From assembly GCF_000189635.1 (NCBI RefSeq), contig NW_002476143.1, forward strand, positions 124,001-188,000: DNA of 64,000 nt. Direction: 5' to 3'. The notes under the pieces were generated by a model that ran no database searches, was not told where the DNA came from, and worked only from the letters and a program-made list of their open reading frames with translations. The stretch is from Tetrahymena thermophila SB210 (Eukaryota; Ciliophora; Oligohymenophorea; Hymenostomatida; Tetrahymenidae). How positions within the stretch are numbered: position 1 is the first letter of the stretch; the number at the start of each line of letters is the position of its first letter. The translations under genes were made by a program, and so were the position numbers. Below are positions 1 to 64,000 of this stretch, one piece after another.

Positions 1-261
1 TCTACAAGAAAATCAATTATGATTCAACGCAAATAGGAATTAATTTTTAACTTGAAATTTTATTCTTAAGAATTATCCAAAAAAAGAATCTTTTTATTCA
101 ACCTTTAAATAATTTTTTATCAAATAAATTATTTTAAAACAAGCATAATTTCTTTATTTATTATGTTAAGCTGTTTTTAAAACATTCTTTTAAAAAGCAT
201 TCACAAATTAAATTAATTAAATCCATGCATTTATTTATTCAATTTTATCATAAAAAGATAA
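1..261 (+). other. probable intron upstream of the first visible exon
   Basis: Frame 1 stays open here under the ciliate code, but the translation is rich in Phe, Ile, Leu and Lys and lacks the Q/N/S/P character that starts abruptly near 262. An AG acceptor at 261-262 (or 256-257) precedes the Q-rich frame. I infer that this is the 3' part of an intron whose donor lies left of the window. Confidence 0.45.
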
Positions 262-1932
262 GAAAATCCTAATTCTAGAAACAACTTTTAAGGATTTACT
301 TAAGGAGATTCACCTGATAAAAGAAGAGCGAATAGCAATATTCCTTCTTCGAGCCCAGGATAATTTGATTTTTTTTAGTAATTAAACAATAATTCTCCTA
401 CTAAAACTTCAAATCCTTAATAGTAATAAAAAAATTATCCTTCTAATAAGATTCCTTCAAAGTAATATCAAATTGGAGTTCAACCACCTCCTATCTAAAA
501 GCCTAGCGCAGTAGTTAATAACTCAAATTAAAAACCAAAGAATAATGCTTAAATGATGTGGGACATGAGTTAATTCATGAACAAGAATTCTGACACTAAA
601 AAGTAAAGCTAACCTTAAAGTAGAAATGAATTGGAAGTTCCTTAAAATTAAAGTTTGTAGGGTGGATCTGATAATAACTTGGAATCGAAATCATCATAAT
701 TCAATAGTTTTAACCATGTATCTAAATCACCAGATCCTTTTGATGAGAATTTTATGCAGTGCTTTAAGTCTGCGGATGGAAGCTTTCCTACATAACCGTT
801 TTAAGATAAGAAACCAACATAAAATAAAAGTAATTTCTAATAATTCAAACCAGAATAATAAGAAAACAGTAAACAATAAGAGTAGAAAACTTAAAAAACC
901 TAAAACAATAGCAATGACCCATTTAATTTTTGGAATGCTTAAAACAACAATAATTAGTTCAATCAATAATAGTAACAATAATAGTAAAATTAGGTACCTT
1001 AAAAATCTGATAAAGAAAATAATAAATCTAGCTAAATTCAGATTAAAAGAGCTTCTTTACCATAGGTTAGAGGTAATTCTAACTAAAATGAAGACTATTG
1101 GTAAAAATAATTTGCTGATTTCAGCTCTTTCAATAATACTCCCATCCAAAATAACAACTAAGATAGATCAGCTAACAAACAGCTTGAATTTTAATCGCCT
1201 ACATATAATCAAAATCAGTATTAGAGCTATGATCCTAAGCAAGTTTCAGATTTTAATTAATAGAATAATATGAATCACCATTCATAATCTTAGAAGTAAA
1301 TTTAAGATTAGCATCATCATTAACATCACTCAAAATCTGCATAGTAAACCTAAAACCCATTTGATGACTTTTTTAGTGATTTTAGCAATAATGGTAATAT
1401 GCAAAATAATAACTTTAGTTAACAATAAAATAATAACTTTAACTAATAGTAAAATAATTTAAATATGAATTACAATAATAATAACAACTGTAATTAAATG
1501 AATAATAATAATTAATTTAATTGCTAAACAAACAACTAGTACAGTACCTAAGATTTGCAGCAATTTTATCCATCATAAAATATCAATTATTAAAATTAAT
1601 TCAACTAAGGCTTTTAATAGCCAAATGTATACAATTAAAGCTAGATGAATGATATGAATTTTAGCGTACCAAATTAGTAATTTACTCCATAATAATTTAA
1701 TTACTAAAATCAATATAACAACTTTAACACTATTAAGTCTCCACAAAACCAATAGAATTAGTAACCTAATTTTAACCAGTAAAATATCTAATAATAATAG
1801 TATTTCAATTAAAGCAACCAATAATAATTTTGTCAGCAACAGTAATAATTTTTCTCACCGTAGCAGTAGCCATAATAGCCTTCATTTTAATAAAATTAAT
1901 AAAAAAATATTGATTTGCTTGATCTTATTTGA
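262..1932 (+). CDS. Q/N-rich endocytic adaptor-like protein, C-terminal part
   Basis: Frame 1 is open from about 262 to the TGA at 1930-1932, with dozens of in-frame TAA/TAG read as Gln. The visible 556 or so residues are low-complexity Q/N/S with short peptide motifs typical of unstructured tails of clathrin adaptors: DPF at two places, one NPF followed by DDFFSDF, a WxxF (DYWQKQF), and at the very C-terminus IDLLDLI, which resembles a clathrin-box. Such tails are known from epsin, AP180/CALM and ArfGAP-type adaptors, where NPF binds EH domains and DPF or WxxF bind the AP-2 ear. The folded N-terminal domain that would settle the family (ENTH, ANTH or ArfGAP) is outside the window. The class is an inference from motifs; the reading frame itself is secure. 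Confidence 0.6.
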
Positions 1933-3428
1933 TTTTATAATATTATTAAAATTCTAATTTAAGATAAATTAAAAAATATTATGGTTAATTTATTAATCTA
2001 TAAATAAATAAATAATACCTTATTACTTGTTTCTATATTTTATTTTAAGTAACTCTTATCTATTTTAATATTAACAATTTTATAATAATCAAATAAACTA
2101 TTTAATTAATTTAAATTCTATTAAATGCTAAAAACAAATTAAATATGTTTTTATTTATGAAATTTTTCAAACAAACAAAAAAATATATTTATTTTAATTA
2201 ATAAATATATTTATTCTCACACATCTTTATTCTTAAAAGTTAAATATTTCTAATAAATTTCTAATAAATTCAATAAATTGAGAATTATTCTTCATTATTT
2301 AATTTTTATCGTTTAATAAAAGTATTTTATAAAAAGCATAAATTTAATAAGTAAAGATGTAATAATCTAAATTTATTTCTAAATGAATTTAATTTATCAG
2401 TAGTTGTATAAAACAATAAAATATAGTCTGTCTGTAGTATTGATTCATTTTCACTGATGAATTTCTGAAATACTTTAAATCATCATTAATTAAGACCATA
2501 TTTAATTTTTTAAAAATTTTTAGCTAATTTAAAATAATACTATTAAATAATTTAATAGAAGGAATAAGGTATTTATTTATTTATTTCTTCTCATATTTAA
2601 CAAAAAGAAACACTAATAATTGAAATTTTGTTTTTTATTTTTGAAAATTAGATTATTTTATTTATTTCAATTAAATTATTCTCCAAAATTTAGTTTTATT
2701 GGAATTGAATTAATTATTGATAAATTGAATTAAATTTAAATAAATTCAATTTTAAGTTTCTTATAATAAAATAAAATGTCATACATAAATAAGTATTCTT
2801 AATAAAGTTCTATCACTTTTATCAAATAATAAAGTATTTTCTTAAACTATAGATATTTAACTTGAGTTCGATCAGCTATTTATTTTATGCTTATTTTTTT
2901 TTTTTTCATACTATTTTAATTCATAAGTATGGGAGACTACATGCAATTGTACTTTTGTTAAAAATTAATATCACTCATTTGTTAGAATTTTTTATAAGTC
3001 ATATCCTAAATGTTTATTTATCTATATATTTTATAAAATACTTCAACTTTAAAGGTAGTTTAAGCACAATTAAATAATAAATTTAATTTATTTTAATGTA
3101 AAAAAATTAGTTAATGAGCTGAGTAACCAACCAACCATCCATCCATCCACCTATTTTTGAAAATTATTGATAAACAAAATTGAAGCTTAAAAAAATATAT
3201 TTGCAAAAATGAAAGTTATTAAGGTTTAATAATAATTAATTAGCTTTAATTTAGCGTTGATAATATTTACAATATCTTGCACAATTTAACTAAAATATTA
3301 TTGCCTATGCAAGCATTTTATCTTGATTGATTTAATTAAATGCGCTAATTGTAGAGATTTATAAATTAAATTTGCAAAAACAAACTTTGATATATTTATT
3401 TTAAGATTAAATTAAGCAATTAACAAAA
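1933..3428. other. intergenic, AT-rich, no gene seen
   Basis: Lies between two + strand genes. It holds A/T-only low-complexity sequence and a short CCAA/CCAT tetranucleotide run at about 3127-3151. A standard-code frame at 2862-3077 encodes only hydrophobic low-complexity sequence and has no ciliate-gene character. The A-rich stretch just before 3429 fits a 5' leader. Confidence 0.6.
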
Positions 3429-5512
3429 ATGGAAAACAATAATTTTAGCAATAGTTAACCTCCTATTATAGAAGGAAAAGAACCAGATTCAGATCTTTCT
3501 TATGAATGGGTAAATTAGATGTAAGAAATCAACAAGCTTGAAAAGGGTATTCCTATTTTTAATTTTGCAGAGGGAATCAAGGATAGAAAACAAGATATGG
3601 AGTTTCGCGTAAAAATAATATTATTTACTATATTTTTAAAGTAAGTAAACTTGGACTAAAATATTATTCTGTTTATCTAGCTCAATAAGAAAAATTGCAA
3701 AATTAAATTTTCTAAACTAATATTTATGAAGCAGATTTCATTTATGATTGTGTTGAATATTTTGTTTAGCTACTAATCTAATTTAAAGATAGAATTGATA
3801 TATCAATAAAATTGTTTATTTTATTTAGGTGATTAGAAAAATAACAGAGACGGTTTTTCATAACAACCTACTACAAGAGTACTCTCCTGAGACAAACAAG
3901 CATAATAGATACAACAATATAATACCCTGTAAAATAAAAAATTTAGATTATGAATCAACTAAAATTGATAGCAAAAATTAAAAGTTATAGAAATAGCATT
4001 AATTTGGAACTCAATTGTTTTTTATTAACTATTAGATAAACATAGCATTATATCAAATATTCCAGACTCTTTTTCTGATTAGGATGATGATCTATCAGAA
4101 GTATAAAATATAGATGGACTAAATGGGTTGCCTTCAAAAGCAAGTACATATATAAATGCAAATTTCATCAATGTAACAACTAAATTTACTTATTCTTTGA
4201 TAAAACTTATTTTTCTTTAAAATGCTTTATTTTTCTTACCTTTGCAATATCTATAAAATTATTTTTATGCAAGGATTGCTTCAATAGAAAGAAAATCTTT
4301 ATAGCAACGTAAGGACCTATGAAGAATACAATAGCAAATTTTTGGAAAATGGTGTGGTATTCTGATGTAAAGTCTGTAGTGATGCTTTGTCGCTTGATAG
4401 TAAAATATTCTTTAAAAGATATTATATTCAATTTAATAATAAAATAAAATAGGAATAAGAAAGGGTAATCAATCAATGATAAATTTAATTTTATAAAGCT
4501 TTTATCTAAAATGAGCTTGATCAATAAATCTAAAGTATATAATTATCCTATCTAAATAATTATTAAAAGGTGGAGTGTGATTAATATTGGCCAGATAATT
4601 AAGAAGAGCAGAGATAACCATTATATATAGGACAGTTTACAATTAATATAGAAGATGAATAAACCAAAGACAAGCTCATAATTAGAAAATTAAATATTTC
4701 TAAAGAAGAAGATGATTAAATTAAAACTAAGATTGTTATTTAATATCACGTAAATCATATTTAGCAGGAAATATTTTTAAGTTTAATTTTAATAAAATCA
4801 AATTAGTGGCTTGGATGGCCCGATCATGGCGTTCCTGACGACGACAGCTATGAAACTCTAGAAGAAATTATTGACATTATGATCTAAAATGCCAATTTAG
4901 GAAAGAGAACAGTAGTACATTGCAGGTAAAACTTTAACCTAAATTAAAAATAATTTGGTGTTCATGAACTATCAACAAGTCAAATAAATAATTGAGTTAA
5001 AAAAAATAAATTGAAATTGATTGGATAGAATTTAGTTCATTCAAAAATGAAGTGGAAAAATGATAAATTAATTGATATTAAAGTTATAAATATAAAAAAA
5101 TTGAAGTAATTTTTGGTGTTAAATGCTCATAAAATAAATTTATTTTATGGAATATTTTATTTTTTTGTTTTTATTAAAAATTAGTGCAGGAGTAGGAAGA
5201 ACAGGAACAATTTTAAGTTTAGTGAATTTAACTATGACGTTGTAATATTTTGCAAATTAAATAAAACTGTTGATTCTAAAATAGTTGGATATTAACTAAC
5301 ATGACTATAATGCTATAGAAGCAATTGGTCCAATTAGCTAAAAACTTGAATTGCTTACTGATAAACAAAAGGATGAATTCAGGATAAGTATATTTGGTAC
5401 TGTAAGGAGATTAAGAGAATAAAGATGGGGTATGGTCTATACAAACGTGCAATATAGTTACTTATACAAATACATGGAAAAGGCAATTAAAAAAATGCTT
5501 AATAATCTATGA
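3429..5512 (+). CDS. classical protein tyrosine phosphatase
   Basis: Hydrolyses phosphotyrosine in proteins; probably cytosolic, as no signal peptide or TM segment is seen. Seven exons join in frame: 3429-3608, 3829-3928, 4036-4172, 4274-4399, 4570-4749, 4807-4925 and 5185-5512, giving 389 aa. All junctions are GT/AG. Classical PTP motifs appear in the usual order: HNRY near residue 85, YINANFI, FIATQGP, TIANFWKMVW, QYWP, WPDHGVP (general acid Asp about 247), the P-loop HCSAGVGRTG (Cys about 280), and the Q-loop region LREQRWGMVYTNVQYSYLY. Length is that of a one-domain PTP. The intron at 4926-5184 splits the Ser codon directly after the catalytic Cys. No catalytic residue is missing, so an active enzyme is expected. 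The start is the first ATG, in context ACAAAAATG. Confidence 0.93.
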
Positions 5513-8500
5513 AATAAATATAAAATTCTATTTAACTTTATATAATCTATCTATATATTTATTTATTTAATTACTAATTAATTTATAAATAAGTATTCAT
5601 TTCGATATCTTCTCTTTTGGACACTACTAAAAATTTCATAATATATTAATTAGTATTAAATAATTTTGAATTAAAACTTTATCAAAACAAAATTTTCTAC
5701 TTTTAACACCACAATAAATCAAAAGATTTTAATTAAGCAAAAATTGTATATTTATATCTAAATCATAAAATGTTGGTTTTTTGAAAATTATTTTATTTCT
5801 CTAAAAAAATAAAATGACATAGATAAATTTTATGAATTATAGTAATTGATGAATCAAAAATTTCAAAAAAACCATTTTTCTATGGTGGTTATATTCATAC
5901 GCTAATAAATAACAAATATAAACTTAATAATATATCAACTAATTCATAGGTATATTAAATTTATAAATATATTTTAATTTAGTTACATTTTATTTATTAG
6001 TTTTCATATTAAGTTATTCATGCAGTTTGTTTAGTAAAGAATGATATATAAATTTATCTATTTATATTTTCAATTCAATAGAAAATTTTAATAACTGAAT
6101 TGATTTAATAATAATCAAAATATTTCATTTTACAAAACTTATTTTTTATCTAACCTCTAAAATATTATTTAAAGCAAAGAATGAATGTTTTTTTTAACAA
6201 ATAAGAATTTATTTGGCAGTTTTGATATCATTCATAAAAGATAAGAAACCCATATTTACATTTTTATTTTTTAATTTCAACCAAAAAATTATATTTTTGT
6301 ATTTAATAGCTTTTATATTTAGATAGAAATTTTCTTAAAATATTATGTTCATTAAATCCTTTTCCTTGAGCCATCAACATAAATAATTGCTTTTTTTTAT
6401 TAAAACAATACCTCTATTATAACAAGATCCCTTATTTTATATTTTAAAAATTAAAAATAAGCAACCGAATAGTAAAAAAAACTTATTTCTATTTTATCTA
6501 ATCGTTTATTATATTTTATTTTCTTTAATTATTTATTTTATTTATATTTATATTTTATTTATTTTTATATTCTTTATGTTGATTTATTCAATTATTTATT
6601 TATTTATTTTTAACTTTTTAAATTTAAATTTTATTATTAATATTTCATTAATTTATTTATTTGCTTTTTTTAGTTTTTTAAATATATTTATTCTTAGGAG
6701 GTCTATAGGCTGAGGTTAATTGAGAGAACTATAAGGAAAGGCCTTTTTAATATATTTTATAATTTATTCAAGAAATGCTGGGTAATAGAAGATGCGGAAG
6801 AGAAGGGTCCGGGAAGGATTTTTAAATAGATTCATTATTTGAATACTAAAAAATTTATGGAATCTTATTTATTATTGATGTAACTAATTCTAATATTTCA
6901 AACAAAATGGGTTAAAGTTTGAAATGGATAGAGTAAATTTTGAAACTACTATATAGTTACTAACAATAGAAGGGGATATTAAAAACTATTTTAAATAAAG
7001 AATCTATTTTTTAAGGAATATCCTTTTTTACCAAATTTAAAAACTTGCTAATCTTTTCTTTGTTAAGTTATAAGAAACTCTTAAGAAGAAGAGAATTTAA
7101 ATTTTTTCCTTTTCTTTCTTTTCTTTAATTTTGAATTTTATTTTATTTTTAATTATTATAAAAAAATTTCTTTGAAAAATTTAAATTTCTTTTGTGATAT
7201 AAGAAATTATAGCAAGAAGAAAATTGAATTTTTGGAAATAATAAAATTCATAAATAAATAAATAAAACAAACAAATAAATAAAGGAAAAAGAAATAAACT
7301 AACAAAAACCTATTTCTTAAAAAAGTGCTTTAAAAATGAGCATTAAGTTTTTAAAAATGGTTGCAGAATATTTATGCTTTTTAATCTAGTTTTTAACATC
7401 CAATCAATCTCATCCTCGTGATTTTGATGTTTAGCATTCTACTTGAAATCTTGAGCCATAAACAAATAATTAATAGATTAATAGAATGATAAATTATCCC
7501 TCCAACTTAATTTTTAAAATTCAAAAGCATAAATATTAATTTGAAAATACCTTTGAGGATTTTCTTACTCCCGGATCCTTCTTATTCCGCTTCTTCTATT
7601 ACCCAGTATTATCTATATAAAAATATTTTTTATTAGGAAGAAATTCAACAAAAGAAGAAAAAAGAAAGAAAGAAGGAAGGAAGGATTGAGATCATGGCAT
7701 TAAATTTTAAAGAGAAAAAACTTACAAATTAAAAATAAATAAATAAATAAATTAAATAAAAAAAAAGATAATAAATAAAATTAAATAAATAAATAAATTA
7801 ATGAAAGAAAAAATTAAAAATAACAAACAAAACAAAATGAAATAAAATATCAAAAAAACAAATAAAAATTATAGATATTTAAATGATATTTTCAAATTTA
7901 CTATTAACAAAATTTTTATTGATATTATTTATGAAAGCAAATATTTAAAAATTTTTGAAATTAAAATAATTTGTCTGTCTATTTTGTTTTTTTATTAATA
8001 TCTTTTATTTTGAAAAATCTTATTTAAAACAGAAAAAGATTTTATAAAAATAAAATAAAATTAATTTATGAAAAACTAGATTCAAAAAATTATTTTTTAT
8101 TTTTTATTGAAACTAAAATAAATATTAAATATTAAAAAAATAACTAAAAATAAGATTTAAAATTAAAGAAAATAGCTAATTTTTTAGAATAATAAAATTC
8201 CCTTCTTTTTATAGCTTTTTAGCTACCTTAATTAACTTTAATAATAAACTTTTGTTATGATCACTTGCAAATAAAAATATGATTTTAATCTTTTTTTTTA
8301 AATTGTATTTTTATTATTTAGAAAAGTACATACAAGAAAGATCTAATTATATTTAAAAAATTACAAGAATTGTAAACATTTTTTTAGATATCAGAATTTT
8401 TATTTAATTATTTAAAAATAATTATTCAAAAAATATTTTTTTAATTAATTAAATTAAGTTTAGGATTAATATTTAAAAAAGATAAAATAAAAAAATTGCC

Positions 8501-8890
8501 AAAATAATAAGTAATAATTTATATGAAATAATTATGAATCAAAAATATTTTTAAATTATTTAATTGTTATGGAAGGATAAACTTTTAAAAAGGTAAAAAA
8601 ATTTAAAAAAGGTAAAAAAAAAATTACAAAAATAATGCCCTACAGTAAATTTTTGTTTCAATTAATATTGGTTATGTTAAAAAACGAGAAGCACTTTTCA
8701 CTGATTAGATGTGGTAATTATTAATTCACTCGTTTACAAAAAATTAATTAAAAAAGTTGATTTATTGATCAACATTAGCTTTGGTTTTAAACTTAGCAAC
8801 TATTAATCTTAAGTAAGAACAAATTAATAATAAATAAATAAATAAATAAAATCAAGAAGAATTAATTTTTTTAAAAATAAATTGACTCAT
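5513..8890. other. long intergenic region with foldback repeat
   Basis: No coding frame with ciliate gene character was found in these 3.4 kb. The stretch is mostly A/T homopolymer-like DNA, with an inverted-repeat structure centred near 7.19 kb (listed separately) that contains the only GC-richer patches. The last 100 bases or so before 8891 probably serve as leader or promoter of the channel gene. Confidence 0.6.
6740..7640. repeat. foldback inverted repeat
   Basis: The left arm at about 6778-6824 (CTGGGTAATAGAAG, then GCGGAAGAGAAGGGTCCGGGAAGG) reappears as reverse complement at about 7556-7606 (TCCGCTTCTTCTATTACCCAG at the end). Similarity continues weakly outward: TTTAATATATTTTATA left against TATATAAAAATATTTT right. 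Beyond that, T-rich TTTATTT arrays (about 6480-6710) face A-rich AAATAAA arrays (about 7720-7860), so the whole could fold back over about 1.4 kb. The loop of roughly 730 bp holds pyrimidine tracts and no reading frame. It could be a remnant of a foldback or MITE-like element; no transposase or target-site duplication was found. Confidence 0.6.
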
Positions 8891-11800
8891 ATGACAACTG
8901 ATTATAAAAAAAGCTAATCTATTAATTTTTCTGTAATTTGTAAAGAATAAATTTAAGAAACTCAGAATGAAAAATAAAAGAACCATGTGTTCAATAGCTT
9001 TGAAACTAATAATTAATAACTATAAAATGAAAAATCTCCTGTTATGACAAACTTACTAAGCTTTTTAAAGTTAAAAATGAATCTATAGTAAATAATAAAT
9101 AATTTAAGACATAGAAAGCTTAAATTTATTCAGTGGAGATAAATAAATATAATTAATGATCAATCTATATTTTATGATTCCAAGAAATAGAAATTAGAAG
9201 ACTGTTTTATTTAAAAGCATTAAGATAAACTGAATGGAGACTCAAAAAACAAAAAGTAACTTTAGAAGTCAAGTTATTAGTATAATCATATTCGTTTGAT
9301 TTATAGTTTTATTCTATCTTTATTCTTACTATTCATATAGAAGTTATAATAAATAGGCTAGGCAGCTTTAAAGTTATTTAAAAGAATACCTATATTTGAT
9401 CCTTCTAGTCACTTTAAAATTTTTTGGGACTTAATTTAGCTTATGATTAACTTAGTAATATCAATAGTTATTCCTTTTTATGTTGCATCAGGAGTTCAGT
9501 TTAATATTATTTTTCCTGATTACCTTGTATTTTTATATAAAATAATGTCTATTGTTGATATAATTATTAATATTAATACTGGGTATTTTGAATAAGGTCA
9601 CTATATCAACGACAAACTCAGAATTTTAAATAATTATTTAAAATCGAGCTTCTTAATTGACTTAATTAGCTTACTTCCTATTTTTGTGCACTTCCATTTT
9701 GTAAATGGAAATACTGGCACAACTGATTTTTCATTTGGCAAGCTTCTGCTTTTGCTATGTCTCTTAAAAATGACTCAATTTAGCAGAACTTTTAACAAAA
9801 TTCAAGAAAGGTAAAAAATTAATTAACAAGCGTTGAATAGACTGAAACAACTTGTTTTAATTAATGTATTATCTTTATATTGCTAATTAAAAATTAAAAC
9901 TTCATAATTAGTTAGTCTTATTTATATGCTTAATTAATTAATTAATTTATATTTTCCTCAATTTTTTCCCTTCCCAAAATTCTTGAATTAACATAAAGCT
10001 TTGAATAAATTATTATTATTATTGTTATAATAAAATAGGATTCTACTTACCCCAAATACAACTAATTTTATTTCTTTATGCAAACTGCTAGCAACTATGA
10101 TTTTTGTTTGCCATTTGTTTGCCTGCTCTTGGGTGTTACTTGGAAAGATTCAGATAAACTACAATTTAAATAACTAAAATTGGTTAACAAAAGCTAATTT
10201 ACAAGATTAACCAATTTAAAATATTTATCTTCACGCTCTTTATTATTCTATAAGTAAATTATTAAAAATGTTAAATCATTATCATTTGCTTGTCTATTTG
10301 TTTGCTAAAATTATGAATTTTAATAAATATCATTTTTATAAAATACTTAATATTAGCTACTATGTCAACAGTAGGGTATGGTGATATAACTCCTATTTCT
10401 GAAATAGAACTTCTTTGGAGCTTATTTTCAATTCTAATGTCAAGTTAAATGTTTGCGTATTCAATAAATACGATTGGATAATTATTAAGGGAATTTTCTA
10501 AAAAAGATTAGGAAACACAAAATAAAATATATTTAATTAACAAATATATGATAAAAAAGAATGTAAACAAAGCTCTAAAATATCAAATAAGAGAATATCT
10601 AGAATACTACTGGTAAGAAAATGATATAGATGATTCCAAGCAACAAGAAAATATAATCAACTAACAGCTAAGCAAATAGCTAAGAGAGTAACTCTTAATG
10701 GATTCTAATAGAATAATACTCAAAGATTCACCAATATTTAAGCATAATTTCAGCTCAAACGTTATCACTAAAACATTAAACATAATACAATAACTAACAT
10801 GTACACCTGAAGAGAAAATTTTTAAAAGAGGAGATATATAGCAATAAATATTTTTTATAGAAAAAGGTATTATTTATTTATTAGCTTGATATTCATTATT
10901 AAAAATATTAAAAAGCTTAATTAATCCTTTCTAAAACAAAAATAAAAATTTAGTAAAAAATTGAATAATTATTTGAAATTCAAAGAAAAAATTTTTTTAA
11001 AATTAAATAAAATTATGGTTTTTTGAATATAAAAACACCCAAAATTGAAAGAAATAAAGAAATAAATAAATTTAATTTTGGAAGAATGATCAATCATAAA
11101 ATTTAAAAAAAAATAAACAAGTAATTTAAAATAAAAATTATCAAAGTAATAAAGACTAAATAATTTAATATAATTCCAATCTAAGGTCTGAATCATAAGC
11201 AATTTTTTCTGAGAAGAATACTTCTATTCCATATAATAATCTGAGAGAGGATTATCATTTAATCATACTTTATCTCAATTACTCTATTCTTTTAACATTT
11301 TTTAACTAAATTAAAAACAAAATGTAAAATAAAGTAATAACAAATATTAGATAAATATATTTAATTACATAAAAACCCTTTTAAAAAAACTAAATGTCTG
11401 CTTTCAAAAATATTTGGTATTTTTTTCAATTTTAATTAAATGAAAAATAAATATTTTTATTTTGATTTACATTACTTTTCATAATTAAATTAAATTTGTT
11501 TAATAGGTGAAGTGGATATTATTATGGAAGGAGAAGATGAAGATAAATAAAAAATATACTAAAAACCAAAAATTATATCAACTTTAGGTAAAGGCAAAAG
11601 CTTTGGAATGGTTGGGTTTTTTACTGGTTTTTCTGAAAGTTATACAGTGAGAAGTAAAGAGTTTTGTAAACTTCTTTTTATAAAAAGATAAGATTTTCTA
11701 GAAGTGCTAAAAGAATATCAAAGCGACTATGAGAAGTTTTGCTATATTAAAGATAATATAATGTTATATGATAATTTAGATTTAATAAAAAAAGATTGTT

Positions 11801-13299
11801 TGTCTTGCCTAAGTACTTCTCACTAATTGCAGTTCTGTCCTGATACTCATTATATCCCTAACAAAGAACACATAATTGCTAGATTTAATCATTAAAATTT
11901 AAAATAAAGATATGAATTTGAAAGAAAAAATTATTCTTATAAAATTAAAGGTATAAATCCAGAAAAATTTTCAATTTTATGCTTTTAAAATAATAATAAA
12001 GTAAATTTTTTATTATTTTAAATACACATTTTAATTTATTTCTTTATTAAGGATTTTTTGGAAGATTATTATATTAAAACATATTTGCCATATTCCTTAA
12101 GGAATGAAATTTCTTTCTAAAATCTTGAAGACGCAATTTAACCAAATTAAAATGAGATGAGGAATATTTCATAATAGAATCTTACAAATAACAATTTGAC
12201 AAAAGAATTAGATCTATAAAATTAAAATTAAAATAGTAAACTAGACAAAGACGATTTTAAAGCACCTCTATAAGAAATTTACTCAAACATTGAATAGATG
12301 GATAGTTCTAAAAAATATTTTAAGAGCAAACTAAACGTAAATGATTTTTCTTCTGAGGATTAAGCAGAAAAATCTGAGTTTTCTTTCTAACAATATAAAA
12401 ATACCCTCAATAAGATTGATTCATCATAGTGTATAGGTTCTCAATAAAAAATTTAGGATTAAAATTTAAAAAAAATTATGTCTATTCCTCAAATAAGAGG
12501 AAGCTTTTAAATAAAAAGCCACAGTAAAGCTGTGTCATCAATTTTTAGCTCATAAATCAAACAAGAAAATTTAACTAATAATTAAGCCAACCAATTCGAA
12601 AATTAACTTTTCTTATTAAAAGAAACTCTTCTAAACAATTTATAATTTAACTAAAGTATATAAGAACAGTTTGAAGTATTTAGAAATTTCGAATATTACT
12701 TTCCTTTAAATAATTTAAATTTTATTTTGTAAACATTAAATCTGGCTAAGTCTGATAAAAAATGGTATATTTATAAGTATAATAAAATCTATAAGGATAT
12801 TTATAAATAAAATTAAAAAGGAATATCTTAATTTAGAAGGAAATCTATTTTTAATATCAAATTACCTCATAAGCTTTCACCTTAAAAAGTTAATTAATCA
12901 GCATTATTAGGTAAAAGATCTAGTCAATTTATTGAAAAGTAAGGCTTTGATTAATAAGGAATTACTACACTATAAAAGCATTTATAATAATCTAATAGCA
13001 TCAGCACTAATTAGCATTGCTATAAAAAAAATCAGATTTCTCAATAATTTACTATTTCAGACTCTTTATAGAAGTCTTACAATTTACACAGTTAAACAAA
13101 CCCTCTATAAACTACTGATTAAAATATTTAAAAAATTACTGATTGCCTAAATAAACAGATTGATCAAAGCAATATTATTACTAATTCATCAAGACTAAAT
13201 GAATTTGATGATTACGAAATATAAATTGAACATGAACAAAACATTTCTCAAGCTTAGCAACTAAATGTAGTTTTCCCTTCAAGATAGCTAGAAAATTGA
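8891..13299 (+). CDS. cyclic-nucleotide-domain six-TM potassium channel
   Basis: K+ channel of the EAG/HCN/CNG superfamily in a cell or ciliary membrane. Exons 8891-9810, 10039-10253, 10357-10866, 11507-12000 and 12052-13299 join in frame to 1128 aa. A Q-rich N-terminus leads to FDPSSHFKIFWD at about residue 169, the usual entry to S1. S2-S5 follow, then the pore helix and filter TMSTVGYGDITP (about 381-392), S6, a C-linker with REYLEYYW, and a cyclic-nucleotide-binding fold (about 500-640, with FIEKGEVDIIMEG). A 400-residue Q/N/S-rich tail ends in VFPSRQLEN. S4 (about 285-306) is poor in Arg/Lys: LLLLLCLLKMTQFSRTFNK. The phosphate-binding cassette reads FGMVGFFTG...YTVRS, with Met where Glu is typical. 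Voltage and nucleotide sensitivity may therefore be altered. An intron sits just before the filter. Ciliates have very many such channels. Confidence 0.92.
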
Positions 13300-14363
13300 T
13301 AATTTATTTTTTATCAAAATAAAATATTTTAATTCTTTGTTTGTTTTAATAATTGATCTCTTACAATTTATTCTAAAATATTCTATTCAAAAAAACGAAT
13401 TTAAAATTTATAATTTTCAGTCAGAATGTTTGAATATATTCTGTTTGATATCTCATTAAAATTAGAAATACTCCTTGATCACTGTACAAAGATATTTATT
13501 TAATCTAATTGTAAATAATAAACTTAATAAATTTATATATTGCAAGCATTCTTGAATACTACCTTTTTTTGGACACCTCTCTTTGTATTAGAGTATAGAT
13601 ATGTATAAAATTTTTTTTACCCTTCCTACACTGAAAATTTGAGAAAAAACATTAGATATTTAGAAAATTCTCTTGAAATTTGATAAAAATAATATGTTTA
13701 AATGAATGAAGCTATAGAATGAACAAATTAATTTAAAAGCATAAAATTGTATTTTGAATATAGAATTTACTTTATATTAAGCATGTAATATAAAAATCAA
13801 TTGAAACATATTTTTATATGTGAAATAGATTTTTAAAATAAATAAATATATTTTTAGTTTTTTAATAAATGTAATTAATTGAAAATAATATAATAGATTT
13901 TTAAATATTTCAGATTTGGTAAAAGTTAATTTTTAAATAAAATTAAATAATACAAATTTGATCAATTTTCCTTAAGTATGAGAAATTAAATTTAATTCAA
14001 TGAAAAGTGCAAGAATCAAATAAATCAGCTTTGTTTATTTATTTATTTAATTAATTAATATGCAGTCAATACTAATTCATTTTACAGTCATTTTGCTTAA
14101 AACAACAGTAGCAAAATATTTAACAGTATATAAAACAAATATACATTCATACAAACATAAATTCATTTATTTATTTATAAAGTTATTTATTTATGTATTC
14201 ATTATTTAATTGAAGAGTCATTCAAAGATTTTTGAAGAGTATAAATTTAAAGCATATTTAAATAAATTGCAATTCAAAAAACATAAATCTACATTTAAAA
14301 TTAATTTATATATTTATCAATTGTTAATTTTTGTTAAATTTAAAGTAAAGTAGATTAGTCTAA
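13300..14363. other. intergenic between convergent genes
   Basis: Lies between the 3' end of the + strand K+ channel gene and the 3' end of the minus-strand eS21 gene. Only AT-rich low-complexity sequence and short ATTTA-type repeats were seen; no coding frame or RNA gene is supported. Confidence 0.6.
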
Positions 14364-15524
14364 TCATTCTTAGATGGGGTAAAGACCTCTTTCTCTAAGG
14401 ATATTTTCTAAGGCAATATGAGCTTCACCCTTAGATCTGACAGAACCGCAGAGGACGACGTTGGTCTTAGATCCAGTAGCTTGACCATTTTCACCAACCT
14501 ATTATAAAAATATAAGTTTAATAAAGAATATTTTAAAAAGTTGTATGTAGACAAATATCATCCAATCAAATTTTCAATCATATTCTAATGAATATTTCAA
14601 ACCAAATTTTTATTTATGTTTATTATAATTCCAAGTATATATAATTATGTTGGTTACTAGATTTCTATTATTAACTTTTGTAGATGTTCGATTTTAAATA
14701 ATAAGATAAGTTCGAATTTTTCTATTATCTCTAAAAAGCGAATTATTTATTTACTTTTAATATGAATTGTTATATTGCTCAATATATTTTACAATCTAAT
14801 AGAATAAGTTCACTTAAAATTGATTTTAAACCTAAACCCCGTGTTAAAACATTTAATGAAAACTGCATATATTTAATATTTATTTTCTATCGTTCAACTT
14901 TTCTTTCTAATTATTCATAATTTTATTTAATCTCTATTTTTATAAATATTCTGAATTTGTCAACTAATTCCTACTTTAAAAGCAAAAACACGCTCATTCT
15001 TAAAAGTTAAGAATAAATTGATCACACCCGAATACACAAACTATTTAAAGCTGTAGATTCCCTATTAATTTATCTTGAGATTTAATTGACATTTAATAAC
15101 TTTAATCAAGTTTATTCGTTTTTTACTCTGAATATGTTATTTCTCTACCAAATTCATATATATTTTGATTCTGGATAACCAATAGCAGTCATTAAACTTT
15201 CATAAAATGCAAAGACTAATTCTTTCATAATAAAATTGTAAGAATTCGCTTCTCACAACAAAAATTCGGAGCTTAAGTTTGCTTGAAATTGAAAATAGAA
15301 GGATGATTTTGAAAATATGGTTGATTATTCTAAATGCTATCATTTTAAATGAATAAGATATATACTTCAGCAATAGCGATTTGAACGGAAGATTGATCGT
15401 TGGAGAAGATGAGCTTGTTGCTCCAGTCACACTTTCTGGGGAGATAAGCGTCGATCTTTTCCTTTTTGTCATTGATCAAACCGGTCATGGGCTTGCTTCT
15501 TTGATTTGCTCTACCAGAGTTCAT
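14364..15524 (-). CDS. RPS21: small ribosomal subunit protein eS21
   Basis: Structural protein of the 40S subunit. Two exons on the minus strand, 15524-15366 and 14498-14364, flank an 867-bp intron and give 97 aa. The core KIDAYLPRKCDWSNKLI aligns with the eukaryotic eS21 signature DLYVPRKCSASNR; later come SVQIAIAEVGE and VLCGSVRSKGE, matching the family's C-terminal half. The N-terminus (MNSGRANQRSKP) is about 15 residues longer than in animals. Codon use is strikingly biased to C-ending and AAG codons, as expected for a highly expressed gene and unlike the neighbours. The last codons include a TAA read as Gln before the TGA. A short upstream exon at about 15757 (ATGGCTGATTAATTA) was considered, but its donor gives a frame that stops at once, so the ATG at 15522-15524 is preferred. 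Confidence 0.9.
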
Positions 15525-16428
15525 TTCTAATATTTTATATGATTTTTAATATTTGCTTGATTGTTTTTTTTTTCTTTAAATTATTTTCGTATTTGATTAT
15601 TTTTATCAATACAAGGAGATTCGTCTTATTAATAAAATTAATTCTTCAGCTCTCTTTCATTCCATATCTTTTTCTCCCACTTTTTTTCTTATTTAATTCA
15701 ACCCACTCACTTTTATCCTTGCTATTATTTTTTAATATTTCCTACTAATTAATCAGCCATTTTCACTGTATTCTCCTTCTTAATAATTGATTACCCCATT
15801 TAAATCAATAAAATGCAAATATGTTTTATTTATTTTATTTCCATTCGCGCAATCTAAATATATAATAATAAAATTAATATTTTTATTAAATTAAATTATT
15901 AAATTAATATTTATTTTATTTTTCTTTTGAGCTTAATTTATATAAAAAATTGATTTTTTTAATCAAAAAATAAAGGAAAATTCATTAATAATTTCATAAT
16001 TATTTAATTACTAAAAATAAATAATTTTAAAACATTTTTTTTGACTAAACTAAAAGAAATTATTATATAAAATATTTTTAGAAAGTGATAATTTTCTTCA
16101 AGCATTCATATTTGATTAGTGTTAAAGTAAAATTACATTCAAAGTACAAGAATATTTATTTATTTATTTTTATATAAGATGAATTATTTATTATTTACAG
16201 TTTATTTTTTATTTTATAAATTTTATAATTAATTTATTATTTTATTTAATATTTTAGTTATTAGTTAGCAATTATACAATTTTCAAAACTTTTTATTTGT
16301 TTTTTTATTAGTTAGTTAGTAAGTAAGTAAGTTATCTGTAGGGTGATAATCAACATATTGAGTAGTATTTTTAAATCATTTTAAATTACTTTTAGAGTAC
16401 ATCTTTATTGTTTCTTTGAAATACTAAT
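15525..16428. other. upstream region of eS21
   Basis: A pyrimidine-rich stretch (CTTTTTCTCCCAC, TTCTCCTTCTTAAT, about 15668-15785 on +) lies directly upstream of the eS21 start and reads as an A/G-rich leader on the minus strand. Farther out the sequence is A/T-only. It also contains GTTAGTTAGTAAGTAAGTAAG near 16310. No gene is supported. Confidence 0.5.
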
Positions 16429-19400
16429 TCAAAAATGACTTCTATTATGAATTGAGTTGTTCAATTAGCTTATATTATTGTTGTTATTATTCATGCTCAA
16501 ATTTATTTAGTAGTGAATTGAGCTTGACTGATTTTATAATTTTTGAACGGGTTTGCTTTGATTTTAGATAGGGATGTTGTGCTTAGATCTCTAGGTTTAC
16601 ACTTAATTTATATTGCGGTAACTAGATTACCCATCCATACTCTAGCTTCTTGTATTGCTTTAAACATCCTATTTTAATTAACAAATATTAATTTTCAAAT
16701 AATTTTTTTAATTAATTTTTTATTTTACTTCATCTGTTTTAAATTTTGGAGAGTTCATAAATGCTCTTAGTTTTTCATATGATTTTTAATTATTTAATGT
16801 TTTGTGACCATTATTATTATAAGAAACGCTTTGATGATTTTAAGCTACGCCATTTTATCTTTGGTTAGATGTATTTCTTTCTCTGTCTGTATCACAGTTG
16901 TTGTTTGTTCCAGTATAGTTCTACCTTCCCGAAAAAATTTTTTAAGGTGATTGTCCTGTTGCTTAGTTTTATGATGATGGATTAACATAATTATTAATAT
17001 TGATTGTTCCAGAAGTGTTAGTTCTATTTAAGACACTATCATTTTATTTTAGCTACAAGGAACTTTATTTGCTTAGTGAAGATTGCTTCTAATGCTGGTG
17101 CGAAGATAAAGATTATTGAGTATTCTAATGATTTTGATTTATATTGTATTGAGATGAATTTTAATTTTATGAGTTTATGTTTATATTACAAACAAATTGC
17201 TATGAATTACTGTTGCCTTTAGGTATTTTTGTTTTGTTAGTGTTTTATGAATTTTTATCGTTGTTTATTGATGCATGATTGGAGATTTAACTACTTGATT
17301 TATTATTTAATTTTTATTACTGTTAAACATTTTATTAAATTTAAGCCTAGCTTATATTTTAAGGTTTAGAGGTTGTTATACTATTATTGCTAATGTTATT
17401 AATATCTCTTTATCCTAATGTGGAGGAAGGTCTGTTTAACTGTTATTATACATTCCTTATAGTGCCATAAGCGTTTGATTGCATTTAACTTGTATTTCCT
17501 TAGAGAGCTTACTATAATTACTATTACTGTATTGATTAATTCTTCAAAGTGCTGAAGCTATTATTCTACATTTTAAGATTTTAATGAGATGAATTCAAAG
17601 TATTTTTTTCTTCTGGTTGTTTATTAGATGGTATTTCTCTAGATATGCCAACTAGATTGCTTATTGTATTAAGGCGCTAAGTATTTGATGAAAGCTAGTA
17701 TGGTTTTTAGTATTTTTCTACAGAGCCGTTTCTTTCTGTTAATTGTTTCCTTTTTTTAAATGAAATTCTATTTTAAAATTAAAAATTTGAATTATTTTTA
17801 CTATAAAGAGATGTCCTAAGAAGTTTATTATAAGTTATTTTAATAATTTTGTGATATTGAGTGAGAGTGTTGCTAGTTCTATAGTTTTGACTCTGATATT
17901 TTTTAAAGTTTTTTCAGTTTTTTTTAAATATTGATAAGTTCTTCTGACTATTTATCCTTTTTGTTCTCACAACTTAGGTGTTCGTTCTCATTAGAAACAA
18001 ACTCATGATTAATAGGCAACCTATTGGTACTTAGGTTTTAAATATTATTTTATAAAGTTTCCCCTTCTTATTGAGGATTTACGCGTCTAATTCCACTCTC
18101 GTCGAATGTAAATGCCTCATTTCCAAATAATTTACTATATAAAATTTTAATAAGCTTATTTTTAATCATTTTAATTAAACTGCTTACTTTCCTTACAAGA
18201 AGTTATTTAAGTTTGAGTTTGACTTTTAAGAATCAGACTATGTATGCATCTTTTGTAGTTCTTAGGATTTTTAAAGCTATTAAGCAGTGCTGAGACTACT
18301 AAAATTTGCTTTTGAAGAAGAGCTTTTATCAACTTCATGGAGAAGGCCATCATCAACAAAAGAATCAAGAATGTGCTTGTTATTTACAACACTTTTTGTC
18401 TTTATAAATGATTAATGAGAAGACTGCTGATTTGAGGGAAGAGTACTCATGTTAATGTGCAGATTAGAAGTTGATGGTCTTCCACTAATTAATCTATTCT
18501 CCAGTAATTTATTTTTTTCATAAAGTTGCTCTAATTGCTTTTCCAAATTTTGTTTTTGAACTTAATTCACTTAAATCTCATTTGTCTTTTCTTCTAACTT
18601 TATTTTAATTTCTTCATATTCCTTTTTTTTATTTAACAAATAAATATTTTTTTAATAAAAATCATTTTTTAATAAATTTACTTTTGTTATCTGAGCTATC
18701 TTTTCAGTCATTTTAATACTATCCCTGTCAGATTCTTCAATTTTACTTTAATTATTTTCTATGCTGATCTTCAGCTATTGTTGTATCTATTATATTTATT
18801 AATATTCCAATTAAAAAATATATATCATTAAAAATTATTTTACTCTAATGTGCTGCCTGATATCTCCTTCAAGCTTCTAAAGTTGTTGTTCATACTCCTT
18901 ACAGTATTTACAAGTAATTTCTACACTATTTTCCTCACAAATCATGTTTCCATTTGATTAATTTGTAGTATTATGGTGTGTGGTTGACAAAGAAGCGCTT
19001 ATTATTTTATTTGCATTTTATAACTCAATAATTTGAACTTTTAAATCTGAATTTTAAGCAAGGATGCCTTCAAACATTATCTTTATAAAACTTATGATAT
19101 TTGCTGCTTCGTACTTGTATATTTTTTCTTTTTTCTCTTCTATTGGTATTTGTCTTTTGAGTCGCTCAGCTAAATCCTTTTTTATTTAATAAAAAATAAT
19201 TTTAAATTAATTTTAACAATGCTTTAAATTAAAAAAAAGTCATCAATCTAATTATATTATTTTTCATTTAAAAATATCAATGAAAAACAAACATTTTAAT
19301 AATAGATTTGAAATTGAAATTAAATCTGTTAATAATTTTTTGGAGACGATTCGTGCTTATTATTTAATATTGTTTTTGTTTGTTTGTTTAAAAATGAATT

Positions 19401-20251
19401 CAAGTAATTTAAAATTCAAATTTTATTATCCCACAATTATAAATCAATCCTCTTAATAATTAAATAATATCTTTGTTGATGTGAATGATTTATTTATAAT
19501 TAAGCGCAAAACTTCTTTATATATTCAATTGATTAGCTTTCTTTCCAAGGAAATTTATACTATCTCTTTCTTTATGCTTTCAAAATTCTTTGATTTGCAA
19601 CACTAAAATATTTACCTTGTCTAATTTGCGTTGAATCTCAAAGAAAAGATCATAAGCAGGTTGAAAGAAGCGCGATTAGCCTTAATTCACTGAAGACTCT
19701 ATCTAAGCGCTCTGTTATGTGCCACTCAAGTAAGAGTGATTGCTTCTAACTCTAGAAGATGATTTTTAAGAATTTAAGTTTATGGTAACATTTGAATTGT
19801 TGTTAGCTTATTATTGTTATTATCCTTAATGAGTAGAACACATATTTTAAGAAGTATGCTGCTGTTACTACATTTAGGCATTACTATTTTGTTATTAATT
19901 AGACTATATTCCTGAATTACTGGTATTCTGTGCACTTGTATTGACAGCACTTTGCTACTACTACTTGGATATTTGGTGGTTTTATCCAGTAAAATTAAAT
20001 TAATTGTTAATCAATTAAGTATGATTCTAAAACTATGATTATTAGCTTAACTATTATTCTTTCCTATACTTGCTACTGTTAAATGTCATTTAATAAAGGT
20101 TATTTGTAGCCTCATTTCCGCTTGCATTGTGCTAAGTAGCTAAAATTGAGGATGGTTCAGTTTACATCCTGGAATGTCCTTATCCAAAGCCTTAAACAAC
20201 TCTTTAGCCTTCTATTTCGTTTAGGCCTTATTAAATATTACTGTTATTCAT
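16429..20251 (-). CDS. Q/S/N-rich coiled-coil protein, unknown function
   Basis: I do not recognise a family. Exons on the minus strand join in frame: 20251-19616, 19176-18844, 18786-18682, 18621-18188, 18134-17802 and 17767-16429. A further 60-bp phase-0 intron is likely near 16670-16730. The product is about 1040 aa. The first 210 residues are Q/S/N-rich. Then follow a charged helical segment (RLKRQIPIEEKKEKIYKYEA), a CKYCKEYEQQLQKLEG coiled coil, and a longer coiled coil (about 315-400: EEIKIKLEEKTNEI). The rest is a very Q/S/N-rich tail with the pieces SSLSKQSSLQLKQNDSVLNR and GQSPQKIFSGRQN. The pattern resembles ciliate cytoskeletal or basal-body scaffolds, but that is only a guess. The start at 20251 is the first ATG before a clean Q-rich frame. 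Confidence 0.72.
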
Positions 20252-21501
20252 GATTTCAAACTATCTTCAAATCAAATAAAGAGATTTTATTTATATTATT
20301 ATTATACACTGAATTTACTAAGCTAGTCTGTCTTATAATAGTTATTTGCACTTTTTGCTTTTACTTTATTTCAAAATTCTCTTCTTATTTTTAAAGGTAA
20401 ATACAAAATCCTAGCAATTTAATCAAATCAAATCTATTTATAATAATTAATTTTTTCTTATCACAGCAAACAAATAGATAAAATACATTCAAATATTGCA
20501 CTTCTTTTTTTAATGATACCAAAGCTACTTAGCAAACAAGCAAGCAAGCTAGATAAATAGTAGTGATACATTAATGTTTACTAAAATATTCATTTATTTT
20601 CAAAATTATTATCTTTATTAGCTCAATTATAGTATGCATATCTATATTATTTTAAAATATAAACTAATGTACTATTGTTAAATGTCAATAATAGTTGTTG
20701 TTAATTTTCTAACTCCATTTTTATTTTAATGTAATCCTCTGTTAAATTTCTTTTAATTTAATTTAAGCTCGATCGATCTATGATTAAATTATAACCACAT
20801 AAAAAGCATTTACTATCATAAAACAAATTTTCTAACTGATTTATGTTTTGAAGGTAAGATCTTTCTAAATACTTCAAATTTTAATTTTGAGAATAAATAG
20901 TTTAATTTCATGATTAACAAGCTTCCTGATTTTATTGTTTTAAAGAACTTTTACAAATTACTAAATAGTAAAGTTAGTAATAATTGTTTTTATTTGTAAT
21001 TATTTTTTTAGCAATTTTTCAATGTAAATAAATCTTGGCAGAAAAATATTTATAAATTACATATAGAAAGAAGATAATAAATAACTTTCCTTTTCTAAAA
21101 ATTATTAATTAATTTAATTATTTCTTTATTTTATTATTAATTTATTAATATTGCATAAAATCTTAAAAATAAAACATATTTAAATAATTAAAAATTTTGA
21201 ATATTTTAAATATCAAGATTAAAATTATTAGAAAATAAAAATTATTTTTTTTGGTAATTAATGAGAACTTACAAAATTTATATTATTATAAAATTATCTA
21301 AAATAATTTTTAAAAAATAATAAATAGTGTTTTTTAATAAAATTAAAAATTTTATTTTTCCAAAATGTTAATCTGAAACTAAGAAGAAAAAACAATTGCA
21401 TTTTTAGACAAAAAATAACAAATTAATAGAGTTTTCAAATAATTCTCTCTTAAGTATAAAAAAGTTAGAGTTATTTCATATTCAAAATAGTAAGAGTTTT
21501 T
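20252..21501. other. intergenic, probable promoter of the coiled-coil gene
   Basis: Follows the 5' end of one minus-strand gene and precedes the stop of another. It contains AT-rich DNA and a GCAAGCAAGCTAG patch near 20540. Nothing coding was found. Confidence 0.55.
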
Positions 21502-22044
21502 TCAGATAAAAAAACTTATAGAAAGTAATACAAAAAAAACTTATTTAATAGCTGAGTTAGATTTGCTAGCTGAACTGCATCCAGAAGGTGCACTAGCTGA
21601 TTGAGCAACATTTCCCTATCCTGATTTGCAAGCACATGTATTTTAACTGAGAGAAAGTGGAGCAGCATTAGAATCAAAGCACACACAAGAAGAAATACTA
21701 TTAACTGTAGTTTGTTATGTATTTTAAGCCGAGTAATCTGGACACTTAACACAGGAAGCACCGGTTTGACCTTAAATATTAGCAGCAAGTACCATATAGT
21801 AGCCTTTATCACATGTATTGCACACAGAAGCATTAGACCCAGCTCCTGTATTTGAAACTTGGGTAGTAATTGCCCCTGGAGAAGTGCAAGGGAAACACAT
21901 TCCATTTTAAGAAGCATCAACACCCCAATATCCATTGTTACAAACACATTAACCACTACTTGATGATGCATTTTATGCACATACTTAGCCTTAAGTAAGC
22001 TCAATTATTGAGAATAAACTGATTAAAAATATTAAAGTTTTCAT
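21502..22044 (-). CDS. small cysteine-rich GPI-type surface protein (immobilization-antigen-like)
   Basis: A single exon of 180 aa. The N-terminus MKTLIFLISLFSIIELTQG is a clear signal peptide. The mature part is Cys-rich with spaced pairs (CVCNNGYWG, CFPC, CNTCDKGYYM, CVKCPDYSA, CVCFD, CACKSG), the pattern of Tetrahymena and Paramecium i-antigen repeats. The end, SSASKSNSAIKQ followed by VFFVLLSISFFI and TGA, fits a GPI-attachment signal: small residues and then a hydrophobic tail with nothing after it. It is much shorter than the classic Ser antigens, with about two to three repeat units. It probably sits on the cell surface. A 162-aa frame on the same strand (21516-22004) is only a shadow of this gene. 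Confidence 0.8.
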
Positions 22045-22903
22045 ATTACTTTCTATTTATTTTCTATAAAGTTAAAATTTTAAAAAAATTATTAATAATT
22101 GCTTTTACAAAAATGCCTTTAATTTTTTATTTGTTGATCAATTAATTTATTAATAATTTTCATTTAATCTTTTTATTAAATCAAAAATAATAAATAATGA
22201 TTTTTTAATTGAATTATGTTTATAGTAATTTTTAATATATTAGCTTTGGATTTTGTTATTTAATAATTGGAAAAATAATAACAAATTAAATAAATTTAAT
22301 TTTAATCTCTACTTAAAAATAATGGCTTAAAAATTATATTAAATAATCTAAAAATTTTCAAACTGAAAAAAGATATTTTTAATTTTAGGAAATGTTTTTA
22401 ATTAAATTCTTTTTTAAGGCTTTAATCAAAATTTTGAAAGTAGAATTTAAAGAAATTAAATACAAAATCAAAAGAAAGCGCTGAGGGATAAATAAAGTCA
22501 AGGGTACAAAATAAAGCTTAATTAAACGATTGTTAATTAATTTGACAAAGAAGATACTTTGAAATATTGTGTTTTTTTTATAATAAACAAGGGGATAGTA
22601 AAAATATATCTTTTGATTGTTTGTTTGTTTGTTTGTTTGTTTTTAGATTAAATATCTTTTTAAATTAAGCAAGATAATGAATGCTATTTGAAATGTAATT
22701 GTATTTTTGATTTGTTTGTAAAAAAGAAGGAGGGAGGGAGATCCATTTAAAAGTTAATAGTAAAAATGGTATTTATGCATATCATTTAAATAAAGTAGAG
22801 TGCATACATATAAATATAACTCATATAAAATGACTTATGAATTAATTAAGTATTTTATATAAATCTATACATATAATATTTTATCGCTTTTTTAATTTAT
22901 TTA
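22045..22903. other. intergenic with GTTT microsatellite
   Basis: Probable promoter of the Cys-rich surface protein next to 22045 and 3' flank of the P1 gene near 22900. It contains a (TTTG)n run at about 22617-22641 and an AGGGAGGGAG patch near 22732. No gene was seen. Confidence 0.55.
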
Positions 22904-24054
22904 TCAACCGAAGAGATCACCCATATCCATATCAGTTTCTTCTTCCTTGGCTATTTTATAAAATTAAAATATTCTTAATATTAATTTATTTATTTATTTG
23001 TAAACAAGTTAAAAAATCATTTTTCACAATTCATAAGTTTGTTTGTTTTTTAAATATCATATAAAATTAACTGAAACACATCCAAAATTATTAGATTTTA
23101 TGAAGAATACTTCACAATTCAGCTCATTACGTTTTGCTTTTGCTTTAAGATTCTAAATATCTTTTAATTGTATGGTTCTGCTTTTTTGAATTATTATTTT
23201 CACATGTTTGTTGCTTTACAATCAATTATTATCTTACTAACTAACTTCAGAAAGCTAAACTATAGAATTAGATTTAATTAGCAGCATTTTACATTTTAAA
23301 TGTGGGGATTATGCTTGCAAATATAACTCTTTTTGCTTCGACAAACTATAATATTTCATTACAGTTCATTCTAAAGTGAGTACCTATCTGCTTTCACTAA
23401 GTTTTGATATTATTGTAACCCATAAAATAAATAATCGCATTATTATTATTATTAGCATTTTAATTAGTGATTTAAGCAACTAGTTATCATTCCTAATAAA
23501 CTTAATAATTTATATTATTGCTTTCTTGCTTGCTTGCTGGTTGGCTCAAAAATAATCAATCAATCAAGGCATATAACATGGAAACCTTTAATTCAAAGAA
23601 TTTTGCAGAGATATTTACTTATATTCCTATACATAATAGCTGAATTTCTTTCAAATATGGGTATATCATTATTTGTTTGTTTGTTTATAAATGTGATATT
23701 TAACTTATTCATTGTGAATAATGTGCTTGTAGAGTTTTAATTTATCTTAAATTTAAATAATTTTAATTTACGTTCTTCCTTCTTGGGTTCTTCCTTCTTA
23801 GGTTCTTCCTTCTTAGCGGGAGCAGAGGAAGCAGCAGCGGGGGCAGATCCACCAATAGCACCGATGTAGTTGGTGATGGGGTTAGTCTTGAGGAAATCTT
23901 CGAAGGTCTTGAAGGTAGTTTCGTGACCGTTAAGCTTAGCAGTCTTGAAGAGAGCAGCGATGTTAGCGGCAGTAATGGGGAGACCACAATCGTTGAGTAA
24001 AAGGGCGGAGTAAGAGGCACCCTTGACAACCTTTTCAATTTCGGTAGTTGACAT
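22904..24054 (-). CDS. RPLP1: acidic ribosomal stalk protein P1
   Basis: Part of the 60S lateral stalk (P1/P2 bound to uL10), which recruits GTPase elongation factors. Two exons, 24054-23772 and 22950-22904, join C|CC to give 109 aa. The N-terminal helical domain YSALLLNDCGLPITAANI and IGAIGG resemble P1 rather than P2. It is followed by the Ala/Pro hinge (SAPAAASSAPA), a triplicated KKEEP acidic/basic linker and the conserved acidic end EEETDMDMGDLFG. Family members usually end in GFGLFD, so MGDLFG is a variant. The whole C-terminal tip lies on a separate 47-bp exon across an 821-bp intron. Codon use is strongly biased, as in eS21. Reading into the intron would give a wrong basic end (RKLKLFKFKIN). 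Confidence 0.92.
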
Positions 24055-24737
24055 TGCTTATATACTTTTTCTTTTTTACAATATTTTGATTTATATTTGA
24101 TTAATTTTTTCTTTATACTCGCGTATTTTGTATTTAAGCTTTTTGGCTTTATTTTGATTTTTCTCTCTCTCCTTCTTTCGATTAATTTAGTTATCTTATT
24201 TGCTTGCAAATATTAAATAAATTTCATTTTATCTCTTTTTTAGCCTCTTTCCTTCCTTTCCTTATTTTTTTTCTTGAACACTCACCATTTTCATCATTCT
24301 TCTCACCTTTCCTTCCTTTCCCTTTATGCCTATTAAAAATTTCTTCGCAACAAAGTATTCCCATTTATTCACACACAATGCAAATTAAATTCATTTCAAT
24401 CATCAAACTAACATCAATATTTATCTACAGCAAAGATACTTATATGGATGGTCATTCAACCAACATAAAAAATAATTACAACATTTTTACTAAAAAGATA
24501 AAGCAGCTATAAAAAAATTAAAAAAAAAGAAAAAATATTCGATTATAAAAATTCTTGCATCAGAAAATGATGCTTAAATTAATTAATGTTAATAATATTT
24601 AAATAAATTTTTGATATTATCTGAGTATTAATTCTTTCCTTTTATAACTAACTAATATTTTATTTATTAAAAATTAATTATAAAACAAATATTATTTCTT
24701 TCTTTTTTTAATTTATTTCATTTATATTTAATATCAA
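24055..24737. other. upstream region of P1
   Basis: It is pyrimidine-rich on the + strand (TTCTCTCTCTCCTTC near 24160 and CTTTCCTTCC tracts near 24250-24320), so purine-rich on the P1 sense strand. These tracts resemble those upstream of eS21. No gene was found. Confidence 0.5.
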
Positions 24738-27143
24738 TCAATTGTTCTTTTCCTCTAATGCAACTATCTTTTGTGCCAATTCCTTTTACTTAATAAAATA
24801 AAAATCATTTTATCATCAAATTCATAAATAATTTAAAATACTCTAAAAATAGACCTAATGATTTGATTTACTAATTAGTTTTCTTCATCATTTGTTAAGT
24901 TTTAAAAATCTTTGCTTTAGTTATTCTTTAAAAACTCATACTTTTGACAAATCTACTCAAAATCTTATGAAACAAATTCCTTTTCTGAAGAAGCATTGCA
25001 CTCTAAAAATAAAATTATTTTTGCAATAGCAAATACAATTTAATTGAGCTTTAATTAACTTTGATCCACTTTTATTTTAATAAGCTGAGCAATTTCTTAA
25101 AATATTGAAATGCTTTAATCAAACAATTATTTTTGTATATTATTAAATCCACTGTACATATTTTTAAGCTTGTTTGAATCGAAATCCCAATTAAACAGCT
25201 AATCATATTTGATTTACTCAAACTCATTTTATCTAAAACCAAAATTTTATTTCTTTTAATTTTCATCATTTATTAAATAATTTTACTCTTCTTATTTAAG
25301 TTTATTTTAAGTAATGTCAATTTTTTATTTACTTGCATTTGAATTTTATTAAAACTCGACAGTCATTTAAGTAAAAGATTAGTTTATTTAAAAAAGACCA
25401 TTTTTCGAGTTTGGGGTAGAATCATAGCTCTATTGTGTCATTAGTTACTTATCTTTTAAATAAGATTAAAAGATAATACTCAAAAGCTCTATATGGTTAA
25501 TGCTTTAATTAGCTCCCATATTTTAAATTTATTTGTTTTAAATAAACTGCTTTACTTTCAAGAGCAAGTTTTCATATAAATGTTATTATCTTTCATTAAG
25601 TCTATTTCCGAATATCATTTTGATACATTCTTTTGTTTTACTAATTCCAATATTAATTTCAAATTCTTGATATTTTTTAGCAAACTAAGAGTCATCAACA
25701 ATAAATTTTCCTGCCACATATTCTATAATGCATCTAAATTGTAAAAAATAGACCAAATCTTATTTAGAATAGCTTTCAGCAAGAAACCTTTTATTAAAAA
25801 AACAAATGAACAAATAAATGTATTTTTAGCATTTATATGTGAAAGTTTGAAAATAGAAATTACCCTGAAAATATTTTAATGTCTTCGTATTATTATCTGT
25901 AGAATTATACTGAATAAAGAAGATTAAGTGCTTTCTTATATTAGTAAAATTTTTATATGAAACTAATTTAACTTCAAAATTTTACATACTTAATGATAAT
26001 CTTTAATAGAAACTAGTGTTCTTGTTTCATTGAAGTATTTTAAAAATTCATTTACATAACAAGAAAATTCTTAATTATCTTTGAGAACATTATTTATGCT
26101 ATTCATTTTTATCTTTTTCTTAAAGACATAACTATAAATTTACTCAATTTCCCATCTTAACTATTCTTTTTTTATAAATATAAATTTTATATTGATTTTT
26201 ATAAGTAAATCCTAAGATATTTTTATCTTATATTCAAAAATCTTTTAAAAATTCCATAAAAGGTATTTACTATAAATCCTAATATATTAAGGTTCCCATT
26301 TTTGATCCTTTTCATAGACCTTAATATATTTTTTAATTTTCAAAAAATGAGCCTAAAATAAAAAATCTTAATGATTTAATGATGATCTATAGTAATTCTT
26401 TTATGGAAAATTAAAATATGATTAAAAATTTTACACAATTTTTCTAATTTTGGTTTGATCCACCTATCTATTTATCCAAAATATTTTAAAAATGATGTGT
26501 ATTCTTGTTTGTCTTCGAAATTTAATATATTTTCCATGCTATCCTATTTTGTCAGTATTTAATTAATTTATATGAATAGCTATAATAATTATTTACTTTG
26601 ATGGACCTAATATTTATATCTTAAGATTTAGAAATTCTACTTTTATTTTCTGTCACATCGCTTTTTATTTATTTAGATCTATCTAATTTAATTAGTTGAA
26701 TTATATTATTATATTTAATTAATATTACCATTATCAAATCTAAGAGGAGATTTACTTTTAAAGTATTTTTAGTTAAATTTTTCCTAGCTACTTAATGCTT
26801 ATTTTAAGTTAACAGTTTTATCAAAATCGGGATTTCTATATTCTATTTATACTTTCTTAGTAGTTGCATTTAAATATTCTTTATTTTGATCTAAAATTTG
26901 GGCTTGATCGTTTTAAAATTAACCTATTTTTTGTTATCTCATTTATAACATTTCATCAATAATTTTAATTTTTTGATTAAAAAAATCATTATTTAGTTCT
27001 AATTCACACGCTTCATTGACATTTTTATGAATTATTATTTTTTCTTATAGGTTTGTGTTTTTATTTTGGAAGCAATCTTAAGCGTCTTAAGTAGTTTTGT
27101 CACACTTACTAAATGTAAACTCTCTTTCTCTGATAATACTCAT
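24738..27143 (-). CDS. unknown multi-exon protein with coiled-coil segments
   Basis: I do not recognise a family. The first exon (27143 to about 26756) starts MSIIREREFTFSKCDKTT and holds a charged coiled-coil-like stretch (KIIDEMLQMRQQKIGQ). Later coding blocks on the same strand are clear by composition: NQWEIEQIYSYVFKKK at about 26160-25990, SYKNFTNIRKHLIFF at about 25975-25880, FLAESYSKQDLVYFLQFRC and IVDDSQFAKKYQEF at about 25795-25560, and FLECNASSEKEFV at about 25005-24830. The last exon is KQKELAQKIVALEEKNN, ending in TGA at 24738-24740. Introns between these blocks are GT/AG, but several boundaries (about 26755-26170, 25550-25010) could not be fixed. The region may hide further exons, or the gene may be partly decayed. 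Only the strand and ends are reasonably sure. Confidence 0.5.
26281..26330. repeat. perfect 13-bp inverted repeat
   Basis: AATATATTAAGGT at 26281-26293 is matched exactly by ACCTTAATATATT at 26318-26330 across a 24-bp spacer, inside an intron or poorly resolved part of the unknown minus-strand gene. It could form a hairpin in RNA. No gene product or family is implied. Confidence 0.6.
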
Positions 27144-27440
27144 ATCTAGTAGCAAATTAAATTATTGATTTATATGCGAAAGATTTATAAATTTTAGTGA
27201 TTGATATAGATATACCCATATAAATAATTAATAATAACCAATAATTATTGTTAAATTTATAAAAATAAAAGTTAATTTAATAAATTAATTAAGAGGAGTT
27301 TATTAAAATATGCATTGATTAATAAATATATTAAATACATCTTAAAGCAAGCTGTCTAAAATTGAATACTAACATTAAATTATTTTAAAAATGTACTTTT
27401 AACTATTTAAATTTTAATAATATTTCTGGAGTTTATTCAA
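27144..27440. other. short intergenic
   Basis: The 297 bp between the start of the unknown gene and the stop of the PPR gene, both on the minus strand, presumably hold the promoter of the former. The sequence is AT-rich and nothing else is visible. Confidence 0.5.
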
Positions 27441-30400
27441 TCAAGAGTTATTATTTTGTGAGTTAGAAATTTTAGATTTAGAGAAGTAAGTTTTTTTCTG
27501 CTTCTTCTAATTTTTGTCATTTTTATGCTCTCCTTTGGAATCAATGGAATCATCATCAGAGTCTTTTTCAAATTACTCTAAGTTCTTTTCATTCAATAAC
27601 TAATCTTATATCTCATCCTTTTCACTGCGATTAGAGAGGAATGAATTTTGATTCTTAGATACGCTTTTATTCTATTTATTTTGCTAAACTGAATTATCAC
27701 CATTCAATTATAGCTTATTCTTTAAATCGTCAATAGAAGGTCCGCCTCCTATTTTTGGTTTATTAATGAATTTTCTTCCTTCTTGATTATTGCCGACTTT
27801 GGGATTGCTATAGTTATTATTGATATTATGATTATTATTGTTATTTCCATTCTCAAACCCACTATTTGTCCTAAAATTTATTTTATTTGAATTGTAGCTA
27901 GAATTCAAGTTATTATTATTATATTAAGATGAGACTGACGATCCATTATTAAAAAGAAGAGAATCATCTGTCTTCTTTCTTTAGTGAAAAGACTAAGATT
28001 TATTTTTATTCGTATTTGTAGAATAATTATTGTTATAATTATTTTAGAAACCAGAGTTCTTTTGACTAAAACCACCTAAATTATTTCTATTTCCCCAATA
28101 TTATCTGTTCATGTTGTTTGATCCCTTTTGGTTTAAATACTATAGATATTCCTTTTTTTCATCATTGTTATTAACAAAGATTTAATTAACAACTTCCTTG
28201 TAGAGATCAATATCTATTTCAACCTGATGTTTTTTTAGTAAAACTAACATTTTTTATAAGCATTTTTCTATTTCTTGCAATGTCAACTATTCTGTTTCAA
28301 AATTTTAGCTATTCATCTAATTGAAATTAGATGTAAATCTAATATTTCCTGAATATGTTCTCGATCTCTAGTCTTCTACTTCGTTATTTTCCCCGCTGTT
28401 TTGAGTATTTTCCATAGCCTTTCTCTTGCTTAAAACTTTTGTCAGAAGATTTTGATACACCTCTTGATTCAAAATTACTTTCTTTTCTAGAGTGTCAATT
28501 GTCATTTTAAGCGCATCATTTACGCAATTATTGAACATTAAACCACTAACGAGAGTGTTGTAAAAGACAGGATCACCTCTTATATTGTTTCTTTTCATAT
28601 CTTCATATAGTGGAAGTAACTCTCTGATGCGCTTATGTTTAATGCAAGCTTAGATTAAGCAGGTGTAAACAATTAAACCTGGTTTAATACTGACTTTCTT
28701 CATTTCTTTTAGGATATTTAATGCTTCATCAACCTTGTCTTAAGCACTATTTAGCTTGATTAAAATGCTATAAGTAACGTTAGATGGTTGAATGTTGTCT
28801 TGTCTCATTTTTTGATAAAGCAATTAAGTTTTTTCGAATGACCTAGCCTTAAACAACCCATCAAGTATACTATTATAAAAAATTTCATCAAGCTTATATT
28901 ATTCTTATTTTCTCAAGTCTTCAAAAATTTCTAAAGCTTCTTCAATGTCTCCCTGCTTAAAAAGCCCTTTAATGTAAGTGCTATACGTAATCAAGTCTGC
29001 TCTTTTATTTTCTTCTTTCTATTCCATAATCTCATTGAAAATTTTTTTCATCTATTCTTTGTCTTTACACTAAACAGCACACTCCATCAAACTATTGTAA
29101 GAAACAATATTAGGTTCTAGATCTTTATCCTTCTTCATTATTTCAAATATCTATCGAGTTAAAATATTTAATATTTATTTTAAAATAAAATTAAAATTTT
29201 TTTAATTTACTTCTAAGGCTTTTTTCATGTTTTCTTATTTTGTGTATCCTTTGAGCAAAGTTGTGTAAATGATTGTATTAGGCTTTATGTCCTTTTCTTC
29301 TAAGAGTATTTCTTCTGCTTTATTGAGTTAATTACATTTAACACATGTATCTATCAAGCATCCTAGAGTCACTTCATTAAGGGAAATTTTATTTGTCTTC
29401 ATTTACTAATAAATGGTCATAGCATAATTAAATTATTTGTGCTAGCCATAACCTTTGATTAGTATGCAGTAAGTTACTCCAGAAGGTGAAACACCAAATT
29501 TATCAAAATATCCATAGACATCTAGAGCTAACTTTACTTAGCCACACTAGAAACATAAATCTATTAAGGAATTAATCATTGCCTCATCAGGGTATATGTT
29601 TTCTTCTTCTTTCTTTTCATTCAAATATTCAACCATTTAACATAACTTTTACAATGTTTCATCGTTTTCGCTATATTAGATTCCTTTAAGGTTTTTAAGT
29701 ATTTAGTAATATAGTTCACACCTTCTCTTTTAGATATCTTCTTTTGCTTTCCATGTTTCATCTCTCTCTAAATTATCAAGCGTCTACAAAGCTTATGCTA
29801 ACTTATTAGATCTTAAAGCAATATCAATCATAGCAATAACGCTTCCCTCGTTCATTTTCAAATCTAATTTAAAATCATAAATTTAAAATGAAATTAATTG
29901 TTTGTAATTCAGTTTTAATCTTTAATAAATTTAATAAATTTTCCATATTAATTTAATTCAACATGCTTTGATTATTTTAAAATTTTAAAATAAATTTGTT
30001 CAAGAAAGTAGAAAAAGCATTACTATATTTATTTACAATTGAGTTCAACTGTTCTACCATTTAAATGCTTTATTAACTTGAAATTTAATTATTCAGTCCA
30101 TATTAAATCGCTTTTAGAAAGAGGCAAATAATGTTGGGAGTTATGACTTCTAACTTTAGGAATTAAGTCTAAAATAAAGCAAAAAGATCTAACGCGCCTT
30201 CGACTTGTTTGCAATCTAATAAAATCTGTAATAAGTACTCATAAGTTTAGCAGTTTGCCTCTAAGCTTTTACTTTTTAGCTCTTCAAAAAGTAGTTTTAC
30301 ATTAAAGGAGATCTTTTATCCTATAAATTTCCTAACCTGAGTATTATAATCAATGATATTAGTGACAGGATTCTCTTATTAATCAAGAATTTATTTAAAC

Positions 30401-30756
30401 CTTTCATTCCTATCGTTCCACTGCTAGATGCCTTAGCTTCTTTATATCAGCTAATAACTTGCTGTACTTGGAGTATTATCTAATTGATCTGAATAAAATT
30501 GATTAGCCTAACCTTAATTTTCGCTATTCGCATGAAAGTTTTGTAAGCCTTAAATGGGAGAAGATTGATTTTTATTTTATTAAGAAAATTAAGGGCTATT
30601 AGCACGATTATTTTGTTAAAAAAACTTTTCCTTCAGGTTTTTGAGCAATGGAATTATAATAGCAGCTATAACTGTTATAATTACCAATGCGTTGACCATT
30701 GAAGACAATAAACTGCTATTGGCACTTTCTTTGTGTTCTTCATTCTAATTGTTCAT
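27441..30756 (-). CDS. membrane-anchored PPR (pentatricopeptide repeat) protein
   Basis: An RNA-binding helical-repeat protein, usually organellar. The ATG at 30754-30756 opens MNNQNEEHKESANSS, then one TM-like segment (about 20-40: MVNALVIITVIAAIIIPLL), then a Q/S/N-rich linker. From about 30.2 to 28.4 kb come about 15 PPR-like units of 35 residues, for example NTIIYTTLLKGYTKQENMKK, NIVSYNSLMECAVQ, VTYSILIKLNSAQDKVDEA and GLIVYTCLIQACIKH. The tail is N/G/Q-rich (NNNYSTNTNKNKS, KIGGGPSIDDLKNKL) and ends SNSQNNNS before the TGA. At least two introns are seen (about 29159-29212 and within 29870-30060). The frame around the second is not exactly fixed. A hydrophobic anchor in place of a plain mitochondrial presequence is unusual for a PPR protein. 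The repeats are of P type without E/DYW additions. Confidence 0.87.
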
Positions 30757-31704
30757 TTCTTTCTGCTTTTTAATTATTTTTAATTTAATATTTCTTCTTC
30801 TTTTGAATTTATCTTCAAAGGATTTACTTAGCAAGCTAGTTAGCTAGTTTTTTTATAAATCCAATAATTGAGATGATTTTATTCTATCTCTATCTATCTA
30901 CATAGATTATAATATTCATATAAAAATCTTGTTGTTTGTTGTTTTTGTCACTTGTAGATAGGAACTGTTGTTTGTTATTTAGTCAGTTTGTAGAAATTGA
31001 ATGTTTAAATTTTATAAGAAAAAAATTATCATTAAAACGATTAAATAAATCTGAACTTTTACTTAATTTTTAATTACATTTAATGTATTTATGTTTTTTA
31101 TTTATTTTAATTACAATTCTTTATTAAATTTAAAAAAAGAGTTCCTTTTTCAAATGTAAATCTATCTTATCTTCAATCAGCAAAAATAATATATAACTTT
31201 TGAATAATTTAAATTAGTAATCAAATAATAATTTATTTTTTTAATCACTTTATACTTACTTTCAATCATAAAAATCTACTTTATAAATTTTGTTTATATT
31301 ACAAAATGATAAAAATTTTTAAAAATTAGTCACTCAGGATGAATAATTTTTCAATTAAACTTAATCAAATTATTCCATTTTTTAACAAAATTATTTCATA
31401 TTTTATTTTTAAATAAATTGGCTTGACTAATTTTGTTTATCTAAATTATAAAAAAGTTTTTGTTAGACTTATCGAAATAATATCATTATCGATTTTTTGC
31501 TACATTTTTTTAGAATTTTAAGATTTTTGAAGTTAAAAAACAGTCAAAATATAATTTTCTCTATTAATTTTTTATTTTTAAAGTTAGCCTATTGTTAATT
31601 TTAAAAATCTAATAAAAATCCTTGATACTAAAATAGTAAAAACTTTTTAGAAATTAACAAATTAATCACTCACAAATATATTTTTAAATTTAATTTTATA
31701 AATT
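30757..31704. other. intergenic
   Basis: Upstream of the PPR gene and downstream of the CDKL-like gene. It contains a TAGCAAGCTAGTTAGCTAG patch at 30830-30850 and otherwise A/T low-complexity sequence. No gene is supported. Confidence 0.55.
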
Positions 31705-32688
31705 TCAATTTTTTTATAAATCCTAGTGAGCTTAATTCTTTAAGTTTTCTTTTATTTGATTAGATAATTTATTTTATATAAAAGCTCCCTTTTCATTATC
31801 AATTTTTGATTTTAATTTATCAAAGAAAGGATGACTTAAAGATTATTCAGCTGTTATTCTTTCGTCTGGATTCATTTTAAGCATCATTTTCATTAAATCT
31901 AGCCCTTCAGCATTAATTTTGCCTTGATATCTCAATTCAATAGAATTAAAATTTTTAATAATTGGAAATTTTAAATCTTTATATTTTTTTTTGAATAAAT
32001 TCTCATATTAATTTGTAAGTGGACCTATCACCTATACAATCCTATAAAATTAATCTATTTCTCCTTAACCAGGAAATAAAGGTTCACCATCAATTAATTC
32101 TGCCATGACACAAGCAGCTGCCCAAATATCTTCCGGTTTTCCGTATTTTCTGTAATCTAAAAGATACTCTGGTGATTTATACCATCTTGCTTCTACATAA
32201 TCTGTAACTATTTCACCTTTTTAAGGTAATTATCTAGCTAAACGAAATCCATTTAATTTTAACTCATAATTTGAAGGATTGATATATATATGCATAGGTT
32301 TAATATTTTAATGAATAATATCATATTTGTGACACTAATTTATAGATGATAAAACCTAATACATTATATTTGGAATGACATTTTAATCTAATCCTTTTTA
32401 TTAACTTCCCTATTTAAGATAATTTGATAAGCTAATTTCTACATACTCTTCAACAATGTATATTTCATTATTCTTTTAACAAATTTCAATTATATCAACT
32501 ATATTTTTGTGATGTAGCATTTTCTTAATCTTTACTTCCCTCTCTATCCGTTTTTTTTCCTCGACTTAGTTGATATTTAATTTGTATGCCTTAATAGCTA
32601 TAATTTTTTATGTTTCTTTATTAAGACACTTATAAAGTTTAAAATAATCAGCTTCTTCAAGTATGCTCAAGACTTAATACTTATTCAT
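31705..32688 (-). CDS. CDKL-type kinase fold, predicted pseudokinase
   Basis: An intronless 327-aa frame from ATG 32686-32688 to TGA 31705-31707. It covers one whole kinase domain with little else. The C-lobe is clearly CDKL/CMGC: TDYVEARWYKSPEYLL, KPEDIWAAACVMAELIDG, EPLFPGQGEIDQFYRI, NPDERITAEQSLSHPFF. The ATP-anchoring Lys33 (IAIKAYK) and an alpha-C Glu (REVKIKKML) are kept. The glycine loop is gone (ILEEADYFKLYKC). The catalytic HRD is HQN (126-128, IIHQNIKPMHIYIN). The Mg-binding DFG is NGF (146-148, LKLNGFRLAR). With both catalytic Asp residues absent, phosphotransfer is not expected; a scaffolding or regulatory role, perhaps ciliary like other CDKLs, is inference. The frame is intact and the SPE and F-helix Asp are conserved, which argues against a dead gene. 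Confidence 0.88.
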
Positions 32689-33002
32689 ATATTTTGCAAA
32701 ATTATATTTTTAGGTATTTATTTTTTTTTTAATTTGTTACAAAACAATTAATTAATTTTATTTTAAATAATCCTATATTTTTTTTAAATATAAAAGAATT
32801 ATATTTATTGATTAAATCTTATTTTCAAAAACTAATTTTCTATATTTTATAATTAGGAAATAATATAAATTTTATTAACTCAAAACATAAGGTGCTTATT
32901 TACTCTCTTAAAAATTAAAATATTTGAATATTAAAAAAAATGAAAATGATAAAAAGCAAAATATTTAAAGAATCATACATAATGCATTTCACAAATTAAA
33001 TT
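32689..33002. other. intergenic, start of duplicated block
   Basis: The promoter side of the CDKL-like gene. From about 32811 on, the sequence is nearly repeated at about 37004 (TATTGATTAAATC followed by TTTTCAAAAACTA), so this flank belongs to the tandem duplication that carries the two LRR genes. Confidence 0.65.
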
Positions 33003-35375
33003 TCAATGAATTAAATTAACTAATTATTTTATTTTTCTTATAAATAATTTTTTAGCAAAAGCATCTAAATCCTAAATTTATTGTTAATTTGATATCTCAC
33101 TTTGACTGTTTTGGTTTCCTAAATAACTCATATCCTATTAAAATTCTTATATATCCATATTTTCCAAATCTTCTTTATCAAATTCTTCATCATCTTTTTG
33201 ATAATTGCCTTCATTTTCTGATAAGTTTTCATCTTCTTTCATATCATCGCCTTCTTTGTCTATATCTTCATCTTCTTCTTTTACTTAGTCATTCTATAAG
33301 CTATTCTCTTCATCTAAAATTTCATTATTTTCCTCTTCAAGATCATCTTCTATTTCCTCATCCTCTTCATCTTAATTTCCATAATCGTCTGGGTCCTCTC
33401 TATCCAAATTAAGAGAATATTTAATTTAAATGACAGTTTTATTCTAACTGAGGTTATTAGCAAATAATTTTATGTTGTTTTAAGTTATTTAATGTTCTTA
33501 ATCTACTTTTATTTTTAGGAATTAAAGTTTTTTGCACATACTCAAAGCATTTCCTATATTCCCGAAATCATTATTTTTCAAATTATGTTTATAAATATCT
33601 AAATCAATATGAGTTAAACTATTTATATGATTAAAACTTTCACCAAAATTTTTTAGAGAATTTTCAGATAATTTATTTTCTTCTCCTAAACCAAGTGAAA
33701 ACTTATTTAAATTTTATAAATGTAAAAGCTATTGACCTAAATAACTCATTCCTTACCCACCTATTTAATTTCTGCTACCAAAGTATAATCCTAATATTTT
33801 TAAATTGACTAAACTTTTCATATTGATTGAGAATTATTAAAACCCTTCTTATGTCAAATTATTATAACCTTTTATGCTAAAATTTAGGTCTTATAATTAA
33901 TTGAGATATTTAAAGCACTGAGATAATCCTATTATTCCCTCTTTCCCTACTTTTGAATAAACACCAATATCAATGTTTAAAGTTTTTAAATCTTTTAAAT
34001 GACATAGTGACTCTCCAATAAAGATACATCCTTAACTACCTATTTAGTTATCATGATCTATCCACAGAGATAGACTCTCCATGTTTTTTGAACATTTTAT
34101 ACCATTTGCTATTGCTTGAATACCTTTAGGGCCTATTTGATTTACAGAAAAGATATTCAAATTAAGAAATTTCAAATTTGAAAGATGAGATAATCCTTAG
34201 CCAATTGATTTAGCGCCTCCTTGCTAAATATCATTACAGTCATGGATCCATAAATTTAAATTATTTAAATTTTTCATTTGTTAAATTGACTTTCCAAGTT
34301 GTATTGCCCCTTCTTTTTCAATATAATCAACTTCACCAATATCAAATTCTAAGTTTTCTAGATTTTTAAGATAAGATAATGATTTGATTATCGAAGTAGA
34401 ACCTTTTTATCCTAATTAATTATCTCCTAGAATATTTAATTTAAGATCTTTTAGATTTTTTAAAGCCTTTAAACCTTCTGCAATACCCTAAGCACCTTTG
34501 AATTAAATTTCATTTCCACCAGAAATAATTAGTTCAAGATAGTCTAAACTTTTCAATTTTATAAGCGCATTTCCTAGGCTAATTGCTCCCTACTAGCCAA
34601 TATTATTATTATAACCTATTAAGAGTTCCAAACGATTCAAATTAGTAAGACTTGAAATTCCTTTTGCTAAAGCTATAGCACCTTGAGATTCTATTTAGTT
34701 ATCCATTTCTATATTTAGTTTTAAATAGCTCAAATTAGTTAAATTCTCTAAGCTTTTTCCAAGCTAAATAGATCCACTTTCTATTAAATTATACTCTCTA
34801 ATAGAAATAGTCAATTATTGTAAATTAATAAGATGAGCAATTCCATCAGCTAATTTTTCGCATCCTTATTTTCCTATAAAATCATAACCAATTTATAAAT
34901 TTAAATTATTGAGTTTCTTCAAATATCTTAAGCAATATCCAATAGCAGAAGCTCCATTTTAAGATAGGTTATTTTCTCCTTCGAAATTTATAATAAGACT
35001 CTCTAAATTTACTAAATTTTAAATAGCGTTAGATAAATATGAAGATCTTTATTCTTAAAAGGGGCTTTATCTAGCAACATTTACTTCCAATTTGACTAAA
35101 TTTTTCAGTTATTAGAAATATTAAAAAAAATCTTGTAAAATGTTTTCATTAAAGCAACTCTCTTCTTAAATAATGATGGTTAATTCTAGTAAATGATTTA
35201 AATTTGTAAGTTGCAATCCTAACTAATTTATACCTTCCTTATCATTTGTATTTAATACTAATTTTAATTTTCTAATATTGCTATGTAAGGAAAGCTTAGT
35301 TTCAATAAACTCTGCTCCATATGTGCTTGATAGATACAAATAGTAACTCTCTTAATTTTAAATTTCATAATTCAT
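33003..35375 (-). CDS. leucine-rich-repeat protein, copy A
   Basis: A single intact exon of 790 aa. From about residue 30 to 680 it consists of RNase-inhibitor-type LRRs of roughly 48-52 residues, each with a LxxLxxLxLxI strand and a GAxxLGxxL helix, for example NLNRLELLIGYNNNIGQQGA and SLDYLELIISGGNEIQFKGA, about 12 or more in a row. A strongly acidic tail follows (EEDEEIEDDLEEENNE), ending IRKIKQLVNLIH. There is no signal peptide or TM segment. Such proteins act as protein-binding scaffolds; the partner is unknown. A second copy lies 4.2 kb away in the same orientation (37199-39559), nearly identical in DNA. LRR genes of this build are a large expanded family in ciliates. Confidence 0.88.
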
Positions 35376-37198
35376 TTGATTTATCTTTGTTATGAATATA
35401 ACTTAAATTTATTTATTTAATTTATTGTTCACACAATTTAGAAATCCAATTAAGTAGATAAAAGATATTTAAATTAAAATATCTTTTGATGAAAATTTAT
35501 AGTTTTTATTGCTATTTGTGGCATATTTTTTCTGCAGCTAATAAGCTACTTGTAAAAAATAATAAATTGATTAATTAATTTTTTTATGTTATTTTATCTT
35601 AATATTTTTATTTGTTTACTTTTTAATTTTAAATAATATTCTTAATTTTATTTTTTTGAAATTAAAAAATAACTTATAAATTTGATAATAATTATTTTTA
35701 TGTTTTTTTTCCTTTCCTTTTCTTATTTTATTTAATTAATTATTAATTAATTTATAAATAAATAAACAAGCTATGAAATCTATCATATTATTTATAATTT
35801 TATTTTTAAATTAATTGCTTGTATAAATAATTAATTTAAATTTGTTTTTAATTTATAATAAATTGCAATAGAAAATTAAGTTAATATAAAAAATGATCAT
35901 AATAATACAAATAAATGATAAAATAATTTGCTGAATTATCAACAAGTTGAAATAATTATAAAATAAAAAAATTTAATTTATCAAACTTTCGTCAATTTAA
36001 TATATTAGTCAATAGATAATTGAAGATGGACTAAAATGAATTTATTCGCTTGAACAAAGAGAAAACATAAGAATATGCCAAATCAAAGTCTATCACCCAA
36101 ATTTAGGTGATGAAAAATATTATAAATTGATACTCATAAATTTATAAGAATAAATTCATAAGAAAATATAAAAAATATATAAAAATTAATTAAAGAATAT
36201 TGCCGAATTTTCAGCTTAAGAAAATAATTATAAATTTATAAGAAAATATAAATATATAAAAAATATATTAAAGTTTATTGCCCGAATTAATAATTATAAA
36301 TTGATAAGAATATATATAAAACCAAATATAGTCTATTTATTGCTAAAATAATTTTCAACTTTAGAAAATAATTATATTAATAAGAAAAATATAAAAATAT
36401 TTAAAAATATATTAAACTCTATCAACAAATTTTCAATAATATAAAATAATTATAAATTGATAAAGAATAGCAATGTGATAAATTTTTGCCCAAATTTAGA
36501 CAAGATAAAATAAAATGAATAAGAAAATATAAAATATGTTAAAGTTTACTATTGAAAATTCAATAATAAAAAATAATTAAAAAATATTAATCAAAAAAAA
36601 TAAATAACTATTAAGCATAAGTTATTTATTTTCAAATTTGTTTATTTCCATAAATTTCTTATTGTATTTTATTTGTTAGAAAGCTTATTCAATATTTTAA
36701 TATGAACCAATAAATTCTAATAATTAAATTATACATTTTTTATTTTCATTATTGATAAATATTTTTACTTTATTTATCTTTTTCAATTTGATTAAATTCA
36801 AAATTTTCTAAAGATTTATTTCCATCTTTGTAAATAACATATCTTTTTTAAATTATTTTTATTATCTGTGAAATTATTTAATGGCTAATAACTATTTCTA
36901 AAAATTTTTTATACCATTTACTCGTTTTATGAGTAGAAGATTAAAAATCTAGAGGTAGCTACTGGAGCTGCAAAATAACAGTTGCCTCTAAGTATATATT
37001 TATTGATTAAATCCTTTTTCAAAAACTATTTTTCTATATTTTATAAATAAGAAATAATTTAAACTTACTTTATTAACTTAAAACATATGGTGATTATTTA
37101 CTGTCCTAAAGATTTAAATATTTAAATATTAAAAAAATGAAAATGATACAAAAAAAATATTTAAAAGATCATACATAATGCATTTCACAAATCAAATT
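35376..37198. other. spacer between the LRR copies
   Basis: It contains the promoter of copy A, a block of degenerate 60-80-bp repeats (listed separately) and, from about 37004, the 3' flank that is duplicated with copy A. No gene is supported. Confidence 0.65.
35930..36560. repeat. degenerate 60-80-bp tandem repeat
   Basis: Six or more diverged copies of a unit built as (T)TGCC(C)GAATTTTCA-like core, then ATAATTATAAATTGATAAG, then AAAATATAAAAATATATTAAA. Core anchors are at about 36201, 36279, 36341, 36419, 36484 and 36549, so the spacing alternates between about 62-65 and 78 bp. An earlier related core, CACCCAAATTTAGG, is near 36090. It lies only in the spacer between the two LRR genes and was not seen after copy B. 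Confidence 0.65.
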
Positions 37199-39559
37199 TC
37201 AATGAATTAAATTAACTAATTATTTTATTTTTCTAATAAATAATTTTTTAGCAAAAGCATCTAAATCCTAATTTTATTGTTAATTTGAGATCCCACTTTC
37301 ACTACTTTGATATCCTAAGTAACCGATATCTTATTCAATTTCTTATACATCCATATTTTCCAAATCTTCTTTATCAAATTCTTCATCACCTTCTTGATAA
37401 TTATCTTCATTTACATCTTCTTATATATCGTCGCCTTCTTAGTCAATATCTTCATCTTCTTCATTTACTTGTTCATCTTATAAGCTATTCTCTTCACCTA
37501 AATCTTCATCATTTTCCTCTTCAAGATCATCATCTACTTCCTGATCCTCTTCATCTTAATTTCCATAATCGTCTAAGTCCTCTCTATCCAAATTAAGAGA
37601 ATATCTAATTTAAATGACAGTTTTATTCTAACTGAGTTTATTAGCAAATAATTTTATGTTGTTTTAAGTTATTTAATGGTCTTAATCTACCTTTATTTCA
37701 AGGAATTATAGTTTTTTGCACATACTCAAAGCATTTCCTATATTCCCAAAATCATTATTTTTCAAATTATGTTTATAAATATCTAAATCAATATGAGTTA
37801 AACTATTTATATGATTAAAACTTTCACCAAAATTTTTTAGAGAATTTTCAGATAATTTATTTTCTTCTCCTAAACCAAGTGAAAACTTATTTAAATTTTT
37901 TAAATGTTAAAGCTATTGACCTAAATAACTCATTCCTTATTCACCTATTTAATTTCTACTACCAATCTATAATCCTAATAATTTTAAATTGACTAAACTT
38001 TTCATATTGATTGAGAATTATTAAAACCCTTCTTATTTCAAATTATTATAACCTTTTATGTTAAAATTTAGCTCTTATAATTGATTCAGATATTTAAAGC
38101 ACTGAGATAATCCTATTATTCCCTCTTTACCTACTTTTGAATAAACACCAATTTCAATGTTCAAAGTTTTTAAATCTTTTAAATGACATAGTGACTCTCC
38201 AATAAAGACACATCCTTAACTACCTATTTAGTTATCATGATCTATCAACAGAGATAGACTCTCCATGTTTTTTGAATATTTTATTCCATTTGCTATTGCT
38301 TGAATACCTTTAGGACCTATTTGATTTACAGAACTGATATTCAAATTAAGAAATTTCAAATTAGAAAGATGAGATAATCCTTAGCCAATTGATTTAGCAC
38401 CTCCTTGCTAAATATCATTACAATCATGGATCCATACATATAAATTATTTAAATTTTTCATTTGTGAAATTGATTTTCCAAGCTGTATTGCTCCTTCTTT
38501 TTCAATAGAATCATCTTCACCAATATCAAATTCAAAGCTTTCTAGATTTTTAAGATAAGATAATGATTTAATTAACAAAGTAGAACCTTTTTATCCTAAT
38601 TAATTATCTCCTAGAATATTTAATTTAAAATCTTTTAAATTTTTTAAAGTCTTTAAACCTTCTGCAATACCCTAAGCGCCTTTGAATTAAATTTCATTTC
38701 CACCATAAATAATTAGTTCAAGATAATCTAAACTTTTCAATTTTGTAAGCGCATTTCCTAGGCTAATTGCTCCCTACTAGCCAATATTATTATTATAACC
38801 TATTAAGAGTTCCAAACGATTCAAATTGGTTAGACTTGAAATTCCTTTTGCTAAAGCTTTTGCACCTTGAGATTCTATAAAGTTATCCATTTCTATATTT
38901 AGTTTTAAATAGCTCAAATTAGATAAATTCTCTAAGCTTTTTCCAAGCTAAATAGATCCACTTTCTATTAAATTATACTCTCTAATAGAAATAGTCAATT
39001 ATTGTAAATTAATAAGATGAGCAATTCCATCAGCTAATTTTTCACAACCTTCTTTTCCTATTGAATCCTAACCAATTTATAAATTTAAATTATTGAGTTT
39101 CTTCAAATATCTTAAGCAATCTCCAATAGCAGAAGCTCCATTTTAAGATAGGTTATTTTATCCTTCGAAATTTATAATAAGGCTCTCTAAATTTACTAAA
39201 TTTTAAATAGCGTTAGATAAATATGAAGATCTTTATTCTTAAAAGGGGCTTTATCTAGCTACATTTACTTCTAATTTGACCAAATTTTTCAGTTGTTAGA
39301 GATATTAAAAAAAATATTGTAAAATGTTTTCATTAAAGCAACTCTCTTCTTATATAATGATGGTTAATTCGAGTAAATGATTTAAATTTGTAAGTTACAA
39401 TCCTAACTAATTTATACCTTCCTAATCATTTGTATTTAATACTAATTTTAGTTTTCTAATTTTACTATGTAAGGAAAGCTTAGTTTCAATAAACTCTGCT
39501 CCATATGTGCTTGATAGATACAAATAGTAGCTCTCTTAATTTTAGATTTCCTGATTCAT
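37199..39559 (-). CDS. leucine-rich-repeat protein, copy B
   Basis: An intact single-exon paralog of copy A, 786 aa, starting MNQEIQNQESYYLYLS. The repeat array is the same, with scattered substitutions, and the acidic tail is slightly shorter. DNA similarity extends past both ends of the reading frame into the flanks, so the copying event included regulatory sequence. Both copies keep open frames and most differences look like single bases, so this is a recent duplication with both genes probably functional. The function is unknown, as for copy A. Confidence 0.88.
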
Positions 39560-40559
39560 TTGATTTATCTTTGTTATGAAACTTAAATTTATTTATTTAA
39601 TTTATTGTTCACACAATTTAGAAATCCAATTAATTAAAGAAAAGATATTTAAATTGAAATATCATTTGATGAAAATTTATGGTTTTTATATTATTTCTAA
39701 TTGATTACTGAATTATTTACTTACTTACTTTTAAGAAAATAATTAAAAAATTTTAACTTAATAAAAATAATTTATTTTTATGATTTAATTTAAACACCTT
39801 GCTTAGTATTATTTATTTATAAAAAAAAAAGTTTATATAAAAATTTAGAAAATTTATTTTTTTAAAAGATTTCCATATTGATCATAAAAAATTTTTTTTT
39901 GTTTTTAGAAAAAGTTTATTATGGATTAAAAGCCAAAAATAATTTATAATTCAATTATTCTAGTAAGGTTTTTAATAAATTATTTCTTCTCTTCAATGTA
40001 CTAGGATATTGATCAAGAATTTTAAAATAGTATGAGATAAGAGATTAAATTATTAAAACGATTCAACTAAATATACCTAAACTATTTAGAATTTCAGGTA
40101 AATTAATTCATTTCTTAGAGTAAAGGAGGTTTATCATAAACTGTCAAAGAAAATAACTATTTAAACAAACTATTCATCTATTTTATATTTAATGCTGTTA
40201 TAACATTTAAGTGTATAAAAACATATCAAATTTTTTATCACAATTATTTAATTTATTTTATACAAATTTCAATAAACTATTAGGTATTTTTAATTTTCTT
40301 AAATTGTTTTAATTATTAATCACAGAGGTTTTATTCTTTAATTTAAATAATTATAAAATTTTAATATTATTTATTAATATTTTAATTGAGTTGTATAATA
40401 TCTTAAAATATATATTTATTTAGAATTTGAAAAATCAAATAAGTTATTTCATTTTTAGTTTTTTTATATTAGAGTTAGGTATTAGTAGCTAGGTATCTAT
40501 CTATTTTAAGTTTTTTACCAGTTAATTATTTTAATTAATTCATATTCTAAAGCAAACAA
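39560..40559. other. divergent intergenic region
   Basis: Lies between the 5' end of LRR copy B (minus) and the 5' end of the coiled-coil gene (plus), so it should carry both promoters. AT-rich; no motif can be named. Confidence 0.55.
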
Positions 40560-42272
40560 ATGAGTAAAGTGAAAAGCGATATTTCAAAAAACGAAGCTGT
40601 TTAGTAAAGGGAAATATTAAAAGAATTATATTAAAAAGATCTTATAAATAAATATTCAAAAACTAATGGATATGATAGAGTTTATCTTATTGAGTAAGTA
40701 ACTGATTTCTTTGCAAAATATAAAGTTAACAAAGAGAATATGGAGCGCTTAGAAAAAAAAATGCTAAAATAATTTGATTAGAATTACATGAAACACTTTT
40801 AGATGAAGCAAGCAAATATCATTAAAGAGAAATCAATCAAAAAGAAATCAAAAATAATTTCAACAGCAAGTAAAAAAGTTTCATAAAGTAAGTAAGAGGA
40901 TAAGCCTTAGAGTTAGGAGTAGTCTAAATAAGTATCGTAAAATTTAGATGAAGCAACAAAAAAAAGTGAAGTGTAAAAGACTGAAATTTAGAGTTTAGGA
41001 TCAGTATCATTGGCAAATTCGAAACCTTGTGATCTAAAAAAATTATGGGAGAGAGAAAATGCAAAATTAAAGGAAAAAAAATTAAAAGAGCAAGAAGAAA
41101 GAAGGAAAGAGCTAGAAGGACAAAAGAATACAAGAAAATAGTAGGAAGAATAAGAAAAAAAGGATGACATTAAATACATGTAGTAAGTCAGAAAAGAAAA
41201 TAGAAAATTAGAAAGGTAAGATAGGGAAAAAGCTAAACAACAATAATTATTAATGGACAAAGAAGTTGAAAGAATAGCTTAGCAGGTATTTATTGTTTTT
41301 TGTTTGTTTGTTTGTTTGTTTGAAAAATATCTATTTTTTAATAAAGTTTGATATGTAGAATATAGGAAAAAGTTACTTTTTTACTTTATAAATAAATATA
41401 GAAGGAAGAAAAAAAGAGATTGTTGCAGGAAGAAAAAGACTATGATTTGAAAAAACATAACGAAATGATGGATATTTTAAAAAAATAAAATAAGGAGGAG
41501 GAGAAAAAAGAAGAAATAAGAGCAAGAGAAGCTAGAAAGCTGTTAAGAAATCAAATAAGAGATATGAAAAAGTTTAACAGAAGATAATAAGAAGAAGTAA
41601 TTTTATTATAGAGTTTTATTAATAAGTATTAATATATGGTTATTTATTGTGAAGAGAGAAATTGAAAAATAAGAAGAACAGGAGAGAATGAGAGTCTATG
41701 CTGAATTAGAAGAAAAAAGGTTTATATAAAGAGAAAAAGAAGTTAAAACTAGAGAGGAAAGAGTTTAGCAGGTTATGAATGCTTATCATGAAAGGACTGG
41801 AAAGGATTTAGACGAGTTGGCTAAGTAAGATGAAAATAAAATGTTCTAAGAAATGCTTTACTAAGATAAAAAGGATAATGAAGTCCAAGAAAATAGAAAA
41901 ATGATAATCAAAGAGAATAAAATGATGATTAAAAATACACTAATGTAGCAAATGGATGAGAAAAAATAAAGAGAACAAAAGGAGAAATTAAGTGAAATTA
42001 GGAAAGATAATTATTTTAATGATTTAAATCAAAAGGAAATTAAAAAGCAGCAAGAAGATGCAATAAAATTTAAAGAAAATTAAAAAACTTATAATTAGCT
42101 ATTATAGACATAAATATAGGAAAAAAATGCTCCTTTGTTAAAAAAAATGAATAATAGAGAACTGCTATTAAATAAAAATATACTCAAGTAAATACAATAA
42201 TAAACTTCATTGCCTAACTCTCCTGTAACTAATTTTCCATTTATAAAAAAAATTGTGATTAAGGATTTTTGA
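40560..42272 (+). CDS. highly charged coiled-coil protein, trichohyalin/plectin-homology-like
   Basis: Three exons, 40560-41285, 41402-41595 and 41657-42272, give 511 aa. The N-terminus has a short folded-looking piece (KTNGYDRVYLIEQVTDFFAK) and a K/S/Q-rich linker. From about residue 160 on it is an almost unbroken E/K/R/Q-rich helix (KLWERENAKLKEKKLKEQEE, EEKKEEIRAREARKLLRNQI). It ends LLNKNILKQIQQQTSLPNSP and FIKKIVIKDF. This architecture is that of TPH-type ciliary proteins (CFAP45, CFAP53, CFAP210 or MNS1-like microtubule inner proteins), but I cannot say which one, and generic coiled-coil similarity could mislead. The first intron contains a (TTTG)n microsatellite. Degraded copies of the 3' end follow downstream. 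Confidence 0.75.
41301..41322. repeat. (TGTT)n microsatellite in an intron
   Basis: About five to six units of TGTT/TTTG inside the 41286-41401 intron of the coiled-coil gene. Confidence 0.8.
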
Positions 42273-42369
42273 ACATAATTAAATAATGATAATGAACTGA
42301 TTTTTACAAAACTAAAATAAATAAAGATATAATTATTGAAATAATAAATATTAACTTTTAAGAACTTAT

Positions 42370-42415
42370 TTGCAAAGAAATTATTTTAGATAAATGCTCT
42401 TAAATAAAAATATAC

Positions 42416-42471
<56 letters not shown>

Positions 42472-42860
42472 AGTAATTAACTTCATTACCTAACTCTCAT
42501 TTAACTACTAACTAATTTTGCTTTTATAAAGTGATTAAACAAAGATTTTTGAATTGAATTAACTTCATTTCCTAACTCTAATGTAATATATATATTTTGC
42601 TTTTATAAAAAAAAATTGTGATTTAATATTTTTGTTTTAACCTTTAAAATACTAAGTTTATTAAATATTTGTTTATTAAATGTTAATTTAAAGAGATACT
42701 CTAATATTATAATGATCAATTTTAAGATAAAAATTGAAAAGAATGAGTTTTAGAAACTGCTATTAAATAAAATATTTTCATATAAATAAATCAATAAACA
42801 TAATTACCTAATTCTCTGTAATTAATATTCCTAAATGTTGATAAAGATTTTTAAGATTAT
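42370..42860 (+). pseudogene. three degenerate tandem copies of a gene 3' end
   Basis: The end of the coiled-coil gene (about 42150-42272) contains CTGCTATTAAATAAAAATAT, then AACTTCATTGCCTAACTCTC, then TTTATAAAAAAAATTGTGAT and GGATTTTTGA. The same order of words recurs at about 42375-42555 (CTCTTAAATAAAAATATACT, AACTTCATTACCTAACTCTC, GATTTTTGA), at about 42558-42640 (AACTTCATTTCCTAACTCT, TTTATAAAAAAAAATTGTGA) and at about 42755-42860 (AAACTGCTATTAAATAAAAT, ACCTAATTCTCTGTAA). The copies are shortened and frameshifted, so they are not coding. They look like repeated local duplications of different ages. Confidence 0.8.
42418..42472. repeat. (TAAA)n microsatellite
   Basis: About 13 to 14 perfect TAAA units. 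They sit inside the second copy of the duplicated 3' end, at the position where the parent gene has AAGTAAATACAATAATAA, so the run probably expanded from coding sequence that was duplicated. Confidence 0.9.
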
Positions 42861-43254
42861 AATAAATTAATTTATATAAAACTAGCTTAAACATTTATTT
42901 ATCAAATTAAAAATGTTAAGATATACTCTCATTCATTCATTTTCAAATTAATAAACAAAATCGAACTAGAATATTGCAAAAAGATCACTTTTAAACTACC
43001 TACTTGCAAGGAAAGAATCTATGGTGTATATTTTGTGCTTATTCAATTTTAATAATTTTATTGTATGTATATATGTATCTTAATTATTTTACTATGATAA
43101 ATTTTCTAAGAAATCAATATTTTAAAAGATAATTTAAATCTAAAAACAGTAACTTCAACCTCACAGATTTCTATATCTCTAATTTATTTAAAAACAGACA
43201 ATATATCATTAAAAATAATATACTTAATTATTAGTAGGAGAATAAAGATTAGCA

Positions 43255-46200
43255 ATGAGTTTAAATCAACTTGAAAAAACTACAACAAAAGAAGAAATAA
43301 TAGAATAAATTTAGGGCTATAAAGTAGTGCTTCAAACCCCTTATGGTAAATTGCAATCATTACCTGCAGATTTGTACTCCAACGGAAGAAATATCAAAGT
43401 TATCGAGCAAAATATAGATAAATTTGTGAGGCCATTTTAATCTTCTTCATACTACGATTAGCAAATAAGAAATTAAATAGTTAACTCCTGTTAATAAGCA
43501 ATATTTAAAAATTTAAATTGCTCATCTTAAGTACACACTTGTTTGGCTTTTTAAGCTCAAAAAAATATGGATTCTTTTGTTTATATTTCAAATTTATTCC
43601 TAAACCTAGTTAATACAGAGAGTTAAGATGTAAAAATCAATGTTTACATTTAAAATTACCAAAGTTACAAAAACGTATTTCCATGGTTGATGATAGCAGA
43701 GAGAATGAGATTAGTAACCATAGAAACAGATACTTATGGGAATATACAATAAAACAGTATAGTAAATACAGTAGTAAACCACATAAAAGAAACAAAGTAT
43801 CATATCATTTAAGTGAAATCTACTTCTTCTAAAACTAACGAGCCTTTAAAAATAGAAGATATTATTAACCAAGTAGAAGCCTTAAGAAAAGAATATCCAG
43901 AATGCTAATTTTATACTATTTTGGATGCTTCTTAGATTGTATTTTAAAAATAATAAGAAAATGCATTCAGTTACTTTGATTTTATTTCTATCTCCTCTTC
44001 TGAAATTTTAGGTGGCTAAATGGCAGCCAATTTACTAATTGCAAGAAAGGATATTTTAACAAAATTTGCTTAGGTTGATTTACAAAAGAATTTATTTTAA
44101 GCAGATAGCGAGCAGCTTCTAAGAATATGTTAAGCCTTAGAATATTGTAATCTTAACAATATTCAAAGTATGATTGATTCATCTGAAAATAGTAAATTCT
44201 TTTATGATGAAATGTAGAAAGTAAATTAAGCACTCTAAGCATAAAGTGTACTAATGAAAATTGATTTAGGAAATATCTAATCTGCCAATACAAAAGGGAA
44301 GTACTCTATTTTGATGTACATAGAAGGAGGAGAGTCCTTTGTTGATGACAAGGAACATGAAGGAAATGGTAGGCCTATTCTTTAATCTCGATTTTTAGCA
44401 TAATTTTTAAATGATTTTTTTGGAATTTAAGTAAAATGTAACAATTAAGTTAAAACCCCAAGCGGATTTTATTTTTCTGACATTCCATAAAATTTATGTG
44501 AAACGCTTGGAATGGATTAACAAAATGAATTTAAGCAGATTAATAGCAGCACTATTGAGCTTGACATCCATTTTTTGTTAACCAAAGATGAAATATAATA
44601 TATTACATAGGCTTTAAAGTTGATCGCATAAAATGCACTTAAAATTATCAAATACTATTAAAATACCACCTAATAGCTTAAACTCTATGTCCCACCAGAA
44701 TATGATTTTTCTCTAGTAGCAAGTCTTTCCTTTTAAGGAAATGTTAACAATTTTAAACCAATAAAAGAAAAGTATGAAGAATAAATTTAAGCTGTTACTA
44801 AATTGATGAAGAACCCTGATAATTTCTACTCTCTTTAAGAAGGATGGTCAGAAGAAAAAACTGTCATTTTCCCAATTAATAGCTATGATGAATACATACC
44901 CAAAAAACCTAAATTACAACTTTCAAGGCAAGCTATTCAATCAAAAATAGAAACTGAAGTTGCTGAAGAAAATTAAAAAAGTAAAAATGTTTTTTTAATT
45001 TTGTATTTTATTTTTTTAATCTAATTTATGAAAATGTTTTGGAAAAGATTTTTTCTGTTAAAAATTTGTATTAAAATTTAAAAAAATTATTTTGATAGGA
45101 AATTCATTAATTAATGAAGAATCAGTGAAATCTTTTAAGCAGAAAATTCTTTAAATATAAAAGGATGAAGAAGTATTTATTACAGATATTTTATAATTTA
45201 TTTATTTAATAAAAAATTATATTTTTAAAGAAAAAGGTAGAGACTGTTATTCAAAAGATTTAAGAAGATCCTAAAAAGGATGAATAGATCTAAGAGCTGA
45301 AATAAAAATTAAAAGAACTAGAAATATAAAGTAGAGCTAAAGCAGAAGACTAGAAAAAAATTAGACAGGAAATAAAATAAGAAGTTGAGAAAGAGTTGAG
45401 ACATAAACTTTAGATTGAAAAAGACTACTAGTTTCATAATACTTTAGTATAAAAGGAAAAGAGAATAAAGAACTTGAATAAGATTTTTTAGTTTTATTCT
45501 AATTTGGTTGATTATCTAGAGCAAAAAAAGGAACCAGAATAAATCATTAATGTAAAATAGAGAAAGAATAAACGAGAATAGGTTATTGTAGAAAAACCAA
45601 AGTCTCTCACTCTCAATAGATTTTTAAAGTTTTGTAATGACTTTGAATTAATCAATTAAGAGCTAGATATTAAAACACTTTACCAGCTATTTAACAAAGT
45701 GGGTTCAACTTTAGGTGAAATATTATTTGAAGAGTTTTAAGTCCTATTAGAAAAAATGGCTCAAGTGTTTTATGAAAAAAGTGATAAGCTCTTTAATTAA
45801 TTTGATAGAATTGAGTAATTCTATCGTCATATAGGATTAGATGATTTTAAGCTATTTAAAAATAAGATGAAATAAGAAGGATTAGCTCAGTTTTCATTTA
45901 TTTTTCATGACAAATACAAAATATACAATTAAGGGCATGTAATTCCAAACAATCCTGAGTTTTTAATGTTCAATCCTCGCTTTATTGAAAATGATTAAAG
46001 TCCAATACATAAAGGTTTAAACAAGAAATAATCTAATGACAAAGATGAATTGGATTGGAATACTTAATCAGTATAGATAAACCCTAAAACTATCCTAAAT
46101 GACAAATTTATATCTTAAGATGAATTATTTACAGAAATAGCTCTTTAATCAAACGCAACTTTATCTACAAAGCAACCATATCAATCTAATCTTTCATCAG

Positions 46201-46775
46201 CTAGAATGTAAAACTCAAATTAGAATCAAATATATTCATAAATTTTAGGAAAAAACAACTAGCAAAGCGCCTAAAATTTAATATAAATACCAAACTATTA
46301 TAAATATTCTCCATAATCACCAGAATCTTCCAAGTTATCAAAACAAAGCGACCATTCTAAGGTAATGAGCAATAAAAGCGATATTTTCTCAAATTAGTAC
46401 TCTAGCCCATAATACAACTCTTTGCAATAAAAACAAGAATAACCTGATATTAATTATTTTTCTGACAATAACTATTAAGCAGATCAAAGAAAGTAAAAAT
46501 TACTTTTAAGGGCAAAGTAAATCTATGAGTAAGAGAGAGATAAAGAATCCTATCGTTTGAAGTCTCTTTAATCTGAATCTCCTAATGTTTATAGTAACAT
46601 AAAGCAGAGTCCTTATAAACTATAAGATTAGTACAATTAATATTAAGTTAAATAAGGCAATAAGTAAGAATATATAAGCTAATCATAAATGCTTCCAACT
46701 AACAATCATTACAACCATCAACAAGGCTTATATCAAAATTACAAAAACCAATATAAAGGTTAACAAAAAAGGTGA
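43255..46775 (+). CDS. class V aminotransferase-like protein lacking the PLP lysine, fused to coiled-coil tail
   Basis: Exons 43255-44980, 45099-45172 and 45231-46775 give 1114 aa. Residues 1-540 follow the cysteine-desulfurase-like aminotransferase V fold: TPYGKLQSLPADLYSNGRNI near 25 (active relatives have TPYG...DYTASGR), NVFPW, ETDTYGNI, LDASQIV (the vDgAQ Asp is kept), FDFISISSSEILGGQ, and LNDFFGIQVKC near 387. In active enzymes the PLP lysine lies in S-x-H-K-x-x-GG; here the matching residue is Glu250 (SSSE). The Cys/Gly loop after FGIQ is also altered, so catalysis is unlikely. A long E/K coiled coil (about 595-680), a compact helical domain (NRFLKFCNDFELINQEL, GEILFEEFQVLLEKMAQVF) and a Q/S/N/Y-rich tail ending YKGQQKR follow. 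The fold call rests on several aligned motifs; the role is unknown. Confidence 0.75.
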
Positions 46776-47721
46776 TTTTAGGTTAAATCAATAACATATA
46801 TTAAAATATATTAAATAAATTTAAATAGATTTTTACTCTTAAATATATTTTTAAAATTTTATTTTTATTTATGATGTTAAATTTTAATTGTATTAATTTA
46901 TTTCAATTAAATAATTTAATATTAAAAGATAATTTAGTATTTTTGATTCATTTTTAATTATTCAAAATACTCCTATTAAAAATTAAATCACTTTAATCTT
47001 AATCGAATTATTTTGAGAGAAAACAATCTATTATTTTATATATCTATTTTTAATTTTAAATTATAATTTTTTAGAATATTAAAATTACTTTATTCATAAT
47101 CAATTTAGTTTGATAGAAAAATTTATATTTGCAGCTAAAATTAATAAAAAATTATTTTGCTATTACAATTTAAAATTATTTTAATCTTATTTTATTCGTT
47201 TAATCTCTCTATGTTTATTTATTATATTAATTTTATAGAAAAATAAAATTAATCTTATCTATCAATTCATTTATTTTTTTTGAGAAAAATTAATTACTTT
47301 TTGATTTATTTTTAATTATTAAATAGTCTTCTATTAAAAATAAAATCACTTTAATTTTAATAAGCTTATTTTGAGAGAAAATAATTTATTTTTTATTTAT
47401 TTTTAATTAAATTTTTTCGAATATTAAAATAAATTTATTCCTAATCAATTTATTTTGATAGAAACATTTCTATTTTTATCTATTATTATAGATAAATTAT
47501 ATTGCTATTAGAATTTAAAATTTATTTAATCTTAATCCATTTATTTTGATCGAAAATTCTCTAATATTTATTTATTGTTTATTATTATTATTTTATAGAA
47601 GAAATATAAAATTTATCTTATGAATTTATCTATTTTTATTTTGAGAAAAATTAATTACTTTTTTATCTATTTTTAATTATAAATAATACTTTTATAAAAT
47701 ATTAAATTAATTTAGTTTTAT
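46776..47721. other. intergenic between convergent genes, tandem-repeat rich
   Basis: Between two convergent genes. Most of it is one long-period tandem repeat (listed separately). No gene was seen. Confidence 0.7.
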
Positions 47722-47725
47722 TCAT
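46941..47725. repeat. tandem repeat of about 345-361 bp, 2.2 copies
   Basis: Words recur in order: TTTTGAGAGAAAA at 47011 and 47369; GATAGAAA followed by ATTT at about 47112 and 47457; GCTATTA.AATTTAAAA at about 47160 and 47504; TTTTGAGAAAAATTAATTAC at about 47279 and 47640. A third, partial unit begins near 47661 and runs to the stop codon of the SPRTN gene. Units are diverged and purely AT-rich, with a weaker internal half-period based on ATTTATTTTGA-type words. Confidence 0.75.
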
Positions 47726-49635
47726 TTGTTTTATAAATTAACCTGTTGCTATAATTAAGGCTTGTAAATAGCATCTTTAAATACTTTAGAGATGGGATTT
47801 TATGTTTTCAAGTTTATATTTTTTAGTTCTTTAAAATATATTTTTAAATTTCCATAATCAAATAAAATTTGGTAATTCTCATCGAATTTATTTAGCTAAA
47901 AATTTGGGTAGTTTTCTATCTTAAAATCTTATCCATCTTTTTCTTATATTACATTTTTAAGAGAATAAACTTTTTCATCTAAATTGTATATTTTTTACAA
48001 CAAATCAGATATATCAATCAGAAAATAGCTAGTATTAATTAAATAAATAAAATATATATCTTTGCTAAAAGATTTGTCTCTTGAAAAAGCAACTTGTATT
48101 TTAACCTGACTAAGAAATTAATCATTTTCTATAATTTAATCACTTAATTGTTTTTCTAGGCTGTCCTCTAAACTATTATTTTAGCATAACTAACTAGATT
48201 ATTACTATTGCTGTAAATCATCATTTTTCATTTATACATTATTTGCATTAAACTTATATGATATTTATTATTGAGAGTTCTATTTATTAATCAGTTACTA
48301 TAAAAATCCCATACTTTCTTCAGACTCGAGAGAGGAATCAGATGAATCTTAATTTTTTTAAATTTGAATGTTTTAACTATTATTTTTTTATTATATTTCA
48401 TTTTATTTAACAAAATAGTTTTTATATTGAAATTATTTTGGATTATTTTGTTATCCTTATAAAATATTTTCTTCTTATTATTAAAACTTTTAATTATTTT
48501 ATTATAATGATGTCAAATTTTACAATAAATTGTTTTTACTATTGTCATTGTTTGAGTTAAATTCATATATGTTAGAAATACTATTTTAAGTCCTACCTTT
48601 TTTATGAAAAGCAAACTATTCAAGAGAAAACTCATCATTAGATGAATTCTATTTTTATATTGTTTTAAATTACGGGTTACTTTTTATTTATTATTAAGAA
48701 TTTTAATTGAATATAATTTGATTAGAGCTTGGAAGGTTATTTCCTAATTCGTAATTTCCACTTATACTATCCTAAAATTAAGGTTTTTTATACTGCTCAA
48801 CTAAATTAGAATTTTTTTATGTAAATTCTTTGTTTGTTGAGCCTTCATTCGCTTTTTCAGTGTCAGATATCAAGTATCTACTTATTAAGGATTATAAATT
48901 ATCTACTTTAGCTTCGTTTTTCTTTTACTTTCTTTTATTTTGAACACTCTTTGTATTTGATTCCTCGCTTTTATCCTTTTTTGTCTTTTTTACTGCTTGT
49001 TTAGAAGGATCAGGTTTTCCATCATCTCCAAATTCTGGACCATCTATTTTAATAAATTACCCTCCACAATTTTTTTAATGGCTTTCAAACCAAAAGTCGC
49101 TTTTTTGAGGTGGTCTGTTCATTTATCTCTTGCAAATTCCAAAATAAGGAGGTGAATTTTAGCAAGGTCCGTTGCATTTCCAAACATGGACTCTAAAAGA
49201 CTCTACTTCATCTATAAAACTATGATATACTGTTATATTTAATCCAGTAACTGAATTGATAAAGTTCATTAAACTCTTAAATTCTTCACCATGTCCTCCT
49301 TCAGTTAAGCATGCCTTAGGATTTGTCAAAAATAAAAATGCATGAATCATTTCATGCAATAAAGTTTCTTTAAGCTCATTTGAATTTCTATATTACAATA
49401 AAGATTCACTCAAAGTTATTGTGCAACTATTGTATGAAGAGTGTTTGCAAGTACCAGCACATGAGGTCATTCTTTTGCTCCACTTAATTTCACAAGCTTC
49501 TAATCTATTCTAAAAAAAGTAAGCATCATAAAATAAAAATAATTCATATGAATCAGGAACAACAGTTTCAGGTCTATTACAAAAGAAATAGTAATTCTGG
49601 TCAAATTATTCTACATTTACGCTTTTTTTGCTCAT
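47722..49635 (-). CDS. SPRTN: SPRTN/Spartan DNA-protein crosslink protease
   Basis: A DNA-dependent zinc metalloprotease that removes DNA-protein crosslinks at replication forks (family knowledge). One exon, 637 aa, ATG 49633-49635 to TGA 47722-47724. The SprT domain spans about residues 15-180: FYDAYFFQNRLEACEIKWS, CAGTC, ITLSESLLQYR, the active site HEMIH with the third ligand in GGHGEEF, then NSVTGLNITVYHSFIDEVES. The zinc-ribbon half WKCNGPC, PPYFGICKR and HQKNCGGQFIKI matches animal SPRTN closely. The rest is a K-rich and then Q/N/S-rich region, and a final block of about 130 residues (about 500-630) that looks folded (VKIQVAFSRDKSFSKDIYF, FDENYQILFDYGNLKIYFK). I do not recognise that block. 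No clear SHP box, PIP box or UBZ finger was seen. Confidence 0.93.
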
Positions 49636-50422
49636 TAAAAGAGATATTATTTTTTAAATATTTTCAATTAATACTTTCTTATTGAATATTCTTTGAATTT
49701 TATGATTAAAAATTTGAGATGTTAAAAATTTATTTACTCTTCTATTCAAATTTTAAAAATAAACCCGCAATATTTTTGGAATTATTAACTAGAAATAGTG
49801 TAAAACAAACTATTTAAACTTAAAATAAAATATTAATTTACAAGTCAAAATAATTTCTAACATTAAATAAATCTATTATTGATTGAATATTATTTAATAT
49901 TCCATAACTTTGATTACAAATAATAAACTAAGTATTTTATTAATAAATTGTTGAAACATAAAATTATTTAATCTTTTTAAATAAATAGCTGAATTAACAA
50001 TTACAATTTATTTAATAATATAAATTATATAAATAGTTTTAAATAACATGTTTTTTAATTTACAAACATAATTATTTGTAATCTAGTAATAGCTGAATCT
50101 ATTACTTATATAGTAAATTGTAGATATGTTATAACTCACTAATTAGATTCGTATTACTTATCTTTATTGAGTTATTAATTAATAATTCACAAATACCACA
50201 AAAATTGTTCTAAGATTTGATTTTTATCATTAGAATTATTTTAGATTTGGTGAGTAAATTAGTTTATTAAGTTGAAATTTTCCTTGCTAAATAATAATCT
50301 TTAAATTTTTTAGCCAAAGAAAGAATTGCATTTAAATTTATAAATATTAAAAATTTCCAAAAACTTAGAGACTAAATTGTAAATAATTAGAAAACATTTC
50401 AAATTTAAGAAAGTAAGTAAAA
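49636..50422. other. divergent promoter region
   Basis: Between the 5' ends of SPRTN (minus) and the COPI-associated gene (plus). AT-rich, with no recognisable element. Confidence 0.55.
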
Positions 50423-51239
50423 ATGGGTAAAAACACAGCAACTGTTATTAAAATTATAAATATAGGTTTAGCGTAAGCATATAACAGTCATTTATAACGA
50501 TATTGAAATAGTTATTTTTAAATAATTTAATTTTAGATTGCTATTGATAGGTTTGTCGATATATCATATTATCCTATTGCAGCCATTTAATGACATTACA
50601 ACTTTAAAGTTTTTTAACTTTTTCACTCCATTCTTTTTGATGTACATTTTTACTTTTGTTTTAAAAAGAATTAACCTTTTAAATAATTTATATATTTATT
50701 AATTAGTCTTTTGGGTGCAATGTTGATTGCTGGAGAAATGAAGGCTGAGTTTGTCACTAATTATTTCAAGTTTTTATAAAATTTCCTTGGAAGAGGAGTC
50801 TTCAATATTTAGTAAAAAATTATATTAAAATGCTTTAGATTTCTTAAGTATTATTGATAAAATTAAGTTTGGCTACAATCGCTGTGTATATCTATGAATC
50901 TAACGATGTGTTAGGCTTCATATTTGGAGCAATCATGTTTTGCTTTGGCATATTTTACATCATACTTCACTTCTGCAAAGTAAGATAATTTGAATAAAAA
51001 TTAAATCAGTTTAATGTATTTATAAAATAAAATAGCCAAAAGACTTGGGATATGATAATGAAGTAAGTTTTAAATATTTATCAGCTTAAAAAATAGATAT
51101 TTTGTTATAATTTTTATTTATTGGTTTATTATTCAATGTAGTTGTTATCATAAGTCTAAATTAATTTCTTTATCAAAGTCATCTGTAAATCAATTACTTT
51201 TTATTAATAATCAAATAGTATTCTAGCGCAAGTGTTTGA
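50423..51239 (+). CDS. COPI-associated-type small membrane protein
   Basis: Four hydrophobic segments in a short protein. Exon 1 (50423-50472) is MGKNTATVIKIINIGL. The next, from 50537, continues LLLIGLSIYHIILLQPF and FFNFFTPFFLI. Further exons give LLGAMLIAGEMK, then YFKFLQNFLGRGVFNIY, ATIAVYIYES and GFIFGAIMFCFGIFYIILHF. The combination of an acidic GE(M)K turn and a GRGxFxI motif before TM3 is the signature of the COPI-associated protein family (PF08507 type), located on Golgi or vesicle membranes. All introns are short GT/AG. The 3' end is uncertain: the frame can run to TGA 51237-51239, or a further intron may lead to a last exon ending in TGA at 51684-51686. Confidence 0.68.
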
Positions 51240-51947
51240 AGATCTATTTAACTTAACACAGAATCATTATTTTTATTAAAAATACACAGTATATTCACAA
51301 AATTTATAAAAAAATTAATTATTAATGTTAATCCAAGTATCAATTTTATGTATATTATTTATTTAGAAATAGATTTTAATTTAATTTAAAAAAGACAAAT
51401 TAAAAAATTAATTTTTTTTTTTTTCATTTAAATTCTATGAAACGCAATCTGATTTTTTTTTTTTTTGAAATAGTTTTAATTATAGATTAACTATTCAATA
51501 AAAAGCAATTTATTTGTGATTATATAAAAAAACTAAATAACAAATTCTGATGAAATTTTAGAAAAGATATTTTATAAATAATTTATCAAAAAATAATCAG
51601 AATGCATTATATCTTCGTAACTTGTAGATGCATTAATTTAGAAGGATGGGTATTATAATAATAAATAAAACTAATAAAATGAATGAGATGAGATAAGATT
51701 TTTGCTTGAGAAAAGAAGTATAGGATATCTAAGCCTTGTACTTAACATTTTATTGATATGTCTCTTTTCTATGATTTTATTGAATGCATTAATATATATC
51801 TTATCAAAAAATTCTCAATAGACTCTGATTTGATTTGATTAGATTAGTTAGATTCTTTGTAAAACAAATATATCAAAAATTGTATCAATTTTAAGAAAAA
51901 AATAAAGAACAAATAAAAACATAAAGAAACCATAACATTTAGTTAAG
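51240..51947. other. intergenic or 3' exon of the upstream gene
   Basis: Contains poly-T runs near 51412 and 51455. At 51600-51686 one frame reads like a protein end (CIISSQLVDALIQKDGYYNN, then TGA), which may be a last exon of the COPI-associated gene. Otherwise no gene. Confidence 0.45.
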
Positions 51948-52857
51948 ATGAGCGAGCATTTAGGTAGAAGCAAGGAAGATTATGAAACTTTAGTGGTTAA
52001 GGAAATCTCTAAGTTACCCAACAATACTTAGTCGATTGAAAATATCATTAAAATTTTAGAGGATTTAGAAGAAAACATTAATGTAATTTCTTTTAATCAA
52101 CTTAGGAGACCATGTGTTGTTCCTAAATGAAATAAATAGAAAATTAGCTTAAAAATAACATTTAATATGAAATTAAATAGATAACCATTGAGGAACATTC
52201 TGTCACTCTCCTTTAAATTTAATTTTTATGCTACTTGATCAGTTATGATTTAGAAAATGCTAAATTCTTCTGGGCCAGAATTACTGTAATTAATTAGTTG
52301 ATGATTTTCAATATCATTCAGATATTTTAATTCGAATTACTTATCTTATTTTTTAAATAGAATGAAAAGAAATAGAATTAAACCTTATAAGAAATCCACA
52401 AGATATTGTTTGTTCTCTGGTCAGGTTAGTAAAATGCAGCTTTCTAATTGATAGCTCAAGTGAATAGCAATGTCAACAATAAGAGTATTTCAAGTTTACT
52501 TCATATGTTGCACTCTGCAGTTTTCTAAAAAATCTTAAAGGAAATCACTTTAAATTATGCTAACTTAAGCATCAAAGAATTCTAAAATTTGCTTGCATTG
52601 AAGTAAAATATTATTTTTTTTAAACTAATTAGAATATAAAAAACTATTATCTGATTTATTAATTACAAATTAAATATAAAAATAGCGAACAAGATACCTT
52701 TAAAACCATCTAAAAATTGAACTGGAAGACAGATGAGTAATAATTTGTTTATCCAGATGCTAAGTATTTGATGGACAAGGAGAAATTTAAGCAAATTAAC
52801 GAAGAATAAATTGATTAGATTACTAAGTTAGTATCTTTCTTAGATTCTCTCTAGTGA
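51948..52857 (+). CDS. CSN8: COP9 signalosome subunit 8
   Basis: A subunit of the complex that removes NEDD8 from cullins. Exons are 51948-52082, 52181 to about 52286, about 52362-52602 and 52686-52857, with GT/AG joints in frame, giving about 217 aa. The third intron (75 bp, phase 0) is chosen because skipping it would insert 25 hydrophobic residues not found in the family. Recognisable parts are LCYLISYDLENAKFFWARIT (animal CSN8 has LLYYLISHDMNNARYLWKRI), HKILFVLWSGQQNAAFQLI, the winged-helix PCI end ITLNYANLSIKEFQNLLAL, and the C-terminal helix QIDQITKLVSFLDSLQ (animal LARLTDYVAFLEN). Length is close to that of animal CSN8 (about 209 aa). The short N-terminal exon is MSEHLGRSKEDYETLVV. Confidence 0.85.
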
Positions 52858-53806
52858 ATAAAATAAATATTGTTATTTAGCAACATGTATATACATACAA
52901 TAAATAATACATAGGATGTTAGAAAAAAATTAGCAAAGTTAAAACAAATGTTTTTTAAATAAAGAAATCGTTTTTTTTACTTTATACACAAAATTATAAT
53001 ATGAACATTTAAAGATATTATTATTAAGCATGCTTTTATAGATTATATAAAGTTAATTTTTAATATATCTAAAGCATCTACCTAGTTAATTTGATAATAA
53101 GGAAAAAAAATCATATTAAAGAGTATAAAAAAATAATCCAAAACAATATTTAATGGCGTTTATGTGAAATTTTATTTATATTATAAAATAAGTCTTTAAT
53201 GATATTTATCAATAATTTAAATAATTTAGAGAAATCATTCTGTAATAAAAATAATTTGCTTGACGTTTCTTCTTAAAAATAAAAATAATTTTTTTATTTG
53301 ATTTTAAAATCAAGAGTTAATATTTTAATTATTTTATTAAAAATTAATATCTTAAAAGTAGTCTTCTTATAATATTAATTGCTTCAAAAATATAATAACA
53401 AAATTAAAATAATGTCTTTAATAATAAATAAACTGTTAAATAAACACTCAGTTTAAAAAAGATTTAAAAGCACAATGTTTTTTCTAAATATTTTTTTAGA
53501 ATATTTTATGAAAATAATTTTAAAAGAAATTATTGAAAACTATTTTTAAAGCCACATTTTTGAAAGAAACTCTGAAATAGTTTTTATTTAAAAATAAATG
53601 ACGTTTTTGGTTTATAATTGCTCAAAAATCTCTTAAAACAATTGAAAGTAGAATAAATTTTTGAATATTTTTGTTAATAGCGAATAAATGGTTTGAAATT
53701 AGAAATTAATCAAAGATACAATCTTTAAATCTAAAGTAAATTAAACAAAATCATTAGAAGTTTCTTAATTTAGGTTAAGAATATTAATTATTTTAAATTA
53801 GGATTA
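52858..53806. other. intergenic
   Basis: Between two + strand genes, 949 bp of AT-rich DNA with poly-T and AAAATAATTT words. No gene or RNA seen. Confidence 0.6.
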
Positions 53807-54742
53807 ATGATAAAAGGGATATTTTTTAACAGTAAAAATATTTTTTAAAGTAATTCAAAACTTTTTTAAGTAGTATGCACTTATTAGTATAGGAAAAAAA
53901 CTATTCCTGTTCCTTACCCTTTCTAAGAAAGGTTTGATGTATTGGATGGATAATACTTAGTCCCTAAGCCTCCTCTCAAGCCCTTAAGTGCTTATAATGT
54001 TTTCACATTAATGTATATGAGGATTATTAGAGAAAATTATCCAAATGAACCTACATCAGTTATATTAAAAAAACTTAGCAGTTTATGGAATGATGATGAG
54101 TTTATGATAGACCATAAACTAGAAGTGCTAAATTTGATTAAATATTAAAATTATTAGTATTACAATGAAATGCTTTATTATAAAAAGATTTATGCTAAAC
54201 CTAAATTGCCGCTTTCTTCTTTTCAGATCTATTTAAAAGAAAGATATATTTAAGTTAAAGAAGAATTATAAACTTCAGATATTGCCACTATCACGTAGCA
54301 TGTTACTTATGAGTGGAGCTAATTGACTGAAGAGTAAAAATAAGAATATTAACAAAAATATAAAGATAATATTGTATATTTTAAAACTGCTATCTCAGAA
54401 TATGATAACACCTTTAGAATTCCTATGAAGCAATATAAAAATATATATAATTTATTTGTAATAGAATAATATTAAGGTAAAAAAATAAAGTTCAAAAGCT
54501 TAGAAGAGCACTAAAAGTTTACTAAACAATTGCAAGTTATGTTTAATTAGCTAACACCTTAAGAAAAGCAATTTTATGAATAAAAAAAAATACAATTAGA
54601 TGAACAAATAAACTAAGAAGCAGAAAAATTCAAGAAATATTTTGATCTATCAGAATAGGATTACTAAGATATATAAAAATTAGTAAAATCTTAATCAAAA
54701 ATCAAAGATATAAACGAAGATCCTCAAATAGCCTTCATGTGA
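53807..54742 (+). CDS. multi-HMG-box protein, probably mitochondrial (TFAM/Abf2-like)
   Basis: One exon, 311 aa. HMG box 1 starts near residue 53 (PKPPLKPLSAYNVFTLMY, LKKLSSLW), box 2 near 131 (KPKLPLSSFQIYLKERY, YEWSQLTEEQKQEYQQKY), and a weaker third box near 210 (YKNIYNLFVIEQYQG, FNQLTPQEKQFYEQK). HMG boxes bend DNA. The first 35 residues (MIKGIFFNSKNIFQSNSKLF, then YQYRKK) hold several basic residues, hydroxylated and aromatic residues, and no acidic residue, as in a mitochondrial targeting sequence. The start at 53807 is the ATG that includes this leader; the next part of the frame has no better ATG. Two or more boxes plus a presequence is the plan of mtDNA-packaging proteins such as TFAM. 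Targeting is inference; a nuclear HMG protein remains possible. Confidence 0.83.
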
Positions 54743-56004
54743 ACAAATATATTTTATTTAAAACTTTAACATCAACAAACCAACCATTCCATTTATTAAA
54801 TTAATAAAAAAATACATTTATTTATGTAACTTTAAATAGTATTTCTAATAATTAATTAATTAACTTTGTTTTAATTCATATTTATAAATGCACTAAAATA
54901 AATTTTAAATATATTTTCAATTAAATCAATTAATTGAATATTTTCAAAAATATCATTTTTTATAAAAATAGTAAAATAATTTAATGACTTAATACTTTAA
55001 TTTATGATAGTTAATTCTTATTCTTTTTTAGTTAATTAATTTAGCTTATAACCTAAATTTTTCTACAGGATAAAGATTAACAAGAGGTTGTCAACTTTAA
55101 AATTTTTGTTAAATTTTTAGAAGAAATTGCATTTTAGAGAATATATATTTAAGAAAGTTTTTAATTTTATATTTTCATTTTTTATTTAAAAAAATGCTCT
55201 TCTAAAATTATTTAATAATATTATTGCATTAGATAAATTATAAATAAAAAATAAATTTACTAGTGCAACTATAAATAGATTGAAAATCATTTTTAAAAAA
55301 ACTCTGATAATTAGTTAATTATACTAATATTTATTATTTATATGTAATTTTAATTAATTGTTAAAAACTTAAAATCAATATTAGTTTATAATAGATTAAA
55401 GGTTAACAAAAAGTTAACTTTAAAAATAATTTTAAAAGATAATTAATTTTTCAATCAATAATATAAAAAAAATTTTTACATAAAATGTAATAAAATAATT
55501 TGAAAAAAATCTAAAATATTTTTCAAAATTGCTAGATTACACCAACAATCTATATGAATGTAATAAACTTCATTAAATATTTTATACACTGTATTTATCC
55601 CTGGAAATAAGGAGAAAAAGAAGTTATTCTAATTTTAAAAATTCAGCTAAAAAATGATGATTAAAATGAAAATCCAGAAAATACTAAAAATAATTATTTA
55701 AATTCTTTGAATTGACTAAATAAATTTCATTTCATTTATTTAATAAAATAGTGAATTAATTTATATTATTTTAAAAAATAAATTCATATTAAATATTATT
55801 TTCTTTTCTTTCTAAAATGCTACTTTGCTTATATTATTAATTATTACTATTTCTAATTAATTTATTTACTATCAGAAAATAAAATTCTTAGAAATTTCAT
55901 TTTTTAATTAATTAATTATTTAATTTAGTATTTAAAGAAAAATCTATATATTACTTATACATTCATTATCTATCGGTAGAAGAAATATCTTTTAAATTAC
56001 ATAA
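54743..56004. other. intergenic
   Basis: 1.26 kb of AT-rich DNA between two + strand genes. Short coding-like words occur near 55600-55680, but no frame with a start and plausible composition was found. Confidence 0.55.
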
Positions 56005-56851
56005 ATGATATCTAAATTTTCTCAATTAAATTTTTCTAAAAATTTAGAAAAATTTTTCATTTCTTTTTACAAAAATAATTTGATTTGTCTTTCAGCAGAA
56101 AATGCTTCGAATGGATTTTATATTGGCAAAATGATTATTGATTTGGATGACTCTAAGAAGGGAATTTCTCACACTTTAATCCGCAATTATCTGTTAAATG
56201 TTAGAAAAAAAAATATGATTTAAGTTAATAATTAATATGTTCTCTAATAAACCTAATTGCAAAGCTAATATGATAAAATATTTTCAAGCAGTATTAAATA
56301 CATTTAAAACGAATTAACTACTCCAGATTAAATTTTAAATTAAAATGATGGCCTCAATAGTAATCATAATTTTATTAGCTACCAATTTAAATTAAGTTTA
56401 ATTATTTAAAAAATTTAGGCGCATGCTTAGTTTTGATTGAGGATGGAACTGTTAAATTTTTAACAGATGAATAAAGTGTGCAAGACCTTGAAAAGTAATA
56501 TTTAGTTAATTTAAATCAAAATTTACAATAGTAAATCCTATTTTTTATAATATTTTTAATTCAAAAAGTTAAAAAAAGAAAGTTGCTCTTATAGGAAAGG
56601 TTATCAATGTATAGGGAATGGATATTTTAAATGAATTGAAATACTAAAATTCTATAGTTTTAAGAAATTTTGTTCCTTACAAATAGATTTTGCTAAACAA
56701 GCTATTGCTCCTACTATCAGGATTTGTTGGATTAAGCATTATTTTTGATTTAACTACATATGATAGAAAGAAAAATTTGCTAAATCCTTTAATTAAGAAC
56801 GATGAACAGTATAAATATATATTCTAAATACAATAAAAAAACCAAAATTGA
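56005..56851 (+). CDS. unknown single-TM protein
   Basis: I do not recognise it. Exons 56005-56359, 56419-56494 and 56569-56851 join in frame to 237 aa. The first part (MISKFSQLNFSKNLEKFFIS, ICLSAENASNGFYIGKMIID) looks like a small folded domain. It is followed by LVLIEDGTVKFLTDEQSVQD and VALIGKVINVQGMDILNEL. One strong TM segment lies near the end (about 185-205, KLLLLLSGFVGLSIIFDL), with a short charged tail after it. There is no signal peptide, so a tail-region membrane anchor is likely. The 3' end converges on the P-type ATPase gene with only 46 bp between the two stops. A 23-bp alternative first intron is also in frame but is shorter than typical. Confidence 0.62.
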
Positions 56852-56897
56852 GTTTAATTATTGCCTTTTAGTATACTCATTTACTTACACACATAAA

Positions 56898-59800
56898 TCA
56901 TATTAAAATGTTTCTTTTAATCCATGTATTTTCGTTCTTTTTAATAAAGAATTTAAATTTGTTCTACATTTCTTAATTAAAGTGCATGTTTTTATAAATT
57001 AAATTATCTTTTTCATCTTCAAATCCTTCATTTTCTTTTTTATCCTTCTTTTCTTCCTCTTTTAAAGATTTCTTCTCAGGATCTGCTTCTTAATCAACAT
57101 TTTTTTATTTCTGTTATTTAGAATTCGATAGCTAATCTCTTATTAATTTCTTTTTTAGCTCTTCTAATATTACGAGTAATATTGCAAATGGAACACCAAA
57201 CCAACCATAATATCTAATTAAATTATTTTTAATTTTTTTAATTATAATCCTATTTAATCAATTTACTTTAGATCCAATTTTCTTGTTGAGAATGTATCAT
57301 TAATAGATTCAATCAAAGTAAATATGAGTAAAGTTAGTATCTATAAAAATATTCCAGAAGGTATTGCTAAGTTCTCTATTCTATCATACAAAACACTTTG
57401 AATCTTAGACTTACTTATATAGTATTGTATGATCATTACTAATGAAGAAGCGTAAAGATAAGCAGTCTGTGCATATTTAAATGTCTCTGTTGTATAGCAA
57501 TTTGGTCTACTATTAAATATGTTAAGTCCAAGATTTTGACATAAGTTGTAACTATTCTGTTATGATTCTTCTTTTATAAATGTTGACTTCCACGAACCCT
57601 TAATAAAAAAATTTAATTCAAATTAAAATTTAAATAAAAATATGCTTTAAAATACATCTTTTTAGCATTCAGCAAAAGCCAAACGGAGGTCAAAGAAAAT
57701 ATGAGAATCATATTGCCAGTCCAAAAAAGTTTAGTTTGTTTCATAATTCTTTGAAGAGTCACAAGGGTAAATATGTCTTAACAAAGAGTTGCCTAACCAT
57801 GGACTTTGAGGATCATATTCATCTCCTACAAAAGGAACGTAAACTTTTAAAGCAGATAATCCTTTAACATCGCTATATGAAAGACCAAAATCACTTAAAA
57901 CGGAGAAGTATGCTAAAAAACCTGCAAATAAAGAAAACCAACCAAAGTATAAGTAACTTGAAAAAATCATTTTCCTTATAATAAATATCATATTAAATTT
58001 ATTTTTTATTTTTGTAAAAATAAAATAAATTTACTTATTGACTTAGTTTGATAACTCTGGTTTTCTTTCCATAACAGGTATTTCAGGTTATAAATAAACA
58101 TATAATAATGCTGGTAAGTGAATCAAGCCAATATCTAAAATAAAAACTTAAATAGGTGTTAGACCGAAAGGCATTTCAGATAAATAGAAAAATATAAAGG
58201 CTGCTATTTGCGAAACTGTAGAAGATAGACAAAATGTTACAGATTTTTTTAGATTATCAAATGCCAACCTACCTTTTTCAATACCTTTTACTAATGTTAT
58301 AAATTAATCATTCTGAAGTTTTATATCAGATGTATCTTTTGCTACTTAATCCCCTTAAATTGCAAAACTAACTCCTACTTCTGCCTATCTCAAAGCTGGT
58401 GTGTCTCTGATAGTCAAACCAGTTGCTGTTACCTTGATTTATCAATAAAATTAAATATTAGCTATTTACTGACAAAATATAATACTAAATATCCTGTTTT
58501 TTAAAGTGTCTTGACTATTTATTCCTTGTGGGCTGGTTGCACCTTAGAAAATATAACTTCTGGTTTTCTTAAATATTCTTTCAATATTAATCCCTTTTAC
58601 TTTTTAGGTAAACCTTCTTCTCGAGTGAGAATTTTAGCTACTTCTTCTCCATCTATTACTAAAGCCTAAGCCTCTTAGAAAGCTACTTTTTCACCCACAT
58701 TTAGCTCTTTGTTCAATTCTATTTAAGTCTACATCGTAATTACGTTGCAGCTTTTTGCAATTTAAGTAGCAGTGAGACTCTCTTCGCCTAATAGTAAAAA
58801 ATTTTAACTTTTATAAAAATCTCTCAGTTTAAATTACCTGTTAACATAATAACTTTTATTCCTGCTTGTTTGCATATTCTAACCATGTTTGCACTTCCAT
58901 AACTAATACAAACAAATATTTTTAAAAATAATTAAATTTATTTTTAACTTACTCAGGAGGATCAAGTTAAGAAATTAATCCAATAAAAACTTGATTATTT
59001 AAGGGAAAATTTGGATTTGTCATATTAAATTAGAAGTTGTAATCAAATTCCTATTTTTAAAAATAAATTTAAATTATGTGAATTTAAAATTTAATATAAA
59101 TTACTTCTTAAGGTAAATCTAATTTTGCAAAAGCCAACACTCTTTCTCCTTTTTCTCCATATAATTGAAGGATTTTCTCAAATTTGATTTCCCAACTACT
59201 ATTTTTTGATTATACTTCCCCTTTATACATTACTTTATCACACATGTTCCATACTACACTTGGTGCACCCTTTAAATAGTATAATTAATTACCAAAAATT
59301 ACCATAAACTCTCATTAATCAATAAAAATTTAATTTAAAATTGAATTATTTTTAGCTATTAAATACTTTTAACTCCATGAATTATTAATAAAAATCAAGA
59401 AAAAATGAGATTTTACTATATCTAATTTTTAACAAAATAAAAATTATTACTTTTGTATATAGAGTGTAATGAGAATTTTCTTTGTTATTTCTACAAATTA
59501 CACTTGAGAACTTTGATGATATCGAAAAAGGTATTTTAGCTTTGTTTTTTATAAAGTCTCTAACTATTGGCTGCTCATCTCTAATAATTCTGATATCTTT
59601 TAGTGGTTAGAAAAATTTAATTAAAGCATTTTCATTGTGATGAATCCCTGAGCAAGGCCAGTCAATCCACTATTTTTTTTTAAGATCTTTAGTGTACTAT
59701 TCTTATTCTTTTTGAAGTTTTTCTTTTTTTTACTCAAAAGACATTTTTTTGTTATTTACAACTTCTTTAATCTAATATCAATATTTATTGTGGTTTAAAA

Positions 59801-61410
59801 TATTTCTAGCTAAGAAATAAATTACAATTTGTTAAGGCAGTCTATCATCAAAATTAGAATCGTTACATAAAGTTGCACAATACATTAATTCAATTAATGT
59901 TTTATCTGTTTATATATTATACTGGAGTTTTTCAGTGGGCAAAGCAAGTTATTTATTTTTTGCAAGACGCTTTAAAATTTTACATAAAATTAATTTAAAT
60001 TTTATGCTAATTACAATTTATTTTACTGCTTTGTCATCATACCAAATGTTAGACACTATTGGCTTATTTAAAGTAAGAGTGCCTGTCATATCTGTGCAGA
60101 TACATGTTGTTTATCCAAGAATAGCTATAGCCTCAATATAATTTACATCAATATTTTCTTCATTTAATTACTTTTAAACAATAAGTAGATAAGAAGTTTT
60201 CAATATAATCATTCCTAGTGGCAAACCAGAAACAATCATTCCTATCATGTATTAAAGGTGGTACTACATTCCAAATATTTCTGATTTTCCCAAATTAATT
60301 AGCAATGTAAATATTGTTATTGAAATAAGTACAATACTAACAATATTTAAGAATTGATCAAAGTCTTTTTTTAGCTAGCTGTCTGGGAAGTAATCTTCTT
60401 GACTACCTTTTTATTATTAGTTTGAATTTTTAAAATCTAATATTATGTAATTATTTACATTTATATCCCAAATCTTAAATCAAAGTGTCTACTCCTGTTG
60501 AAATAACTAAACACTTAGCTTTTCCTCTTACTATTTTAGATCCTAAAAATATAATATTATTTGTGTTTAAGGGATTTTCTTTATTTGAACACTCAGGATG
60601 CATATACTCCTCAATTGAAGATCCTGTATATATCTCTTTGTTCACATACAGATCTGTAGAAGCAATAATTCTCACATCTGCTGGACTTGTCATGCCTTCA
60701 CTTAATTTAATTATATCTCCTGGCACCAACTTTTAAGAAAAGTTTTAAATTTATTGTTAATTTTTGTATTAAAAGTAGACATACATTTATAGAAAGGATT
60801 TATCTATCTTCACCATCTCTTGTTACAATGCAATTCTTAGGTATACTTTTCTCAATATTTTCTAAAATATTTTGTCCTTTTCTTTATCTATAAGAACCAA
60901 TAATGGAAGAAATAATCACAAAACACAACAAGAGGATTGCAGTTACTAACTTTTACAGTATTGTATTTCTGAGATATTTTAAATAATTAAAATTAATTTT
61001 ACCATTTAGAATTGCTTCTGTTATGAATATAATATAAAGCATAATATAGAAGCGAGCAGTATAAGTAAATGAAATAAAGTAAGTAATTCTTTTAAAAATC
61101 TTTTCAACATGCTATTTTAGGTAATTATTTTTATTTTATTTTTCTGTTTGAGAGATCTTAGTTTTGCGTCTTTATCCGTTAATCCTTTGTATATATCAGT
61201 TTAATATCTTTCAAGCAGCTCCTCTAAAATGATTCTGTGAGCATCCTTTTATATTTCAAATTTATTAATTATATCCATAAAACTATTTCTATTTTACAAT
61301 AAACTTATAGCTTTCTCCTTATCTTAATTTGCTTTATTCCTCATCAGATTAGTTAGATAAATATTTATTCCTTTTAAGAGCTTGCCTTATAGCAATTTTT
61401 TTAAAACCAT
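56898..61410 (-). CDS. Na/K-type (P2C) P-type ATPase with degenerate catalytic motifs
   Basis: Related to Na+/K+- and H+/K+-ATPase alpha subunits. The frame starts MVLKKLLQGKLLKGINIY at 61410. N-terminal actuator parts are HRIILEELLERYQTDIYKGL, M1 (LLTLFHLLILLASILCFIL) and VPGDIIKLSEG. The core keeps the KGAPSVVWNMCDKVMY nucleotide-domain motif, GIKVIMLTG and GRLAFDNLKKSV, and the last TM piece YYGWFGVPFAILLVILEEL; a K/E-rich tail ends KRNILI. Many short GT/AG introns interrupt it; not every boundary was fixed. Four catalytic motifs are changed: TGES is TGSS (60616-60627), DKTGT is DMTGT (60078-60092), TGDHP is TGEES (about 58780-58850) and TGDGVNDSP is TGLTIRDTP (58397-58423). The phosphorylated Asp remains, but the dephosphorylation Glu, the DKTG Lys and the Mg-binding Asp are lost. 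An inactive or altered pump is inferred. Confidence 0.85.
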
Positions 61411-62494
61411 CAGTCAAAGAGTTTATTTTTCTTTATATTTCTTTTTACTAAAGATCATTCCTATCAAATTTAAAATGTCATATACAAAAAATATAACTAA
61501 AATTTACATATCTTAAGTAAATGCACTTATAATTAAACTACTAAGCTTAACATTTTAATCTTTTTTTACTTTCTGATAGTCAGTCATTTATACGAATCAA
61601 ATTTATCACCTAAAATATTTAAGTAATTAAAGTAAATAAGTTCGTTTTTTTAATATCTATAAATGAATTATCAAGCAGTGTATTATTTATTCTATTTTGA
61701 TATTTTAAGTAATTGTAAATTTATTTAAAATACAACACATTTTACAATAGGTAATTTCAAATTTATAATAATAACTCACTTAAATAATATTTATAAAGAA
61801 ATATTTATCATTAAAAAAATTATTTTAGTAAAACATTTTCATTATCAGTGATTAATTATCCTTCACATTTGAAGTCATTATAAACATTTTTAATATTCAA
61901 TTAATTGATTTTATTAAATAAGTTCTATTTTTAAAAAAATCTTTTTGGTTAATTTGATAATTAAATAATTTATTTTATGTTGGCTATAAAAAATTGAATT
62001 TAATAAATGAATAATGAAATAATTCATAACTAACATAGATAAAACAAATAAGAGTTTTTCTCACATAAATATTTATAAGGTTATATTAAAAGTTTATTTA
62101 AATTTGAAATAATCAATCTCTTTAAGTTTAAAATGAATCTTTCAATAAAATGATTTATTTCACAATTCTTCAGTTGGTAAATCTCACGCTTAAAGAACTA
62201 ACTATCACTCATTACATAGAAATCTCTAAAAATAGCATACTAATTATAGAAATAGCTAATTCCTTGAAGAGTGAATAAATGCGCGTGCGTGAAAAAATCA
62301 TTTTAAATCAGTAATGTTTGTTTGTTTTGTTTTGTTGATGTCTAATTGAAATATAAGTAAGTGTTATTTTGTTAGAAAAAATATAATAAATATTATTATT
62401 GAATTATTTAATAATTTATAGGTTTTTAGCTATCTAAGCAGAAATTCATTCATTTAGTCTGTAAATCAACAAGATAGCTAGCTAGCGAATTTTA
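61411..62494. other. intergenic
   Basis: The promoter side of the ATPase gene and the 3' flank of the next minus-strand gene. An in-frame continuation upstream of 61410 stops at a TGA (read at about 61414 on the minus strand), unless an additional 5' exon at about 61587-61515 (MTDYQKVKKDQNVKLSSL) is spliced on. No RNA gene was found. Confidence 0.5.
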
Positions 62495-64000
62495 TCAATT
62501 CAAATCATTATTTGTTAGACTAAAATCGCTGAACATTTTACTTTCAAAGTTATTCATAGTTTCTTTAGATTGCTAACTTTGAATCTCTTTAATTAATTTC
62601 TTTTTATTTTGATCCTTTTATTGTTGCAGATTTGCTTTATTTTCAATTTGTGCCAGCTGATTCTCTAGCTCATCTATTTAAATTAAAAATTCAAAATAAA
62701 TAAATAAATAATTTTAATAATGAAATTTTACTGGAAATAGATTTCCAAAGATCATTTTCGATTGCGCCATTACATGCTAGATTATGTTATTTTTAGAAAA
62801 TCTTAATCATTTATTCTGTGTAATTACCAAAATGTCCATTTTCTAAAATTTATTCTTAGGGTGAACAGAGCTTTAGACTTCTTTACAAAAGTCTAACTTC
62901 ATTTTCATCCTTCACTTTATCATGATTAACTCTATCTATCTTTACTGCTTGAGGTCTTTATAATTTTAACTTTTAAAAAAATATTAAATAGATTATTTAT
63001 TAATAAATAAATAAATTTACTTTAATTTCAAGAATTATTTTTTTTATCTCATCCTCAATTTTAATTGGTGAGCTTCTTTAAATATTGGCATTATTAGTTT
63101 AAACATTAGTTTAGTTTGTCATTTATTACTAAACTTGATTTTACAATTGATATTACTGCTGCTAATTAACATTTGTAACTTAGGTGTTTTAGCCAAGCAT
63201 TGTTTATTATTACTATTAAGGTTATTGTTACATATTTATATTATTATTATTATTATTAAGTTATTGTTATTAAATTTGCTATTGTTATTGTAAATTCTAT
63301 TAATTTATTGATAATGTTTATTAATTTTATTGCTATTGTTGCTATTAATTGCTAGCTTATTAAGTTAATTATTATGCTTAGCTATTCTAAATCAATTATT
63401 AATTATTTTAGATTAATTTTTATTAAACTTATGCAGTAGCCTATTACTACTAAACAACTCTTTCATTTTACGTAAATTACTATTACTGAATTTTTTGCTA
63501 ACCAATTTAAGGAGGAGGGCTTTAACTTTAAATAAATTGAGTTTAAACTTCAATTATTTGTTAAACATTTTGAGTTTAAGGTATATTCTAAGATAAAATA
63601 TTATTTTAGTTTAATTACTACTATTACTGTTATATTTGCTATTATTGCTACGACTACTACAATTATTATTATTGTTGTTGTTGTAATAATTGTTACTGCT
63701 ACTACTGTTATAACTGTTACTATTATAGTTACTATTGTTGTTGTTATTGAGCATTAAGATTATTAGAATTTTGTTGCTATTGATTTGAATATATGACTTA
63801 AGGTTAAATAGAATTAACCTAACTTTATTAATTATTTTATGCTATAACACTCTAATAATTTTACTATTATTATTGTTGTTGTTATGATTACTATTATGTT
63901 TATTACTGTTATAACTATTGGTTTTAAAGCTATTATTTATTAACCATAGGTGTAGGAGCATTATTAGATTATTCTTATAATTAGAATTTAATTACTTATT
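62495..64000 (-). CDS. polyQ/N-rich protein, C-terminal part (runs off the window)
   Basis: Minus-strand frame ending at TGA 62495-62497. From the right window edge to about 63110 it is nearly pure Q/N with S, T and Y (many TAA, TAG, CAA and AAT codons), for example MLGQNTQVTNVNQQQQYQ. Then come SPIKIEDEIKKIILEIK, an intron (about 62970-63020), and LKLQRPQAVKIDRVNHDKV with a more ordered stretch LENGHFGNYTEQMIKIF. After a second intron (about 62672-62730) there is a coiled coil, QIDELENQLAQIENK, and the end FSDFSLTNNDLN. The 5' end is missing. I cannot assign a family. The composition resembles other ciliate Q/N-rich proteins, including the one at the left window edge. Confidence 0.6.

Follow-up and report, generated by a model that had tools for sequence, protein, structure and literature searches.

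Pseudo-kinases and pseudo-proteases are well-known regulators. Among the literature matches listed, hardly any pseudo-versions of ion pumps are described. Human TMEM94 (ERMA), a protein of disputed activity, is not known to be P2C-derived. TMEM94 has a P-type fold without TGES and showed no ATPase activity in one study, yet bound an ATP analogue with micromolar affinity (PMC12134183), and a 2026 paper named it the ER Mg ATPase (PMC13322241). For C. elegans CATP-1, a P2C-like alpha subunit, a pump-independent action was proposed by Ruaud and Bessereau in 2007 (cited in PMC11631496), and that 2024 paper explains another CATP-1 phenotype by pump loss (PMC11631496). No P2C-type pseudo-pump is found among the open-licence matches listed, and Wang and Takeyasu's 1997 survey of P-type ATPases in Tetrahymena could contain related observations.

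The gene described here lies in a window of 64,000 nucleotides (the whole stretch of DNA analysed) from Tetrahymena thermophila SB210. It resembles the Na+/K+-ATPase alpha subunit (P2C, PDB 7e1z) in its five-domain architecture, N-domain KGAP and GERVL, phospho-acceptor Asp, and KVIMxTG, and departs from it in TGES, the DKTG Lys, TGD, GDGxND, and the M4–M6 ligands, all of which are altered, and in a long charged C-terminal tail. It shares with TMEM94 a P-type fold without TGES. The P4-ATPase-like domain of Plasmodium GC-beta is of the P4 flippase type and fused to a guanylate cyclase, whereas this gene is a stand-alone P2C type, and the phosphorylation motif of CATP-1 is conserved, unlike the DMTGT found here. 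The gene was modelled by hand and by spliced alignment, and translated with the ciliate code (TAA and TAG as Q):

56898..61410, minus strand, putative P2C pseudo-pump gene, 14 exons, 1,231 amino acids
Exons 1–7, minus strand: 61003–61410, 60785–60949, 60459–60729, 60015–60406, 59826–59969, 59451–59771, 59105–59269
Exons 8–14, minus strand: 58953–59050, 58838–58902, 58486–58787, 58035–58432, 57656–57974, 57267–57598, 56898–57213

The simplest model runs from an ATG at 61410 to a TGA stop at 56898, the span given by the original prediction; the N-terminus could extend through 61587 at the cost of a 22-nt intron. The reading frame had been called intact, and its 1,231 codons hold neither an in-frame TGA nor a frameshift. 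Spliced alignment to the intact paralog L013, which leaves about the first 50 and the last 80 residues of the hand model uncovered, recovered the same motifs and 13 GT-AG introns without a frameshift or stop over 1,067 residues. The two models disagree on the start codon and on five intron edges (60437/60407, 60014/60026, 59772/59697, 59309/59270, and 57599/57587). Since 3 of the 13 introns contain an in-frame TGA, the openness of the frame depends on intron removal, and after splicing with the automatically placed introns it is open. A reading artefact or wrong genetic code was ruled out, as the open spliced model aligns to the intact paralog over query residues 101–1181. Similarity among the introns would be a sign of recent intron gain, but they resemble one another no more than shuffles do, and none of the 13 positions is common with the eight other rows compared; one lies three columns from an intron of L021, in another phase.

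Descent from P2C pumps, as originally proposed, is borne out by several comparisons. Five Pfam families (PF00690, PF00122, PF00702, PF13246, and PF00689) exceed the curated whole-protein cut-offs, with no individual stretch of PF00702 above the cut-off alone. The best PDB match is a Na/K-ATPase alpha (E 2.2e-117, 397 bits), against 240 bits for the best SERCA. With 62 motif columns removed, 20 Tetrahymena rows and animal Na/K-ATPase form one node (100/100) that excludes the SERCA-like and PMCA-like rows, the place of this gene within the node not being fixed. Identity to the nearest local motif-intact paralogs is ~30–33% over the full length. Searching the genome for the beta subunit (PF00287) gave no match, and the control genomes were equally silent; a query of 384 residues of the protein likewise found no relatives in a prokaryote contig collection, as expected there.

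The motifs on which the loss of pump chemistry is judged are as follows:

60616..60627, minus strand, A-domain TGES reads TGSS; the dephosphorylation Glu is lost
60078..60092, minus strand, DKTGT reads DMTGT; phospho-acceptor Asp kept, Lys lost
58777..58841, minus strand, P-domain TGDxP reads TGEES; split by an intron
58397..58423, minus strand, TGDGVNDSP reads TGLTIRDTP; the first Asp, which coordinates Mg, is lost and the second kept
59508..59531, minus strand, N-domain PFSISSKF; ATP-site Phe and Lys kept
59258..59453, minus strand, KGAP intact; interrupted by a 181-nt intron
59132..59149, minus strand, GERVLA; the Arg of the N-domain ATP site is kept

The original prediction that all four signature motifs are altered stands in that TGSS, DMTGT, TGEES, and TGLTIRDTP are all present, although the phospho-acceptor Asp and the second GDGxND Asp are retained within them; its reference motif TGDHP has to be replaced by the usual local form, TGDQPPT. 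KGAP and GIKVIMLTG are kept, as it had said. TGEES and TGLTIRD sit at or close to introns. Misplaced introns were ruled out as the source of the motif changes, since the aligner and the hand model give the same GT-AG borders (58788–58837 and 58433–58485).

We scored site classes at the 375 columns in which 13 motif-intact P2C proteins of this genome do not vary. The gene keeps 15 of 24 catalytic residues and 158 of 329 other invariants (p 0.21). In contrast, six motif-intact P2 controls at least as divergent (L024, L025, SERCA-like L027, PMCA-like L030, L031, and L035) keep 21–23 of 24 catalytic residues and only ~32–47% of the remaining invariants (p between 1.6e-4 and 5.4e-9). Together with the altered motifs, this bears out the claim that pump chemistry was lost, and the P2C-type protein has very probably ceased to pump. 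The P-domain Lys and all four core N-domain ATP contacts (F, K, the KGAP Lys, and R) are present. Nucleotide-site residues are kept at 10 of 12 sites (p 0.019 against other invariants, uncorrected for three classes that were drawn up after the alignment was seen), and this class does not differ from the catalytic one (p 0.27), so that any hint of preferential retention of the nucleotide site is weak. In addition, changes are seen in the membrane segments and at the C-terminus:

60210..60221, minus strand, M4 PEGL reads PLGM; cation-site Glu lost
58208..58243, minus strand, M5 cation ligands Y, N, and E replaced by F, T, and Q, respectively; S kept
58109..58138, minus strand, M6 GTD reads GLI; an upstream Asp is present that is absent from 13 of 14 motif-intact local paralogs
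56898..57140, minus strand, charged C-terminal tail of ~80 residues

Three of ten M4–M6 cation-site residues are kept (p 0.34 against other invariants), and the loss at the cation site does not significantly exceed that among invariants in general. The original prediction had missed this loss. All 14 motif-intact paralogs, and L017, end right at the short tail that closes the aligner's query.

The question is then whether the gene is decaying or maintained. Two trees give its branch a length of 2.96 and 2.69 changes per column, where motif-intact local P2C genes have 0.08–0.65; this makes relaxed constraint likely and leaves room for recent pseudogenisation. The gene may have stayed an active or specialised pump while it diverged, with function lost too lately for stops to appear, a reading that draws on the very long branch and that we consider unlikely, as replacement has already reached 9 of 24 catalytic residues and 7 of 10 at the cation site, and motif-intact relatives diverge yet retain these residues. 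Had the time needed for these replacements been neutral, several TGA codons would be expected: in simulations with substitutions and without insertions or deletions, decay of the paralog L010 gave at least six TGA in 120 of 120 runs, including the 40 stopped at 60% identity, and a minimum of five in 20 further runs. The other two same-strand frames of the gene hold 22 and 50 TGA, against none in the coding frame. As openness had guided the building of the splice model, we also gave the same aligner 60 copies of L010 decayed neutrally, each of which retained at least one TGA; none was TGA-free over at least 1,000 residues. The replacements are moreover conservative, with a mean BLOSUM62 score at replaced invariant sites of −0.09 (187 sites; −0.15 over 189 sites in a second alignment) against a neutral expectation of −0.945 (sd 0.085), and the eight membrane segments have a mean hydropathy of 1.92 against 1.02 under neutrality (sd 0.24, maximum 1.57, 60 runs). 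Long neutral decay is thus unlikely. Stops and frameshifts, the marks of a pseudogene, are absent and the substitution pattern is unlike that of the neutral simulations, while, judged from sequence, catalytic residues have been lost from a fold that stays constrained, as in a pseudoenzyme. The genome holds no close paralog for a dN/dS estimate (identity is 26–36% in long matches and reaches 44% in short pieces), and paralog comparisons show synonymous sites close to saturation.

It is improbable that the protein still works as an ATPase or transporter by an altered chemistry, in which DMTGT and other residues coordinate Mg. The retained phospho-acceptor Asp, second GDGxND Asp, P-domain Lys, and N-domain F, K, K, and R would fit such an enzyme; the protein has lost the TGES Glu, the DKTG Lys, and the first GDGxND Asp along with most M4–M6 cation ligands, and in mutagenesis of Na/K-ATPase and SERCA changes of this kind block or cripple turnover. 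Slightly less probable still is that the P-type fold here forms a passive, gated conduit or handles lipids instead of acting as a regulator. Membrane hydropathy is retained though the M4–M6 polar ligands are lost, and TMEM94, with its P-type-like fold without TGES, contained a lipid-shaped density (PMC12134183), but none of the sequence features examined indicates a lipid or ion path. Given P2C descent, lost pump chemistry, an intact frame, and signs of long-term constraint on the fold, we prefer a pseudo-pump over a random dead gene, and that part of the original prediction is the better reading in light of the controls' catalytic retention, the TGA simulations, the aligner control, the conservative replacements, and hydropathy. 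Judged from sequence, the gene probably encodes a maintained pseudo-pump, a folded protein kept after pumping was lost. Its motifs may have gone one by one rather than in the coordinated way originally proposed.

The original prediction had proposed alignment with the species' own P2C ATPases, and of 21 P2C-clade loci examined, five are degenerate: this gene, L017, L026, L028, and L047. The latter four have degenerate catalytic motifs and no TGA in their modelled frames, and their substitutions differ from those described above. Catalytic residues are kept at 14 of 24 sites in L017, 7 of 24 in L028, 8 of 18 scored in L026, and 4 of 24 in L047, the last below its other invariants (p 0.029). For L017, comparison with L012 (dN 0.32, dS 1.57; L012 against L016, dN 0.11, dS 1.44) suggests change that was relaxed but not neutral, with dS too large for this to be firm. 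On one tree, the degeneracy of the five loci requires at least four changes. Our gene and L047 join in the tree (89/95, with a long-branch warning), and share 27 of 130 replacements, against 26 of 126 shared with L028. Given that warning and that L047 shares no more than L028, we do not claim one common loss.

How might such a protein act? The kept contacts suggest that the N domain would bind ATP or ADP, and competence for ATP binding has, in our estimate, an even chance, while the phosphorylation cycle and ion movement would be impossible. The protein would then sit in the membrane, either static or responding to ATP, and could partner, compete with, or scaffold the motif-intact P2C paralogs or other proteins of the cell surface, with the charged C-terminal tail perhaps mediating partner contacts. 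A specific regulatory role is conceivable, if doubtful. Among the other degenerate genes, only L017 matches this one in retaining the whole N-domain core (F, K, K, and R). We tentatively suggest that in T. thermophila Na/K-ATPase-type pumps have several times become maintained proteins that no longer pump, of two kinds: those with the N-domain core kept (this gene and L017), which may sense ATP through conformational change or dominantly regulate the motif-intact paralogs, and those with it lost (L026, L028, and L047), which may be scaffolds. Labelling such genes as Na/K-ATPases would inflate ciliate pump counts, and, with several cases in one genetically tractable ciliate, it could be tested directly whether a pump fold can be kept for a non-pumping use.

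All four altered motifs of the original prediction (TGSS, DMTGT, TGEES and TGLTIRD) were found in the window gene, a Na/K-ATPase-type (P2C) gene, when it was aligned with its paralogs. In the window protein, TGSS stands in place of TGES, PLGM in place of PEGL, DMTGT in place of DKTGT, TGEES in place of TGDQP, and ATGLTIRDTPA in place of ATGDGVNDSPA. In addition, M6 reads GLI in place of GTD, and M5 carries Y to F, N to T, and E to Q with its Ser unchanged. Unchanged are both the DKTGT Asp and the second of the two Asp in GDGxND, as well as the Lys of the P domain and, in the N domain, a Phe, a Lys, the KGAP Lys, and an Arg. The roles assigned to these motif residues are those of the general P-type ATPase literature. 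PMC10654040 and PMC6592433 back them in part.

As a reference, we used 375 columns invariant across 13 motif-intact T. thermophila P2C proteins, divided into classes that were sorted with the alignment already seen. The window protein retains 15/24 catalytic, 10/12 nucleotide-site, 3/10 cation-site, and 158/329 other residues (157 of the last class in a second alignment). Six divergent but motif-intact P2 proteins (L024 and L025, the SERCA-like L027, and the PMCA-like L030, L031, and L035) keep 32–47% of the other columns, a share similar to or below that of the window protein, yet 21 to 23 of the 24 catalytic residues; in the animal Na/K-ATPase row all 24 are present. Divergence by itself thus does not explain the loss. 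From these comparisons we infer that the special constraint on catalytic residues is gone in the window gene. Nucleotide-site residues seem better retained, but the difference is nominal: p is 0.019 against the other columns, uncorrected, and 0.27 when the comparison is with the catalytic class.

TAA and TAG are sense codons in genes of this genome. A telomerase fragment encoded in it agrees with PDB 6d6v chain A, a T. thermophila chain, at 135 of 137 residues in one stretch, where both mismatches lie at the edge, and at 32 of 33 in another, which makes the species T. thermophila or a very close relative. Two models of the window gene, on the minus strand, agree over the core: a splice model made by hand (15 introns) and one obtained by spliced alignment of an intact paralog's protein to the DNA (13 introns). 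In both, the introns there are GT-AG and the frame is free of frameshifts and TGA; the two differ at five intron edges, and the start codon is provisional. The merged model has 1,231 residues in 14 exons, with introns of 45–60 nt in 12 of 13 cases and 181 nt in one. Three of the 13 introns contain an in-frame TGA, while four have a length divisible by three and none, and the removal of these four rests on base composition and alignment. Within 57214–61002 of the window, not one of the 13 introns matches an intron of the eight rows L018–L023, L025, and L026 in both position and phase; one is 3 columns away from an L021 intron and differs from it in phase. Five P2-ATPase families match the protein above their Pfam cut-offs, and in the PDB it scores highest with Na/K-ATPase alpha chains, at 397 bits compared with 240 bits for the best SERCA. 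Two other open frames were seen in the window:

27444-29957 (-), open frame of 838 codons with pentatricopeptide repeats
23596-24390 (-), open frame with a match to the 60S acidic ribosomal protein family

A dead gene should be weighed against a maintained protein. The window gene has no TGA in 1,231 in-frame codons, against 22 and 50 in the other two same-strand frames. When the paralog L010 was evolved neutrally under intron base composition (40 runs per identity level), mean TGA counts were 11.5, 14.6, and 15.8 at 60, 50, and 35% identity; the lowest count in every set was 6. Because the introns had been placed with the open frame in view, 60 further decayed copies were run through the same aligner; each had at least five true TGA, of which the aligner's reading left at least one, and none of the 60 gave a TGA-free reading of 1,000 residues or more (window gene, 1,067). 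The loss of 9/24 catalytic residues corresponds roughly to the 60% identity sets, which makes a wholly neutral history since that loss improbable. Replacements at invariant sites are conservative, with a mean BLOSUM62 score of −0.09 (neutral −0.945, sd 0.085); other rows score between −0.10 and −0.49, so this value signals constraint, not pseudoenzyme status. Eight membrane segments, chosen by a simple rule, have a mean hydropathy of 1.92, compared with an average of 1.02 (sd 0.24) over 60 neutral runs, none of which exceeded 1.57. The long branch of the gene speaks against maintenance, and the gene may have died recently, after long service as a pseudo-pump. The most likely product, judged from sequence, is a folded, non-pumping P2C relative.

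We searched the organism's own genome (101,022,631 bases, 445 contigs; 40 stretches retrieved) and took at least 21 loci as P2C-clade: 14 motif-intact, 2 divergent, and 5 degenerate, counts that are lower bounds with L038–L046 left out for poor alignment. TGE, DKTGT, TGD, and TGDGVND are intact in L009–L016 and L018–L023; L024 (whose stretch contains 1,623 N) and L025 keep the catalytic motifs with M4 altered. Besides the window gene, the degenerate loci are:

L017, G000:C91:1695000-1701000, CTNTTGVLT and GIGNNYYDF
L026, G000:C118:88800-93500, LLD-IKTLS, modelled in part
L028, G000:C249:63000-70000, CAD-YGALV, modelled in part
L047, G000:C130:182000-188500, CTNFDSLVE and ISNEITD

The modelled frames of L047, L028, and L026 have no TGA, and L047 retains only 4/24 catalytic residues. 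In a 25-row tree, built after 62 motif columns had been taken out and containing five long branches, one node (100/100) unites the 20 Tetrahymena rows used with animal Na/K-ATPase, with SERCA-like and PMCA-like rows outside; the window gene's placement is usable at the level of this node, not within it. The degenerate state requires at least four changes on this tree. L017 is nested among intact paralogs (99/99; branch 0.8 vs ~0.1), is intronless, has 55% identity to L012, and has a changed phospho-acceptor Asp and no GDGVND. It would be a younger pseudo-pump, fit for rate tests.

Other observations concern the wider family. L011 (G000:C243:33000-40000; 100 N in the stretch) and L012 (43500-50000) are similar P2C genes ~10 kb apart, either a tandem duplication or an assembly artefact; L011 was excluded from the alignments. 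L037 (G000:C173:491500-499000) is a degenerate P2B-like (PMCA-type) gene with TGES lost (ISGRE), DKTGC, and TGDDTDD, and in another tree joins the PMCA-like rows on a long branch. Among the 14 motif-intact proteins, the first M6 Asp of animal Na/K-ATPase is kept only in L021, and is Cys (11) or Gln (2) in L009–L016, L018–L020, L022, and L023; the ion selectivity of these 13 may differ from Na/K.

For the window protein, nucleotide might still be bound via the retained N-domain residues, leaving the cycle incomplete. One report (PMC12134183) describes nucleotide binding by TMEM94, to which the window protein may be likened. The window protein's charged C-terminal tail of ~80 residues, a candidate docking part, has no counterpart in L017 or in any of the 14 motif-intact paralogs: these end at the short tail that closes the aligner's query. 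The P-type ATPases MRC4 and MRC5/TPA9 are placed in the T. thermophila mating-type recognition complex by PMC10901506; this bears on the protein class, not on the window gene itself, and only shows that P-type ATPases can join surface complexes in this species. Among the open-licence papers that our searches listed, none reports a P2C pseudo-pump. Degenerate P-type domains are already known elsewhere, as in Plasmodium GC-beta (PMC6592433).
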